Shown here piece by piece: positions 1 through 64,000 of a stretch of 64,000 bases of DNA. This stretch comes from Histomonas meleagridis (taxonomy: Eukaryota; Parabasalia; Tritrichomonadida; Dientamoebidae). The notes under the pieces are model-generated. The model did not search any database, was not told the DNA's origin, and saw only the letters and a list, made by a program, of their open reading frames with translations. The position numbers and the translations under genes are program-made. The stretch spans positions 930,001-994,000 of the forward strand of contig WSYJ01000186.1 in the NCBI GenBank assembly GCA_020186115.1, read 5' to 3'. Positions within the stretch are counted from its first letter, which is position 1. Every line of letters starts with the position of its first letter.

Positions 1-204
1 CAATGTTTTCTAAGACATCATTTGTTTTTTTTATAATTTGTGTTTAATTATTTCTCATTAAAAACATTATTTATTTCATTTTGTAAATGCTTTCACTTAT
101 AACAAATAATTAAGCGATCTCCACAAAATATTTTTTATATGTATTAGACTTAAAACATTATGCCTAAAGTTGAAAAATAATAATTGTTTATTGATAATAT
201 TTTT

Positions 205-546
205 TCAATATCGAAATAATAATCGAAATATGATACTCAGTGTTAAAAATAGAATAAATCGTGATTTACTCAACTCTTTAATCCAAGTAACATCGAAGTG
301 GGCATTTACCGCGTTCTTTATCGCAAGTTTGACATTCATTTGAATAGGTAGACATTGTTCCATCACTATTTTGTTGGTTATCGTACACCAAAGCCCAGCA
401 TCTTCAAAATTATGTTCTAAATCGTGATTTTCTTCTTCATCTTCGGGAGCTAATTTGGTGCCATCTTTCAATAGTTGGCGCTTGCGTGCTTGTTCAATCG
501 GAGGTAAAAGATAGCAATAGTTATAAACGAATAAAACGAACAGCAT
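205..546 (-). CDS. Small hypothetical protein with two hydrophobic ends
   Basis: Open frame of 113 codons from an ATG at 546. The protein starts with a hydrophobic stretch (residues 1-15), has an acidic middle (EDEEE near residue 36) and ends in a second hydrophobic segment (about residues 95-111). This could be a small tail-anchored or double-spanning membrane protein. Base composition between 290 and 540 is less AT-rich than the flanks, which favours real coding. No clear initiator motif precedes the ATG. I do not recognise a family; it could also be a chance open frame. Confidence 0.35.
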   Translation of the reverse strand: MLFVLFVYNYCYLLPPIEQARKRQLLKDGTKLAPEDEEENHDLEHNFEDAGLWCTITNKIVMEQCLPIQMNVKLAIKNAVNAHFDVTWIKELSKSRFILFLTLSIIFRLLFRY

Positions 547-1316
547 ACAAGCGGTGTCAATTTGACATTAAACTCCATCGAAATTTTTCTGTCGGAATTC
601 AATTGAAACAGATCGTATTTTTATGACGACGATTTTCCTTTTGTGTTAAGATTGATCGTTTTGAATTGAGATCGGTTTCAATGAACCACCGCGATTTCTA
701 AGATTTATAAAAAATTTGGAAAACAGCAAATTTTCATTTTTTTTGCTTGTCAAACGGAATCACGAGGTTACCGTTTTGTAAATTTTTATAAATTCATCAT
801 TTTTTACGAGCCTTTCACATATATGTATGATACTTTTCATATAGTTTCAAATTAATTTTACCTTGGGAAATCATTTGAACTTTCCAAAAGTTTATATTTT
901 TGATGTTATTTCGACATATAAATGAAAATTTGAAAAAAATGAGGAAAAGAACGAAGCACTCCACAATATATCGAATATATTAACATAATTTTTATATCAT
1001 GTTATTTGATATTAATAGAGAAAACGAGAGACAAAATGTTCGTCCCAACCTTTTTTGATAATAATCATCATATTTTAAAACAAGGTTTTTATAATTACAT
1101 TGTAAATTTTATGAATAGCTCAGATTTTTGCTAGTTTTTTTGAAATTTTTCCTACATCTTTTAGAAAATTTAAAAATAAATTTTTCTCCTCGATAAAAAA
1201 TTCAATAACCCCCACAAATTTTACAATGGAGTCAACCCTTAAATCAGTTTTAACGGTTTCGAGACATTTTTTGTAAATAACAGAAAATCTTTTAAAAAAA
1301 TTTCGGAAGTTGGTTT
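547..1316. other. Intergenic AT-rich stretch, no gene seen
   Basis: About 770 bases between the hypothetical gene and the 3' end of the oxidoreductase gene. Only short open frames occur, including one on the minus strand (1120-1386) that overlaps the oxidoreductase 3' end in another frame and looks like a shadow. No RNA gene or repeat was recognised. Confidence 0.5.
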
Positions 1317-2471
1317 TTACTTGCGAGGTAAGTGGCAATAGATGCCCTTCTCCACATTGAAAAGACATGACCCACAGCTTATGCATTCCGATTTGTCAAT
1401 CTTGTTATCCCTAAAATCATTTACAAGATTAGGATTGCATATAAATGGTCTTGCCATTGATACTACATCAACGCCTTCTCTTTCAACCAAGTGTTCCATA
1501 TCGCTAAATACTCTATTTCCACCAACAAGTGCAAAATGTACTTCAGGATGATCCTTTCTTAAAACTTTATAACCTTCAAAGTTATATATTTCATGGAATG
1601 ATACTCCTGAGTATGCTGCCATTATTTGTTGTTTGATCATTTCTCGATCAGATTTCTTGACACCACGAACAGCTATATCTTCATTGTAGTTTGAACGCAT
1701 GATATATTTGGCTTCCATTCCACATGAAATTTCAAAGAAATCAAGCTTTGATTTGAGTGCACCTACATATTGAGATGCAAGATGTGGAGTAATACCGCCG
1801 GGAACGCAGTCATTGACATTAAACTTGATCGAAAATGAGAAAGATTCTGGAACACGTGCACGAGTTGTTGATATAATTTCTTCAAGAATTCTGAGACGAT
1901 TTTCTCCCCATTTGTCCTTACGGTGGTTGGTTGCCGGTGACATGAAGGATGAAAGAAGATAGCCATGAGCACAATGGAATTGAACTCCATCGGCACCTGC
2001 AAGATATGAGAGTTTGGCTGAATTGGCAAAGTTCTCTATGAGTTCTTCGATCTCAGCGTTAGTTAGTTCGTGCTGTTCTTTGGTGAAGGCTGTTGGGACA
2101 AATGGTGGATTATTACCATTCAATGATCGATCAGTGCAAGCTGCACCACCATGAATGACCTGGAAGACAACCTTGGACCCATTTTTATGCATCTTTTCAA
2201 CAACAGGTTTCCAGTCTTCAGAATGTTTGGTAGTATACATGCCAGATTGATGAATTAAACCAAAACCACTCTTTGTGCAACAAACAGCACCGGGGACAAT
2301 AAGGCCAACACCACCTTTGGATAAGTTTTCCATCAGATCAAAGAGCTTTTTGGATCCATTTCCATCGGAATCAGCAAGAGCTTCCCAAGTTGCAGAGCGC
2401 ATAAAGCGATTTGCAATGGTGAATTTTCCCAGGCGCTTTGGAGTAAAGAGGATTGAGCCTTGGTTCGACAT
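1317..2471 (-). CDS. NADH:flavin oxidoreductase, Old Yellow Enzyme family
   Basis: About 384 residues forming an FMN-binding TIM barrel of the OYE / 2,4-dienoyl-CoA reductase family. Seen: N-terminal LFTPKRLGKFTIANRFMRS, the QVIHGGAA strand, the diagnostic HCAHGYLLSSFMSPATNHR segment followed by a GENRLR-like motif, and a late FALVGGNR / VSMARPFICNP phosphate-binding region. The C-terminus has C-I-S-C-G-S-C, reminiscent of the iron-sulphur motif of the longer bacterial reductases, but the second domain is absent. I place the start at the ATG at 2471 because gene-strand TCATTTTCACAT directly precedes it and matches the trichomonad initiator. An in-frame ATG at 2486 lies just upstream; further upstream only GTG extends the frame. 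The substrate is unknown; related protist enzymes reduce enones or flavin. Confidence 0.9.
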   Translation of the reverse strand: MSNQGSILFTPKRLGKFTIANRFMRSATWEALADSDGNGSKKLFDLMENLSKGGVGLIVPGAVCCTKSGFGLIHQSGMYTTKHSEDWKPVVEKMHKNGSKVVFQVIHGGAACTDRSLNGNNPPFVPTAFTKEQHELTNAEIEELIENFANSAKLSYLAGADGVQFHCAHGYLLSSFMSPATNHRKDKWGENRLRILEEIISTTRARVPESFSFSIKFNVNDCVPGGITPHLASQYVGALKSKLDFFEISCGMEAKYIMRSNYNEDIAVRGVKKSDREMIKQQIMAAYSGVSFHEIYNFEGYKVLRKDHPEVHFALVGGNRVFSDMEHLVEREGVDVVSMARPFICNPNLVNDFRDNKIDKSECISCGSCLFNVEKGIYCHLPRK

Positions 2472-2483
2472 ATGTGAAAATGA
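2469..2483 (-). promoter_or_regulatory. Trichomonad initiator (Inr) of the oxidoreductase gene
   Basis: The gene-strand sequence TCATTTTCACATATG fits the Inr consensus TCA-Py-T-(T/A), with the start codon immediately after it. Position and sequence follow the known trichomonad pattern of Inr within about 20 bases of the ATG. It decides between two candidate start codons. Confidence 0.55.
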
Positions 2484-2519
2484 CATCGCAAATACCGTAC
2501 ACTTCACCTAATAACTTTT

Positions 2520-3822
2520 TGAAATGCAATTGACTGAATTTAAAATCTGGACTTTTTACAAATAAATTCTGCGGAAATTGATCCTCATTGTTTCTGTGAT
2601 AAACGGTTATTGTATCGTTCTTGCTTTTTGACTGAATTATGATCGATCATTTTTAACGGACTTGTTGGAAATGACGATGGGTTTTTTTCTGTGGAAAACA
2701 GTTTTTTACCATTGAATTTGCTTATCGATAAGCAACGAAATATTCCTCTAAAATTGTTTTCTGGATTTAGCAATCTGTATATAATTTTTAATTTAAAAAC
2801 TACAGCCATATTTCAACAGCAAAATAGATGAATGCTTCAGCACATTTTGTTATGTTTAATGCTTTATCAGGTCAAACAATAACTACAATCATTACTCAAC
2901 TTATTTTTATTCTGAACCTTTCCTTATTTTTCATTTTTACTTTAATCACCATAAACAAATTTGTTTTGTATACTCATACCATAATTTAATATAGACTCAC
3001 GAACATAACATAAATTTAATGGCTTTTTTATCTAATTCGTACAATTTTGAAATCATGTCGATCAACAAATTATTTCTTTCGTATCAAATTTTTTATAGTT
3101 AATGAACTTCAATAAATTTTAAAATTTTAGTCAATCGCCACTTAAATTTCGAAATCTGATATGCCAAAGATTTCACTCAAAAACTCTTTGAATTTGAACA
3201 TGAAACTTGACAAGAAGAAAGTGAAAATATTATACATCCAAGTAATTGTGCATATACACCAATTTTCCATATTTTCAATCAATGTTAATATTTTTTTGGA
3301 AAGGATTTTTATAGGGATGAAATGAATATTATTTTAAAATAAAAATAAAACATGAACCAATTATTATATAAAGTAAACTAGAATTTTTTTTGTATTTCGT
3401 TTTATGCATTTAAATGCATAAAAATTTGTTAAAAAAATAAAAGATTTCGTGCAAATGTAATTTTGGAATAAATTTGTTGTTTTCGATGAGTCAAATTCAC
3501 CTGTGGTGTGGTAAATCAATTTTTAATTAAATTCATGGAAAAAATTTGTAGTGCAATGTTATAAAAAAAACGAAGTTTGATTGTATTTTTATTAAACATT
3601 ATTTACAAGTTTAAATATTAATTATTAATATGAAATGAATTATCTTAAGATTATCATTTGAGTTGAACGCCTCAATTCTCATTATCAACAAATAATCGTA
3701 AATAATTTCATAAAATAGTGAGAAAATATAAATATCTTCATTCATTTATGAATGAATTCTTCATCTGATATTTGGATAAATTAACGGATAATGACGGTTA
3801 TATTAAAAAGTGGCAAATATAA
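2520..3822. other. Long intergenic region, no gene supported
   Basis: About 1.3 kb of very AT-rich sequence between the divergent oxidoreductase and PROPPIN genes. A minus-strand open frame of 74 codons (2585-2809) is present, but its composition is like the surroundings and no family is recognised. The last 40 bases hold the M3-like promoter motif of the next gene. Confidence 0.5.
3794..3800 (+). promoter_or_regulatory. M3-like (Myb-type) core promoter motif, ACGGTTA
   Basis: ACGGTTA lies 22 bases before the ATG of the PROPPIN gene. It matches the Myb-recognition-like M3 element described for Trichomonas core promoters. A second near match (AACGGATA) lies 12 bases further upstream. Confidence 0.5.
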
Positions 3823-4791
3823 ATGAATCTTGGAAGCGATATTCGAAACGTAGTTTTTGAAAATGATGCAAACATAATAGCGTGTGCAACTTCATACGGA
3901 TTTTCGCTTTTTGATGCTGGAACATCTCAAAATATTTCAACATGTCGAATTAAGTCAATGTCAAATGGAACACGTCTAATTTCTGTTCTTGGAAACTCTA
4001 ACATTGTTGCTATTACCGCAAGCACAGATCCCTCTCAAAATGTATACATATGGGACATTGCAAATAATACTGCACTCTCCACAATTACTTATAATGATTC
4101 TATCTGGGGCATACGCCTTAGACCCGACATTCTTGTTGCTGCAACTTCAAAGAGCATTTTTGTTAATTCTCTTTCTGATTCATCAATAATCACAACATTC
4201 AATACTGCATTTAACAAAGATGGTATATTTGACATCCCAGCCACAATTTCCTCTTCTCTCATTGCTTATCCATCACCTGATATTGGTGTTGTTACAATAT
4301 GTGATTATTTAGATCCATCATTTACTCCCCTAAATGTACATGCATTCAAGACACCAGTTTCATTCATAAAGTTTAGTGACAATGGAAGGCTTTTAGCTGT
4401 TGCTGGTGATGATGGTAAAAATATCATTGTATATAGTGTCCCATCAATGAAAAAGATTGCATTCCTCAAAAGGACCACTGCGAGCTCCCGTATTCTATCC
4501 ATGTCTTTTGAACCACATGGCACACAATTGGCCGTCTCATCTGCAAATGGAATGACGCACGTCTTCTTTATTGCATGGGCTGACTCGAGCGCTGAACAAG
4601 ATCCAAAAGCGGCAAGAAATACCATGCGTATTAAAGACGCTGAAAATCATATTTCATGGTTATATTTTTCTGCGAAAACATTGAAACTGTGCGGAATCAC
4701 ATCAAATGGCCAACACTTCCGTATTGTGTTTGATGATCAAATGAAACAAGCAACACTTGACATGTCTCAAACCCCGCTAAACATAAAATAA
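3823..4791 (+). CDS. PROPPIN beta-propeller (Atg18/WIPI-like), autophagy
   Basis: A 322-residue WD-repeat protein whose order of motifs follows the PROPPIN family: an early GFSLFDA blade, a VYIWDI blade, a stretch like the family's vavrLrpd/vvat strand, then LIAYPSPDIGVV, a central phosphoinositide-site region and SNDGR-type repeats ending in GMTHVF. PROPPINs bind PI3P and PI(3,5)P2 on autophagosomal and endosomal membranes through an F/L-RRG motif in blade 5. Here that site reads FLKRT (about residue 216), so both the second Arg and the Gly are changed. Either lipid binding is weakened or it uses other residues. The length is close to the short WIPI3/4 type. It stands alone, with its own promoter motif upstream. 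Confidence 0.75.
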   Translation: MNLGSDIRNVVFENDANIIACATSYGFSLFDAGTSQNISTCRIKSMSNGTRLISVLGNSNIVAITASTDPSQNVYIWDIANNTALSTITYNDSIWGIRLRPDILVAATSKSIFVNSLSDSSIITTFNTAFNKDGIFDIPATISSSLIAYPSPDIGVVTICDYLDPSFTPLNVHAFKTPVSFIKFSDNGRLLAVAGDDGKNIIVYSVPSMKKIAFLKRTTASSRILSMSFEPHGTQLAVSSANGMTHVFFIAWADSSAEQDPKAARNTMRIKDAENHISWLYFSAKTLKLCGITSNGQHFRIVFDDQMKQATLDMSQTPLNIK

Positions 4792-5353
4792 AATCAACTA
4801 TTTTACGTATTCGTTGTTAGATTTTTTTCTTTAATATATTTGACATTTGATGATTATTGATATGAAGATACTTAAAGTTGAGATGATTAACAGATATAAA
4901 TTTATTAATTTAATAAATTAATTAGGAAAATGTTATTTCCATGTCTATGATTTAATTGATTTAAAATTATTATTTCTAAGTCAGTTCTATTTTATAGTCA
5001 ACTTGGCCAAATTAGTGGAGTTAAAATATAAACTACTCAAAAACTGTACAGTTACTTCTATGGCACAAAATTCTGAGCAAAATGGTGAAGTATTGAAAAA
5101 TAATTTTCAAAAAAAAACAAAAATTTTGGATTATCCTATGGGAATATTTATAATTTAAGCATGACACTAAGCGAAATTATTTTTTGTTTTATAAAATTAT
5201 TAATAAAAAATCAAAAATATAAAAGAGTTGATGAGTTACAGATAAATCAAAAATTTAAAATCGTGATAATAATTGAATAGTGTGCGCACAAAAGTTTTCC
5301 TTGATCAAATAACTCAAAAATTGAATGCGCATTAGAATTTCCGTTACGGTTGT
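4792..5353. other. Intergenic stretch, no gene seen
   Basis: About 560 AT-rich bases between two plus-strand genes. No open frame of interest, no RNA gene and no repeat was recognised. The 3' end holds the promoter of the M15 peptidase gene. Confidence 0.5.
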
Positions 5354-5361
5354 TCATTTTC
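5346..5361 (+). promoter_or_regulatory. M3-like motif plus Inr before the M15 peptidase
   Basis: ACGGTTG (5346-5352) is followed at once by TCATTTTC (5354-5361) and then the ATG. This is a compact textbook trichomonad core promoter: Myb-like element plus initiator abutting the start codon. It places the true start at 5362 rather than at an upstream in-frame TTG. Confidence 0.65.
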
Positions 5362-5769
5362 ATGTTCTTCCTTTTCACAACAGTTGCCCTTTCTGCAACA
5401 TACTCTCTTGCCAAGGATGGTAACAAGTACTTAAGCAGCCACTTCAAAGTTCGTGAATTCCGTTGCAAGGATGGTTCCGATAAGATCATCATTTCATCTG
5501 ACCTCGTTAATCTCCTCGAAAAGATCCGTAACCACTTCGGCAAGGCTGTCACAATCAACTCTGCTTACCGTACAGCTTCATACAACAAGAAGGTTGGTGG
5601 TGCTACAAACTCACAACACGTCAAAGGAACTGCTGCTGATATTGTTGTTTCTGGTGTTTCCCCATCCACTGTTTACAACTATGCTAACTCAATCAATCCA
5701 AATGGTGGTGTTGGTAAATACAACTCATTCACCCACGTTGATACTCGTGGATACCGTGCACGTTGGTAA
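5362..5769 (+). CDS. Secreted M15-type zinc peptidase (D-Ala-D-Ala carboxypeptidase-like)
   Basis: 135 residues. Residues 1-12 (MFFLFTTVALSA) form a hydrophobic signal peptide. The rest is a compact Peptidase_M15 fold: HFKVREFRCKDG near residue 26, SAYRTASYN, then SQHVKGTAADI, which provides the first His and the Asp zinc ligands, and FTHVDTRG, which provides the second His. These enzymes cut D-Ala-containing peptide stems of bacterial peptidoglycan. The family is bacterial and phage-like, so acquisition by lateral transfer is likely, as is known for NlpC/P60 peptidases of Trichomonas. Role inferred: digesting or competing with bacteria. The codons are unusually rich in C-ending forms, as in a highly expressed gene. 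Confidence 0.85.
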   Translation: MFFLFTTVALSATYSLAKDGNKYLSSHFKVREFRCKDGSDKIIISSDLVNLLEKIRNHFGKAVTINSAYRTASYNKKVGGATNSQHVKGTAADIVVSGVSPSTVYNYANSINPNGGVGKYNSFTHVDTRGYRARW

Positions 5770-5975
5770 ACTCTTCGGTGCTTAAGCTTATTTTTGTTTT
5801 AACTTGACCTTTTATGATGTGATAATCAAATCTTGATATTGATAATTAATTTAAAATGTGATTATATATTTAAGTGAATTGTACTTTCTAAAATTAGATT
5901 CCTCGAATTTCATCTGTATTTGTGTAACATTTTATTTCGCATTTCTTATTTGACAAGGTTTGTTTGAACACTGCA

Positions 5976-7895
5976 ATGGAGGGTTTCGAAGAGGTTGACA
6001 TTTCAATTTTTTCTCGATGCACTGAGCAACTTCATTATGATGAGTTTATCTTTAATGATAATTTTAGTTCTAAAAATGCAATGATGTCTCTCGAAGTTTC
6101 AGGTAAAAGACTTGATTCTCACTTTATTGCAAATGGACATCATTCTGTCAAGGATTCTATCGAATCTGGAACTAAGGCACCAACAGATAACCTTACAAAT
6201 GAAGAAATCTTAGGCATTTGTGGTAAATTTATTGATCTTCAAGCATCCAGAATTGATGGTAATGATGCATATACCAACATATTAACATCACTCTACATAC
6301 AAAAAGATTGTGAAATCACAAATCCTATTCTTAAATTCATGTTCAAATGTTTTTCAACTGCTTGTTATCAAATTGAAGATTTTGTCCACAAGCTTCTTTT
6401 TAGCACAACATTCTGGCGTCACAATGTCAAATACACAACATCCCTTGTCAAGTATGATATAAATGAGTTATCCACCGAATTAGAAAAAATTGAAATGCCA
6501 GAAGTTCTTAAATCCTTAGCGCGATTTGAAATCAGTCTTTCCAATTTCCTAAATGATCCATATTCCGAGACACTTATTGAAGATTTTGACATTCCCATCG
6601 AAACCAACGAATTAGGCATTGATAAATTCCTTCACTATCGCGATTCGCCTCCATCCAATGCGCCAGCCAAGCCTCATATTCCCAATCATGAAGATGCCAT
6701 TCAAATGCTTAAACGTTTTTCTTCCGAAACTCAAGAAGCCCAAAAGCTTTTCAAGCATGAATTTGATATTTCCACTCTTATATCCACACTCTCCAACTGG
6801 AATGAATCCAATACTCATTTAGGCTTAACACGGTATATTGTTTACTGGATCTTATTTGAGAAGCCCGAACCAACCGAATACTTCCATAGCATCAAACCAG
6901 AACTATATATCCGCAAAGAATTACGTCGATATTACATCAACGAGAAATTCTTTAAACATTCGACATTCACTGACTTTGTTAATTATTTCAATGTTGTCAT
7001 TGCCACTATTGTACAACGGTTAATTGGTCCCATTTCGTCAGCGCATTTATACTTTTCAGATACTGGTGCTTCTAGTTGGAGCATTGTACAATATAAAGGA
7101 TTCGAATTACAAAGCGAAGCAGTTCAACAAAAAGAATTTCCACGTTGTGTATCTAAAGAACAACAAATGGCTGCCGAAAATGTATTCCCATTATGGAGCA
7201 CTCATATTGGCTCACAGTTATTATTCCTTACGTATAAATGGGGATTTATGTCTGATGTCTATTCGTTACGTGATATCCATATCTTAACATATTGTATGCA
7301 TGTCATTACAAAGACGTCAATGTTATCAATGTCACAATTCCGAGTTGCTTCTGCTGTATATAGAACAGTTAATAATAATAAGTCTAAGACGTGGGTTCGG
7401 AATGAGAAAGATGTTAATCGAAAGATTCAAAACAAAACAAATGATGAGATATATTTGAGTGGTTTGAGTGAGTTTTATAATGGTTGTTTTAACTTCTTAA
7501 AGTTATTATCGTTTTGGAAATGTTATGAGGTGAAAAATGGCGATTTCTTTAATGAGGAATTTGTGTTTAATAATCGCGTCTTACCAATTAATAAAATGGT
7601 CCACTTCCCGAAGTTGGATTATGAAAAGTTTAAACTAGAGTTCTCGATCGAGAAGTATAAAGGATACGAAATTATATTTAAGAAAGAAATACAAATGTAT
7701 TTCAATAAGGCAAAAAGTGAGATTTTAACATACATTAAAGAAAATGGGAAATCAGAAGATGCGAGCGATCTGCTGAAAAGTATCTTAAATAATTTGATCA
7801 CATTAAGTAGAATAAATGAGAATTCAAAGGTCAAAATTTCCTATTTGCATAAAATGTATCCGTACATTCAAATAATACAAAATGAGGAAAAATAA
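5976..7895 (+). CDS. Probable NatC auxiliary subunit, Naa35/Mak10-like
   Basis: 639 residues from the ATG at 5976; the frame extends upstream only through a TTG. Residues about 17-50 (LHYDEFIFNDNFSSKNAMMS, then LEVSGKRLDSHF) resemble the conserved N-terminal block of Mak10/Naa35, where the family has an LFDAMSAIEIMDPKMDAG-type motif; here the Pro-Lys-Met core is altered. The remainder is alpha-helical with no other recognisable domain, and the length is near the family's usual 650-750. Mak10 anchors the NatC N-terminal acetyltransferase to ribosomes. The assignment rests on one motif and overall size, so it is a family-level inference. Confidence 0.5.
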   Translation: MEGFEEVDISIFSRCTEQLHYDEFIFNDNFSSKNAMMSLEVSGKRLDSHFIANGHHSVKDSIESGTKAPTDNLTNEEILGICGKFIDLQASRIDGNDAYTNILTSLYIQKDCEITNPILKFMFKCFSTACYQIEDFVHKLLFSTTFWRHNVKYTTSLVKYDINELSTELEKIEMPEVLKSLARFEISLSNFLNDPYSETLIEDFDIPIETNELGIDKFLHYRDSPPSNAPAKPHIPNHEDAIQMLKRFSSETQEAQKLFKHEFDISTLISTLSNWNESNTHLGLTRYIVYWILFEKPEPTEYFHSIKPELYIRKELRRYYINEKFFKHSTFTDFVNYFNVVIATIVQRLIGPISSAHLYFSDTGASSWSIVQYKGFELQSEAVQQKEFPRCVSKEQQMAAENVFPLWSTHIGSQLLFLTYKWGFMSDVYSLRDIHILTYCMHVITKTSMLSMSQFRVASAVYRTVNNNKSKTWVRNEKDVNRKIQNKTNDEIYLSGLSEFYNGCFNFLKLLSFWKCYEVKNGDFFNEEFVFNNRVLPINKMVHFPKLDYEKFKLEFSIEKYKGYEIIFKKEIQMYFNKAKSEILTYIKENGKSEDASDLLKSILNNLITLSRINENSKVKISYLHKMYPYIQIIQNEEK

Positions 7896-7933
7896 AATTC
7901 TTTCGATTTAAATAATAAAAACAATTTTGATAA

Positions 7934-7960
7934 TTTTTTTTTTTTTTTTTTTTTTTTTTT
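7934..7960. repeat. Poly(T) tract, 27 bases
   Basis: An uninterrupted run of 27 T follows the Mak10-like gene, about 50 bases before the pogo-like transposon. It may aid 3' end formation or simply be slippage-prone spacer. Confidence 0.8.
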
Positions 7961-8010
7961 GCAAATTTTTCTTAAAAAAATTGTTATTATGGTTAATCAA
8001 AAAAAAATTA

Positions 8011-8051
8011 CAGATTTGAATAAAAAGGTACTAACCCCTTTTGCACTTTTT
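8011..8051 (+). repeat. Left terminal inverted repeat of the pogo-like element
   Basis: 41 bases starting CAGATTTGAATAAAAAGG and ending GCACTTTTT. It is the exact reverse complement of 9696-9736, and TA lies immediately outside. Confidence 0.95.
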
Positions 8052-8265
8052 CAGAAATATACATAAAAAAAATTAAAATATCTTTTGATAGACTAAATAT
8101 AAGAAAAAATGCTTAATAAATATATAAAATATATGCAATTTAATTATTATGAATAAATTTTAAGCTTGAGAATTTAATCAGGTGAGATTTTATGAGCACT
8201 TTTTCAAATTTCAATTTTTTTCATTTCTTTCATTAAATTTCAAATATTTTTTAAATTTTTGGTGT

Positions 8266-9674
8266 TTACTCAAAGATACCTTCTGGGAAGTATTCTTTGT
8301 TAATAAAACCCCAGTTCGTGTTTAATCTTCTTTGTGATAAATTGGATTTATCAAAATTTATATTCAAGATCTCAGAAAACTCGAATGAATTCCGAACCTT
8401 TTCCTCATCAAAAATTATTCTCCTTTTATCTTCATTAAGATCAGTAGATATGCCAGCTCTTTCAAAGCTAGAACGAACGTTAATACTGGTCGTAACTTGT
8501 TCATATGTTATAAAAATTTTTTCAGTCAATGCTGCAACATCATTCAAGGTTTGTTTTGATGTGAGACCTTTTTTAACATTTTTAAGTGCACCAAATATCA
8601 CCAAATCAAGCATTTGAATAAGGTTAGATGTATGCGGAGGAAATGTTATAACAATTACTCGATTTTCGGCAAGAATTTTCAAAATTTCAGGATCCCAATG
8701 TGAAGAATGATTGTCCATGAATAAAACAGCAAACTCATCCGAAAACCCCTTAATACTTCGCTGATTATTAACATATAAAATAAATACATTTGTAATATAA
8801 TCATAAAATATATCTTTTTTCACGTATGGAGGATTTGATATTGAGATTTTCAGGTCGATTCCATTTCTTATACCTGTACGATAGATATCATAAACTCGTA
8901 GGCTAGAAGCAATTGTCATTGGAGTTATTGCATCACCTGCTGCGCTAATACAAGAAATTAATGTTTGATGCCTAATTGAACGTTTTACAGGTACCATATC
9001 AGGTGCTTGACACATATTTCTTGGTGCTATAACCGATTTTATTTTTTTATCTTTTCATTCGCTTGTACCCATTTCATCTATGTTGAAAACCAGTTCGGCT
9101 GCTTTCCCATCAACATATTCCTTTATATTTTCAATGTGCTTATCTAGAAATCTTCTATACACATTCAATCTTGTGTTCTCTTGAGGAATAGCTTTGATGA
9201 ATCCGATTTGATCTTTGTAATTCTCAAAAAATCCAGCAAGCCATTCTTTTGTAACTTCTTTGCCAAATTTTGTTTTTATGTACAGCAATAATTCTTGTTT
9301 CGTTAGGAATTCGTTTTTTCCTGCCATTTCAATTATATACTCAATTATTTGATTTTCTTCTTCATCATTAAAAATTCTGGGGAGCCCTATTTCATTTTTT
9401 GCATTTTTTGCTTTTTTCTAATATTTGCTATAACCCCATGACTTACATCGAATATTTCTTCAAGTTTTTTGTTGTTAAGCAAAATATGACACACATTTTC
9501 ACAATATTCACGGAGAAAAAGTACTTGGTCATTTCGAAATTGTGATGATTGAAATTCCGGATTTCTTAATAATGCCCTTATATCTACATCGCTTAAAATA
9601 GTTCCCTTTAGTCGTTCTTTAAATTCATCAATTGGAATTGCAGGTGTCTTGAACGCATCGCTTGATTTTATCAT
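8266..9674 (-). pseudogene. Broken pogo-like transposase (HTH + DDE)
   Basis: Three pieces in order on the minus strand. 9674-9387 is a helical N-terminal DNA-binding region with a VSHGVIANIRKK helix-turn-helix. 9327-9055 is a second DNA-binding region ending in VFNIDEMGTSE, which carries the first catalytic Asp. 9015-8266 has the core: FMDNHSSH with the second Asp, then FPPHTSNLIQMLDLVIFGAL with the third. Pieces one and two are in different frames, with a single frameshift close to 9390 in an A-rich run. Pieces two and three are in the same frame, separated by TGA where related proteins have Trp after GTSE. All three catalytic acids are present, so the decay is slight. Confidence 0.85.
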
Positions 9675-9695
9675 TTTTCAAAATAAAAAGTGACA

Positions 9696-9736
9696 AAAAA
9701 GTGCAAAAGGGGTTAGTACCTTTTTATTCAAATCTG
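9696..9736 (-). repeat. Right terminal inverted repeat of the pogo-like element
   Basis: Exact reverse complement of 8011-8051; followed by TA at 9737-9738. Confidence 0.95.
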
Positions 9737-10022
9737 TATATACTAAAGAGTACTTGGCGCTTTTCTAAAAAAGTTTACTGAAGACGGTGTCAACCGACTT
9801 TCCTTCTAATAGATTGTTAAAAAAATTGGTATTATTCATGTTGTACCAATTTGATTTCAATTAATCGCATGTGAAGACATAATGATCTTCAAGTAGGAAG
9901 TTTTTTTGAATTCAAATTAAATCGATAAACATTCCCTTAACGTACAGGTTTTTGACCGTTTAAAATCCCACCACTTCCTAATTGAAATTTGAATTGATAT
10001 ATCTGTTATTAATATTTTCAAC

Positions 10023-12037
10023 ATGAGACCAAAGGAACATTGCGACTGGGAAACATTTCTATCAATAAATCAAGCAATTTTTAGTTTGAATGAAGAAAAT
10101 TTCTCTCGATCTTTAGGTTTAATAATAAGCAAATTTGATGAAAATCATCCTTTATCTTATGATTTAATTATTATTCAAATGATATATTATTCCTTTGTAA
10201 TTAAAAATAATAATGCAGATTTATTTTTGAATATTATAAAAGAAATAAGAGCATTTGAAGAGAGTAATAAAATCAAATCCAATATATTTAATGTATTTTA
10301 TCGGTTTCTTTGTAATGAATATACAAATGAATCATATTATCTTCTTGAAGCTATGATTAAACATAATTTTCTTGACCCAAACATTGTAAAAAACAACCAA
10401 AGTGCTTATTTTGCACATTATATGTCTAAAGAAGAATTAGCAATCTATTTAAGGGAACATGATTTTGTAAATTATGAAGAACTTTCAAAGAATGATTGAG
10501 AACTTCATAAGAAATTAATTAGCGAAGGAAATAATCCAAATGAAATTACAAAAATAATTCGAAATGATGAAATAGAAAAACTTCAAGAAATATCATCACA
10601 AACAAATTTTGATTTTAACCAGAAAATTCGAAAATCAATTTATGAAAGATATTCATTCATTAATCAAAGAAATGTTACATTAATTGATTATGCAGCATTC
10701 TTTGGATCTATTAAATGTTTTAAATATTTACTTATGAATTCTGCTAATACCGAAAATACAGGTGGGAATGAAGAAATTATTCATTTATGTGAACAAAATC
10801 ATTCATCATTTAACAATGCATATGAAGTAGCAATTATGTTTCATCAAAATGATATCTTTAAATATCTTTATGATAACAAATCAAAAGAAACCAATAATTT
10901 AGAAGAATTAGGAGTTAAATGTATTTCATATCATAACTATGAAATATTTTCATTTTTACTTAAAGAAGGAATGAAAATCAATGATGATATTATTATTGAA
11001 GCAGCAACTAATGGAAATATTTTTTTAGTTAAATATTTTCTTAAAGTGCATTCAATTCCACATGATATTTTGGTATTTTCATCTGGATCAGGAAATATTG
11101 AACTTGTTGAATACGTTATAAAACAAGAAGGAATTGATATTAATGCTAAAGATATTTATTTGTTTTATTTAAAATTTATTTCAATAATTTAGAATTTCAA
11201 AATAAAATTTGGAAATTATTTAAAATATTTTATACAGCACTTATTTTTGCATCTTTAAATGGTCATACAGAAATAGTTAAATTACTTCTTGAACAAGAAG
11301 GAATTGATATTAATGCTAAAAATATTTATTTGTTTTATTTAAAATTTATTTCAATAATTTAGAATTTCAAAATAAAATTTGGAAATTATTTAAAATATTT
11401 TATACAGCACTTATTTTTGCATCTTTAAATGGTCATACAGAAATAGTTAAATTACTTCTTGAACTAAAAGGAATTGATGTTAGTACTAAAGGTTTTTATT
11501 TGTTTTATTTGATTTTTATTTTAATAATTTTATTATATTTCAAAATAATATTTAGAAACAATTTAGATTATTTGAAACAGCATTTATGATAGCATCAGAA
11601 AATGGTAAATTAGAAGTAGTTAAATTACTTCTTGAACAAGAAGGAATTGATATTAATGCTAAAAATATTTATTTGTTTTATTTAATATTTAATTTAATAA
11701 TTTTATATTTCAAAATAATATTTGGAAATTATTCAAATTATTTTGGACAGCACTTATGTTAGCATCTTCAAATGGTCATACAGAAATAGTTAAATTACTT
11801 CTTGAACAAGAAGGAATTGATGTTAATGATAAAGATAATATTTATTTTTAGAATTTAATATTTCAAAATAAAATTTGGAAATTATTTAAATTATTTAAAA
11901 CAGCACTTATATTAGCATCTTATAATGGTAATAAAGAAATAGTTAAATTCCTTCTTGAACAAGAAGGAATTGATATTACTGATGAAAATATTAATTCGTT
12001 TCATTTAAAATTTATTTTAATGATTTTATATTTCCAT
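10023..12037 (+). pseudogene. DUF3447-type ankyrin gene with nonsense codon and truncated 3' end
   Basis: Paralogue of the genes at 28492 and 57670. The long 5' block (10023-11153) gives the family's helical N-terminus, an AAFFGSIKCFKYLL core and the HLCEQ motif. It is broken by TGA at 10497-10499, where the paralogue at 57.7 kb has Trp (NDWELHK), and it lacks about six residues of the AIAGG region (near 10745). Then come ankyrin units at about 11234-11333, 11414-11503, 11577-11666, 11747-11839 and 11900-11990. They are separated by five AT-rich inserts of 60-83 bp, the first two nearly identical. A sixth insert stops abruptly near 12037, where a decayed mariner follows. The 3' end is lost. 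Apart from the TGA, the coding units remain open, so decay is recent or the protein is made from the part after it. Confidence 0.8.
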
Positions 12038-12117
12038 TATATAATGGAAACAAAACAATAAACCGGTTCATTGTGCTACTATTAATTTAAAATCCAGTAA
12101 TATTAACCCAGAATATA

Positions 12118-12127
12118 GGGGGGGGGG
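12118..12127. repeat. G10 homopolymer
   Basis: Ten consecutive G in an otherwise AT-rich region, near the 5' side of the mariner remnant. It may mark the element's edge or be an assembly-sensitive site. Confidence 0.7.
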
Positions 12128-12172
12128 TAAATAAGATTGACCCCACCTATTTCGACTTCTAGTGAATAAAAA

Positions 12173-12220
12173 AAATTTTGTGAAGGTGACGAGATAATTT
12201 TGTGAAGGTGACGAGATAAT
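12173..12220. repeat. Two tandem 22-bp repeats
   Basis: The unit AATTTTGTGAAGGTGACGAG plus AT occurs twice head to tail and is followed by a partial third copy (AATTTTGT). It lies in the 5' flank of the mariner-like transposase. Confidence 0.8.
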
Positions 12221-12289
12221 TTTGTTTGAAATTTTGGTGGTGTCAAAAACGTCATTATATAAGTTCACAAAAATTATGGAAACATTCGA

Positions 12290-13291
12290 GCAAAAGTTTG
12301 TTCTCAAATTTCTCTTCCTAAGTGGTAAAGTTTACAAACCATATACATAGAACTATAGAACACGCTTCATGAAGATATTGTAAATATAAGCACAGTTAAG
12401 AGACTGTGTCAAAAATTTAATACGGGGAATTTAACATGCCTATCCAATAACATCCCCGGTGGACACAAGAGTGACTTAGTTGGACCGATTACAAAAATCC
12501 TTGAGGAATATCCATTCTCAAGTGACAAAAGCACGAAACTCAATGTAATACGATAAACTATATCAACATTTCTTAAAGATGATGTGGATTTAAAAAAATA
12601 TGCCAGAAAGTGGATCCCCCATGAATTAACGGTCCAGCAGAAGGAAGAAAGGGTACAACGTTCAATTGGAATTTTAGAAATATTGAAGCAAGCTGCAAAA
12701 AAGAGTTTTATTAATATTATGACCGATGATGAGTCCTGGTTCTATTTGATATATGAAAGTCCTTATATATATGCTTCACCACCTGTAAAAGTGCCTCACC
12801 GTACCTCAATGACAATTTGTTTCAAAAAAATTATGGTAACAATGTTTTTTAATGGAAATTGTCTTCTATGCTGTGACATGCTTCCAAATGGACGTAAATA
12901 TAATCAGCGGTATTTCATTGATCACATCATCCCGAAAATTCAATTAAATTCTGATGAAATAGAGGATGAACTCGACTTAGAAAATATGATATTTCATATG
13001 GACAATTGTAGAGTTCACAAAGGCAAACTTGTAACCAATAAATTGGAGAATCTAAAAGTCAAATCAATATCACACCCACCTTATTCTTCTGACATCAGCC
13101 CATGCGACTTTTGGTTATTCGGAAGAATGAAAAAATATTTAGAGGAGATAAAATATGAACATGACCTAAAAACATGCATTGTAACCTGTTGGGAAACCGT
13201 AAGTTTTGAAGAGCTTCAATATGTCTTTAGAAAATGGATGGAGAGGTTAAACTGGGTAATTGAGCACAATGGGGAATACTTTATCAAATAG
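12290..13291 (+). pseudogene. Tvmar-like mariner transposase, N-terminus decayed
   Basis: From 12584 the frame is intact for 235 codons. It carries the mariner catalytic core: TDDESWFY (first Asp), FHMDNCRVHKG (second Asp) and HPPYSSDISPCDFWLF (third Asp). Exactly 34 residues separate the last two Asp, the D,D34D signature. Upstream, about 12300-12583, fragments resembling the N-terminal helix-turn-helix can be read (LSGKVYKPY, then IPGGHKSDLVGPI and EEYPFSS), but with stops. The N-terminal DNA-binding half is therefore dead. Mariner elements (Tvmar1) are known to be abundant in Trichomonas vaginalis. I could not identify terminal inverted repeats by eye. Confidence 0.8.
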
Positions 13292-14104
13292 ATAAAAATC
13301 AGAAAAAAATCCTTTTATTGAGTGAAATCGGAGAGGGGTAATAATTTATTTACTTCTCATTATATTTTTCAAATGAGAGAATCAAAAAAATTGTACATTG
13401 TAAAATATTGCATCATTTTTTATTCGAATATTTTCCTTCCTCAACCAATCAATGAATTTTATCTAAATTCAATCCCGAGTTTATTCAATGTTTTATATAG
13501 ATATATTTTGCTTTGTTTTCTGGGATTTTGTTATTATATAATGAATTTGACAAATTGAAGCTCAGCAAAATTGAAATTCAATATTGAACAGTTTGAATTC
13601 TCGATACCACTTTAATAACTGGTTGGATAAATTGAAAATCTATATTGGACAAAATGAAGTGTAAAAAGTATACTAAAATTGACGAGGTTCGTCTTTGACG
13701 CGAAACGATTGATCAAAAAAACAAGAGTTCACCACCGCATTTTGAATTTATTTTGATCACACAACGATTAAATATATCATAATTTTGAAAGTGTTTTCAA
13801 TTGCGTTCGATCAAATATTTAAAATAAAATATAATTATTTCATTTAGTTATAAGAAAATTAATAATATTTATTTTTGTAAATCCTCTAAAAACCTATTGA
13901 ATATCATTTTTATGAGAGAATTAATGAATTGTATAATGTGTTATAAATTTGAATTTCACTTCACTTTTATTAAATCTTTCCATATTCAAAAATTTGGTCA
14001 ATAGCAATTATTTGCTGTTAAATTTATTATATTAATATAAATTTAGATTAATTGAAACAAGCGCATGAACAAAATTTTCAAAATTGGCAAATATATTTTA
14101 AGAC
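13292..14104. other. Intergenic region, no gene supported
   Basis: About 810 AT-rich bases after the mariner remnant. Short open frames (for example 13322-13558) have no recognisable content. Around 13590-13670 the sequence contains two loosely similar AATTGAAA...ATATTG(A/G)ACA stretches about 60 bases apart. The expected continuation of the ankyrin gene cut at 12.04 kb is not found here. Confidence 0.5.
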
Positions 14105-14689
14105 TCAACAATTGCATTTTTTAGTTTCCTGTTTCGTAGTTAAATCAATCTCAGTTGTTGGTTGGTTAGAAACATAGATTTGATTGACAAATTGAGCAGC
14201 TGATCGGAATAACTCTTTAATTCCGGTTCCTTTACTTGATGACGTAAAAGCGTGAAGCTTTGCACCAAACCTTTTTATCATTTCTGCACCCTTTTCTTCA
14301 AGTTCTGTCCTTTCAGTATCAACTAGTAAATCAGATTTGGTAGTAACCAAAAAAATAGCGCATTCAGGGACTTCAGCGCGAACTCTCCCAATCCATATTT
14401 CAACAGAGTCAACAGATTCTTTGTCAAAGCAAACAAAAGCTATATGAGAATCACGATAAAACATATGTGAAATTGATTGGAATCGTTCTTGACCAGCTGT
14501 ATCCCAAATTTGAAGTTCCACAGATACATTATTATCTAATGGAATGATTGCACTACATGATGCAGGAGCAATTGTTGGTAATGACTGTGTTTCAAAAGGA
14601 TTTTCAAAAAATGCACTTACGAGACTGGTTTTTCCCACACCACTGTTTCCAACAAGGATGACCTTGAGGGAAAACTTCTTACCCGACAT
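14105..14689 (-). CDS. Rab-type small GTPase
   Basis: 194 residues. P-loop GNSGVGKTS at residue 14, effector Thr in LPTIAPAS, G3 WDTAGQE, G4 TKSD and a G5 of TSSSKG in place of TSAK. The C-terminus CNC is a double-cysteine geranylgeranylation site. It cycles on membranes and directs vesicle traffic. The switch I region (TIAPAS, without the usual G-x-D/E-F) and the G4 Thr-Thr-Lys-Ser-Asp are divergent, so I cannot assign a Rab subfamily; trichomonads have very many lineage-specific Rabs. The stop codon TGA directly after the CNC motif shows that TGA is a true stop in this genome. An AACGGTTG motif lies about 45 bases upstream on the gene strand. Confidence 0.88.
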   Translation of the reverse strand: MSGKKFSLKVILVGNSGVGKTSLVSAFFENPFETQSLPTIAPASCSAIIPLDNNVSVELQIWDTAGQERFQSISHMFYRDSHIAFVCFDKESVDSVEIWIGRVRAEVPECAIFLVTTKSDLLVDTERTELEEKGAEMIKRFGAKLHAFTSSSKGTGIKELFRSAAQFVNQIYVSNQPTTEIDLTTKQETKKCNC

Positions 14690-14732
14690 TTCTTAGTAAA
14701 GAAATCAACGTTATTCCATTCAAAAAGGCCAC

Positions 14733-14739
14733 AACCGTT
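14733..14739 (-). promoter_or_regulatory. M3-like motif upstream of the Rab-type gene
   Basis: On the gene strand this reads AACGGTT, extended to AAACGGTTGTGG, 44 bases before the ATG. It matches the Trichomonas Myb-like core promoter element. Confidence 0.5.
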
Positions 14740-14780
14740 TATTTCAGGTTAAAGTGGTGTTTTATATCACAGTGTCCGAG

Positions 14781-14815
14781 CAAGACACTGTCGACCAACT
14801 TTCCCTCTTATAGAT
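14781..14815 (+). repeat. Dispersed 33-bp motif, copy 2 (copy 1 at 9781-9815)
   Basis: About 33 bases here match 9781-9815 at roughly 27 positions, sharing the core ACTTTCC-Y-TCT-W-ATAGATT and the left part AAGAC..TGTC.ACC. In such an AT-rich background this is unlikely to be chance. The left half occurs again inverted at 15061-15076. Nature unknown: remnant of a repeat or a shared regulatory site. Confidence 0.5.
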
Positions 14816-15482
14816 TTCTTTTAATATTGGCTATTATTAGTTCTATATATTTATTGAATTTGAACTTCTGTATTTAATCCTAAAGCCCAAAAAAGCATTT
14901 TGAAATTTTGGAGATTGCTCATAAAAAAATAAGATAACAAAATTTAGTTAGATAATTTTATTGAATAGTATGTGTATACTTATTTATTTATATTTCTTTA
15001 AATTTAGTTCAGTGGAAAATGAAAAAAATTGATTTTCTGATTTGAAACGACCGTTTATTTGGTTGACGGCGTCTTGTATGAGCTCATTCATAAACAATTA
15101 ATTTATCAAGAAAATTTTGATCAAAACCTTTATGTCACTTCTCTTGTGTTCTATTTTTTATCTTGTAAAAATATTTTTCATTAATTAAGAATTCAATATA
15201 ACATTTTAATAAATATTTATCTCATAAACCCTGAGACAAAAGAAGACGTTTATCAATCGTCTGTCCCAAGAAGCAATGAAACGCCATTCAGAATCCGCAA
15301 GTGTATTCTTATGCCACGTCGTAAAAAACCAATTCTTAACCCAAAGATAAATTTATTCCATTATGAAGTTTTTTGGTCATTTTTTCAATTTCAGAGGTTT
15401 ATTTTTATGTTTACAAATTCTCCGAACTTTTTGAGCCGCGGGGTGAAGTGACCACATATAAGATTTTCCTCATTTTTTTTTC

Positions 15483-16106
15483 ATGCAAGTGCATTTAAAG
15501 TTCCAAAGTTCGACACACGACATTCTCCTCCCAGAGAAAGCCGACGTGCGTTACCTTCAGGATGAGATTGCGAAACTTTTGCGTATTCCTATTCAACGAC
15601 AAAAGATCATTTTCAGGGGGAAGCCATTAAACAAATCAACAGAAGAACTTTCAACACTTAATGTACCTAACGGAGCAAAACTTCTTCTCCTCGAAACTAA
15701 GGATTGTACAACAAATCAACAGAAGTCATCGCCATCAGTTTACGTATTCACTCCTCCTTCAACAAAATTGGATGAAGAAATACTTAAAATGGGTCCGCCG
15801 AAAGATGCAATCAAAAGTTTCTCGAACGTAAATTGCGAAACATTACCAAAGGAACCATTTCATATCAGAACAAAAAATGGCGACGCATTGTTGTCTTTCG
15901 AAACAGAAGCACTGTTCATAAGATGTGGTGACAGCTACGAAAGGATATTCTACAGTGATATAGTGGGATGTCGATGTATAAAATCTAATGAAAATAATTA
16001 CTTTGCATTATGTATCGCTACGAAGGATGAAGCCTACGAGTTCTATTTCTTGCCTAACCAATACTTAAATGTGATTTCCAGAATTGTTCAAAGTAGAGGT
16101 TACTAA
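15483..16106 (+). CDS. UBFD1-like ubiquitin-domain protein
   Basis: 207 residues. Residues 1-70 form a ubiquitin-like domain (MQVHLKFQSSTHDI, then IPIQRQKIIFRGKPL and NVPNGAKLLLL) without a C-terminal Gly-Gly, so it is a fused, not conjugated, domain. Residues about 100-207 match the UBFD1 C-terminal domain: MGPPKDAIKSF, LPKEPFHIRTKNGDALLSF, ALFIRCG, FYSDIVG and the terminal FYFLPNQYLNVI. UBFD1 is a conserved eukaryotic protein whose molecular role is little known, apart from links to ubiquitin signalling. The ATG at 15483 follows a T-rich stretch with a TCATT initiator-like sequence. Confidence 0.8.
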   Translation: MQVHLKFQSSTHDILLPEKADVRYLQDEIAKLLRIPIQRQKIIFRGKPLNKSTEELSTLNVPNGAKLLLLETKDCTTNQQKSSPSVYVFTPPSTKLDEEILKMGPPKDAIKSFSNVNCETLPKEPFHIRTKNGDALLSFETEALFIRCGDSYERIFYSDIVGCRCIKSNENNYFALCIATKDEAYEFYFLPNQYLNVISRIVQSRGY

Positions 16107-16286
16107 TTAAAATAATAAATCAAAATATTGTTTTTTTTTTTTTTTGTTTTTCTAGAAAATCCATAACTTCAAAACAAATTTGTCTTATATAAAATCTAAT
16201 TAAATTTTGGTGGAAAATATGAAAAATGTTGTCACCAAGTAAAAACTTTCAGAAAGTGCCACTTTTCGTAAAGTCAATAAAATTCG

Positions 16287-16293
16287 GCGGTTA
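16287..16293 (+). promoter_or_regulatory. M3-like motif (GCGGTTA) before RPB2
   Basis: GCGGTTA within CGGCGGTTAATTTGG, 19 bases before the ATG. It fits the degenerate M3 consensus ([A/G]C[G/C]G[T/C]T). The same GGCGGTTAAT string occurs in reverse orientation upstream of the API5 gene. Confidence 0.5.
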
Positions 16294-16311
16294 ATTTGGA
16301 CCAAATCGTTA

Positions 16312-19300
16312 ATGAGTTTCAATGACATCGATCCCTATAGCGACGCACTTACACAAAACGATATCTGGAAAATCGCTAGTAGCTTTTTCGCATCCAACGG
16401 CCTTGTTACTCAGCAATTACGATCATATGAATCATTGATTGATCAACAAATCGATCAAATCATCGCAGATAACGGAGAAATCGAGTTCAAGAGCAAAGAC
16501 CTCGACACAGAGAAGTTACGTGCCCTTGAAGGCCAAGCCGAGGAGACTGCATCGCGTGTTTTCATTCGTTTCGGAGAAATTAACATCGTCCAGCCCACAT
16601 GTAAAGAGGCTGGCGAGAATGAGAGTTCTCTTATGTTTCCAATGACAGCACGTTTGCGTCAACTTACGTATGCGATTACGTTATGTTGTGATATTGAAAC
16701 AACGATCATATCAATCGATGGACCCGAAAGTGAACCAACAGAGAAGTCATTCGTTGATGGCAAAGTTCAGCTAGCGAAAATCCCAGTTATGGTACGATCC
16801 AAATATTGTCATCTTCATAACTCCGAGTCAGCACTTAACGAGTGTGAGTTTGACCCCGGAGGTTACTTCATCATCAAAGGCTCCGAGAAAGTCATCATCG
16901 GACAAGAGCATATGGTTATCAATAAGCCAATTGTATATTCTCGTAAGTCATTACCTAAGTATGACTACTTGGCAGAGATTCGTTCGCAGCCATTAATATG
17001 CGGAGACATCAGTCAGAAGTTCCAACTCGCGTTATTAGCTCCATCTGCATCGAATCCAAATCGTCCAATTCATGCGAAGCTTCCAAAGATGGAGAAAGAA
17101 GTTCCATTGATGATATTGTTCAGAGCTTTTGGTATTGTTTCTGATGAAGAAATCTTGTCACACATTTGTTATGATTTGGAAGATTCCGAATTTATGGATA
17201 TGTTACGTCCTACGATTGAAGAGTCATCATCAATTCATGACGAAAGTATTGCGTTAGATTTCATTGGTAAGAGATCGACAGTTGCAGGTGTTGAGAAAGA
17301 ACGTCGATCGAAGAAAGCGCGAGAAATATTGGATCAATATGTGTTACCACATTTAGGGCAAAAGGAAACGGATATCACCAAGAAAGCGTTCTACATTGGA
17401 TATATGACACATCAATTAATACAAACAGCATTAAAACGTCGTGATGAAGATGACCGCGATCATTATAGTAATAAGCGTTTGGATTTAGCCGGGCCATTAA
17501 TTGCGAGTTTGTTTGCAAACTTATTTCGATCAATGCGTGATACATTACGAAAGAATATTAAGCGCTCTGCTAAAGCAGATTTTAGTAACATTAATATTCC
17601 ACAACAAATTAATGAATCTGAACGAAGTACAAACATTACAAAAGGATTAGAATATTGTATAGCAACTGGTAATTGGAATGCACGACGTGAAGTAGGAGGA
17701 GCTAAAGTAGGTGTATCACAAGCATTAAATCGTTTGACTTATATGGCGACATTATCTAACTTAAGAAGAACTAATACACCTATTGGTAAAGATGCAAAAC
17801 TTACAAAGCCACGTTTCTTACATAATACACATTGGGGGTATATATGTCCAGTCGAAACACCAGAAGGTCAAGCATGTGGATTAGTTAAGAATCTCGCATT
17901 ATTAACTTCAATTACTGTTGATCGAGGAGAGAATGAAATTGCAAAGATTACAAATATGTTAGATGATATCGGTATTCGACGTATTGAAGAAGCTACTACA
18001 GCACATATTAATCGTTCAACAAAGATTTTTGTTAATGGTGCATGGTATGGAGTATATACAGAACCTAATGAAATTGTCCGTGAATTATTAGAAAGGAGAA
18101 GACAAATTGATATTTCTAGTGATGTATCTATTGTTCATAATATTGCAGATCAAGAAATTTATATTTGGTGTGATGGAGGTCGAGTTTCTAGACCATTATT
18201 AATTGTAGAAGATAATCAATTACGATTAAAACATAGTATGATGGATCAATTAAATGATTGGGAAGATTTCTTAGCACATGGATTCATTGAATATCTTGAT
18301 ATTGATGAAGAAGAAAATCAAATGATTGCAATGACACAAAAGAAATTACAAAAGGCATTTAAACCTAATGCTTATTCTAAGACTTATACACATTGTGAAA
18401 TTCATCCTGCATTAGTATTAGGTGTTTGTGGTTCAATTATACCTTTCCCTGATCATAATCAAAGCCCTAGAAATACTTATCAATGTGCTATGGGTAAACA
18501 AGCATTAGGTTTATATTCAACGAACTTCCAAGTTAGAATGGATTCTTCTTCACATGTTTTATGGTATCCTCAAAAACCTCTTGTAACTACTCGATCAATG
18601 CAATATTTACATTTTAAAGAATTACCTGCAGGTATTAATTGTTGTGTAGCTATAGCTTGTTATACAGGTTATAATCAAGAAGATTCTTTAATGTTAAATC
18701 AATCTTCAATTGATCGAGGATTATTTAGATCATTTTATTATAGAACTTATAAAGATGTTGCTACTGATGGTCAACAATTTAGAATCCCTACAACTGATTT
18801 TTGTAGATCTATACGTAATGAAGATCATTCTCATATTGATGAAGATGGTATAGCTATTATAGGGAAACATGTTAGTGGTGAAGATATAATTATCGGTAAA
18901 ACTGTTCAAGATAAATCTGATTTAAGTGGTAATACTTGTAAAGATGAATCAACTGAAATTAGACTTGGTGAAAAAGGTATCATCGATTTAGTTATGAGAT
19001 CAAGGAAACTAAATGGTGATGATTTAGTTAAAGTTCGTTCAAGAACTATACGTATTCCAAGAGTTGGTGATAAGTTTTCTTCTCGTCATGGTCAAAAAGG
19101 TGTTTGTGGTATGACTTATCGACAAGAAGATATGCCTTTCACTAGAGAAGGTATAGTTCCAGATATTATTATGAATCCGCATGCTATACCTTCTCGAATG
19201 ACTATTGGTCAATTAATGGAATGTTTACTTGGTAAAGTCGCAGCATTAAAAGGTATTGAAGGTGATTCAACTCCATTTTCAACTGTTAAAGTGGAAGAAA

Positions 19301-19794
19301 TTGCTTCAGAATTACAAAGTTTGGGTTATGAAAGATATGGTAATGAAATATTTACAAATGGTAGAACTGGTAAAAGATTAAGGGCTAAATTATTCTTCGG
19401 ACCAACTTATTATCAAAGATTAAAACATATGGTTTTGGATAAAGTTCATGGGAGAGCTAGAGGACCAAAGAATCAATTGTTAAGACAACCTCTTGAAGGT
19501 AGAAGTAGAAATGGTGGTTTAAGATTCGGTGAAATGGAAAGAGATTGCTTGATAGCTCATGGTGTGGCAGCTTTATTAAGAGATAGATTATTAGAAAATT
19601 CAGATAGATATACTGTTTGTGTTTGTAGAAGATGTGGGTTAATTGCCATTGAAACTCCTGAAAAAAGAAGATCTTGTAAAGGCTGTAAAGAAAATGCAGA
19701 GTTCGCAATTGTAGAAATGCCTTATGCATTTAAATTAGTTTTACAAGAATTAATGTCAATGTGCATTGCTCCAAGATTAAAATTAACTGATTAA
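16312..19794 (+). CDS. RPB2: RNA polymerase II second-largest subunit
   Basis: 1,160 residues, the usual size of RPB2. The N-terminal SSFFASNGLVTQQLRSYES is the Pol II type rather than Pol I or III. Diagnostic family blocks follow: DDRDHYSNKRLDLAGPL, GVSQALNRLTYMATLSNLRR, VETPEGQACGLVKNL, CYTGYNQEDSLMLNQSSIDR (with the Asp that contacts catalytic Mg), GDKFSSRHGQKGVCG and the C-terminal LRFGEMERDCLIAHG. The zinc site near the end has CRRCGL and CKGC. It forms half of the catalytic cleft of Pol II. The 5' third of the gene uses many C-ending codons while the 3' third is almost entirely A/T-ending, giving a visible composition gradient within one gene. Confidence 0.97.
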   Translation: MSFNDIDPYSDALTQNDIWKIASSFFASNGLVTQQLRSYESLIDQQIDQIIADNGEIEFKSKDLDTEKLRALEGQAEETASRVFIRFGEINIVQPTCKEAGENESSLMFPMTARLRQLTYAITLCCDIETTIISIDGPESEPTEKSFVDGKVQLAKIPVMVRSKYCHLHNSESALNECEFDPGGYFIIKGSEKVIIGQEHMVINKPIVYSRKSLPKYDYLAEIRSQPLICGDISQKFQLALLAPSASNPNRPIHAKLPKMEKEVPLMILFRAFGIVSDEEILSHICYDLEDSEFMDMLRPTIEESSSIHDESIALDFIGKRSTVAGVEKERRSKKAREILDQYVLPHLGQKETDITKKAFYIGYMTHQLIQTALKRRDEDDRDHYSNKRLDLAGPLIASLFANLFRSMRDTLRKNIKRSAKADFSNINIPQQINESERSTNITKGLEYCIATGNWNARREVGGAKVGVSQALNRLTYMATLSNLRRTNTPIGKDAKLTKPRFLHNTHWGYICPVETPEGQACGLVKNLALLTSITVDRGENEIAKITNMLDDIGIRRIEEATTAHINRSTKIFVNGAWYGVYTEPNEIVRELLERRRQIDISSDVSIVHNIADQEIYIWCDGGRVSRPLLIVEDNQLRLKHSMMDQLNDWEDFLAHGFIEYLDIDEEENQMIAMTQKKLQKAFKPNAYSKTYTHCEIHPALVLGVCGSIIPFPDHNQSPRNTYQCAMGKQALGLYSTNFQVRMDSSSHVLWYPQKPLVTTRSMQYLHFKELPAGINCCVAIACYTGYNQEDSLMLNQSSIDRGLFRSFYYRTYKDVATDGQQFRIPTTDFCRSIRNEDHSHIDEDGIAIIGKHVSGEDIIIGKTVQDKSDLSGNTCKDESTEIRLGEKGIIDLVMRSRKLNGDDLVKVRSRTIRIPRVGDKFSSRHGQKGVCGMTYRQEDMPFTREGIVPDIIMNPHAIPSRMTIGQLMECLLGKVAALKGIEGDSTPFSTVKVEEIASELQSLGYERYGNEIFTNGRTGKRLRAKLFFGPTYYQRLKHMVLDKVHGRARGPKNQLLRQPLEGRSRNGGLRFGEMERDCLIAHGVAALLRDRLLENSDRYTVCVCRRCGLIAIETPEKRRSCKGCKENAEFAIVEMPYAFKLVLQELMSMCIAPRLKLTD

Positions 19795-19876
19795 AATAAA
19801 AAAAATTTGATTTTAAAATTATGTTTTGATGTGTGACACTTTTGGGTTGATGTGTTTTATATAACGTATTTAAATT

Positions 19877-20726
19877 ATGGAAAATGATATCGAAAATGCT
19901 TTTAAGGCTTGTGAAGAAAGAAAAATTGATATTCTACGCGATGTCGTACCTCAAGTAATTGACCCTAATATAAAAATAGATTTGTTCATTTTTTATTTAT
20001 ATGGGATAAAAATGGAATAAAAATTGTAAAGGCAAATTTACTTCATGTAGCAGCTTTTTCGGGATCTGATGATTGCGTAAAATACTTGGTTCAATGTGGT
20101 GCTGATGTTTCAATTTTAGATATTCATTTGAATTTTTTGATATTTCTTAAAAAATTATGAAAGAATTGGTTTAGTGTTTTTAGAACGCCTTTGCACTTTG
20201 CAGTAATTACAGGGAATAATAAAATCGTTAAATTTCTTTTAGAAAAAGGTGCTGATCCAAATTGTAGAGATATTATTTCATTTTTATATTTCATGTAATT
20301 TTAACAAATTTGGCGTTTTTGTAATAATTAATGGACTCCATTACATAGAGCAGCATTATGGAATTATACAAATATCATATCTTTACTAATTGATAAAGGA
20401 GCAAATGTGAATGCAACAGATGAAAATAATCTTTACCTAAATTTGATTGGACACCATTACATGTTGCTGTAAAATGGAATCGAATAGAATCTGTTGAACT
20501 ACTTATTGAACAAAAAGCTGATGTAAGTATTAAGGTTTGATCTATTCTTTGAATGATGTTTGTGTGGCGATTTTTCTGTTTATTTTTTTATATTTGGTGA
20601 TCTTATTTTATTTATAAATTACCACTTCACATAGCACAAATGTTGCATTTACCAAAGATGTCGAACATACTTCGTAAAGCTCAAGGTGAACAAGCAATTA
20701 GAACTGCATTACTAGAATATGAATAA
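19877..20726 (+). CDS. Small ankyrin-repeat gene interrupted by five inserts
   Basis: Starts with ATG at 19877 (MENDIENAFKACEERKID) and ends with TAA at 20724-20726 after RTALLEYE. Between these lie five ankyrin units with intact LLHVAA, TPLHFAV, TPLHRAA, TPLHVAV and LPLHIAQ starts. Before each unit an AT-rich insert shifts frame or brings stops: about 55-65 bp before units 1-3, only about 14-17 bp before unit 4 (near 20432), and about 95 bp before unit 5 (20536-20632). Removing the inserts gives one protein of roughly 190 residues. Inserts lack matched GT and AG ends that restore frame. Ankyrin proteins bind other proteins; the partner is unknown. The exact insert edges cannot be fixed from sequence alone. 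Confidence 0.6.
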
Positions 20727-20863
20727 ATAATTATTTTTATGAAACAAAATTCCTTGGATTTATATAGCAAAACAAATGTTGTTTTAAAGTTTTATACATA
20801 ATGATATGCAAAAATTCTAGGATTTTTAAGGAATTTTAGAAAGAATACGTTAAAAATATTTTC

Positions 20864-21316
20864 ATGTTCAAGGCAGAAAAGACTATAACTGATCCAAAAA
20901 TAACACGACATTGTAATTATGGAACATTTGTTTCTAGAGTTGATAAAAGATCAATTAATTTTACCGGATTAGCAATTCATTCAAATCCATCACCTGCATT
21001 TTCTCCAAAAAAAAGATCTCCACCAAAACACTTCCCAAAATCAAGCTTTCACATTCAAGTAGAAAAGGAATTAGAAGAAAGAAACAAACAACAAAAGCAA
21101 ATGGAAAAAAATTTAGCAGCAAAAAAAGCATATGCAAAAGAGTTAAATAAAAGACTAAAAACATACCAAAGCAATAGAGCATTTCTAACATCAGGATATA
21201 AACTTTGTTCAAACTTGGAGATAATTGATATCCCACCTGATTATGAGCAAATGGCTTTATTCAGATATTGTTTTTTAAATGATGAAACAAACGAAAGCGT
21301 ATTATCTGATATGTAA
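20864..21316 (+). CDS. Hypothetical basic coiled-coil protein
   Basis: 150 residues from an ATG preceded by TTTTC (an initiator-like context). The first 60 residues are basic and rich in Ser/Pro (SPKKRSPPKH). Residues about 65-105 (VEKELEERNKQQKQMEKNLA and on) form a strongly predicted charged coiled coil. The last 20 residues are acidic. This looks like a small cytoskeletal or flagellar protein, but I do not recognise a family. It sits between two plus-strand genes with its own spacing. Confidence 0.6.
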   Translation: MFKAEKTITDPKITRHCNYGTFVSRVDKRSINFTGLAIHSNPSPAFSPKKRSPPKHFPKSSFHIQVEKELEERNKQQKQMEKNLAAKKAYAKELNKRLKTYQSNRAFLTSGYKLCSNLEIIDIPPDYEQMALFRYCFLNDETNESVLSDM

Positions 21317-21511
21317 CACATATTTTTTATATATTTTTGTAATAAATTGTTTTTAATTTTTCATTATTTTAATTTACTTAATGAGAAATTTGTCATACTG
21401 TAGTTGAATCTAATAGAAAAGAAATATTGTTCTATATGAAAAATAAAAATGTAATTAAATAGAAGAATTTTACAATTATATGAAAGATATGTCACATAAC
21501 ATGTCCTTGTA

Positions 21512-22306
21512 ATGCCAACACAAGAACCATTTTTTACAAAATATTTTCCAACTTTATTTATACTTGGAATCGGTCTTTCGCTTGGCTTTTGTGACTTCTT
21601 TTTTTTCTACCCTCATATATTCGAAGTTACAGATAATAAGATATTATATGCATTGAATTTCATAATTTCCTTTTTATTCCTTTGCCTTTGGATTTGGTGC
21701 TGGATTGCTACTGCAGCTAATGATGCAGGAAGTGTTAAAGGCTTTCTTAAATCACGTCAATTATTAAGCGATATTCAAGATGGCTTTATACCAGAGTCAC
21801 TTCGCCATCTTCAGATTTGTCCAGAATGTATGCTTCCTAAGCCTCCTCATGCAAAACATTGCGATATATGCGGAACATGTCAACTCAGATATGATCATCA
21901 TTGCGGTGTTTTTGGCAATTGTATAGCAGATAAAAATTTCAAGTCATTTATACTCAGCTTTTGGTACGGTGCATTATTTTGTTTTTCCATCGTCCCATCA
22001 TCAGTCGAAATTTATAAAATGCCCAAATACAAACATAAAACCCTCCATGTACTCTCAATTATACTTCTCTTATATGGAGGGATTTTAGGAGTTTTCTTAA
22101 TATATTCAATGTTTAGTTTTTTAATTGGCAATTTAGAAACATTTTCAGTTGCATATAGATTCGATAAAAACAATCCAAAAAAGAGGTTCAGGATGTTGTT
22201 TAAGACTTTTGGAAATCATTGGTATGAATATTTTATACCCACACAAAAATATTCAAAATATGGATGGCCTGGTGTTATTTGGGACCAGGGAGAATATTTA
22301 TTGTAA
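21512..22306 (+). CDS. DHHC-type protein S-acyltransferase
   Basis: 264 residues. Two N-terminal membrane segments (about 14-33 and 45-67) precede the cysteine-rich domain, which reads CPECMLPKPPHAKHCDIC, then RYDHHCGVFGNCI; the DHHC catalytic motif is intact, although Gly replaces the usual Pro after it. Two more membrane segments follow (about 148-166 and 180-205). The C-terminal cytosolic tail has no other domain. Such enzymes palmitoylate cytosolic cysteines of membrane-associated proteins such as Rabs and signalling proteins. The four-segment topology is standard. Confidence 0.92.
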   Translation: MPTQEPFFTKYFPTLFILGIGLSLGFCDFFFFYPHIFEVTDNKILYALNFIISFLFLCLWIWCWIATAANDAGSVKGFLKSRQLLSDIQDGFIPESLRHLQICPECMLPKPPHAKHCDICGTCQLRYDHHCGVFGNCIADKNFKSFILSFWYGALFCFSIVPSSVEIYKMPKYKHKTLHVLSIILLLYGGILGVFLIYSMFSFLIGNLETFSVAYRFDKNNPKKRFRMLFKTFGNHWYEYFIPTQKYSKYGWPGVIWDQGEYLL

Positions 22307-22447
22307 TTAAAATAGAAATATTTGGTTTTAATTTTTTTTAGCGCTCAAAAATTTTTCTATGATTTTTGAGTCAAATTTTATCGTCATATATTCAAATTTT
22401 ATTGTCATCCATTCAATTTATTCAACAATTTCATTTCACTTTTAAAA

Positions 22448-23173
22448 ATGCCTAAATACCTTCTAATCATTGCAAATGCTTGCCCTGGGAATACATCACA
22501 CTCTCATCGTCTAGCTGAAGCATCAAAGGAAGTTCTTACAGCAGCTGGAAATGAAGTAAAGATTGTTGATCTCATTAAAGTTGGATTTGGTGTTACAGCA
22601 TCACAAGATGATTTCCTTGATAAGGGTGGCGATCCATTTGATTATGCAGCAGCACAAACTCCATCAAATCTTTGTGAAGCAATCATTGAACAACAAAAAC
22701 TTATAGAATGGTGCACACACATCATAGTTTTTGCACCTGTTTGGTACTATCGCATTCCATCATGCTTCCAAGCATGGCAAGAACGTGTTTGGACTAAAGG
22801 TTGGGCATATAGCAAACCGGTTGAAACACTTGGAACATATGGAAAGAAGGCAATGTTCGTTCTTACTGCTGGCGCAGGCGAATCTTATTATACACATGGA
22901 AATTCTCTCACAAGTATTGATGGGTTAATGTATTTTTATACATTTTCAATGGCAAGGTGTGGAATGACTGTGTATGAGACACAACTTCTTGGCAATGTAT
23001 CATACAAAAACGAGGAAACATTTGCTCATCAACTTGAGTTATGGAAGAAAGCTGTGCTCAAGATGGAAAAGAGGAAGATACTTCCTCATGACAAAGTGGT
23101 TGAAGGAAAAGATAATGTGCAAATATTTGCAGAATTCCCTGTCTTCCCACTTGAACAAGCAGCTGAACTCTAA
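22448..23173 (+). CDS. Flavodoxin-fold NAD(P)H:quinone oxidoreductase
   Basis: 241 residues of the Flavodoxin_2 (NQO/MdaB/azoreductase) family. Seen: the first strand and loop YLLIIANACPGNTSHSHRLA, which bind the FMN phosphate, FAPVWYYRIPSCFQAWQERV with the family's Trp-x-x-Arg-Val segment, and TAGAGESYY. It reduces quinones or similar acceptors with two electrons, which protects a microaerophilic cell from radicals and can matter for activation of redox drugs. A TCATTTCAC initiator-like sequence precedes the ATG. Transcription is from the same strand as the DHHC gene, 140 bases away, without sign of an operon. Confidence 0.85.
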   Translation: MPKYLLIIANACPGNTSHSHRLAEASKEVLTAAGNEVKIVDLIKVGFGVTASQDDFLDKGGDPFDYAAAQTPSNLCEAIIEQQKLIEWCTHIIVFAPVWYYRIPSCFQAWQERVWTKGWAYSKPVETLGTYGKKAMFVLTAGAGESYYTHGNSLTSIDGLMYFYTFSMARCGMTVYETQLLGNVSYKNEETFAHQLELWKKAVLKMEKRKILPHDKVVEGKDNVQIFAEFPVFPLEQAAEL

Positions 23174-23326
23174 ACAAAATTCTATGTCATAATTTTTAGT
23201 GTTAAACTATCAGATTTATATAAATAATATGAATACATCGAACAATGGAACAAATCATTAATAAAATTATGTTTTTGATGAAAATCATATGAAAAAATAT
23301 GCTTAGTTATAACGTAGTATAATTAT

Positions 23327-23887
23327 TTATTTTAAATATTCAATAATTTCAACAAACCCATTTCGTTCAAGTTCTTGGGCAACATTTGTCCTTAATGTTA
23401 AAACATCATTCTTATTTAAAGAGAGGAAACTATCACCAACAAATATGGATCCTGCTTCCCTTAAAACTTTAACTTCTGCATTTAGTCCAAGCGGTGGTTT
23501 GAATGGGGCAAAGGCTTCAAACTTAGTTTCCCTTTTGAAAGCTGCCAATTTTTGTTGATATGAATTAACAAATTCAACTTCTGATGGAGAAAGAGCTTTT
23601 CTTGATTCTTGATCAAGCGGTGCTCTTGATTTATTCATTACTTCAAGAATTCTCTGTAATCTTGCACGATGATAAAGATCAATTCCTTCTTGTAACCGTG
23701 CTGCATGCTGTTTTAAAATGATTGCCCTTACCTGTAATGATTCATCTGTTTGTGCTACTTCTTGAAGAATACTTGAAATAATTTCTCTTGTTTTATGAAC
23801 TGAATTCGAATCATACGGAGGAATAATACCTGTTGAGTCCTGGAGTGACCTGAGAGAAGAACAAATATCTGCTGACCAAATCGACAT
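23327..23887 (-). CDS. GINS complex subunit Psf1
   Basis: 186 residues. Residues about 30-85 hold the family helix pattern, with an R-x-x-x-x-x-x-H segment, the YHRARLQRILEV motif and then ALSPSEVEFVNSYQQKL, which corresponds to the conserved ls-x-x-E-x-x-F-x-x-x-Y block of Psf1. The C-terminal small B domain follows (GSIFVGDSFLSLNKNDVLTL). Psf1 is part of the GINS tetramer that joins MCM2-7 and Cdc45 in the replicative helicase. The length is close to human GINS1 (196). It shares a 67-bp divergent promoter with the next gene, containing ACCGCCAA. Confidence 0.75.
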   Translation of the reverse strand: MSIWSADICSSLRSLQDSTGIIPPYDSNSVHKTREIISSILQEVAQTDESLQVRAIILKQHAARLQEGIDLYHRARLQRILEVMNKSRAPLDQESRKALSPSEVEFVNSYQQKLAAFKRETKFEAFAPFKPPLGLNAEVKVLREAGSIFVGDSFLSLNKNDVLTLRTNVAQELERNGFVEIIEYLK

Positions 23888-23954
23888 GGGAACTCCTTCT
23901 TATTTTACCGCCAATTTTTCTGAAACAACTTAATATTAAACGTACAACATTGAA
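23888..23954. promoter_or_regulatory. 67-bp divergent promoter, Psf1-like / GTPase-like
   Basis: Only 67 bases separate the two start codons. The segment includes TTACCGCCAATTTTTC, an M3-like box (GGCGGTAA on the other strand) that could serve both directions. Confidence 0.45.
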
Positions 23955-24611
23955 ATGATCCCACGCCAAAAAAAAGTTCCACAAGTTAGTCGAATTGCAG
24001 GTGCAATTGATGGAAGTCCTTTGGGTGTTCTCGATAATCCGGCTTTACCTCAAGATGGTGGAGTAAATCATGTAATTTTTTATCCATTTGAAAGTGGCAT
24101 TGGAACAACAACTATTGTTCAACGCCTTTGTGGCTCAAATCCAACAGATCCAAATCCGTCATCCGGAATTAATGGTTATAGAGCAGTTTGGAGCCTTGAA
24201 CTTGATTCTGTAGGATCAATATTATATGAAAATATTTTTTTATGGGATGTTTGTTATGAAACAATTTTATCAAGTCAAGAACAAGCAGAGTCATTACTTA
24301 ACACAGCAAAATTAATTGTAATGGTGATCCCATCTGAAAACCGTTCAATTATACAGCGTGTTATCGGTTGGTATCAAGAACACATACAAGAATCACAAAG
24401 AGCTGTTGCTGTTATTACGAGATGTGATCGAGTTGAATCAGCACAAATTCGCCCTTCAGATGTAGAAAACCTCTCACGTGCTTTAAACATTAGTGTTGTC
24501 CAAGTTTCAGGAGCTAATATTGATTCTTCCAAATTAAAAGAAAACAGAAAAGAATCAATCCATCCCTCTATCAGAAAACTAGCTCTAGCTATCAAAGACA
24601 ATCTTCAATGA
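23955..24611 (+). CDS. Degenerate Ras-like GTPase, possibly RSG1/CPLANE2 type
   Basis: 218 residues with a recognisable but altered G-domain. The P-loop region reads FYPFESGIGTTTIVQRL, where the usual GxxxxGKS/T has lost its Lys. The G3 position reads LWDVCYE in place of WDTAGQE, and the G4 position has ITRCD. There is no C-terminal cysteine. Such divergence fits RSG1/CPLANE2-like or other ciliary pseudo-GTPases, plausible in a flagellate, but the match is weak. Nucleotide binding is doubtful without the P-loop Lys. Divergently transcribed from the Psf1 gene. Confidence 0.5.
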   Translation: MIPRQKKVPQVSRIAGAIDGSPLGVLDNPALPQDGGVNHVIFYPFESGIGTTTIVQRLCGSNPTDPNPSSGINGYRAVWSLELDSVGSILYENIFLWDVCYETILSSQEQAESLLNTAKLIVMVIPSENRSIIQRVIGWYQEHIQESQRAVAVITRCDRVESAQIRPSDVENLSRALNISVVQVSGANIDSSKLKENRKESIHPSIRKLALAIKDNLQ

Positions 24612-25174
24612 ATGTTTAAACTATGAATTGTTTAAAAGAATAGAAACATATGAGATTTTAAAAAAAAAACTTTCGACCAGAATTTTTGCGGCCTGACAAA
24701 ATTGAATGGATGATTTTTGAATACTTTACGAATATTCATTCAATTTGGAGTTTTCAATTCAATCGTTCTACTTGATATTTCACACGAATAATTGTTTCGA
24801 AAGATCTGTACGTTTATTTGATTCAAAAAGTTCTTACGAACAAATTTAACCTCAAACAAAAAAATCTTGTTATATATATATGGAATCACATTAATAGCTA
24901 TAAATATCATATCACTGACCTATGTTCTAATGTTTTTAAATATATATTTATATTTTTTTTTTATTTTATAAATCTTGATAAAAATAATGTTTCATGTTTT
25001 CTAAAATGAACTGAATATTATAAGATAATTAATAATTCATACTCGTGTATATAATTTTCGACTCAAAAAATTAATTTTTCATCCCAAAAAAATTATTCGT
25101 ATTTCTGACTTTATGACACTCAGAATGACGCTAATTGGTGTAATATTTTCACATTTAATTTTACCTGAGAAGGA
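24612..25174. other. Intergenic stretch, no gene seen
   Basis: About 560 very AT-rich bases with only short chance frames (for example 24818-25009). No RNA gene, repeat or promoter motif was recognised with confidence. Confidence 0.5.
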
Positions 25175-27610
25175 ATGTTCCTTTTTTTGGTGATTGCAGT
25201 TGCCCCAATATCAAAAGTAGGCGACGGCATGTCAGACCTTCGTGACTCCGTTATTATTGATGCACTCAGATTTTTATTAACAGAATTTATTGGAATGACT
25301 GGTCCATTAAACATAAATTCTCTTATGAACAGATTTACAAATTCAACAGGTAGCTTTGATTTAATCCCAGTTTTAGAATATTTCGGACTCAAAACCCCAC
25401 TTACAATATCAACAAATCTCACAAATGGAACACTTGATGTCATTTTCAATAGCATCGGTCTTTCTGGAATGAATACATTTAATGAATTTTCTTTATTTGT
25501 TCCAACATCTAGTTATATATTAGATAATCATATTGCACTTGATTCACTTGGTGTTACTCTTAATATATCACTCAACATTACCTCTACTGATGGTGTTGTT
25601 CATACCAATGGAATTCCTGTTCTCAAAACATTTGATTTTGATCTCCTCACAAATGATGATTCAATAGATTTTGAACTTCAAATTGCATCTCCCAAAGGAC
25701 AAGGCAATAATTATACTAATCCAATGTGTCTTAACATGGCCTGTCTTTCCAAAATGATTTATCCAAATCAAACCGGAATATATGATTTAACTATTGGAAC
25801 CGAACTCTTAAACACTACTCTTAATCTTGATCCTCCACTTGATACAAACAAGCCACTTGAAGCCGAAGTTCTTCAACTTCTATCGAATGTTCGCTCATAT
25901 TTATCATATAGTGTTCATGGGTTACTTAATCCACTTTTAAACTTTGCGATGAAGAACATTGGCAACGATGCCATTAACAAAGCACTTTCCAATGCATTAA
26001 TGAATGCAGACGATTGTGAATCCCTTCCAGAATATCCATATGATCAATTTGATTTAACGTCAACACTTGCAGCAGTGTGTACATTCATTGGCGTAACTAT
26101 TATAATTTTAATTATAGTTGTAATCATGCAAAAGAGGAATTCATGTTCATTCTTTAGAACAGATTCGAAAGCAAGTTTATTAATGACTCCCAAACTTCCA
26201 TTGTTTGTTCGTATCTTAATGCCATTTTTAATCTTTATGAATGTTAGTTTATTCATTTCATCTAACACAGGTATTGGTGCATCTGTCTTCATTAAGTTAA
26301 ACATTGGCGATAAGATTGTTAGTTTCCCATCAATGTTCGATTTCGGATTAATTAATTCCATTAAAGAAATGTGGGTTGGAAATGCCATTTTCTTATCCAT
26401 TTTAATTGCAGTAATGTCATGCATTTGGCCATATACCAAATTAATATTAATGACATTGATCTGGATATTACCAACGAATATATTATCTGAAAGAAGACGT
26501 AAATCATTTTTACATATGTTAGATGTATTAGGTAAATGGTCATTAGTTGACTCATATGTTATGATCTTAATGTTAGTTGCATTTCATTTTGCTATTGATA
26601 TACCCAACATTAGTACAACAGTCGGCGAACAATTTGTAGCAAATCTTTGGGTTTATCCTGCGTATGGATTTGTTACATTATTACTTGCTACAGTATTCTC
26701 ATTAGCACTTTCACATATCATTATCGGTATAGTTCGACATGTCGATGATGAAAAAGATCCACATGAAGAAGAGAAACCTAAATCATTATTCCAAATGTGT
26801 GATAATAAGTTCCAAGCAATTATTGTACCTATTGTAATGTTAGTTGCTTTAGTATTAGTTATAGTCGGAGTATGTTTGAAGTCATTTTCATTTGATTTCG
26901 TTGGATTGTTAGGTTGGGCAATGAATTTATTAGGAAAGCCAAATTATAACGAATATTCTGTTATTGATTTAGCACTTGATGTCCCTTCTGCAGCAGAATA
27001 CCCGAACACATTTAATGTCCGTTTCACTCAAGCATTATATTTCCTCGTAAGTATCTTAGTACCTATGATACATATTGTCTGTTCGATACTTTTATGGTTT
27101 ATACCCATGAAATATAAATTGATGAAATTGTTGTTTGAAATCGTCGAAACGATTTACGCTTGGAGTTGTTTGGATGTGTTCGTCATTAGTATCATCGCTG
27201 CTGTTTTGGAAATTTCTCAATTCGCTGGTTTTATGGTCGGAGATAAATGCGAAATGATCGATCCAATTGTCGAAATGTTCTTTAGTGATGAAGATATAAT
27301 TCATGGGCATGAAAAATGCTTTAGCGTGATCACAAGATTATTGTCCGGCTCTTATTTGTTACTTGTGGCAGCAGTGTTTCATGACGCAGCTACAATCGCT
27401 TATAATAGAATTATTAGAAAGAAATTGGAAAGCACAATTGACTCAGGCGAAAAGGAATTACTTTCGGCGAATGAAGATGACGAAGATAAATCTGATATAG
27501 AGGAAACAAGTCAAAAGTCTGCGGGCGAAATTAGTATTAGTGAAGAAAGTTCAAGTCATGATAAAAGCAGCAGCAGTAGCAGTAGCAAAGAAAGTGAAAG
27601 TAGTAGCTGA
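25175..27610 (+). CDS. Large membrane protein: lumenal lipid-binding-like domain plus two PqiA-like halves
   Basis: 811 residues. A signal peptide (residues 1-14) precedes a lumenal domain of about 270 residues rich in N-glycosylation sequons. This domain has alternating hydrophobic strands and a segment ending in NADDCESLP, and resembles TULIP/BPI-type lipid-binding domains in layout only. After a membrane helix (about 295-315) come two blocks of four or so membrane segments. Each carries the PqiA-family pattern: W-S-L-V-D-S-Y-V-M (about residue 452) and W-S-C-L-D-V-F-V-I (about 662), preceded by an IWPYTK segment. The C-terminus is an acidic, Ser-rich tail. PqiA/LetA proteins in bacteria drive lipid transport with MCE partners. 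Role here inferred: lipid handling at a membrane. Confidence 0.6.
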   Translation: MFLFLVIAVAPISKVGDGMSDLRDSVIIDALRFLLTEFIGMTGPLNINSLMNRFTNSTGSFDLIPVLEYFGLKTPLTISTNLTNGTLDVIFNSIGLSGMNTFNEFSLFVPTSSYILDNHIALDSLGVTLNISLNITSTDGVVHTNGIPVLKTFDFDLLTNDDSIDFELQIASPKGQGNNYTNPMCLNMACLSKMIYPNQTGIYDLTIGTELLNTTLNLDPPLDTNKPLEAEVLQLLSNVRSYLSYSVHGLLNPLLNFAMKNIGNDAINKALSNALMNADDCESLPEYPYDQFDLTSTLAAVCTFIGVTIIILIIVVIMQKRNSCSFFRTDSKASLLMTPKLPLFVRILMPFLIFMNVSLFISSNTGIGASVFIKLNIGDKIVSFPSMFDFGLINSIKEMWVGNAIFLSILIAVMSCIWPYTKLILMTLIWILPTNILSERRRKSFLHMLDVLGKWSLVDSYVMILMLVAFHFAIDIPNISTTVGEQFVANLWVYPAYGFVTLLLATVFSLALSHIIIGIVRHVDDEKDPHEEEKPKSLFQMCDNKFQAIIVPIVMLVALVLVIVGVCLKSFSFDFVGLLGWAMNLLGKPNYNEYSVIDLALDVPSAAEYPNTFNVRFTQALYFLVSILVPMIHIVCSILLWFIPMKYKLMKLLFEIVETIYAWSCLDVFVISIIAAVLEISQFAGFMVGDKCEMIDPIVEMFFSDEDIIHGHEKCFSVITRLLSGSYLLLVAAVFHDAATIAYNRIIRKKLESTIDSGEKELLSANEDDEDKSDIEETSQKSAGEISISEESSSHDKSSSSSSSKESESSS

Positions 27611-28491
27611 AGATGATAATAATAATAACTATTTGATTTATAAATCTATCCTTAGATTGATTTTATTTATGTAATTTCATTTTGTCAAAAATGAGAAAAG
27701 ATTGACGTACTTTGTCCCCCGTTCTTTGCATTTAAATTAAATATTATACATAACATTTGGTGTTATGAATTTCTGAGTATAAAAATATTTTTCTGTATAT
27801 TGTTATCTTTATGATATAATAAATGAACTATAAACTGAGTTAGAGTAGTGTAAACAAAATTAATTTCACATTTTCTCTAAATGTGAATTAATAAAATATA
27901 TTTGTGTAAATGTAAAGATTATAAGAGAGAGTGTAAACCATATATAAAACAAAAAATACCCCAAGAAAAAAATTTAATATGATATTGAAAATAAATATAA
28001 TCATGAACATATCATTAAAATATTGTTTTTATTACCATGTGCATGAAAAAATATTTAAAAAAAACAAATATTTGCGGAAATTGCATAATTTATTAAATTT
28101 CCCTCATTTCCGAACCAATGATAAATTAACCTCGACATATATACAAATAGATTTTATAAATTTTGAAATGATTTTATTAATTTATATTTAAAAAAAAAAT
28201 TATTTTAAATGATACAACTTTTTTGCCTATGTTTGTTTGCATATTTTCTATCAAAATATCTATCGTCATTGAATTTTCACATTACGAAAATAAAAATATT
28301 TTTTTTTTCTGTAATTGTTTTCGACAAATTCTTACATTTTCGAACTGTATTTATTTTTTTCAGAAAATTAAAAGAATTAATTTCTAATTTTTTTTTTCGT
28401 TAACACCTGCTGAGTTATAGTCTAATTTAAGGGATTCTGGAGGTTTTTTAAACAAAAAGTTCGTTGTATAGCACCCTTATTCAAGTATTCA
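27611..28491. other. Intergenic stretch, no gene seen
   Basis: About 880 bases, extremely AT-rich, with A- and T-runs. Short frames at 27979-28191 and 28209-28403 are compositionally like the background. No RNA gene or repeat was recognised. Confidence 0.5.
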
Positions 28492-31400
28492 ATGGAGACG
28501 AACCAAGAAGCAAGTGAAAAAAGCCCTAAAGAAGAAATCAAATATCTTCAGGATCTTAGTAATTTGGTTTTTGATTTAGATCAAGGAAATCTTCAAACTA
28601 TTGTTGATTCAACGATGAATTTATTTGATAATAATTTTCCAATTTCTTTTAACATAGTTCTTATCAAAAATATATTTTCGTCATATCTTTCACAACGTAA
28701 AGACGTCAATGTATATTTACAATATCTACAATCCCTAGAGAAAAAAGAAGAAGAAATTCTCAAAGTAAATCCACAAATATTTGAATTATTCAAAAAAGAA
28801 CTTCTTATGTCAATTTCCATAGAGTCAAATTATTTTATGTACAAACTAATTGAAAACAATTTAGTTAGTTCGGAAAATAGCTTTTCAACTAGTGATCGAT
28901 ATTTTGTACATTTATTTACAGAAGCACAAGTTAAACAAATTAAAAAAATGGGGGAAGAAACCAATTTTTCAAGATCATATCATCAACAAAACAATCATAT
29001 CTCCCCTTTATTACTCTTTTATGCTAAAAACAAAGAGGATAATTTTGAACAACATAAGAAGAATATTATCGAAGGGAATACATCAAAATTATCAATTATC
29101 ATACGTAATGATGATGTTGAACAACTCCAAGAGATATCATCTAACAAAGAATTTGATTTTAATCAGGTAATCTCTTCAAATATTTATGAGAAATTTTCGA
29201 AATGTTCTAAAGGTAATGTCACATTAATAAATTATTCAGCATTTTATGGATCAATTAAATGTTTTAAATATTTATTATTAAATAATGCAGACTTAAATCA
29301 TACAGGTAAATATGCTGTAGCAGGTGGAAACATAGAAATAATTCATTTATGTGAACAAAATGGTGCAAAATTTAATTGTTCATATAAAGCAGCAATTAAA
29401 TTTCATCGAAATAATATTTTTTATTATCTTTATGAAAATAATTTATTTAAATATGAACCATCAAATTTAAGATTTCGAAGAAGAAAATATTTTTGTTTTC
29501 ATTCTCTACCAAATGATAAGTTTATTAATCCAACTGCAGATCAACAAAATGAAACCGAAGAAGAAAATAAAAATAAATTATTAACTTCAATTGCTACCAA
29601 ATCTATTCAATATAATAATTTCGAAATATTTTCATTCATTGAAAAAGAAGGACTTGAAATTAATGATGAAATTATAGAAGAAGCTTTTATGAGTGGTAAC
29701 ATATTTTTTGTGAAATATCTTTTTGATGAGAAAAAAATTTCAAGTGAAGCATTTGCTTATTCAGTTTCTTCACATAACATTGAACTTGTTAAATATGTTT
29801 TAGATCATAATGAAATAAATGTTAATATTTGCGACGTATAGTTTTGTATTTTTAAAGTTTATTGATAATATTCAAAAATGTTTTTTGAAATTTATATTAT
29901 ACTCCATTATTTTTTGCCTGTTATTCAAATGATTATGATATAGTAAAATTACTTCTCGACCAAAAAGGAATTAATGTTAATCATAAATCTATTTATTTGT
30001 TTTATTTGATATTTGTTTTAATTATTTCATTTTTTAAATTAGCATTTTATAATTCTATAAATTATTTCAAAATGGACTTATGATTACATCTTTGAATGGT
30101 CATACAGAAATAGTTAAATTACTTCTTGAACAAGAAGGAATTGAAATTAATGCTAAAGATATTTATTTGTTTTATTTAAATTTTATTTTAATAATTTTCT
30201 ATTTCAAAATAAAATTTGGAAATTATTTAAAATATTTTATACAGCACTTATTTTTGCATCTTTAAATGGTCATACAGAAATAGTTAAATTACTTCTTGAA
30301 CAAAGAGGAATTGAAATTAATGCTAAAGATAATATTTATTTCAATAATTTTATATTTCAAAATAATATTTGGAAATTATTTAAATTATTTCAAACAGCAC
30401 TTATAATTGCATCTGAAAAAGGTCACACAGAAATAGTGAAATTACTACTTGAACAAGAAGGAATTAATATTTCCCAGCAAAATAATAGAGGTAAGTGTGC
30501 ATTAACATTATCATTAGAAAATAATTATATAGAAATAGTTAAACTACTTCTAAAATATAAGGATATAGATATAAATATAGAAAGTGTTATAGATTTTTAT
30601 TTATTGTTTATTTCTCTAATTTTCTATTTTATTCTAAAATTTGGAATTAATAAAATATTTTTTCAACGCCATTATTATACGCATGTTCGAATAGTAATGT
30701 TGAAGTTGTAAAACTTCTTATTAATTATAAAGGAATTGATATTAATAAATGTAACATATATTTAAAATATAATTTTTTAGAAATTATTTTAATTTTTCGA
30801 AACTCCATTAATGTATGCAACAATGAAAGGTAATTTAGAAATTGTTAAATTGCTTCTTGAACAAAAAGATATTAATATTAATGCAAAAACTATTTAATGA
30901 TTAATTATAAAATTTATTATAATTATTTGATATATATAGGGTATATTTAGGATTTTATTAAATTATTTGATACAGCTTTAACTATTGCAGTACGAAATAA
31001 TTATATTGAAATAGTTAAATTACTTCTAGAAAGAAAAGATATTAAAATTAATGTTGTAGATATTAATTATATTAATTTAATATTCAGATAAAATTTTTCT
31101 AATTTCAATATAATATTTGAAATATATTTAAATTATTTGGTACACCATTAATGTATGCAACACTTGAAGGTTTAATAGAAATTGCAAAATTACTTATAGA
31201 ACAAAAAAATATCGATTTTAATGTTAGGAACATAATTTATTATAATTTTTTTTCGTATCAAAGTAACATTTGGAATTTATTTAATATATTTGAGACTGTA
31301 CTTCATAAAATTGTATGTAATTTTAATGGAAGACCTTATGAAATGCAAGATTGTAATGATATTCAATTTATATTTTTGATGTTTATTTATTTTATTTCTT

Positions 31401-32329
31401 CGTTATACTACTAAAATCGATCAAGAAAAATTCTACCAAAAATATAACAATTCAAGTTTAGAGATTCAAAATTATATTTATTTCATACATTTAAAGTTTA
31501 TTAAATTTTTTTGGAAATATTTTTTTATTTAATGACGAACAAAATGAGATCAATCTAATTCATAAAAATCAATTTGAAATTTTTAAGTTAATTCTTGATA
31601 AAAAAGGAGTTAATGTAAATATAACATCTGTTTATTTCTTTTACTTTATAATTATTTCAAAATATTTTAATCTTAAAATAAAATTTGGAATTAAATTAAA
31701 ATATTTTACACCCCATTAATGACCGCTTGCACCCACGGAAGAACAGATATTGTTAAATTGTTACTTGAACAGAAAGAAATTGATGTTAACTTCTGTGGCG
31801 TTTATTATGTATATTTTATATTTATTTATATAAAATGGTAATTAAAAATATCATTTGGAATATAATTAAATGTTTTGGTAATGCTTTTATGATAGCTTGT
31901 TTTAACAATCATTTGGAAACTGCTAAGTTATTACTTGAATTGCATAAAGAAATTGATATCAACCAAAAAAATAATGGTTGTTATAATTAATTGAAATTTT
32001 TTTGCATAATTCGGAATTTTGTTATAATATTTATGAATTCTTTAATGGGTGCCGCTCAAAATGGTCATTATGATGTCGTGGAATTTCTTGTTCAACAGAA
32101 AGGAATCAAATTAAATGAAGTAAATAATTGGGGAAGAACAGCAATTGAACTTGCATCTGAATTTTCAAAAAAAGATGTAAAGGAATTGCTTAAGAAACAA
32201 AAAGATATTATCTTTGATGACAAAATGCCTGAAACTGAAACAAAGCAAACTTTCGGCAGATATATACCTGGTACAATTTATCGAGTAAATGCAAATCCAA
32301 TTCAACCCAATAAATTCGGAATAAGTTAA
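28492..32329 (+). CDS. Large DUF3447-type ankyrin gene with about 13 inserts
   Basis: The long 5' block (28492 to about 29838, ~449 codons) is the trichomonad DUF3447 ankyrin type: helical N-terminus, NDDVEQLQEISS, YSAFYGSIKCFKYLL, AVAGGNIEIIHLCEQ and FHRNNIFYYLY. Ankyrin units follow at about 29910-29990, 30071-30153, 30241-30333, 30394-30592 (two repeats joined), 30666-30749, 30802-30894, 30972-31062, 31142-31232, two degenerate ones near 31290 and 31530, then 31710-31800 and 31877-31980. The last block is 32036-32329, ending in a unique tail (NPIQPNKFGIS, TAA). Every unit is open; the stops and frame changes lie in the AT-rich inserts. The complete, conserved C-terminal block argues for one functional gene of about 950 residues once the inserts are removed. 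Confidence 0.65.
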
Positions 32330-32984
32330 AAATTATTTGAATTAATTATTACTTAATTTTATATTTATTTTCAACTTCATGCATACATATATATAATTGT
32401 AAAGTTACAATTATTTTCTATTCATTTCTGATCATAATTATATTCGATTTATTCTTACTTTTTTTATGTAATTCATAAATGAAAAAAAAAAATACTTAAC
32501 ATATGTAATTTATAAAAAAAAAGTTTGATTGTAAGAAAGAATTATATAAATATTTTTTCAAAAATTACATAGAAAATAATATATATTAAATATACATTCT
32601 AATTGATCTAATTTATGAACATTTTTTTTTACAAAGTTGAATAATACATTAGAGACCTAATTTAGTCATGTGAGAAAAATGCTGTTTTACAAATAACCCA
32701 AAAAATTCAACATTCATTGATTTTCTTCAAGTGTGATGAAAATCTAAATTTATTATGATTAATTTATATAAATTATTTTATGAATACAGCTATATAATAA
32801 TTAATGTTTCTCAGAATATTTTTGTTTTGAATAATTTTATGGTTTCTATGAATGTATCGATACATACACTGAAATAGTTGAACGTTAAATTTGACGTAGT
32901 TTGTTTTGTTTTGAATGGAAAATGATCGTTTAACGATCCAACGAGTTTTTGAATATTTTCTGTTTTGACACAATCCATTTTGTT
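32330..32984. other. Intergenic stretch, no gene seen
   Basis: About 655 AT-rich bases. A minus-strand frame at 32773-32973 has no recognisable content. GATCGTTTAACGATCC near 32922-32937 is a short palindrome-like sequence about 50 bases before the bromodomain gene and may be regulatory. Confidence 0.45.
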
Positions 32985-33740
32985 ATGTCAATTTCTGAAC
33001 CAAAGAAAAAACAATGTTTGGCGGTAATTAACAAATTACTTTCATACTCATGTTCTCGAATGTTTTCTCAACCAGTCGATCCTGTACGGGATCAGTGTCC
33101 AACATATTTTAAAACAATTCACAAACCAATGGATCTTGGAACCGTTAAGCATAAACTAGAGGAAAATGAATACAGCTCTGTTGCTCAATGGAAATCAGAT
33201 GTTGACCTTATTTGGGAAAACACTTATACATTCAACGGAAAACAAAGTTTAATTTCATGTCTTGCCCGTTTTCTCCAAAATGAAGCTAAAGAACTAACTG
33301 AGTTCATAAGCGATAATGACAAAACAGATTGGGCAAATAAATTAACAGACCTCAAACAAAAATTTAATTCATTAATGAACGATTCTCCAAAAGGATATCA
33401 AATTCCAAAACCAAAGCCTAAAGCAGAAGAACCTGCGCCAAAGCCTGAGGTAAAAAAGACAACAACAAAATCAAAGAAACAAGCAAAAGCTTCTCCTTCA
33501 ACGCCATCAAAGCGTTACCAACCACCCCCACCACAGAATCTTTCATCTGAAGAAATTCAGATTTTAACATCGAAAGTTAATGAGTTATCAGACGACAAAC
33601 ATATTGCCCAAGTATTTGAGCTTATCAAAAGAAACCAACCAGACCTAATTACAGGTGATGATGTAGAGATAGAAATAGATAAAATGTTACCAAAAACTCT
33701 TGTAGCGCTACAGAGACTTGTAAATTCCTTTGAATACTAA
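32985..33740 (+). CDS. BET-type protein (bromodomain + ET domain)
   Basis: 251 residues from the ATG at 32985; the frame opens upstream only via a TTG. Residues about 8-110 form a bromodomain: MFSQPVDPVRDQCPTYFKTI, HKPMDLGTVKHKLEEN, then ENTYTFNGKQS with the acetyl-lysine-binding Asn. A Lys/Pro-rich linker follows. Residues about 185-250 match the NET/ET domain (LSSEEIQILTSKVNELSD, EIEIDKMLPKTLVALQRLV). One bromodomain plus ET is the BET family in reduced form. It reads acetylated histone tails and recruits factors through ET. It faces a similar gene at 34594-35319 tail to tail. Confidence 0.9.
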   Translation: MSISEPKKKQCLAVINKLLSYSCSRMFSQPVDPVRDQCPTYFKTIHKPMDLGTVKHKLEENEYSSVAQWKSDVDLIWENTYTFNGKQSLISCLARFLQNEAKELTEFISDNDKTDWANKLTDLKQKFNSLMNDSPKGYQIPKPKPKAEEPAPKPEVKKTTTKSKKQAKASPSTPSKRYQPPPPQNLSSEEIQILTSKVNELSDDKHIAQVFELIKRNQPDLITGDDVEIEIDKMLPKTLVALQRLVNSFEY

Positions 33741-34593
33741 CTCCGATAAATATTTGTAAACTATTGATTTGAATTTTTCTAAGGTTTAAACGGCCGCGAT
33801 TTTACATTTTTTATGAACAATTGTAAAATTTAAATGTATAATGCATCTAAAATCGAAATTTTTATACATTTTTACTGTATGAACTACTTATTGATCAAGA
33901 AGGCCTTAATGTTAATCAAAAAAATATATTTTATTAATTCTATGTATTTTGTAATAGATGGCAAGAGCACTAGAAATTCATTTCTCAATATTGGTATATA
34001 TGTATACCTTGAATTTTGTCTATATCAAAGTGAAAGACTGCATCAACTAATTATTCTTTCATTATAATTCTTTATTTTTTTATCATCCATTTTAATGGTT
34101 TAACGAATCTGAGAAGATATCTTCATATGATTCATTACCTTAGGTGTATGAGAAACATTTGACTTCTGAGACATCACCAGTGTTCATGCTTTGCGCTTTC
34201 TGTGGTGGACCTGTGTTGAGCTATTTCACTATCAACTCCTTGGATCAGTTTAAAATGAACATAAACTCTAATGCATACAAGCTTTCTTCATAATATGCAT
34301 TGAGAATGACCCGACTTATCTCTTGGCTGTATACTTTATTAAATATTTTTAATAATATAATTTATCATTCTAATCACAAAATAAATTAATTTAAGAAAAA
34401 ACTTCAAATCATCCCAACTATTTTTTGAAAAAGATAAAACAAAAATCCTAAAAAATATTATGCTATCAATTTTATGTATATATATTCCATACATTCTATT
34501 TGATAGTGATGTTTATTTTAACATTACACTTATATGCTCCCAGAAATAAACCATACAAAAATTCAATACAAACGATCATTTTCATATGAAAAG
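33741..34593. other. Spacer between convergent BET genes, with a short coding-like fragment
   Basis: About 850 bases. Most is AT-rich, but 34144-34293 is less so and stays open for 49 codons, reading SETSPVFMLCAFCGGPVLSY and then INSLDQFKMNINSNAYKLSS before TAA. The CAFC-type pair and codon use suggest a relic of a gene, but I recognise no family and no start is visible. The rest holds nothing I can name. Confidence 0.4.
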
Positions 34594-35319
34594 TCATTTC
34601 TTGAAGCTATCAACGAGCTTCCTCAAAGCAGTTAATGTGTTTTTGCTTAATTTGCTGACGTCTATCTCTATTTCGCCGTTACTTAGACGTAACCGTGGTT
34701 CCTTTTCTTTAATCAGATCAACAACTTTGTTAATATGTTCGGCATTTTCGAGATTATTGACATCACTAATCAGTCTGGTAACCTCTTCTTCATCCGGGAC
34801 ATCTGGCTTGGGAGTTTTTTTGGATTTTGATGGTGATGGAGATGGAGGACGTTCTCTGGTTTGGATCTCAGATTGCCTCCTTGTAACCTTCCGTTGTTGA
34901 ATGATATCTTTAGGAGCATTTTTATACATTTGGTTTAATTCTGTTTTTAATTGATCAAGTTTAATAAGCCAATCCATTTTGGGATTGGATGTTATGGTTT
35001 CTGTAAGTTCATTGAATATTTGCTGAAGTTGTTTTGCAAGAGTAGATATTAAAGATTGTCGAGTATTAAATTTATAAGAATTTTCGAAAATAAGATGAAC
35101 ATCTTCTTTCCATTGCTCAACTGACTTGTATTGATCGCTTTCGAGTTTGCTCCGAACTGTACCAAAATCCATTGGGTGTTCAATGATTTTGAAATATGAG
35201 AGACAATTATCTCTTTCTGGATCGACTGGAGATGCAAACATCGCTGATATGTGATAGCTTAAAAGTTTATCCAATACATCTCGACAACGATTTTTTTGGT
35301 ATTCATCAAGCACAGACAT
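34594..35319 (-). CDS. BET-type protein (bromodomain + ET domain), paralogue
   Basis: 241 residues. The bromodomain (about 8-110) has SAMFASPVDPERDNCLSYF, HPMDFGTVRSKLES and FENSYKFNTRQS with the conserved Asn. A linker rich in Arg, Ser, Pro and Lys (RPPSPSPSKSKKTPKP) looks like a phosphorylation and nuclear-targeting region. The ET domain follows (about 172-240: EEEVTRLISDVNNLEN, EIEIDVSKLSKNTLTALRKL). Same architecture as the plus-strand gene 850 bp away, pointing to an old inverted duplication since the linkers share nothing. AGCGGTTTA lies about 85 bases upstream in inverse orientation. Confidence 0.9.
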   Translation of the reverse strand: MSVLDEYQKNRCRDVLDKLLSYHISAMFASPVDPERDNCLSYFKIIEHPMDFGTVRSKLESDQYKSVEQWKEDVHLIFENSYKFNTRQSLISTLAKQLQQIFNELTETITSNPKMDWLIKLDQLKTELNQMYKNAPKDIIQQRKVTRRQSEIQTRERPPSPSPSKSKKTPKPDVPDEEEVTRLISDVNNLENAEHINKVVDLIKEKEPRLRLSNGEIEIDVSKLSKNTLTALRKLVDSFKK

Positions 35320-35753
35320 ACAAAGTAGTAATATTTTCTTCTTCTGAAGTCTCTATTTAAATTATATTGGAGCAAAATGGCATATTAAGAAAATCCTCTG
35401 AAGCGGTTTATCCCGTTTAATTTTTTTTAAACGAACTTGATCTCCCAGACTGAACCAATCAGTCATGTATGTAAATTTTATCAAATCGATGTCCTGAATC
35501 TTTTTAAACACCATCAGAACGAGCTCATTTTAAAAGAAAATATTTTAAATTTATGAAATTGCATTAAAGTTGAAAATAATTTTTGATAGTAAAAATTAAA
35601 AAATATTTAAGAGCATAGGATAATCGAAGTGAGTAGACTCAAAATTAATTATAAATTTAGATATGTCAATCAGACTCACAAAACATAATGAATAACAACC
35701 AAAATTGTTTCAAAAATTATTTAATAACTATATGATTAAAAGAAAAATAACAA
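35320..35753. other. Intergenic region between BET gene and tRNA-Ile
   Basis: About 430 bases. It contains the promoter side of the BET gene (AGCGGTTTA near 35402) and a small hairpin, GACTGA-ACCAA-TCAGTC, near 35449. No gene is visible. Confidence 0.45.
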
Positions 35754-35826
35754 GGTCTCGTAGCTCAGTCGGTAGAGCGTTGTGCTGATAACGCAAAGGT
35801 CTAGGGTTCAAGTCCCTGCGGGACCA
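35754..35826 (+). tRNA. tRNA-Ile, anticodon GAT
   Basis: A complete 73-base cloverleaf. Acceptor GGTCTCG pairs with CGGGACC (two G-U pairs allowed) plus discriminator A. The D arm is GCTC...GAGC, the anticodon arm TTGTG-CTGATAA-CGCAA, and the T arm TAGGG-TTCAAGT-CCCTG. The anticodon GAT reads Ile codons AUC and AUU. A run of T just downstream can end Pol III transcription. The last 14 bases belong to the target duplication of the retrotransposon that follows, so the gene was restored, not destroyed, by the insertion. GAT is unusual: eukaryotic nuclear tRNA-Ile normally has AAT. Confidence 0.95.
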
Positions 35827-35847
35827 TGTTTTTTCATTTTTTGAATC
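35813..35847 (+). repeat. Upstream target-site duplication, tRNA 3' end and flank
   Basis: TCCCTGCGGGACCAT and the following 20 bases recur at 42145-42179 with about four differences, all in the T-rich part. This is the left duplication flanking the retrotransposon. Confidence 0.8.
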
Positions 35848-35848
35848 G

Positions 35849-37549
35849 AGCTTATTTTTACCCCAGGTTGCAGATTTAGAAAGATTACCTGGAGTAGATC
35901 ACAATGATACTAGTCTCGCGTCTCAACTCAAAACTTTCATTTTACAAATTGCATATCGGCCGGAAGACACCCACCCAGAACAGCTCAGAAACTACGCACG
36001 ACACCACCTTACAACACAAAACAAGATAGATATTAAATTTTTACAAAATATTGAAGAAAATTTAAGCATCACAAAATATGATCTCGGTGAATATGATGTC
36101 CTTCCCATTTCACTGTTGATCTTTCCGTTTGAACTATGGGATAACATATTAATGAAACCAATTACGAAACCGGTCTCCCTGGACTTCTTTCAAGCTCTTT
36201 TTCCTGACTCTTCGACACCCAACATCCAAACAGACCTAGTTAATTTTGAGTGTCATTTTAAGAATTTAGTTGACCACCAACTACAAGATCTCTCAAATTT
36301 ATTAACTTTACTTTTTATCGACTATTACATTTTAACTCTAGGAAAAAGTGCGTATCTGCAGGAATTTGTTAAAAATGCGGTCATCCAACTATACGAATTC
36401 TCTAACTTATTACTTACGAAACCCTACAAATTCACCTTCAATCTTAATAATGAAAGACACTTTGTTCCAGTAGAGTTACGTAATAAATATTTATTAACAT
36501 CTCCAAACATTAATCTACTATTCAGAAGAATGGGTCTCATGTTTGCATTCTATGTCATTAGCATATCGAATTCAGGTATTTCACCCCGAATCTTTGAAGA
36601 CAATTTTAGTGATTTATTAATGCGAAACAACTTTGATCTAAATTACTTAAGAAACCCAGAAACAGAGAATTCGGTAGTTCCTACGCAAAATAGTATCCAA
36701 AATCCAGTCATAAACAATAATCTCGAATTTAATTTTTTCATTAATCAAACTTTCGATCAAAATTTATTAAATAGTATTCATTACGCTCTAGCAACAATGG
36801 AAAACTATCATCAGGTAACTTTTGACCAATTCCTAAAATTACAACAAGAACAAGATATCAAAATATTTAACCTACAGAATAAACTAGAGGTACAAAACGA
36901 AATCATGAATAGTATAATCTATCAAATTAAAAACATAGAAAATACCAAGATCAAAGAAAATAAAAATACTACTGATCTAATTAAGAATTTCGTCTCCAGT
37001 CAAAATATATTTAATAAAGATTTAATTCAAAATTTAATTAAAATTAAATTAGATCCAAATGATGATTATAAAATATTACTACAGAATCAAAATCAAGTAA
37101 TTAATACTTATAGCCAAAACATCATAGACAATATCAATAAAAATTATAACCTTATAATTTCAGTTTTTAAAGAAGCTCAAGATTTAAATTCAACTAATTT
37201 GATCAAAATATTTGAAAATAATAACACTTTAATTGATAAATGGAGTGAAAATATTAATTCGTTAATTACTTCTAAAAATTCAGAATTAATAGCACAATCA
37301 AACCTGTATAAAGAGCATTTAGATAAAATTATGACTTATAACCAAGAACTAATGGAAATCAATCGAAATTTCATTTTGGAACAAAAAGAAAATCGAGAGA
37401 TGGCAGACTTGGCTATAGTCAATGTTCTAACTCATCAAACTGAGAATCTTAATCAACAAAATGATTTATTTAATAAATTTATGGAAAATGTACAATATAT
37501 TTTAACCAACTTATTGAAGGTAACTACAAATTCCATTATGAATATTTAA
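35849..37549 (+). pseudogene. Retrotransposon 5' coding part (ORF1 region), no ATG
   Basis: One frame is open from the tRNA end to TAA at 37547. The first Met codon is at 36152, about 100 codons in, yet residues before it read like true protein (PQVADLERLPGVDHND, then QIAYRPEDTHPEQLRNYARH). So the copy is truncated at the 5' end or starts translation without ATG. The product is largely helical. Its C-terminal half (about 36890-37540) is an Asn/Lys/Gln-rich coiled coil. No known domain is recognised. The same frame continues after the TAA into the zinc-finger part, which suggests the stop is a mutation within a single long reading frame. Confidence 0.6.
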
Positions 37550-39451
37550 AATCAAAATAACAATACACAAAATCGTCATAACAATAACATTCAGCAAAAT
37601 GAACAACCCCAAAATACAATAAATATTATAATTAATAATGATCATAACAACATTAATAATCATAATAATCAACAAGATAATCAACAGAATTTAGTTTTCA
37701 ATAATGATCCTCAACAGATTATATATATAGAAGATAAGATTGCTAATATTAATAATAGAACAGAATTAGATAAACTAATTGAAGAACTAAAAGAAACGAA
37801 TGAGGAAGAGATATTATATAGATCTAACTATACTTCTTTACTTATTCAACTTATTGTCAAAAAACAATTTCCATCAATTGGAATGTTTGCATGTACACAC
37901 CCAAATTGTTTATCACTTAAACATGCTAACAGCAGGAAGAAACACCTATTAGAGAAACATAATGAAAATGATCTAGATAGTGAAATATGTTTATTGATTG
38001 AAGCAATACATAATAAAAAGATTATTTGGAAAACTAAAGATACAAACTTCAGACCTTTCTTTTGTTTATTATGTGATTATATTTCAGATAAAAGAGATCC
38101 ATTTAGAAACCATCTAGCAAAATATCACCATGATGCATCATTGTTAATTAAAGAATTCGGAGTAATTTGGGCTCAATTAATCTATATTTGTAGAAAAAAT
38201 CTTAACATTAAAGATTTATCCTATTTTACTAACACACAAAATATTGTTATTTGTAAAGAATTAGATTGTATCACTAGAGATAAACATGCACTATCAATAC
38301 ATATCTCTCGAACTCATCAAGAAGCTAGAACTCAAGGAGCAGAATCTTACATTCTGGAAACACAATTAAAATCAGATTTACTGAATAAAATCGACTCAGA
38401 TAACTCTTCAAACGATGATGAAGACTTAGTAGAAGTTAATTGGAATGAGATGTTCTCAGATAACTCTGATAATGGAAATTCGATAAATAGAAATACTAAC
38501 CCTGAAATAACTACACAGGAAGATTCGAACGAAATTCCCCAACAAAATACTCAACAAGATCTTCAAGAACACAATGAAAATGAAGTAATTAACTACTCTT
38601 TAAACACTGAACTTAAAAAATTAGAAAAATGGTACAACAAATATAGCATTCTTATTGATCAAGGTATACTAACTTTGCCGAAAGTTACATATTCCCAAAA
38701 AAAGAAATTATCCAGAGACTTAAATGAATTATTCGAGAATAAGATTTATCCAATCATAAGGAGATATTTGCCTTATGATAAAGATCAATTTCATTATTTT
38801 GAAGGAGCCCTATTAAAATGTGAACATGATCTTTTTAAATTCCTAAAAAAAAAATTTAAAGTTAAACAAATTGATAAGAATAAAATTAATCAAAGGCTCT
38901 ATGAGAGAATTAATAAAAGAGAATCAGAAGAAAAAGCTCTCAAGAATTCATCCGATCTAACATTATAACTTCTAGAATTTAAACAACTCAAAAATATAGA
39001 TATCAAATTAAGAGATGACACATGGAACAATAATATGACAAAAATTAAAGAACAATTATTAACAATTTATCAAAACTCAAATGATGAAATTATACAAAAC
39101 ACATTTGGCACTAGATCCGCTGCTAGTCTTAATAATTTGGAAAACCAACAAGATGATTGGTTTGATAACTTAATTAACTGGCTAGATTCTTATATTACTA
39201 GAATTAATCAAAATAAAAATGACAGAAGAAAGAAACAAATTATTAAGATACAAGAACTTTATAATGATGACCCTATAAAATGTTTAGAAAGAAACATATT
39301 CCCCAATCTCTCTCCTTGCTATAATATTTCACAAAAAGATACAGAAAGATATTTTAATGATACTTGGTCTAAAATTTCAGATTTCCAGGAAAGTGAAAAA
39401 TCTATCTGGAACCCTCTGAAACTGATAAATGAAGAGGATTTAGACTTATAA
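37550..39451 (+). pseudogene. Retrotransposon zinc-finger region
   Basis: Same frame as the upstream part. It begins with an Asn/Gln-rich linker (37550-37740) and then a helical segment. Three C2H2 fingers follow: CTHPNC...H(4)H from 37892, CLLCDY...H(4)H near 38060 and CKELDC...H(4)H near 38255. Such fingers choose the DNA target in R2-type elements. A basic, helical stretch leads to TAA at 38966, after which the frame stays open to 39451 (IKLRDDTWNNNMTKIKEQLL and on). The in-frame TAA inside a coherent protein is most simply a nonsense mutation. Confidence 0.7.
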
Positions 39452-39456
39452 ATGTA

Positions 39457-41940
39457 ATGAACAGAAAACATTTAAAATCAATTATTAAAACAAGAAAGTT
39501 AAGCTCAGCTCACGGTTTAGATGGATTATCTAATGCAGTATTTTCTGCATGCCCAAAATGGGCTTCAAAATATTTTAAAGTCATCCTAAAAGCTATTAAA
39601 AATACTAAATGTTTTCCAACTCATTGGAAAACTTCCAAAGTAGTTCTAATTTACAAGCATGATGATCCTAAAAACTGTAGTAATTGGAGGCCAATTACAA
39701 TTACTACAACCAGTTATAGGATCATCATGATGCGATTTGCTTTTGCTTTACAACAACTTAATTCGAAATTAAATATCATCTCTAACTATCAAAAAGGTTT
39801 CATTAATGGTTATAATGGGTGCTTACAACATACAGCTACAGTTCAAGAACTTATCAACTACGTTAGCAAAACAAAAGAAGATATTTATATAACATCTATT
39901 GATCTATCAAATGCTTTTGGTGAAATCCCACATAAATTAATATTCAATAATTTAAAACATCTAGGTTTCGATGAAACTTTTATTAAAATTCTTAAAAATT
40001 GTTATACTGATTCCTCGAATATTATCCAAACAATGGAATTTAAATCAAAGAAAATCATCCTTAGAAAAGGTGTTAAACAAGGATGTCCAATTTCTCCTCT
40101 ATTATTTGATATAGCAATAGACCCTCTATTGAGAATGGTCAATTCGAGACATAAATATGAAGGAGTCAATGGTATAGTTATTCAAGCTTACGCAGATGAT
40201 ATTCTGTTGATTAGTAAATCGGAGAATGGTATGAAGAATATTTTAGAAACGGTAGACAATTTTTGTATTTATGCAAAACTTAAAATTAATGTTAAAAAAT
40301 GTGGTTTATATTCATATTTATTAGATAATAATAGAAGAGTATCTTCTAACTCCAGTTTTAAATCAAATAACCAAGAGATCCCTAAAATTAAATTATTAAC
40401 GTTAAAAGAATATTTAGGTGCACCAATAGCCAGATCTCATGTAACAAAAATGCTTCACTCAGATACTTTAATCAAAGACATTAAAAACAAAATAAAATTA
40501 ATTGGCATGTCCCAATTAAGACTAAATCAAAAGATTGATGCTATTAAAAGATTTATCATTCCAGCCCTAGATTATGAACTAACTTGTAGTAACTGTAGGA
40601 TAAATAAGTTAGAACTTATTAACAAAGAAATTAGAAAGACTTTAAATCTACATCTTCAAGCTATAGCTACACCAATTCCAATATTTCATACTAATTGGAA
40701 AAATGGTGGTTTAGGTATTCAAGATTTAACAGAAAGAGCAAGAGCTTTGAATATTAAAAATTTCTTTGAGCTAAATTATTGGTCTAATCAAAACATTATA
40801 AACTTCTTTAAAGAAACAACTAAATGTGAAAGAGAATTTAGGAAAATCAATGAAGATGATGAAAATTCTGTATTCTTTAACTGGAACTTAAATAATATGA
40901 AACAAGGAACCCAATCACTTTGTATAAAAGCTATTAAGGCAATTAAAAAATTAAAAATTGAAATCAAAGAAGAAGAAGATGAAAATACATTCAGGTTAAG
41001 AGATTTGATATTAGAAGAAAATTATAATAATATTGCTAATCCTAAATCTCTATTAGAATCATTAAACAAAATGTTCAATAATAGGTGGACAAAAAACTTA
41101 ATTTCGATGCCACTTAAAGGACATACATTTAACACTTTAATTAAATCCCCGTGTAGCTCATTCTTCTTAAACCCTTTAATGACAAAGGCTAATGATAACA
41201 TTATAAAATTTGCAATAAATGCTAGATGCAATAATTTACCTACTGGTGAAATTCTAGCTCATGGTAAGGAAACGCCAAAATGTACAATATGTAACAATGG
41301 TAATGATAATCTAAAACATCGGTTAAATGGTTGCCTACCAAGGAAATCTTATTACAAAATTAGACATAATTACATTGTCGAAGAAATCATTAATTCAATT
41401 GATAAAAGTACTAATCAAAATTTATTATTTCACAGATCCACTACGATTAAATTATCAAATATGCGTCCTCTAGAACCCGAAAATAGTAGATTGATGCCGG
41501 ATATTTGGTTCGTAGATAATATTAAAAATCAATTAACGATAATCGAAGTAAGTGTTCCGTATGGTGACTTAAAGAATTTAAATGATGAAACAATATCTTC
41601 TTTAGATTACTGTATAAATACCAAAACTCAAAAATACCAAAGTTTATGCGATGATCTTAGAGATAAAACTCAACTAAACATTAAGTTTTACCCAATTATT
41701 ATTAGTTCTCTCGGCGCTATACCTAAGAAAACGTTTAATAATATTAAAGCCCTATTAAACAGTGATTCAAAGCAAACAAAGAAATGTGCAAGATCATTAT
41801 CATATAATGCTATCAGAGGATCAGCCTTAATATATTGGAATATGTTAAATCATAAACATGAAGAAAACAACCTAATTATTGAAAGTAATGAAAATCTAAA
41901 CATAAACCCTGAATTAATCCAACAAAATCCCGCAGTTTAA
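39457..41940 (+). CDS. Reverse transcriptase + CCHC + restriction-like endonuclease
   Basis: 827 codons, in a different frame from the zinc-finger part; a one-base shift near 39440-39450 joins them. RT motifs: HGLDGLSNAVFSACP (RT0/1), NWRPITI (2), YITSIDLSNAFGEIPH (A, catalytic Asp), GVKQGCPISPLLFDIAI (B), IQAYADDILLISK (C, catalytic Asp pair) and EYLGAPI (E). C-terminal: CTICNN...H(4)C zinc motif near 41280, then RLMPDIWFVDN...TIIEVSVPYGD, which gives the PD...E active site of the endonuclease. The enzyme nicks its target and primes reverse transcription there. Catalytic residues are all present, so this part may still be functional although the full frame is broken. Confidence 0.92.
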   Translation: MNRKHLKSIIKTRKLSSAHGLDGLSNAVFSACPKWASKYFKVILKAIKNTKCFPTHWKTSKVVLIYKHDDPKNCSNWRPITITTTSYRIIMMRFAFALQQLNSKLNIISNYQKGFINGYNGCLQHTATVQELINYVSKTKEDIYITSIDLSNAFGEIPHKLIFNNLKHLGFDETFIKILKNCYTDSSNIIQTMEFKSKKIILRKGVKQGCPISPLLFDIAIDPLLRMVNSRHKYEGVNGIVIQAYADDILLISKSENGMKNILETVDNFCIYAKLKINVKKCGLYSYLLDNNRRVSSNSSFKSNNQEIPKIKLLTLKEYLGAPIARSHVTKMLHSDTLIKDIKNKIKLIGMSQLRLNQKIDAIKRFIIPALDYELTCSNCRINKLELINKEIRKTLNLHLQAIATPIPIFHTNWKNGGLGIQDLTERARALNIKNFFELNYWSNQNIINFFKETTKCEREFRKINEDDENSVFFNWNLNNMKQGTQSLCIKAIKAIKKLKIEIKEEEDENTFRLRDLILEENYNNIANPKSLLESLNKMFNNRWTKNLISMPLKGHTFNTLIKSPCSSFFLNPLMTKANDNIIKFAINARCNNLPTGEILAHGKETPKCTICNNGNDNLKHRLNGCLPRKSYYKIRHNYIVEEIINSIDKSTNQNLLFHRSTTIKLSNMRPLEPENSRLMPDIWFVDNIKNQLTIIEVSVPYGDLKNLNDETISSLDYCINTKTQKYQSLCDDLRDKTQLNIKFYPIIISSLGAIPKKTFNNIKALLNSDSKQTKKCARSLSYNAIRGSALIYWNMLNHKHEENNLIIESNENLNINPELIQQNPAV

Positions 41941-42144
41941 TGTGAAGATGTACTGAAAAGTACATTTTCAAGAAAACCGTTTGACACTTGCTTTTTCACA
42001 GGTTTATCTCAAGCAATGCCGCGAATATTGCTTGGATTCGTCTTTTTAGGAAGGACAAAACAATTTAAGCACTAGTGGTAGTTGCTTATCGCAAGCTCTA
42101 AGAACATGAGACTTAGCCCATTGTAAGTCTTGATGAGTAAACAA
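41941..42144 (+). other. Structured 3' tail of the retrotransposon
   Basis: About 200 bases, richer in G and C than the coding part, with several hairpins: GTAC-TGAAAA-GTAC at 41949, CAAGCAAT...ATTGCTTG at about 42013-42038, and GACTTA...TAAGTC near 42110-42129. No poly(A) follows. In R2-like elements the reverse transcriptase binds such a folded 3' UTR to start target-primed reverse transcription; that role is inferred here. Confidence 0.6.
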
Positions 42145-42179
42145 TCCCTGCGGGACCATTTTTTTAATTTTTTTGAATC
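42145..42179 (+). repeat. Downstream target-site duplication (partial tRNA-Ile 3' end)
   Basis: Repeats the last 14 bases of the tRNA-Ile gene plus 21 bases of its flank, with about four mismatches in the T-rich stretch against 35813-35847. The mismatches show the insertion is not brand new. Confidence 0.8.
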
Positions 42180-42672
42180 CATTAATAAACTCCAGAATAA
42201 ATTTGGAGATCTCTAAATTAAATTTTTGATTTCTGCATAAATTTTAAGGGCATTGTTAAAGTCTTTATCTTGGCCTGAAATTTTGATAAAAATTGTTCTC
42301 TAAATTTAATTGTATTTATATTTTTTTGAGCCAATTTAATAATCTCAAGATCATAACCATGAAAAATGTGCCTAAGTTTAATGTAATTACATTAAAAAAG
42401 AAAATTTTCTTTATATTTGTTTGTGTTTAATGGAAATATTTTGTTTCTTTTGAAGGATCTTACCATATAATCTTCATTTTTGGAAAATTTATTTTTTTTT
42501 TACCACAAAACATAGAAATAATTAATCTTATAAAAAATATCCACTATTTTTATTATTCTTTGCATTTATCATTCTGTGATCCCAAAAGGCATTGAAACTT
42601 TTTTTGAAAACTTTACACAGAATTTAGTGAAGCGTTTTACCTCCTTCTACCTGAAACACAGTTCACATAACA
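42180..42672. other. Intergenic stretch, no gene seen
   Basis: About 490 AT-rich bases between the retrotransposon and the LRR gene. No gene, repeat or clear promoter element; CAGTTCACATAACAATG immediately before the next gene may serve as initiator. Confidence 0.45.
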
Positions 42673-44712
42673 ATGAATAAAACACTCATCAAGGTGAACA
42701 ACGACAAGCTCAATATGATGAAAAGTAAATGCTGGTGCAACCTTGAAATTCCAATAATCGCAATTCCAGTTGATTACCAATTAAAGCATGATGATCCATT
42801 TACATCAGGATGCATCATGCTTACAAAAGGTGCTTTTTATATTTTTAAGACAAAAGTTTTTGGGAAACTAGAATATATATCAAAATTTAGTTATCTTAGT
42901 ATTAAAACTCTTATTGTAAAATCAGACTTATTATCAGTGGAACTTAACGAAGTAGCATCCTTCAAAACTTCTGATGCAGTAAAAGTTGCAAAAACAATAT
43001 TAAAAATATTAGATAAGGCAACTTTTGGAATTAGAGACATTCACATCTGCAAAATCAAAGCTCATGTTCCTTTCCCTGCTTCTAAAGTATCTAAGAGGCC
43101 AAAATCAGCATTGAAATATCGAGCTTTATTATTAGCACATTTTTACAACATCAAAGGTGAACAACTATACTCGATAGATTACCTTGACAAATGGGAAAAC
43201 GACAAGAAGCCTTATATTACTATTGGACCATCTTTACATCCTGGAAACTTTGCAGCAGCAATTGGTCACGCTATTGCATGGGAACCTTTAATTAATTCTA
43301 TTATTTTAAAATCTTTTGCACCCACCAAATTTTCCAAGTTTCTTCATGCCCTTCTTGAAAACTCAATAAAGATCACAAGCATCTCGTTCAATGATTATAA
43401 TGATCAATGCACTCTAAAATTTGATCTTGAAGTTAAAAAGACCACAATAAGGGATTGGTATTTTATCAAATGTACTGATAGAATTCTCCTTAACTTTGCA
43501 GAAAACACAAAAAAGTTGCCTGCTGGCATATCGTCCATAAACTTCAGAAAATGCATATTAAAAAGTGGCAGCTTCAATAGCTTTGTCACTTTCTTGACAG
43601 AGAGCACCCCGGCTTGTCAAATCACACAAATTGAAATGAAGGAGACCGTTATCCCCGATATTGAAATTTTTGACATTTCGAGATTACTTTGCAGTGCAAA
43701 AAATCTCGAATGCCTTTCGTTTGATGGGATGAGTATTGATGCATCAATCATTGTAGACATCGTTTGCAATTTACAAATACAGATTAAGATTTTAAAACTT
43801 AAAAATATGAAATTTAGTAATGCAATATCCGCAAAAAAAACATTTCATGATTCAATTGTATTTATTGACATTTCGAAGTCTTCATTTTCTAATGAAGCTT
43901 TCTCTTCATTCTTTAAGTTGGTCACATCTAGTGGGTTAAAAGTTCCAATAACTCTGAGAGCAAATAATTTATCAATAAGTAATGACGCTTATGAATCATT
44001 AACAGGAATTGATCACAACACGTGTAAGTGTAGCTTGCTTGAGCTCGAGTGGAATGGCAATTCATTCCCAAAAGGGAGTTCAAAATTATTTTTTGATTTA
44101 TTATTCACACAAAAGAAACTGAGATTTTTGAGTTTAGTATCTATCAATACCGAATGTGAAGATGAGTTCCTTCAAAGTGTAGTTTGGTTTGGGAAATCAC
44201 TTCCTTTGATTGGACTCGATATTAATGGAAGTTTTAACCCAAATTTTTTTGTTAATTTCATCAACGAGGCTTCGAATTTTACAGGCTTAAGGCGCTTAGG
44301 CTTAAAGAACTCTCGATCAGGGGACAAAGGCTTGGAAGAGCTCAGTGAGCTGGCAAAAAAACTTCCCGATTTGAATGAAATAACCGCCGACGGTTTTGAG
44401 CCATCGTCGCCTCAGCCTTTTTTAAGCTTTTGGACTACAATAAGCAATCATCCTGGAATAAGATCATGTGACTTGCCTGGTCGTGATTTAAAAAAGCTTG
44501 GATTGGATTTGAATGCATTGGATCAAAATTCCTTTAAAGCAATGTCATTAATTCAAGGCAAGCCAAGGCCTACAACAACTTTACAAAGAGTGGGGTACCT
44601 GTTGAATCAGGTAAGAGATGGCAGAGAACCAGAAATATCAGGAGATATTTTTTCTCTTGCGGCATCAATGGATTGGATTTTACCAAATGGAAAGCAGACT
44701 ATAGACGAGTGA
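42673..44712 (+). CDS. LRR protein, CARMIL-like
   Basis: 679 residues ending in TGA. The first 120 residues (CIMLTKGAFYIFKTKVFGKL, then LSVELNEVASFKTSDAVKVAK) look like a divergent PH-type domain. From about residue 180 to 600 there are degenerate ribonuclease-inhibitor-type leucine-rich repeats (LECLSFDGMSID, LRFLSLVSINTE, LRRLGLKNSRSGDKGLEEL). This is the order of CARMIL proteins, which bind capping protein and regulate actin assembly. The C-terminal capping-protein-binding region is not evident. CARMIL-type LRR proteins are frequent in trichomonads. Assignment by layout only. Confidence 0.55.
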   Translation: MNKTLIKVNNDKLNMMKSKCWCNLEIPIIAIPVDYQLKHDDPFTSGCIMLTKGAFYIFKTKVFGKLEYISKFSYLSIKTLIVKSDLLSVELNEVASFKTSDAVKVAKTILKILDKATFGIRDIHICKIKAHVPFPASKVSKRPKSALKYRALLLAHFYNIKGEQLYSIDYLDKWENDKKPYITIGPSLHPGNFAAAIGHAIAWEPLINSIILKSFAPTKFSKFLHALLENSIKITSISFNDYNDQCTLKFDLEVKKTTIRDWYFIKCTDRILLNFAENTKKLPAGISSINFRKCILKSGSFNSFVTFLTESTPACQITQIEMKETVIPDIEIFDISRLLCSAKNLECLSFDGMSIDASIIVDIVCNLQIQIKILKLKNMKFSNAISAKKTFHDSIVFIDISKSSFSNEAFSSFFKLVTSSGLKVPITLRANNLSISNDAYESLTGIDHNTCKCSLLELEWNGNSFPKGSSKLFFDLLFTQKKLRFLSLVSINTECEDEFLQSVVWFGKSLPLIGLDINGSFNPNFFVNFINEASNFTGLRRLGLKNSRSGDKGLEELSELAKKLPDLNEITADGFEPSSPQPFLSFWTTISNHPGIRSCDLPGRDLKKLGLDLNALDQNSFKAMSLIQGKPRPTTTLQRVGYLLNQVRDGREPEISGDIFSLAASMDWILPNGKQTIDE

Positions 44713-44940
44713 TTATCCAACCCATTACTCTAACCGATAGTGTTTAAAAAAGAAAAAAAGTAATTCAATTTTTCTATCATCTTTAATATCTTTTATTGAG
44801 TCAAAATCTTTTGAATCTAATTTTTAATGAAATTACTTAAACTATTACAATTTGTTAATAACTTCGTAACCAGATGAATAATTATTTGTGTTTTGAGATT
44901 TTTGTCGCACGTTATAAAAGTGACAGGAGTTATGGTCTTT

Positions 44941-44946
44941 CCTTTT
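44941..44946 (+). promoter_or_regulatory. M5-like motif (CCTTTT) before the eL6 gene
   Basis: CCTTTT lies 11 bases upstream of the chosen ATG. It matches the Trichomonas M5 element (CCTTTW), which overlaps the transcription start and substitutes for Inr in some genes. It supports the start at 44952 over longer in-frame starts. Confidence 0.5.
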
Positions 44947-44951
44947 GCAAA

Positions 44952-45416
44952 ATGGCTGAACTCCTCTTCATTGCACCAATACAAAAGAAAGATCCAAGGA
45001 AGCCAACATGGCACGGAATTCCACGTGTTGCCTTAACACGTCCAGCTGTTGCAGCAGAAATTGACCCAATCAAACCAGAAGAAATCCCTGTTCCAGAAAG
45101 GAAAACACGTTCTTCCATCCAAATTGGTACTATTGTTATTATTCTTGATGGTGAATTCAAAGGAAAACGTGGTGTTGTTATTGCTGATAACGGAAACGGT
45201 ATTGTTAAAATTAATGGACCAGCTATAAAGCCAGTTGAAGTTGATCAAGACTTCTTGATTGCCACATCAACCAAGCTCGAAATTGGCAATGTTGATGAAG
45301 CTGGTTCAGCTGCTGCCATCGATGCTGCTGCACAAAAGATTCCAGAGATGACCGAGTACCTCAAATCTACCTTCACACTTAAGCCAGGAGATCGTCCACA
45401 CCTTATGAAGTTCTAA
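44952..45416 (+). CDS. RPL6: Large-subunit ribosomal protein eL6
   Basis: 154 residues from the ATG at 44952. The central KOW-like domain is clear: IQIGTIVIILDGEFKGKRGV, then IVKINGPAIKPVEV and FLIATSTKLEIGNV, all diagnostic of eL6. The C-terminus (MTEYLKSTFTLKPGDRPHLM) is also typical. An upstream ATG at 44874 in the same frame would add 26 residues unlike the family and is rejected; the M5-like box just before 44952 agrees. Codons are biased to C- and T-ending forms, as expected for a highly expressed ribosomal gene. Confidence 0.93.
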   Translation: MAELLFIAPIQKKDPRKPTWHGIPRVALTRPAVAAEIDPIKPEEIPVPERKTRSSIQIGTIVIILDGEFKGKRGVVIADNGNGIVKINGPAIKPVEVDQDFLIATSTKLEIGNVDEAGSAAAIDAAAQKIPEMTEYLKSTFTLKPGDRPHLMKF

Positions 45417-45452
45417 AGAAAACTTAAATTAAATTTTTTAATATCAAATTTG

Positions 45453-46067
45453 CTAAGCCATCATAGCAACTCTCTGTGGTTGTTCCGATTCTTCCTCTTC
45501 GGGTTCTTCTTGTTCTTGCTCTGTTTGTTCTTGTTCTGTTTGTTCTTCGCCACCCATCATTTCTCTGTACATTTTCTCATATTCTGCTTCGCATTCATCT
45601 TCATCAACTTTAGACATGTTCTGTGTTAAAAGTCCAGTGATTTCATTGAGGCGTTCTGTTTGTTCTTCATTCTCATCCATAATAGCTTCAACTTCTTCTA
45701 TTGGCATAAGATCATTCATTTGCTTAAGAATTGCATTAGTTTCTTTGATGTTATTCATAACGTCCATTTGAATTTGCTTCGTTTCAACATTATTGATTTG
45801 ATTTTCAACATTTGCGAGCATCTTTTCTGCATTCATTATTAAGGTTTCGCGTTGCTTCCTTTGTCTAAGAACAAGCTTAGCACGTTCAATCGACTTCTTT
45901 GCTATAAGTTCCTTAGCTTTTTGAAGTTCAAGTTCAGAGGTTCTTTCTTGTTGATTTTGATATTTTTTAAGTCTATCACGAGCTACTTTTAGGTCCAACA
46001 CACATTGATCTATCTTGGCTTGGTCAACTGCTTCTTTGTTTGCAACTCTGGCTGATCCACATCCCAT
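45453..46067 (-). CDS. ESCRT-III subunit Vps20/CHMP6-like
   Basis: 204 residues from the ATG at 46067. The N-terminus MGCGSARV is an N-myristoylation signal, as in Vps20/CHMP6. The Snf7 core follows: QCVLDLKVARDRLKKYQ, then a long basic coiled coil (AKLVLRQRKQRETLI), and a NAEKMLANVENQINNVETKQ-type helix. IEEVEAIMDENEEQTERLNE matches the conserved CHMP6 late helix. The tail is very acidic with Glu/Gln repeats. It nucleates Snf7 filaments on endosomal membranes. An upstream in-frame ATG at 46133 would add 22 residues and hide the myristoylation site; I prefer 46067. It is convergent with eL6, 36 bases apart. Confidence 0.88.
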   Translation of the reverse strand: MGCGSARVANKEAVDQAKIDQCVLDLKVARDRLKKYQNQQERTSELELQKAKELIAKKSIERAKLVLRQRKQRETLIMNAEKMLANVENQINNVETKQIQMDVMNNIKETNAILKQMNDLMPIEEVEAIMDENEEQTERLNEITGLLTQNMSKVDEDECEAEYEKMYREMMGGEEQTEQEQTEQEQEEPEEEESEQPQRVAMMA

Positions 46068-46454
46068 TCTTAGGAGAAAGCGATTTTTTCTGGGTATTTT
46101 CATAGCTTTACATGTTATAAAAGTGCTTTTCATAACTTTTTGACCAATTAGCTGAACGTTTTACGTGGGCTCTTTCTCAATCAGATGAGTGCAGGTAAAT
46201 TATCTTCATTCTAATTTCTCAATTATTTTTCGAAAACGGAAATTACTGAAATTTAATATTTTAGAATAATTTTCTCATTTTATGAAAATAACATGTTATT
46301 AAACTTAAATTCTACCTATTTTGATACTTGAAAATAAAATATTTCACAATATGTAATTACATACATGAATTTATTGTGCACAGTTTTTGAAGAGAACGAA
46401 CAATGTTGAATCATTCTATAGATTAAAAATTAATTTAGTGTTAATTTAAACATT
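46068..46454. other. Intergenic, upstream of Vps20
   Basis: About 390 AT-rich bases between two minus-strand genes. AAAACGTTCAGC on the minus strand near 46160 resembles an M3 element. Nothing else is recognised. Confidence 0.4.
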
Positions 46455-46913
46455 TTATTGTTTAAGAGCGAGCTCTTTTTTCCGAGGGAGAATGCTTTCT
46501 TCTGGTGGTGGTTCACTTAAGAAAGCTTTGAGCTTTTGATTAATCTTGGCAACCCGTAACGACCATAATTCTGGTTCTGTCTTTGGAATTACTTTAAGCA
46601 TTTTATCGCATTTATTTTTTAATTTATCAGCAGCCTGATGAATGAGTGTTTTCTTATCATTATATAATTTTGCGTTATCCCAAACTAATCGAATATCCTT
46701 ACTCCATGCTGTTGAATTTGCATAAACGTTATTGTCCAAATTTGCTTTTATTGTACCGAGGTCCATTGGATGTTGAATCTTTTGGAAATAATTCGGTGCG
46801 TCATCTACTTGTGGATTGACTGGGCGAAGGAATGCAATTGCTAGTGGATGTTTAAAGAGCTTCTCTGTAACTTCTTTGCAAAATTCAAGTTCAACTCTTG
46901 TGAAACTATCCAT
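46455..46913 (-). CDS. Single-bromodomain protein
   Basis: 152 residues. The bromodomain spans about residues 7-108: LAIAFLRPVNPQVDDAPNYF, HPMDLGTIKANLDNN and VWDNAKLYNDKKT, with the acetyl-lysine-contacting Asn in the YN position. A helical tail follows, but no ET domain, so this is shorter than the two BET genes at 33-35 kb. A clean initiator, TCATTAGCGAATG, covers the start. Divergent from the next gene over 94 bp. Confidence 0.88.
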   Translation of the reverse strand: MDSFTRVELEFCKEVTEKLFKHPLAIAFLRPVNPQVDDAPNYFQKIQHPMDLGTIKANLDNNVYANSTAWSKDIRLVWDNAKLYNDKKTLIHQAADKLKNKCDKMLKVIPKTEPELWSLRVAKINQKLKAFLSEPPPEESILPRKKELALKQ

Positions 46914-46923
46914 TCGCTAATGA
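46911..46923 (-). promoter_or_regulatory. Trichomonad Inr at the bromodomain gene start
   Basis: Gene-strand TCATTAGCGAATG: the initiator TCATTA ends four bases before the ATG, the classical trichomonad arrangement. Confidence 0.6.
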
Positions 46924-47007
46924 AAAACGATTTTGCAAAGGTATATTCAAACACGCTTAGTGAAATTGTGCGTTGGCGCCTATCGTATTATTTGAACTAT
47001 AGTTGCT

Positions 47008-47355
47008 ATGGCAACATTCCAAGGATTCACCTTTCATATGCCGACATCCACAATTACAGCGTCAAAGGAAGATATGCCTGAACTTGACATGGACCTTGAT
47101 GAAATTGTGAAAGCACGAATGAAAACTAATAAACCAAAAAATGAAAAACACAACCTAAATGAACGCAGAAATAGAAAAGAGCCTCAACAAAAAAAATTCA
47201 AGACTTCCAACAACAAGAAAACAGACAGAAATGTGTTCAATAAAAGGAGATATTATCCTATCGAAGTTCCAGAAGCCGCACTTCGCGAAATTCTTCTCCA
47301 CGCTGGCATAAAAACAGAAAATTACAATATCAAGTTAATCGCAGAAAGAAAATAA
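47008..47355 (+). CDS. Small basic protein with a UAP56-binding-like motif (possible mRNA export adaptor)
   Basis: 115 residues. Residues about 25-40 (ELDMDLDEIVKARMKTN) resemble the UAP56-binding motif of ALY/REF, UIF and related adaptors, in which an acidic-Leu-Asp-(D/E)-Ile-Ile-(K) helix docks on the helicase. The middle is Lys/Arg/Asn-rich and probably binds RNA. The C-terminus has a second helix (VPEAALREILLHAGI). No RRM is present, so UIF-like rather than ALY-like. The motif is short, so the role is inference. It shares a 94-bp divergent promoter with the bromodomain gene. Confidence 0.5.
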   Translation: MATFQGFTFHMPTSTITASKEDMPELDMDLDEIVKARMKTNKPKNEKHNLNERRNRKEPQQKKFKTSNNKKTDRNVFNKRRYYPIEVPEAALREILLHAGIKTENYNIKLIAERK

Positions 47356-47576
47356 TAAACAAGGAATATATTCACTTTATTAATGCACGATACACGTTTT
47401 TTCTACAAAACAATGAGTATAAATGATTAAGGCTGTTGGAGCAGTTGTTATTGTTAACAGTATAAGTGGATTTAAAATATAATTTTTTGAATGTATACGT
47501 TCCTTAAACAATCATGGCAATAAAAATTAAAGCGTGCAGCTATTTTTCTTCACTAAGCATATAAAGAAATAGTCTT

Positions 47577-47957
47577 TTATTTTTTTTTAAATGAAAAATT
47601 TGAAATAGAGTTTTGAATGCTTTCTTTTTTCTTTTGATTTTCTGTATATTTTTCCTTTAGCCTTTGTTTTCTTTGATATTGAAATATTTCCAGCATTTTC
47701 TTGCATTTGTTTAATTCATTTTCAACATTTTCTTGGGTTTTTTGAAGCATTCTTTCTTCCATTTTTAACACTTTTATAAGTTCCTTTTCTTCTTGTAGTA
47801 ATTTAAGCTCTTCATCAGATATAAAATTTGGATTATCTAAAACTTTTTTTGTGCTTTTTGTTTTATTTTCCAAATAATTATTAAAGTGTAGAAAGTTAAG
47901 TCTTCTTTGGTGTGCATTTTGCATTTCCCAAAAATCATTCTGATATGAATCAAACAT
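47577..47957 (-). CDS. Hypothetical coiled-coil protein
   Basis: 126 residues from the first ATG at 47957; upstream codons in this frame begin only with TTG. From about residue 45 on there is a continuous charged coiled coil (EELKLLQEEKELIKVLKMEE, then CKKMLEIFQYQRKQRLKEKY) and a lysine-rich end. Resembles small flagellar or basal-body proteins in composition only; no family recognised. Confidence 0.45.
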   Translation of the reverse strand: MFDSYQNDFWEMQNAHQRRLNFLHFNNYLENKTKSTKKVLDNPNFISDEELKLLQEEKELIKVLKMEERMLQKTQENVENELNKCKKMLEIFQYQRKQRLKEKYTENQKKKESIQNSISNFSFKKK

Positions 47958-48119
47958 TTTTCGTTGGATATTTTGTACGTTAAAATTTTCTTGAAGCAAA
48001 AAAAAGTAAAAAGCAATTCAAATTGTATATTTTAAGAACTTTTATACAAAATATGATCTAATAAATTAATTGATAATGATTTCTGTTGATATATTAAATT
48101 TTTTTAAAATCATATTTAT

Positions 48120-48713
48120 TCACATCTCTGGACTAAACCATGTGCGACCATACTGTGCTGCAATCAAAGAAGCTGTTGCTTTATCTGCGTTCATATGGTA
48201 AGGATCAGCTTTATTTTCTAATAATAATTTTGCAACGTTTTGGTGGTTACCAATAATTGCATGAAAAAGGGGCGTTGCTCCTTCACAATCGCATGCATTG
48301 ACTTTTGCCTTACAAGTGATTAATTGCTTGGCTGCTGCATAATGACCTCGAGCAGAAGCAATATGTAATGGTGTTTTTCCATCAATTGTCCTACATTCTA
48401 CATTAGCAAAGTTTGAAGCTAATACTTGAATTGCTTCAACGCTTCCGGTATAAGCAGCAAAATGAAGAGCTGTATATCCGTTAAAATTACGTTGTTCAAC
48501 ATTAGCACCTTGAGAAATGAGATATTCAATGCAGCTTACAGCATTGGAAAAAGAAGCAATTTGAAGAAGTGTTTGAGGGTCAATTCCATCTTCATAAATT
48601 CGTGCATTTGGATCGATAGATGAACTTTTGGAAACTATTTTTTGAAGATTTTCAAGGTCATTAAAGCGGGCCATATCCCATGCTGCTTTGATTTGTTTTC
48701 TTTGCTCTTCCAT
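48120..48713 (-). CDS. Ankyrin-repeat protein, uninterrupted
   Basis: 197 residues in one open frame. About four ankyrin repeats are clear: TLLQIASFSNAVSCIEYLI, GYTALHFAAYTGSVEAIQVL, GKTPLHIASARGHYAAAKQL and GATPLFHAIIGNHQNVAKLL. Unlike the four ankyrin genes with AT-rich inserts, the repeats here follow each other without interruption at 33-residue spacing, which makes it a useful internal control. It is not of the DUF3447 type. Protein-protein interaction role; partner unknown. Confidence 0.85.
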   Translation of the reverse strand: MEEQRKQIKAAWDMARFNDLENLQKIVSKSSSIDPNARIYEDGIDPQTLLQIASFSNAVSCIEYLISQGANVEQRNFNGYTALHFAAYTGSVEAIQVLASNFANVECRTIDGKTPLHIASARGHYAAAKQLITCKAKVNACDCEGATPLFHAIIGNHQNVAKLLLENKADPYHMNADKATASLIAAQYGRTWFSPEM

Positions 48714-48868
48714 TGGAAGCTGTCAGTATTTAACTTTTTGTTAGGTTTATAACACAAAAAATTTTTTCTGTGGGCTAATTAGATGATCGTTTTTTCTTGA
48801 ATATTTGAGAAATTAATAAAAATTCTTTTCAGAAATTTGTTTTAAAATACGTTAACACCCAGTCAAAA

Positions 48869-51523
48869 ATGAGCAAACCAAAGATTTTACCCATCGATTT
48901 CTTCGAAAAAACAAAACTTTCTTGTTTTGATTTCGTGAATTATCAAATGGACAAAATACCAGTAAAAGAAGATTTGATTCCGCAAATTTCAAAAGCAAAA
49001 TTTTGTCAATGCCAATTAAAATCTCTTCCTATAGGTTTATCATCTTATAAAAATATCAACTCATTAGATTTATCCAACAATGTTTTCGAGGATATTGACA
49101 AAGAAAACATATCGAACTATCCAAACCTTCAAACTTTAGATCTTAGTTTTAACAAGATTGAACGTATTGGATGTCAGCTCCCGAATATACTAACCACATT
49201 AGATTTATCATTTAACATTGGAATTGATATAGAATCAATTTGGAATTTAAAATGTCCAAGATTAGAAATACTCAAGCTTGCTAATTGCAAAATCGAAAAG
49301 ATACCAGAAAGAGAACCGTCTTGGAAAAGTACAATCCGAATCATTTCATTAGAATGCAATTTTATTCAATCCATTCCAAAATCATTTTCATGTTTCCAAA
49401 AGCTAGAAGAAGTTTCATTATTTGGAAACGATCTTACAGAGATTGATTTTCCACAACTTTCTCATCCACTACGTATTTTAAATTTAGGAATGAACAATGC
49501 TGAATCTATTTGTAATTTAACTCCATCACAAACTCTTATGTTAAATTCTTGTTTATTTAAAGATTTCCCTCTTAGTGTTATTGAATTTGAAAGTTTTAGG
49601 TATATATCTCTTATTAATAATAACATTTCTGAAATTGATTTTGTAATTCCTTCTAATCTTTCAATTCTTGATCTTTCTAAGAATAAAATTACAAAGTTAT
49701 CACATAAGTTCATTTCTTCTTGTCAAAATCTAACAATAATAAATTTATCTCATAATCAAATCCAAAGTATTGAAAATTGTTTTCCTGATAATCTTCACTT
49801 TACCCAAATAATATTATCCAATAATAAGCTTGAATCTTTGCCACCAAGTATGTTGAAATCTAAAACACTTGAAAAACTAATATTAAATAATAACAAACTT
49901 AAGTCAATACCCGAGTTTAATTCACATTTGATCCGTGAACTTAACTTATCATTTAATGAGCTTGATGAACTTCCTGATTGTTTTGCAAACTGCTCGTTTT
50001 TGGTGACCGTTAACCTATCGTCGAATAATTTGAAAGATTTACCTCACTCTCTATCATCTGCAAGACGAATTCAAGATTTATATTTAAACAACAACAAATT
50101 TGAAAAAGTACCCAAAGTTGTTATGTCTTTTCCATCCATCCGTACATTATGTCTCTCAGGGAATAATTTAACATCACTTCCAGCATGTTTATCATCATTT
50201 TTCTTTTTGAAGACAATTGATGTCTCTAATAATCATTTAGAATCATTACCTACAGCTATTCAAGACATTAGTACATTACGTTTTTTAAACTTATCACATA
50301 ATTTAATTAATGAAATTCCGATTAATTATAAGTTTCCTAAATCACTTTATTTATTAGATTTATCATATAATTTACTTAAAAAGTTCGAAAGCATTGAATT
50401 GCCATCAATAATATCATTAATATTAGATAATAATTTACTTGAAACGTTTTCAATCATTAATATTAATTCGACATTACATTTTTTATCATTATCAACAAAT
50501 AAATTAACATGTTCATTAGAAACAATTATAAATCCATTTGAAAACTTTCTGAATTTTGAATTTTTAGAAATATTTAATAATTCATTATCATCATTTAATA
50601 TAACAAATAAAAATAATCGACTTAAAGTCATAACAAATGAAAATATAATTACAAAAGGTTCTTATGGAATTGGTTATTCATCAACAGTTGGCTTACGTCA
50701 AACAATGGAAGATAACTTCACAATATATAATGATAACAACTTTTCACTCTTCGGTATATTCGATGGTCATGCAGGCTCTAACACGTCATATTTAGCCAGC
50801 GAAATGATGTTAACAGAAGTCAAAAGTTTAATCCGCACCAAAAATGAACAAAAGTTTTCCGATTGTTTCGAACATATTCAAAACGAAGTTAAATCACAAA
50901 ATTTAATCGATGGATGTACAGCAGCAGTAACATTTGTATATGATAACATATGTTATATAGGTTCAATTGGTGATTCCCGAATTTTACGGATAAAGAAAAA
51001 TGGTTTTGAACAAATAACTAAAGATCAAAAGGCAACAATTAAACATGAATATAATCGATTAAAACGATTATTATTGGGTGTAATCGATGGAAGAGTTAAA
51101 CGGAAATTAGCTTTGTCAAGAGCAATTGGTGACTTATGGTGTGGCGATGGATTATTCATTAAGCCGAAAGTGAAAAGTTATCAAATCGATGATGAAGAAA
51201 TTGGTTTAATCGTAGCATGCGATGGAGTTTGGGATGTGTTAACAAATGAAGAAGCATATAAAATATTTGTGAACGCAAAAAGTCCTCAAGACGCTGCAAC
51301 GTCATTAAAGAATGCTGCAATTGCTAATGGAAGTATGGATAACGTGAGCGTTATAGTGGTGTTCTTCCATCCTGAAGCAAAGTATTCGGGTGTATGCTAT
51401 TGCAATGAAATAGAAAAATTGCCGCTGGTGCCAGAAATAGAATCAAATGATGACGAGCCATTTCATACAAATAGAAGCGCTACAATTGGTGTGGCAACTT
51501 TACAGAGAAGAAGAAGAAGATAA
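48869..51523 (+). CDS. LRR-PP2C protein phosphatase
   Basis: 884 residues. Residues about 40-580 are some 20 leucine-rich repeats (LQTLDLSFNKIERIG, LEKLILNNNKLKSIPEF, LRFLNLSHNLINEIP). The C-terminal PP2C (PPM) phosphatase domain runs from about 600 to 830 with its metal-binding motifs: VGLRQTMEDNF, FGIFDGHAGS, DGCTAAVTF, GSIGDSRIL, LSRAIGDLW, ACDGVWDVL and MDNVSVIVV. All acidic residues that hold the two Mn/Mg ions are present. It combines substrate-docking LRRs with a phosphatase, as in PHLPP and the LRR-PP2C parts of fungal adenylyl cyclases. A short Arg-rich tail ends the protein. Confidence 0.93.
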   Translation: MSKPKILPIDFFEKTKLSCFDFVNYQMDKIPVKEDLIPQISKAKFCQCQLKSLPIGLSSYKNINSLDLSNNVFEDIDKENISNYPNLQTLDLSFNKIERIGCQLPNILTTLDLSFNIGIDIESIWNLKCPRLEILKLANCKIEKIPEREPSWKSTIRIISLECNFIQSIPKSFSCFQKLEEVSLFGNDLTEIDFPQLSHPLRILNLGMNNAESICNLTPSQTLMLNSCLFKDFPLSVIEFESFRYISLINNNISEIDFVIPSNLSILDLSKNKITKLSHKFISSCQNLTIINLSHNQIQSIENCFPDNLHFTQIILSNNKLESLPPSMLKSKTLEKLILNNNKLKSIPEFNSHLIRELNLSFNELDELPDCFANCSFLVTVNLSSNNLKDLPHSLSSARRIQDLYLNNNKFEKVPKVVMSFPSIRTLCLSGNNLTSLPACLSSFFFLKTIDVSNNHLESLPTAIQDISTLRFLNLSHNLINEIPINYKFPKSLYLLDLSYNLLKKFESIELPSIISLILDNNLLETFSIININSTLHFLSLSTNKLTCSLETIINPFENFLNFEFLEIFNNSLSSFNITNKNNRLKVITNENIITKGSYGIGYSSTVGLRQTMEDNFTIYNDNNFSLFGIFDGHAGSNTSYLASEMMLTEVKSLIRTKNEQKFSDCFEHIQNEVKSQNLIDGCTAAVTFVYDNICYIGSIGDSRILRIKKNGFEQITKDQKATIKHEYNRLKRLLLGVIDGRVKRKLALSRAIGDLWCGDGLFIKPKVKSYQIDDEEIGLIVACDGVWDVLTNEEAYKIFVNAKSPQDAATSLKNAAIANGSMDNVSVIVVFFHPEAKYSGVCYCNEIEKLPLVPEIESNDDEPFHTNRSATIGVATLQRRRRR

Positions 51524-51711
51524 CAATTGGATACTTCTGAAAAATTTGCGTGTGATGTTGTTAATAAATTTGTTGGTATTATATTTTGTTTGTTCTAAAT
51601 TTAAATGTCTGAAAAAAATTTATCACAAACATTTGATATCTGAATTCTTCAAGAATTAATATTTTTCAACATTTGATATCTGAAAAAAAGAAAATGAATT
51701 TTTGAAAAAAT

Positions 51712-51782
51712 TGCATCGCCCGGGAATCGGACCCGGACCCCCAGCTTGGCAAGCTGAAATTCTACCATTAGACCAGCGATGC
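51712..51782 (-). tRNA. tRNA-Gly, anticodon GCC
   Basis: A 71-base cloverleaf on the minus strand: acceptor GCATCGC paired with GCGATGC, anticodon arm TCAGC-TTGCCAA-GCTGG and T arm CCGGG-TCCGATT-CCCGG. Anticodon GCC reads GGC and GGU. It lies between the LRR-PP2C gene and the LisH-like gene. No retrotransposon or duplication adjoins it. Confidence 0.95.
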
Positions 51783-51861
51783 TTACACTAACAAAAATTT
51801 TTGAATATACAAAATTATACAATAATAAATAATATGAACGTTTAAAATTTATCCATTTTAA

Positions 51862-52368
51862 ATGGAAGCAAATACAAAAAAAAAAGTAATTTCTAAAATG
51901 AAGGAAAATGGAATAATTAATCATATAAGAGCACATTATATTTCTTTGATCTCGCAAGCTTCACAAGGTGAAGATAATATTCTTAAATCATATCCTAACT
52001 TAAAGAAAACAATTTCATATAAAATTGCAACAATGATTGTTTTTCAATATTTAAAAGAAAAATCAATGAAATTTTCACTTAATTCAGCGGAATCAGAGAT
52101 TAATAATTCAACTGATTTTAAAAATGAATCTATAATAAAACAATTGGGAATAAACACAGAAGGCGTATGGGTCCATGAGCTAATTACTGATTGCAACCTA
52201 AACAAATCAGAAATATTAGAGAAAAATCAATCATTTAATGATGAAAAAATTAATGAATTTAATGATGAATCATTAAACTCAATGTCTTCTGACGAGTTCG
52301 CTTTTGAAACAGATCAAATAGAGTTTTCGGATATATCTTCTAATGAAACAAAAATGGATTCCATCTGA
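51862..52368 (+). CDS. LisH-like small protein
   Basis: 168 residues ending in TGA. Residues about 20-75 fit a LisH-type dimerisation motif: KTISYKIATMIVFQYLKEKS followed by MKFSLNSAESEI, as in FOP/FOPNL and OFD1-like basal-body proteins. The second half is acidic and low in complexity (NDEKINEFNDESLNSMSSDE). In a flagellate a centrosomal or basal-body role is plausible, but this is inferred from the motif alone. Confidence 0.5.
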   Translation: MEANTKKKVISKMKENGIINHIRAHYISLISQASQGEDNILKSYPNLKKTISYKIATMIVFQYLKEKSMKFSLNSAESEINNSTDFKNESIIKQLGINTEGVWVHELITDCNLNKSEILEKNQSFNDEKINEFNDESLNSMSSDEFAFETDQIEFSDISSNETKMDSI

Positions 52369-52799
52369 ATGATAATATTACTGTTATGAATAAATAATGA
52401 AACTAAATTAAACCCAAAGCATTTAAATGTGCTGTTATCTGTATTGTTTTTTGTGTTTGGTTTATAATTGAAAAAGTGTATAAAGCAGATGCTGAATTAA
52501 AAGTTTTTCTTGTTTTTTGACATATTTTAAGCTTAACTTACTACAATAAATAACCCATTAACATTTTTGCAAATTTTCATTTATTTACAAACACAAGAAT
52601 CTAATTGTGTTCTTTCACAATCCTATAAAAATAAGTACTTGAAGAAAATAATTAAAAATAAAAATAAAAATTCGATTTATTTTATTCATCATAATACATA
52701 AGATGAAATATTTGGAAATATTTGAATTAGAAACTTTAAAACAAAATAAAAGACAGTGTTGATGCTTTATTTCGGAATAATTCACTGATATTTATGAGG
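52369..52799. other. Intergenic stretch, no gene seen
   Basis: About 430 AT-rich bases after the LisH-like gene. No gene or RNA was recognised. Confidence 0.45.
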
Positions 52800-52819
52800 A
52801 GCTATCAAAGAATATATTA

Positions 52820-53330
52820 AAGAAGTAGTTAACAAATGAATCTGCTAAAATAATTCCAAATGATGAAATCAAAAAACTTCAAGAAAGATCATCACAAGCA
52901 GATTTTAATTTTAATCAAAAAATTAAACCATCACTTTATTAAAGACATGAATTTATCAATCAATGTAACATTTCATTAATTGGTTATGCTGCATTTTTTG
53001 GATTAGTTAAATGTTATAAGCATTTACTTATGAACAAAGCAGAAGAATTTATATACAAAAAAATATGCAGTTGCTGTAGGAAATGAAGAAATCAATCAGA
53101 ATTTAGAGATGCGTATGAAACAGCGAATGAATTCCATCGAAATGATGTTTATTTTTTTTTTATGAAAAAATCATAAAAGTTGGGTGTATTTCAACAAAGA
53201 TGTGATTATTATTACATCTATCAAAACAGGAAATATTTTCATTTCCTGTTGTTTTTATAAAATTAATCCAAATTCATTAAATCTTTTCGAAATTCCGACT
53301 GTTTCACGTAATAAAGAACCTTTAAATATT
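52820..53330 (+). pseudogene. Relic of a DUF3447 ankyrin gene
   Basis: Fragments in shifting frames match the long block of the 10-kb and 57.7-kb genes: SAKIIPNDEIKKLQERSSQA, DFNFNQKIKPSLY (then a stop in place of a residue), CNISLIGYAAFFGLVKCYKH, and traces of AVGNEE. Several stops and frameshifts; the ankyrin units downstream are absent. A decayed copy. Confidence 0.7.
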
Positions 53331-53492
53331 TAATTACAGAAAATATTATTAAAATCAATAAGAAAAGAAGCAAATGTCCAATGGAATTTGTTGCTATTTT
53401 CCATTTATATCAAAAATTATACTCAAAACCTTTTAAATAAAACAAATTTAATTATAACTTATTTTGTTTATGAAACCATTTTAAAATATCTT

Positions 53493-55046
53493 TTAGTTTC
53501 TCCTTTCGCGATAGTTTCTTTGGACATTTCTGTTAGTCCTGAATCTAAAATTGTTTCTTCCGCCATTATTCCTATTGTTATAGTTATTGTTTCTATTGTT
53601 ACCATTATAAGTGTTATAATTGTTTCTATTACCATTATTCCTATTGTAATTGTTGTAGTTATTTCGATTGCTTTCTCTCCTTCCGTTATATGGCCGAGTG
53701 AACTTTTTCACATTCTTCTTAACCCATGAAGGCCTTGCCTTAAATTTCGTTGTCAGTGGATTTGTTCCTAACAATAAATGACAAATCTTATTAATATTCG
53801 CACCAGTTTTCTGTGCACGAATACAATTCTTCATATCTTTACGTTTTTGTTCTGATTCTTCTTCATTTGTCGTTTTCCTACTTCTGATCTCATTGAACCT
53901 AATACCATATTGATCACCGAATGCGACTGCCAACTGGAGTAAGTTCTCAAGACGTTCACGAAATTCGTTTTGCTTTTCTTGATCTTCGTTTACATCATCG
54001 GCTTCATCAGGCTGCCCCGTCCTAACAAGAACGGTTCCTATCAATTTTGAGGCAGCACTACTGAATTTTTGAGCAAGACGATAGAAAGCAAACAAAGTCG
54101 CTTCAGCAAGAGTGAAATTCACCGCTTCATCGGTGCTCTTTGGTAATTTCAGGAAAACCCTGTTGTAAACTTCGTTGATGAGTTCCTCACCTTCAACGTC
54201 ACGCGCGACGTCAGCAATCTTCTGAATAACGGCAATTTTGACCTCGATTGGAAGAGACTCATATTTGGGCATGACGCGCTTCGTAAGAATGTTTAATAAT
54301 TTGGTAGTGGAATAATTGCCAATTGTACGAGTGAAATGAAGAATTTGAACCATAAGATTGTTAACAACTTCATCAAAATTGGATTCAAGTGAGTTGTCGA
54401 GAAGCTCAAGAAGCTCATCAATTAATGGTTGAGATTGCTCTTCAGAAATTAATTTCTTATTCTTACCATACAATCTTAAACCTTCAACAACACAAGACTT
54501 GAGCGCAATTTGAATTACTTCAAGAAGCTCTGGAACTGTTTCTTCTGTGAATTTGATTTTATCACGGATATAACCAACCATTTTACATTGAGACTCTGGT
54601 TTTAGTTTTGATAGAGATTTGGAAAAGATTGATTTGAATTCTTCGTCTGTTTCTAAGCGCTCTATGACAACAGGTTCAACAAATTCAACAATTTTCTCAT
54701 TAGTATCGCCAAGCGCATTTAATAAAACCGAAATTACTGCCGCTTTGTCATCATTATAGAATTTAACAATTCCTTTTATAGCCGTTAACCTAACATTGTC
54801 ATCATCATCTTTTGAAAGCTCAACCATTGATGAAACGGCAACATTTATTTGTTTTGGGAATTTTTCTGCAAACCTAGGGATAAGCTGTGCTGAAAGACGC
54901 CTTACTTGAATATCTGATTTTGCTGAAGCACCTGCAAGCAAGAGCTTGAAATCATTTTCAGCAGGAGAATCTGTTCCACCCATTTTTTCATTACAATCAA
55001 TAAGCATATTAGCAGTCACATTGACAGCTTTCCCTTTTGGCGGCAT
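53493..55046 (-). CDS. API5-like protein (apoptosis inhibitor 5 / AAC-11 family)
   Basis: About 517 residues from the ATG at 55046; a GTG four codons upstream is not a plausible start. N-terminal and central HEAT-like helical repeats match API5: RRLSAQLIPRFAEKFPKQIN, DDNVRLTAIKGIVKFY, LAEATLFAFYRLAQKFSSAA. The conserved late segment KICHLLLGTNPLTTKF is present, followed by SWVKK. The C-terminus is Asn/Arg/Gly-rich (RNNYNNYNRNNGNRNN type), taking the place of the RGG-like tail of animal API5. API5 is a nuclear scaffold linked to mRNA export and THO/TREX. GGCGGTTAAT lies in inverse orientation just upstream. Confidence 0.82.
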   Translation of the reverse strand: MPPKGKAVNVTANMLIDCNEKMGGTDSPAENDFKLLLAGASAKSDIQVRRLSAQLIPRFAEKFPKQINVAVSSMVELSKDDDDNVRLTAIKGIVKFYNDDKAAVISVLLNALGDTNEKIVEFVEPVVIERLETDEEFKSIFSKSLSKLKPESQCKMVGYIRDKIKFTEETVPELLEVIQIALKSCVVEGLRLYGKNKKLISEEQSQPLIDELLELLDNSLESNFDEVVNNLMVQILHFTRTIGNYSTTKLLNILTKRVMPKYESLPIEVKIAVIQKIADVARDVEGEELINEVYNRVFLKLPKSTDEAVNFTLAEATLFAFYRLAQKFSSAASKLIGTVLVRTGQPDEADDVNEDQEKQNEFRERLENLLQLAVAFGDQYGIRFNEIRSRKTTNEEESEQKRKDMKNCIRAQKTGANINKICHLLLGTNPLTTKFKARPSWVKKNVKKFTRPYNGRRESNRNNYNNYNRNNGNRNNYNTYNGNNRNNNYNNRNNGGRNNFRFRTNRNVQRNYRERRN

Positions 55047-55722
55047 TAAATTGGTCACATTTGGCGGTTAATCGTTTAAACGGCTTAGTGGCGGGGATAC
55101 ACATTTCGAAATTATAATTATTAATTATTATAATATCATTTATCAATTTTTAATTACATGACTTTTTATGAAGGACTTTACTTATAACTTCTTAAATTTA
55201 ATACTAATCACTTCAAATTATTTATAATACATTTGTCATTGACTCATTGGACATAACTGAGACATCCTTACATGGTTGAGTGTTTGGTGATTTTTTGCTG
55301 ATTTTCTTTGTAAAAAGTGGGATTTAATTTTTTAACTTTTTTGCTTGCATAATTGCAAGATAAATAATACTGAGAAAATTACAGAAATATTTAACATGTT
55401 GTGAGAGAGCGAAAGTCGTTTGTGAAGATATTCATGTAATAAGAATTATCAAAAGATGATTTTGCATTATCATTTTCTTACACTCATATAACTTTTGTTT
55501 CTTAATGTCAAATAATATAAAAAACTACAAATGTTGTGATAATGTTAAAATTCACATTATTATTCATTTGATTAAAATAATAATATTTATTGAGGGGTAC
55601 AAGCTTAGCATAGGTCGTTAATGAGTGCAAAGTAAATTACGTACTTATAAGTTTTTTTAAAAAAATTACTGCCCAAAACATTTTTTCTTGTTTGCATACG
55701 ACATGTGATGTTAAATATATTC
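55047..55722. other. Divergent intergenic region, API5 / Rab6
   Basis: About 680 bases. The API5 side holds GCGGTTA (55064-55070) and AAACGGCTTAG (55077-55087). The rest is AT-rich with no gene. Confidence 0.45.
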
Positions 55723-56298
55723 ATGATAACGAAGTGTAAAGTTGTATTTCTTGGTGCAGCTGGCACAGGTAAAACTTCACTTATCAGTAGGTTTATGACC
55801 AGTAGCTTCGATAAAGATTATTCATCAACTGTTGGTATCGATTTTTTTGCAAAACCTATTCAAATCAGAGATCATACTGTTGATCTTCAAATATGGGATA
55901 CTGCTGGTCAGGAAAGATTTAAGTCTTTAATACCTTCTTATATCAGAGATTCAAATATTGCTGTTATTGTATACGACGTATCCGATCCAAACACATTTGA
56001 GGAAGCGAAAGTGTGGCATAAAACAGTTATTAGTGAACGTGGTAATGATGCAATATGTATATTTGTTGGAAATAAAAACGATCTCGAAAGCAAAGTTCTA
56101 CATGAAAAAGTTACAGAATTTACAAAGCCGTTGTCAATCCAAACAATAGAAACATCTGCAAAAACTGGCCAAAATGTGACCAGACTTTTTAAGTTGATAT
56201 GCGAATCGATTCCAGATATCTCGCGCCCTCAATCTGATCCAATCGTTGTTGTTGATGATGCAAAAGTACCTGCAAATTCAAATCAGTGCAGTTGTTAA
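55723..56298 (+). CDS. Rab6-family GTPase
   Basis: 191 residues from the ATG at 55723 (MITKCKVVFLGAAGTGKTSL); an alternative ATG at 55708 is in frame, but the family starts close to the first strand and TCATG here resembles an initiator. P-loop GAAGTGKTS, switch I STVGIDFFAK, G3 WDTAGQERFKSLIPSYIRDS, G4 GNKND and G5 ETSAKTG. The RSLIPSYIRDS-like block after G3 is the Rab6 subfamily signature. C-terminus QCSC with two prenylated cysteines. Role: Golgi and retrograde traffic. Confidence 0.9.
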   Translation: MITKCKVVFLGAAGTGKTSLISRFMTSSFDKDYSSTVGIDFFAKPIQIRDHTVDLQIWDTAGQERFKSLIPSYIRDSNIAVIVYDVSDPNTFEEAKVWHKTVISERGNDAICIFVGNKNDLESKVLHEKVTEFTKPLSIQTIETSAKTGQNVTRLFKLICESIPDISRPQSDPIVVVDDAKVPANSNQCSC

Positions 56299-56714
56299 AG
56301 TATTTATAGATTTTTTTTTTATCTTTTTAATTAAAATTTCGCTATTTTATCCCCTATTCCAATGTTTATTGCAGATTTGCACACCTTTAGCCATTTAATA
56401 AAAACAAATATTTGTTGAATTAATATTGAGCAATTCATGTATTTTTATTTAATATTTATTCTGTTTAGCTATAAGCAGAGCATAAGTATTTATGTGGTAT
56501 TCTTTTGTGATTCTTTATGCTTAATGAGATAGCTTGAACTTAAACGTCATCATCAAGACGAAACGAATTCCACTTTTTGAGCTAATAAACGCAATTATTT
56601 ATTTGAAAAAAATGACATTTACGGTTTACGTTCATAACCGAAATTTAAGTTTCAAAGTTGAAAAAAATCTCATGCAAAGGAATTAACAAAAGCTATGAGA
56701 GGCACCATTCTTTT
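56299..56714. other. Convergent spacer Rab6 / RhoGDI
   Basis: About 415 AT-rich bases. Nothing recognised except short T-runs after the Rab6 stop. Confidence 0.45.
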
Positions 56715-57257
56715 TTATGCTTTTTCGATCTTAAACTTGGAATCAAATGAAAAGTATTTGTTATCCCTTTCATCTTTGATGGTGTTAACAACCTTGTATT
56801 CACCACGTGTCATCTTGCCAACAGGGACTTCACATTCGTCAAGAACCTTAGTGATTGGAGCAATTGTTGGTGGGTATGAACCAATTTCGAAACTTGCCTC
56901 TTGCTTGGCCAACATCTTCTTAGCCTTTGTCTCAAATGTAATACCAAGAACAATATCGTGGTGAACAAGGATTGTGACTTCATAGTGGAAAGTTTGGCCT
57001 TCTTTGAGGACATATCCATTCTTTTTAAGATCATTTAATTGGTCCTTGTCTTCTAAGTTGTATGTATAGGTATTTCCACCGTGGATAACAACTTTGAATT
57101 CTTTTGCAATGACAAGACGTGGATCATCTTTTGGAGAAGCAAGAGATAAATCGCCACCAGCAGCATCACCGAGGAGAGATTCCTTCCATTTACGAACACT
57201 TTCATCCTCATCTTCGCGATCAAGGAATTTTTGGACGGAGTTTTCTTGTTCAGTCAT
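56715..57257 (-). CDS. Rho GDP-dissociation inhibitor
   Basis: 180 residues from the ATG at 57257; the frame extends one more codon only as GTG. The acidic N-terminal helix region DEDESVRKWKESLLG is the family's Rho-switch-binding segment. The immunoglobulin-like domain follows: DPRLVIAKEFKVVIHG, LKEGQTFHYEVTILVHHDIV, GSYPPTIAPI, PVGKMTRGEYKV and NKYFSFDSKFKI. It extracts prenylated Rho/Rac GTPases from membranes and keeps them soluble. Inr-like TTTCATTTGTG abuts the ATG, with ACGGTTA in reverse orientation just upstream. Confidence 0.92.
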   Translation of the reverse strand: MTEQENSVQKFLDREDEDESVRKWKESLLGDAAGGDLSLASPKDDPRLVIAKEFKVVIHGGNTYTYNLEDKDQLNDLKKNGYVLKEGQTFHYEVTILVHHDIVLGITFETKAKKMLAKQEASFEIGSYPPTIAPITKVLDECEVPVGKMTRGEYKVVNTIKDERDNKYFSFDSKFKIEKA

Positions 57258-57276
57258 CACAAATGAAAAACGGTTA
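57255..57276 (-). promoter_or_regulatory. Inr and inverted M3-like motif of the RhoGDI gene
   Basis: Gene-strand order: TAACCGT (inverse of ACGGTTA, 57270-57276), then TTTCATTTGTG touching the ATG. Compact core promoter. Confidence 0.5.
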
Positions 57277-57669
57277 TTAATTGATTCAAAAAGTGGTGGT
57301 TATTAGACACAGAAAACAATATTAACCGTTTCGAATGTCATTTTGCCAGAATTCTGGCTGAAAAAATAGAAAGGGGTGCCCCAATAGTTCTTTATTATTA
57401 TAAACGACCGTTAAGAGGGACTAAAAGATTCTATTGTCGATGCACAGCAATTCCGACAACATTTAAACTTCCCAAAAAGACATAATTACACATAGCATAG
57501 AAATATATGTTTTGGTATAAATTTCGTATAAAATATATTATGGGATTCGAGTTCCTTTTTATCGAGTTTATTCATATGCTTTGTTACATATTAAATAATG
57601 ATTTCTCCAAGATCGTTCTAAATCAGAATTAAGAATCATTTTGTCAAAGCCTTAGAAATCGGGATCAAC
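57277..57669. other. Intergenic region with a GC-richer hairpin-prone stretch
   Basis: About 390 bases. Between about 57370 and 57470 the sequence is less AT-rich and can form hairpins: GGGG-TG-CCCC near 57373, and TTGTCG...CGACAA at about 57435-57460. A small structured RNA is possible, but I recognise no known class. Confidence 0.35.
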
Positions 57670-60600
57670 TTAAGTATGTTTGTGAAGTAAGTCTAGTATT
57701 TCTTTGAAATTTTTATTCGTTTCTGCTATTTTAAGTGCTGTCCAAAATATTTTAAATAATTTCCAAATATTATTTTGAGATTCTAAATTATTAAAATAAA
57801 TTTTAAATAAAACTTATAAATATTTTTGGCATTAATATCAATTCCTTCTTGTTCAAGAAGTAATTGAGCTGTTTCTTTGTGAAAGAATGATAAAGCTGTT
57901 AGAAGAGCTGTATTAAACAAATAAAATAATTACCAAATATAACTTTGAAATGTCAAATTATACAAACAAATTTCAAAAAAATAATAAAAATATCTTGTAC
58001 ATTAATATCAATTCCTTTTTGTTTAAGAAGTAATTTAACTATTTCGTTATATCCTCTGTTAGATGCCCAAATAAGTGCTGTTTTAAATAATTTAAATAAT
58101 TTCCAAATATTATTTTGAAACAGAAAATTATTAAAATAAAATATAAATCAATCAAATAAATATCTTTAGCATTAACATCAATTCTTTCTTGTTCAAGAAG
58201 TAACTTAACTATTTCTGTGTGACCCTCCATAGTTGCTTTCATAAGTGCTGTCCAAAATAATTTAAATAATTTCCAAATATTATTTTGAAATACAAAATTA
58301 TTAAAATAAATTTGAAATAAAATAAATAAATACCTTTTGCGTTAATATCAGTTTTTTCATATTCAATAAGTAGTTTGGCTATTTCTGTGTTACCTCTATT
58401 TGACATCATTATAAGTGCCGTATTAAATAATAGTAATAATTTTCAAATGTTTTTTTGGAATAAAAAACTATGAGAATAAGTATCAAATAAAATTATTAAA
58501 TATTTCTTTCATTAACATTAATTTCTTCTTTTTCAAGAAGTAACTTAACTATTTCCGCGTTTTCTCTGTTAATAGCAATGTCAAACGCGGAGTCAAATAA
58601 ATTAATTAAATTTTAAATATAATTTTAAAATATAAAAATATTAAAATAGATTTTAAATCATTTAAATAAATATCTTTAGCATTAATATCAATTCCTTCTT
58701 GTTCAAGAAGTAATTTAACTATTTCTGAGTGTTTATTTATAACTGCAATCATAAGTGCTGTATTAAATAAATTAAATAATTTCTAAATATCACTAAAAAT
58801 TATCATATAAATAAAACAAATTTTAAACAAAATAAAACAACATTTTTGAGGTTAACATTTATTCCTTCATGTTCAAGAAGTAATTTAACTATTTCTATAT
58901 TACCTTGTCTAGAAGCTAAAAAAAGTGCTGTATTAAATAATTTTTATGTTTTCCAAATATTATTCCAAAATATCAAACAAACAAAACAAATAATATTTAT
59001 ATAAAATAAAAATTTTTAATATTAACATCAATATCTTTTTGATTTAAAAGTAAATTTACAATTTCTATATCATCATTTTTAACTGCATAAAAAAGTGCTG
59101 TATTATTAAGTTTAATCAAATTCCAAATATTTTATTAAAATTTCAAATAATTAAATCAATTTTTAAGAATTAATAATTATCATCTTTAATATTGATTTTA
59201 ATGTTATTTTGTTGAAGTAAAAAGTTAACAATTTCATAATTTTCATTTGATGATGCAACAATAAGTGGTGTTTGAAATATTAAATTTAAATTCCATTTTA
59301 AAAATTGAATCATCAAATAATTAATTCAAATTCTTTTTAATTTGAAAAAAAATCTTTCGCATTTATATTAGCTTTTTTTTCAAGAAGGTATTGAATAATA
59401 TCAATGCTGTCATTAAAAGTTGCTAATATAATTGGAATGTCTTTTAATTTAAATAAATGCCTATTAATATCTTAATAAACATTTAAAAAGAATGAAATTC
59501 TAAATTAAAATTTTAAATATTTTTCATCTTGACATTAATTTTCATTTGTTCTACTAAATATTTAACTATTTCTAGATTTCCTGAATACATAGATTCAAAT
59601 ATTATATCTTTTGGCGGATTTTTATTTTTCTCAATATTATAATGCAAAAATAAATATAAATTTCCAATTCTTACTGTCTTAAATAAAAGTTCTTCAGAAA
59701 ATTTCATTCCTTTTTCGAATAAAAATGATAAAATTTCATAATTAAAACTTGAAATACATTTTAAACCATATGAATTAAGATTTGATACATCAAACATTTC
59801 TTTTTTATTTTCATAAAGATAATAAAAGATATCATTTCGATGAAACATAATTGCTGTTTCAAATCCATTTTCAAATGATAAATGTTTTTGTTCACATAAA
59901 CGAATAATTCCTTCATTTCCACCTGCAATTGCATATCTACTTGCATTATTTGCATTTGCATCATTTATTAGTAAATATTTAAAACATTTAGTTGAACCAA
60001 AAAATGCTGCATAATCAATTAATGAAACATTATTATGATTAATGTATGAACATCTTTCATAAATTGATTTTGGAATTGTTTGATCAAAATCAAAATTTGT
60101 TTGAGATGATATTTCTTGAAGTTTTTCTATTTCATCATTTCGAATAATTTTTGCAATTTCATTCGGATTATTTCCTTCTTTAATTAATTGCTTATGTAAT
60201 TCCCAATCATTATTTGAAAGTTCTTCAATATTTTTTCTAAATAACATTATATCATTAAATTTAGAATATTCTTTTTCTTTAAAATAATGTGCAAAATAAC
60301 ATGTTTTAAACTTTTTAACATATTTTGGATTTATCATTTTCTCTTCAATCATTTTGTTAATAAGGTAATATGATGTTTGATATTTAGAACTAAGTCTTAT
60401 TGCTGATAATATTTCTTTAATTAAATCATTATTATTAAATAAAGTTTCCTTTTTTGCTTGAATTGCTTTTAAAAAAGTTAGAATCAAATCACCCTTATAA
60501 TTTCGAGAAATAAGAGATGAGCAAACTGACATTTGAATTATAACATGAAGAAATGTTTTTGAATATTCATCATCAAAATTATTTAAAATATTTTCTACCG

Positions 60601-60688
60601 ATGATTCTATGTTTCCTTCGTTCAAACCATAGATAATGTGATCAGATAATTCAAGGTATTTTAAGTAATTTTTATTATTTTTTTCCAT
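57670..60688 (-). CDS. Large DUF3447-type ankyrin gene with about 11 inserts
   Basis: The long 5' block (60688 to about 59519, ~390 codons) gives the full DUF3447 pattern: LSDHIIYGLNEGNIES, RNDEIEKLQEISSQTNFDFD, YAAFFGSTKCFKYLLIN, YAIAGGNEGIIRLCEQ and FHRNDIFYYLYENK. Eleven ankyrin units follow downstream on the minus strand, beginning near 59446, 59275, 59103, 58934, 58760, 58593, 58421, 58245, 58081, 57915 and 57743. Each has a TAL-type start and IVKLLLEQ-type second helix. AT-rich inserts separate all of them. The last unit ends EILDLLHKHT and TAA at 57670-57672. No unit contains a stop. Removal of the inserts would yield about 730 residues. Likely a protein-binding scaffold; trichomonads have hundreds of such genes of unknown role. 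Confidence 0.65.
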
Positions 60689-60796
60689 TAAAAATTATAA
60701 TTATAAACTTGACCAATGAAGCTTCATTTTGTATAGTTTATAGACATTATCGACTTTTTATATAAAATTCATAAAAAAATTTAAACTAATTTACCA

Positions 60797-61206
60797 ATTT
60801 ATTATAATGAATTTCGTGAAAGAATTCACTAAAGTGCATTTTCAATTTATTATAATGAATTTAGTGAAAAGAATTCACAAAGTGCATTTTCAATTTATTA
60901 TAATGAATTTAGTGAAAAGAATTCACAAAGTGCATTTTCAATTTATTATAATGAATTTAGTGAAAGAATTCACCAAAGTGCATTTTCAATTTATTATAAT
61001 GAATTTAGTGAAAGAATTCACAAAGTGCATTTTCAATTTATTATAATGAATTTAGTGAAAAGAATTCACCAAAGTGCATTTTCAATTTATTATAATGAAT
61101 TTAGTGAAAGAATTCATCAAAGTGCATTTTCAATTTATTATAATGAATTTCGTGAAAGAATTCACCAAAGTGCATTTTCAATTTATTATAATGAATTTAG
61201 TGAAAA
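60797..61206. repeat. Minisatellite, 48-bp unit, 8.6 copies
   Basis: Eight full units and one partial, each AATTTATTATAATGAATT, then (T)AGTGAAAGAATTCAC and CAAAGTGCATTTTC, 47-49 bases long. Units differ by single A or C insertions and a few substitutions. Each unit contains the near-palindrome GTGAA(A)GAATTCAC. It lies upstream of the ankyrin gene (start 60688) and just after the 3' end of the beta-helix gene. Open frames within it are by-products of the repeat. Confidence 0.95.
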
Positions 61207-61245
61207 CTTATTTGAACTTTTATTGAAATGCATTTCATTCAATTG

Positions 61246-63715
61246 CTATGCGATTGGTTCACCATTTTCATTCACGTTATCCTTCGCATCGTATCGCGAG
61301 TTGGCTGCAACTTGCACAAAACTTCCTTTCTCGCGCATTTCTCCAATAACATTTTCACTAATTTTCGCGTAACTGTTATTCGACAAGTTGACTGCGTAAA
61401 TATGCCCTGCGCCAATAGTGTTCCGCGTGATATCTGCTTTACTTCCATTCGTAACGCGAATCGCCGAACGGCCGCATGACTGAAACTTCGAGTTGTTAAT
61501 CTTAAGGAGTCCCTGGTGATCGACTTCGATGCCGTAGTACGGAAAGTTCATGAAGATGCACGAATCAATAACAACATTCAACGATGTGATCTTAATCGCT
61601 ATTTGCGACGTCTGAAGAATTTTCTTCGAATCGTTGTTCCGCGTCGCACCAACAAATGTACTTCCGCTAAATTTACTGCTGCGGCACTTTTGGATGTAAA
61701 CAGAAAAACTTTTGCCGCACGTGTAGAAGTTGCTGTCGCTGACGTTCAGTTCGACGCCTTGGCCGTCGGTCAGAATGGCGCGTTCGCTGCATTTAGTAAA
61801 GATGCATTTGTTAACATTAAAAATAGAACTTTGCGTACATTCAATCGCGGAGTAACACTCTTGGCAACTAATCCCATTAATATTAAAATTACTATGCTCA
61901 AGACCCATAACACAAAATTGCGCATTGTCATTAAAGTCAACTTGTTCTATATTGATATTACTATGATCACTTCCAACAATACATTGCGTGTTACGGCGAA
62001 AATGACAATTATTTAATGTAATGTTCGCGTTGCCTAACGCTTTCAATGATAACTGATTGAACTCCCACGTGCAGTTCGTGAAGCGGCCTTGGCTGTCTTC
62101 ATTAAATAGAAGCGCCTGTTGCTCTGCTTTGTAGAAGTGCGACCCTGTGGCTTCAAATATGCTATGATTAATAGAATGAATTTGTAACGATTTGTTCCCA
62201 TAAACATTCGAATCTTGCAAACGAATCAAACACGTTTCCTTGTTAAAGATGCCGAACTTTTCATTGTTATAAATGCTCGTTCGAATCGCATGAACTTCTG
62301 AGCCTTCCATGCAATAAATACCAAATTGCTTGTTCCCGAAGATTTCTGAATCAATAATTCGAACTAATGAAATACGGTCTGGAACTTGTTGAACATTATG
62401 CATGACGCAAAGTCCGTTTTGTTTGTTGTTACATATGTTACATCGACGAATGTTTAAGCGACAGTTGGTTTCAACCACAACGCCATTGTCATTATCTTTA
62501 ATCAAATTATTAATTAATGTCCCAATGCTTCCTTGCGACACGCGAACCCCGCCTTTGTTGTTATATATTTCATTGTTATTTAATACAAATTTTTCTGCTG
62601 AACGTGCATTAAATCCAAATTCTTTGTTGTTAATGATCTTGTTGCCTGTGATAACACCTTTGCTTCCCGCTTGTAAGATGATGCCACTCGTTTTACACCC
62701 ATTAATTTGCGACGATTGAATAAGCGGAGTGGCGCCTTCGTGAATAATAACGCCAGAGCCAACTTCAGACTTAATGTTGCATCGTAAAATCATTCCGTGC
62801 GAATGAGGACGAAAGACAATCGTAGAATCAATTTGCTTACAGTCAACAATTAAACACGTCGCATCACTCCCAACAACAATAGCATTGTTCTCATTCGTTG
62901 GCTTATGAAAGATGCACGAATCAAACAAACTCCGACTGAATGGCATCAGCGATGTCGTGGTGTAATTAGTCGCAAAGAATTGGCATTGCCGTGACGTAAT
63001 ACGCGCATTGTTCTCTGCTCGAACGCATCCTGCACATGATGAACGTAATATACAATTGTCTAACTCTAAAACACCAAATGATGAACGCGCACAATATGAA
63101 TCCCCTGGCGTATTACATGTTAAAGTAATACCAACAATACGACAACAATTCGCTTTAAGAATAACACAATCAAAAATAACGGCTTCGATGACTGTGTCTT
63201 GCGGATTGGACCGCTCTTCAAATGATCGAATTTCTAAAGAACGATCTAATATAATGGACTCTTTATAAACACCACGATGGAGAATAATGCTTTCACCGGG
63301 CATAGATAATGAAATAGCTTCAGAAATGGTTTTGACACTATCAGGAAATTCGCCTGTGCAATCAACATGTCGAACTTTTTCAGAACGAATTTCTTCAAAT
63401 GTGGATCGATATGAAATAGAATAAATTTGTTCATTGATAGATGCCATTAAATTAGTGTCATCTTCTTCTTCGTTTGTAACAACAAACTTACTAGGTCGAA
63501 CTGTACATTGATATTCACCTCCAGATACTTTAGTAATAATTTGTTGTGTTGACACTTGATCATAATTGTTATAAACTGCTCCCCATCTTTAAAGACTTAC
63601 TAATAAGTTCAGAATATTTTGGAACACCAATAAGTTCATCATCTTCTTCTTGAACAAATGTTTCTTGAATAATGGAATCAAAAAATTTTTCTGCTTCTCC
63701 TACTGCATCAGTCAT
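61246..63715 (-). CDS. Right-handed parallel beta-helix protein, one frameshift near the start
   Basis: From about 63589 to 61246 some 780 codons are open. They give more than 20 PbH1-type coils: repeated GI-x-(L/V)-x-x-x-(A/S) and N-N-x-I patterns such as GSKGVITGNKIINN, GGVRVSQGSIGTLINNLI and SAIRVTNGSKADITRNTI, as in the CASH/FBXO11-like fold. This frame has no ATG before a TAA at 63589-63591. Directly upstream, in another frame, ATG at 63715 opens MTDAVGEAEKFFDSIIQETF, then EEDDELIGVPKYSELISKSL, which runs into the overlap. One base change in length near 63587 (TTTAAAGATGGGG) joins both parts in frame. So the gene starts at 63715 and carries a frameshift, an assembly error or a recoding site. 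Ligand unknown; such helices bind carbohydrates or proteins. Confidence 0.75.
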
Positions 63716-64000
63716 TTTTTTTTAATTTTTAAAACTATTTTGGCAAAAAACGGTTTCTCTTCATTGTCACTTTTATGTTTATTTCTTTATCATTTTTTAT
63801 TTCGCCATTAAAAATATTATTTATAATATTTCTTTATTATTTGTTCATAAGAAACATTTCAAATGGTGTAAATTTTATAACATTTTTGATATTAATTCTT
63901 TCTTTATTTTGCATAATACAAATTTGAAGTTTGAGGATAATTTTGATGTATTTTTAACAAAAGGAAATTGTTTTAAAAAATTTTTAGTATGCCATATACA
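63716..64000. other. Right end, upstream region of the beta-helix gene
   Basis: About 285 AT-rich bases. AACGGTTTCTCTTCATTGTCAC at about 63757-63778, broken here only by type, contains an M3-like box followed by an initiator-like TCATTGTC on the plus strand; on the minus strand it is the inverted box of the beta-helix gene. No gene is complete here. Confidence 0.4.

What the first reader, a model, noticed from the sequence alone, without database searches (positions are those of the whole stretch)
57670..60688. Every ankyrin unit of a DUF3447 gene is preceded by a similar AT-rich insert at the same residue position
Eleven ankyrin units are intact while the inserts between them carry stops and frame changes. 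The insert always lies between the end of one repeat (N-A-K-D) and the T-(A/P)-L of the next. Inserts share a 5' part like ATATTTATTTG and a 3' part like TTTGGAAATTATTTAAA. Coding conservation on both sides plus free drift inside is what introns look like. Known trichomonad introns are few and carry GTATGT-type 5' ends and ACTAAC..ACAG 3' ends, which these lack. This could be a new intron class, a recent intron expansion, or another form of removed DNA.
Basis: partly seen in the sequence, partly recalled or inferred. Interest (0 to 1): 0.88.

Follow-up and report, generated by a model that had tools for sequence, protein, structure and literature searches.

The report
Ankyrin genes split codon by codon
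In a poultry parasite's ankyrin genes, the short loop between protein repeats is written one codon at a time with a 17-letter spacer before each codon; the spacers must be removed for a protein to be made, and they do not look like any intron class tested here.

Summary
In detail: 11 ankyrin units (57670-60688, minus strand), each preceded by an AT-rich insert. The reading needs one change. Each insert is not one intron. From the D codon to T-A-L all 11 gaps are exactly 80 nt and read [17 nt] codon [17] codon [17] codon [17] codon. The four codons give the normal ankyrin loop D-x-x-G-x-T. In 135 distinct 80-nt gaps the third codon is Gly in 112, and none of the 540 codons is a stop (about 34 expected). 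A second family has gaps of 20m nt (40-340): 0 stops in 253 codons (24.5 expected). Two other ankyrin genes carry single or several 17-nt spacers at differing places in the same loop. Genome-wide, 711 exact 80-nt gaps fit one strict flank. Exon units are intact in 215 of 217. The best 150 WD40 and Ras matches show nothing like it. Best reading: ultrashort phase-0 intervening sequences removed one by one, probably at RNA level. No RNA data were available.

The parts
57670..60688 (-). DUF3447/ankyrin gene, ATG to stop
59519..60688 (-). first exon, ends ..KINVKMKN (D-position codon)
   Evidence: Pfam hits
59439..59518 (-). gap 1, 80 nt: 17-nt spacers at 59502-59518, 59482-59498, 59462-59478, 59442-59458; codons R C G D
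59352..59438 (-). ankyrin unit exon IPIILATFNDSIDIIQYLLEKKANINAKD
59272..59351 (-). gap 2, 80 nt: 4 spacers, codons R D G Q
59182..59271 (-). ankyrin unit exon
59102..59181 (-). gap 3, 80 nt: 4 spacers, codons K E G N
59012..59101 (-). ankyrin unit exon
58932..59011 (-). gap 4, 80 nt: 4 spacers, codons I D G N
58842..58931 (-). ankyrin unit exon
58762..58841 (-). gap 5, 80 nt: 4 spacers, codons K D R N
58672..58761 (-). ankyrin unit exon
58592..58671 (-). gap 6, 80 nt: 4 spacers, codons K Y K D
58502..58591 (-). ankyrin unit exon
58422..58501 (-). gap 7, 80 nt: 4 spacers, codons D F E N
58332..58421 (-). ankyrin unit exon
58252..58331 (-). gap 8, 80 nt: 4 spacers, codons Q C G W
58162..58251 (-). 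ankyrin unit exon
58082..58161 (-). gap 9, 80 nt: 4 spacers, codons I S G K
57992..58081 (-). ankyrin unit exon
57912..57991 (-). gap 10, 80 nt: 4 spacers, codons E D G N
57822..57911 (-). ankyrin unit exon
57742..57821 (-). gap 11, 80 nt: 4 spacers, codons K R G W
57670..57741 (-). last exon TALKIAETNKNFKEILDLLHKHT*
11154..11996 (+). second array of the same family: three 80-nt gaps (loop codons KRGY, KRGY, NYGW), one 83, one 63
28492..32329 (+). third gene of the family: first exon, divergent units, gaps of 80, 63, 46, 12 and 65 nt and one unparsed 308-nt stretch, last repeat without spacer and C-terminal tail to stop
19874..20723 (+). another ankyrin gene (gankyrin-like by eye): gaps 63, 63, 29 fit 17-nt spacers plus 4 codons; the last gap is 81 and the first (56) holds extra residues with a lone candidate spacer about 19982-19998

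Best explanation
The gene is functional. The codons of each ankyrin loop (D-x-x-G-x-T) are separated by intervening sequences of 17 nt (perhaps rarely 16 or 18), AT-rich, typically ATTT...TTT, lying between whole codons. Each spacer is removed on its own, so that exons of a single codon remain and the ordinary 33-34-residue ankyrin repeat results. Shown here from DNA: the 17-nt module, translation of the codons between modules (by absence of stops), intactness of the exons, presence in several hundred loops and in other ankyrin genes. Inferred: that removal happens at RNA level as a form of splicing, stepwise, by a machinery that does not use the GT...TCTAAC...AG signals of this organism's ordinary introns. 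Spread is by duplication of exon-plus-spacer units (170 nt) and of spacer-plus-codon units (20 nt).
For: (1) Codons between spacers are translated: at gap offsets 17/37/57/77 stops are 0/0/0/0 against 6.1/8.5/1.0/18.8 expected from column composition, in 135 distinct 80-nt gaps; no other register with 3 or more expected is at 0. In 33 gaps filtered to under 82.5% identity: 0 against 6.4 expected. Family 2: 0 stops in 253 triplets against 24.5. (2) Slot 3 is Gly in 112 of 135 (the G of D-x-x-G-x-T), slots 1, 2 and 4 variable, slots 1 and 4 mostly polar; 8 of 11 Gly in the window gene. (3) Length: 180 of 187 gaps between units equal whole 17-nt spacers plus 2-5 codons (lengths). Genome-wide with one strict flank, 851 of 879 gaps of known length equal 3-5 spacers plus 1-6 codons. 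In a parse with spacer length free from 13 to 22, 616 of 699 spacers are 17. (4) Spacer ends are conserved (mean pairwise difference 0.13-0.30), the middle is freer (0.31-0.56). (5) Two other ankyrin genes, anchored by hand: 9 of 13 loops fit 12+17k exactly (2 of these 9 are spacer-free), with single spacers at different codon borders, such as D-L-S-G|R-T-P-L. (6) 215 of 217 full-length exon units intact. (7) No spacer-free copy of the strict junction was found (0 matches for 3-33 nt), so intact exons are not kept up by copying from spacer-free genes of that spelling.
Against: No RNA or peptide was seen. Units of one family share descent, so counts are not independent events. The expected stop numbers assume independent columns; several other registers also lie below expectation (offset 6: 3 against 8.2; 46: 2 against 6.9; 62: 4 against 8.1; 66: 4 against 11.1), though none is at 0. 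The end profiles of the free-length parse came from the 17-nt slots themselves, so it leans to 17. Not every gap fits: 7 of 187 (65, 75, 78, 82 three times, 85); 28 of 879 in the strict set (64, 72, 75, 79, 81, 82, 84; 13 of them 81); 4 of 13 in the two other ankyrin genes (56, 64, 81, 82); 5 of 17 in L057/L059/L061 (44, 72, 79, 81, 81). dN/dS between units is only 0.61-0.89, lifted by hypervariable surface residues. Spacers 1, 2 and 4 seldom hold a stop in the upstream frame (13, 9 and 14 of 145), though spacer 3 does in 131 of 145. How a splicing machine could handle 3-nt exons and 17-nt introns is unknown. Family-2 loops would hold 2-17 residues, which is unusual.
Confidence: 0.78

Rival explanations
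1. Each insert is one ordinary-sized intron (about 68-77 nt) with divergent ends; the periodic triplets are chance.
For: Explains intact exons and untranslatable inserts equally well.
Against: Cannot explain 0 stops in 540 and 253 triplets in the spacer-plus-codon register, the Gly in slot 3, codon-sized length steps inside the insert, or loops with a single 17-nt spacer.
Confidence: 0.06
2. Pseudogene arrays or satellite DNA: the repeats are copied by recombination and no protein is made.
For: Very high copy number and array structure; the array at 11154-11996 has an in-frame TGA at 10497-10499 upstream and lacks a clear end.
Against: 215 of 217 exon units intact; first exons: 8 of 117 listed matches with a stop; stop avoidance in loop codons; no spacer-free source copy of the strict junction; intact final exons and tails in the window genes at 57670 and 32329.
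Confidence: 0.06
3. Ribosomes hop over each spacer during translation (programmed bypass).
For: The spacers sit between whole codons, as a hop requires.
Against: Re-pairing needs the take-off triplet at the landing site; the last triplet of the spacer equals the preceding codon in only 11 of 580. The window gene would need 44 hops.
Confidence: 0.05
4. Removal at DNA level, as with ciliate internal eliminated sequences.
For: Short, AT-rich, precisely placed elements.
Against: No spacer-free version of the strict junction in the assembly (0 against 711 with an 80-nt gap); no second nucleus is known in this group (recalled).
Confidence: 0.05

Closest known systems
Trichomonas vaginalis type B introns (about 25 nt, shortest 23; GT...TCTAAC...AG; section 5 part 1 of PMC12316389 read)
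   Same: Ultrashort intervening sequences in a parabasalid; Histomonas has 23-25-nt look-alikes.
   Different: Spacers here are 17 nt, lack GT-AG and CTAAC (0 of 230 each), occur four or more in a row, with single-codon exons.
15-nt introns of the ciliate Stentor coeruleus
   Same: Intron lengths in this range can be spliced (15 nt is stated in a passage of PMC6679479; PMC9505925 seen only as listing and abstract start).
   Different: That those are GT-AG is recalled. No tandem runs with 3-nt exons are known to me.
Euglenid nonconventional introns
   Same: No conserved spliceosomal borders; removal mechanism unknown (abstract starts of PMC6221363 and PMC4770533).
   Different: Those form a stable RNA structure joining the ends; here none was found, length is near fixed at 17 and ends are typically ATTT...TTT.
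Mitochondrial byp elements (Magnusiomyces), ribosomal bypass (recalled)
   Same: Many short untranslated insertions in coding sequence.
   Different: Take-off and landing triplets do not match here (11 of 580).

Membership tests
Spliceosomal U2-type intron | GT start and AG end | tested here: not met
   0 of 230 distinct 17-mers GT-AG; 15 begin GT, 0 end AG
Spliceosomal U2-type intron | parabasalid branch site CTAAC | tested here: not met
   0 of 230 contain CTAAC; ordinary introns of this genome do
Spliceosomal U2-type intron | absence from mature RNA | not testable with these tools
   no RNA data held
AT-AC (U12-type) intron | AT start, AC end | tested here: not met
   0 of 230 end AC
Euglenid nonconventional intron | stable RNA structure bringing the ends together | tested here: not met
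   RNAalifold gives no structure on 33 divergent gaps; mean single-sequence z 0.25 over 20 gaps. Whole 80-nt gaps with 12-nt flanks were folded, not single spacers
Translational bypass element | matching take-off and landing triplets | tested here: not met
   11 of 580
Ankyrin repeat gene | 33-34-residue repeat with D-x-x-G-x-T-P/A-L loop | tested here: met
   first exon hits PF12796, PF11929, PF13637, PF00023; 30-residue units plus 4 loop codons

The most novel reading that the evidence does not exclude
Histomonas has a second RNA-removal pathway, independent of GT-AG splicing, that cuts out fixed 17-nt ATTT...TTT elements one after another and can leave exons of one codon. It acts on thousands of elements (711 gaps of four for one strict flank alone), in the copies examined only in ankyrin loops, and keeps a large, hypervariable ankyrin repertoire readable.
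Probability: 0.45. Interest if true: 0.97.

Novelty: new variant of a known kind. Interest (0 to 1): 0.93.

Why it matters
If the spacers are spliced, they are shorter and more densely packed than usual introns, lack every intron signal tested, and leave single-codon exons, which bears on how small introns and exons can be and on how splice sites are recognised. The published annotation of this genome reports 573 introns and at most one per gene (PMC8529796, passages), and 2 of 4 public Histomonas models of this family that I read end at about the first spacer (P0034, and less clearly P0015). So several hundred ankyrin loops, possibly a large protein repertoire of a poultry parasite, appear to be unannotated. 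Existing RNA reads could test it directly.

Tried and rejected
Rejected: GT-AG or T. vaginalis-type introns. GTATGT..CTAACACACAG has 0 matches genome-wide; a looser form gives 12 against 21 for the reversed control, but 10 of the 12 are 23-25 nt and look like type B introns, and the two fetched sit in coding sequence (in L063 the upstream exon is only a few codons). Rejected: the ACAG before T-A-L as a 3' splice site (units with T-P-L lack AG). An early guess of a mere 17-nt quantum and then a mere 20-nt repeat was replaced by 17 + 3. A codon-model scan for skips of 8-30 nt did not single out 17 (120 events at 17; 112-135 at other lengths of the form 3n+2), because one skip of such a length bridges an 80-nt gap; it is not evidence either way. 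Outside ankyrin units of the window and 20 loci it listed 24 skips of 17 nt, none ending in TTT, so no spacer was found in other genes there. RNA folding: nothing. Spliced relatives were sought in the protein collection and not found. Most of the 22 hits read end at or run into the first spacer; they include proteins of another organism (P0002: 60-61% identity to this genome over long matches, up to 65% over short pieces). P0033 has one loop that may lack spacers; P0014, P0017 and P0038 do not reach a comparable junction. Paper searches for Histomonas introns and ankyrins, trichomonad introns, 17-nt introns and 3-nt exons gave no earlier report in the listings.

Full report
What was checked. 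The window is contig C120, 930001-994000, of a 43.28-Mb genome. The contig length 3,384,422 equals the largest contig of the virulent Histomonas meleagridis strain in Table 1 of PMC8529796 (passages read), so the organism is taken to be H. meleagridis. The gene at 57670-60688 (-) has a first exon of 390 codons with DUF3447 and ankyrin hits, 10 full ankyrin units, and a last exon ending at 57670. Between the D-position codon of each unit and the T-position codon of the next lie 11 gaps, all exactly 80 nt.

The unit of the insert is 17 nt. I anchored ankyrin units by a profile in the window and 20 loci and took 187 gaps under 150 nt between units scoring over 15. 145 are 80 nt; others are 63 (14), 83 (11), 60 (3), 82 (3) and single cases from 12 to 85. 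Reading the 80-nt gap as four times 17 + 3 leaves four triplets. In 135 distinct gaps these triplets never form a stop (expected 6.1, 8.5, 1.0, 18.8), while every other register with 3 or more expected stops has some; a few of those lie below expectation too, because columns are correlated. Slot 3 is Gly in 112 of 135, and slot 1 is mostly K, N, D, E; together they give D-x-x-G-x-T-A-L, the usual ankyrin loop. In the window gene the loops read RCGD, RDGQ, KEGN, IDGN, KDRN, KYKD, DFEN, QCGW, ISGK, EDGN, KRGW: 0 stops in 44 triplets, 8 of 11 with Gly in slot 3. In that small set some other registers are also free of stops (0, 1, 10, 14, 18), so the weight rests on the larger sets.

Length variants obey the same rule. 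180 of the 187 gaps equal whole 17-nt spacers plus 2-5 codons; 65, 75, 78, 82 (three) and 85 do not. With spacer length free from 13 to 22 nt, 616 of 699 parsed spacers are 17, but the end profiles were taken from the 17-nt slots, so this parse leans to 17. The 63-nt gaps of one common type lack exactly the first spacer but keep its codon (D-N-N-G-K-T and the like). The 83-nt gaps that parse have one extra codon between two spacers, or before the first. For one strictly spelled flank the genome holds 711 gaps of 80 nt, 133 of 49-79 and 68 of 81-111, and none of 3-33. Of the 879 whose length is known, 851 equal 3-5 spacers plus 1-6 codons and 28 do not, 13 of these being 81 nt (33 of the 133 were not listed). 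Some misfits may be spacers of 16 or 18 nt or homopolymer errors; this was not tested.

A second family makes it plainer. In six loci (L051-L056) near-identical exons (TALHIAVRNNNIEIVKLLLDKEGIDVNAKN) are separated by 20m nt, m from 2 to 17, with two exceptions (122 and 381): a first spacer ATTCATTTGAATAATTT and then repeats of codon plus ATATGTTTTAATAATTT. Of 36 gaps taken by regex, 34 are multiples of 20; their 253 triplets contain 0 stops, 24.5 expected.

Other ankyrin genes. In the window at 19874-20723 (+) and in L058 (C118) two ankyrin genes of different sequence have loops of 12, 29, 56, 63, 64, 81 and 82 nt. Of 13 loops, anchored by hand, 9 fit 12+17k exactly, 2 of these with no spacer; 56, 64, 81 and 82 do not. 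Some spacers stand alone at different codon borders, for example after D-L-S-G and after D-Y-N-G. This speaks against a property of one tandem array only, although shared descent of ankyrin repeats cannot be ruled out. In three more divergent loci (L057, L059, L061) 12 of 17 gaps fit (11 exactly 12+17k, one 83); 44, 72, 79, 81 and 81 do not.

The genes look functional. A frame-blind DNA profile search found 217 full-length exon units; 215 are intact. Consensus bases at one hypervariable codon spell TAA, yet no unit of that search carries a stop there. dN/dS between units is 0.61-0.89 and is raised by hypervariable surface positions. A search with a relative's first exon (P0002) scored 101 candidates and listed 117 matches, 8 of them with a stop. 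By contrast spacer 3 holds a stop in the upstream frame in 131 of 145, spacers 1, 2 and 4 in 13, 9 and 14.

Where spacers occur. Of the 150 best PF00023 matches in this genome, 138 lie in open frames under 100 aa by my count of the table. For WD40 the best 150 all lie in frames of at least 222 aa, and for Ras the best 150 in frames of at least 168 aa. Both lists are capped. So the phenomenon is confined, as far as tested, to ankyrin genes. Proteins of another organism in the protein collection (P0001-P0008, P0010 and others) also end at D-I or run into the spacer. P0011 can be back-translated as K[17]Y[17]G[17]K-T-A-L, an inference from the protein.

What the spacers are. 244 distinct 17-mers (230 from fixed slots or parses plus 14 set by hand) begin AT in 146, AA in 52, GT in 18, and end TTT in 188. 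Ends are the conserved part. None of the 230 is GT-AG or AT-AC, and none has CTAAC. The same genome has 23-25-nt sequences GTATGT...TCTAAC...CAG (10 of 12 matches of a loose pattern; its reversed control gives 21, so the count alone proves nothing). Of two fetched, each 25 nt, one in L062 joins open frames on both sides in phase 2, and one in L063 precedes a MOB1-like frame (name by eye) after a very short exon. So ordinary signals exist and the spacers do not use them. No RNA structure was found. Ribosomal bypass is unlikely because the take-off codon is variable and matches the end of the spacer in 11 of 580.

Conclusion. What is shown: 17-nt modules between translated single codons in ankyrin loops, in hundreds of loops. 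What is inferred: removal, most likely from RNA, one spacer at a time, by an unknown or strongly modified splicing route. It works like an intron; it fails the tested membership features of each known intron class considered.

Noticed in passing
exon units of family 1, codons 5, 8, 9, 11 (window and L031-L050): Ankyrin surface positions are hypervariable (pairwise difference up to 0.68) while neighbours are near fixed, as in diversified binding repertoires.
   Followed up: partly
L051-L056: Family 2: 20-nt units (17-nt spacer + codon) repeated 2-17 times between near-identical exons, mostly GGA and GAA codons.
   Followed up: yes
L062:979-1003, L063:696-720: 25-nt GT-AG introns with TCTAAC in this genome, phase 2 in L062 and near the start of a MOB1-like gene in L063.
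   Followed up: yes
60795-61205: 48-bp tandem repeat, 8.6 copies, 96% matches, just upstream of the gene.
   Followed up: no
9993-11996: Sister array whose first exon has an in-frame TGA at 10497-10499 and no clear end; probably decaying.
   Followed up: no
L033 (C81): Two near-identical spacer arrays in opposite orientation; one has a unit with a frameshift. Assembly artefact or inverted duplication.
   Followed up: no
P0034, P0015 (NCBI models on the 3,384,422-bp contig): Public models named 'caskin': P0034 ends at the first spacer, P0015 probably too, so annotation appears to miss the ankyrin array.
   Followed up: partly
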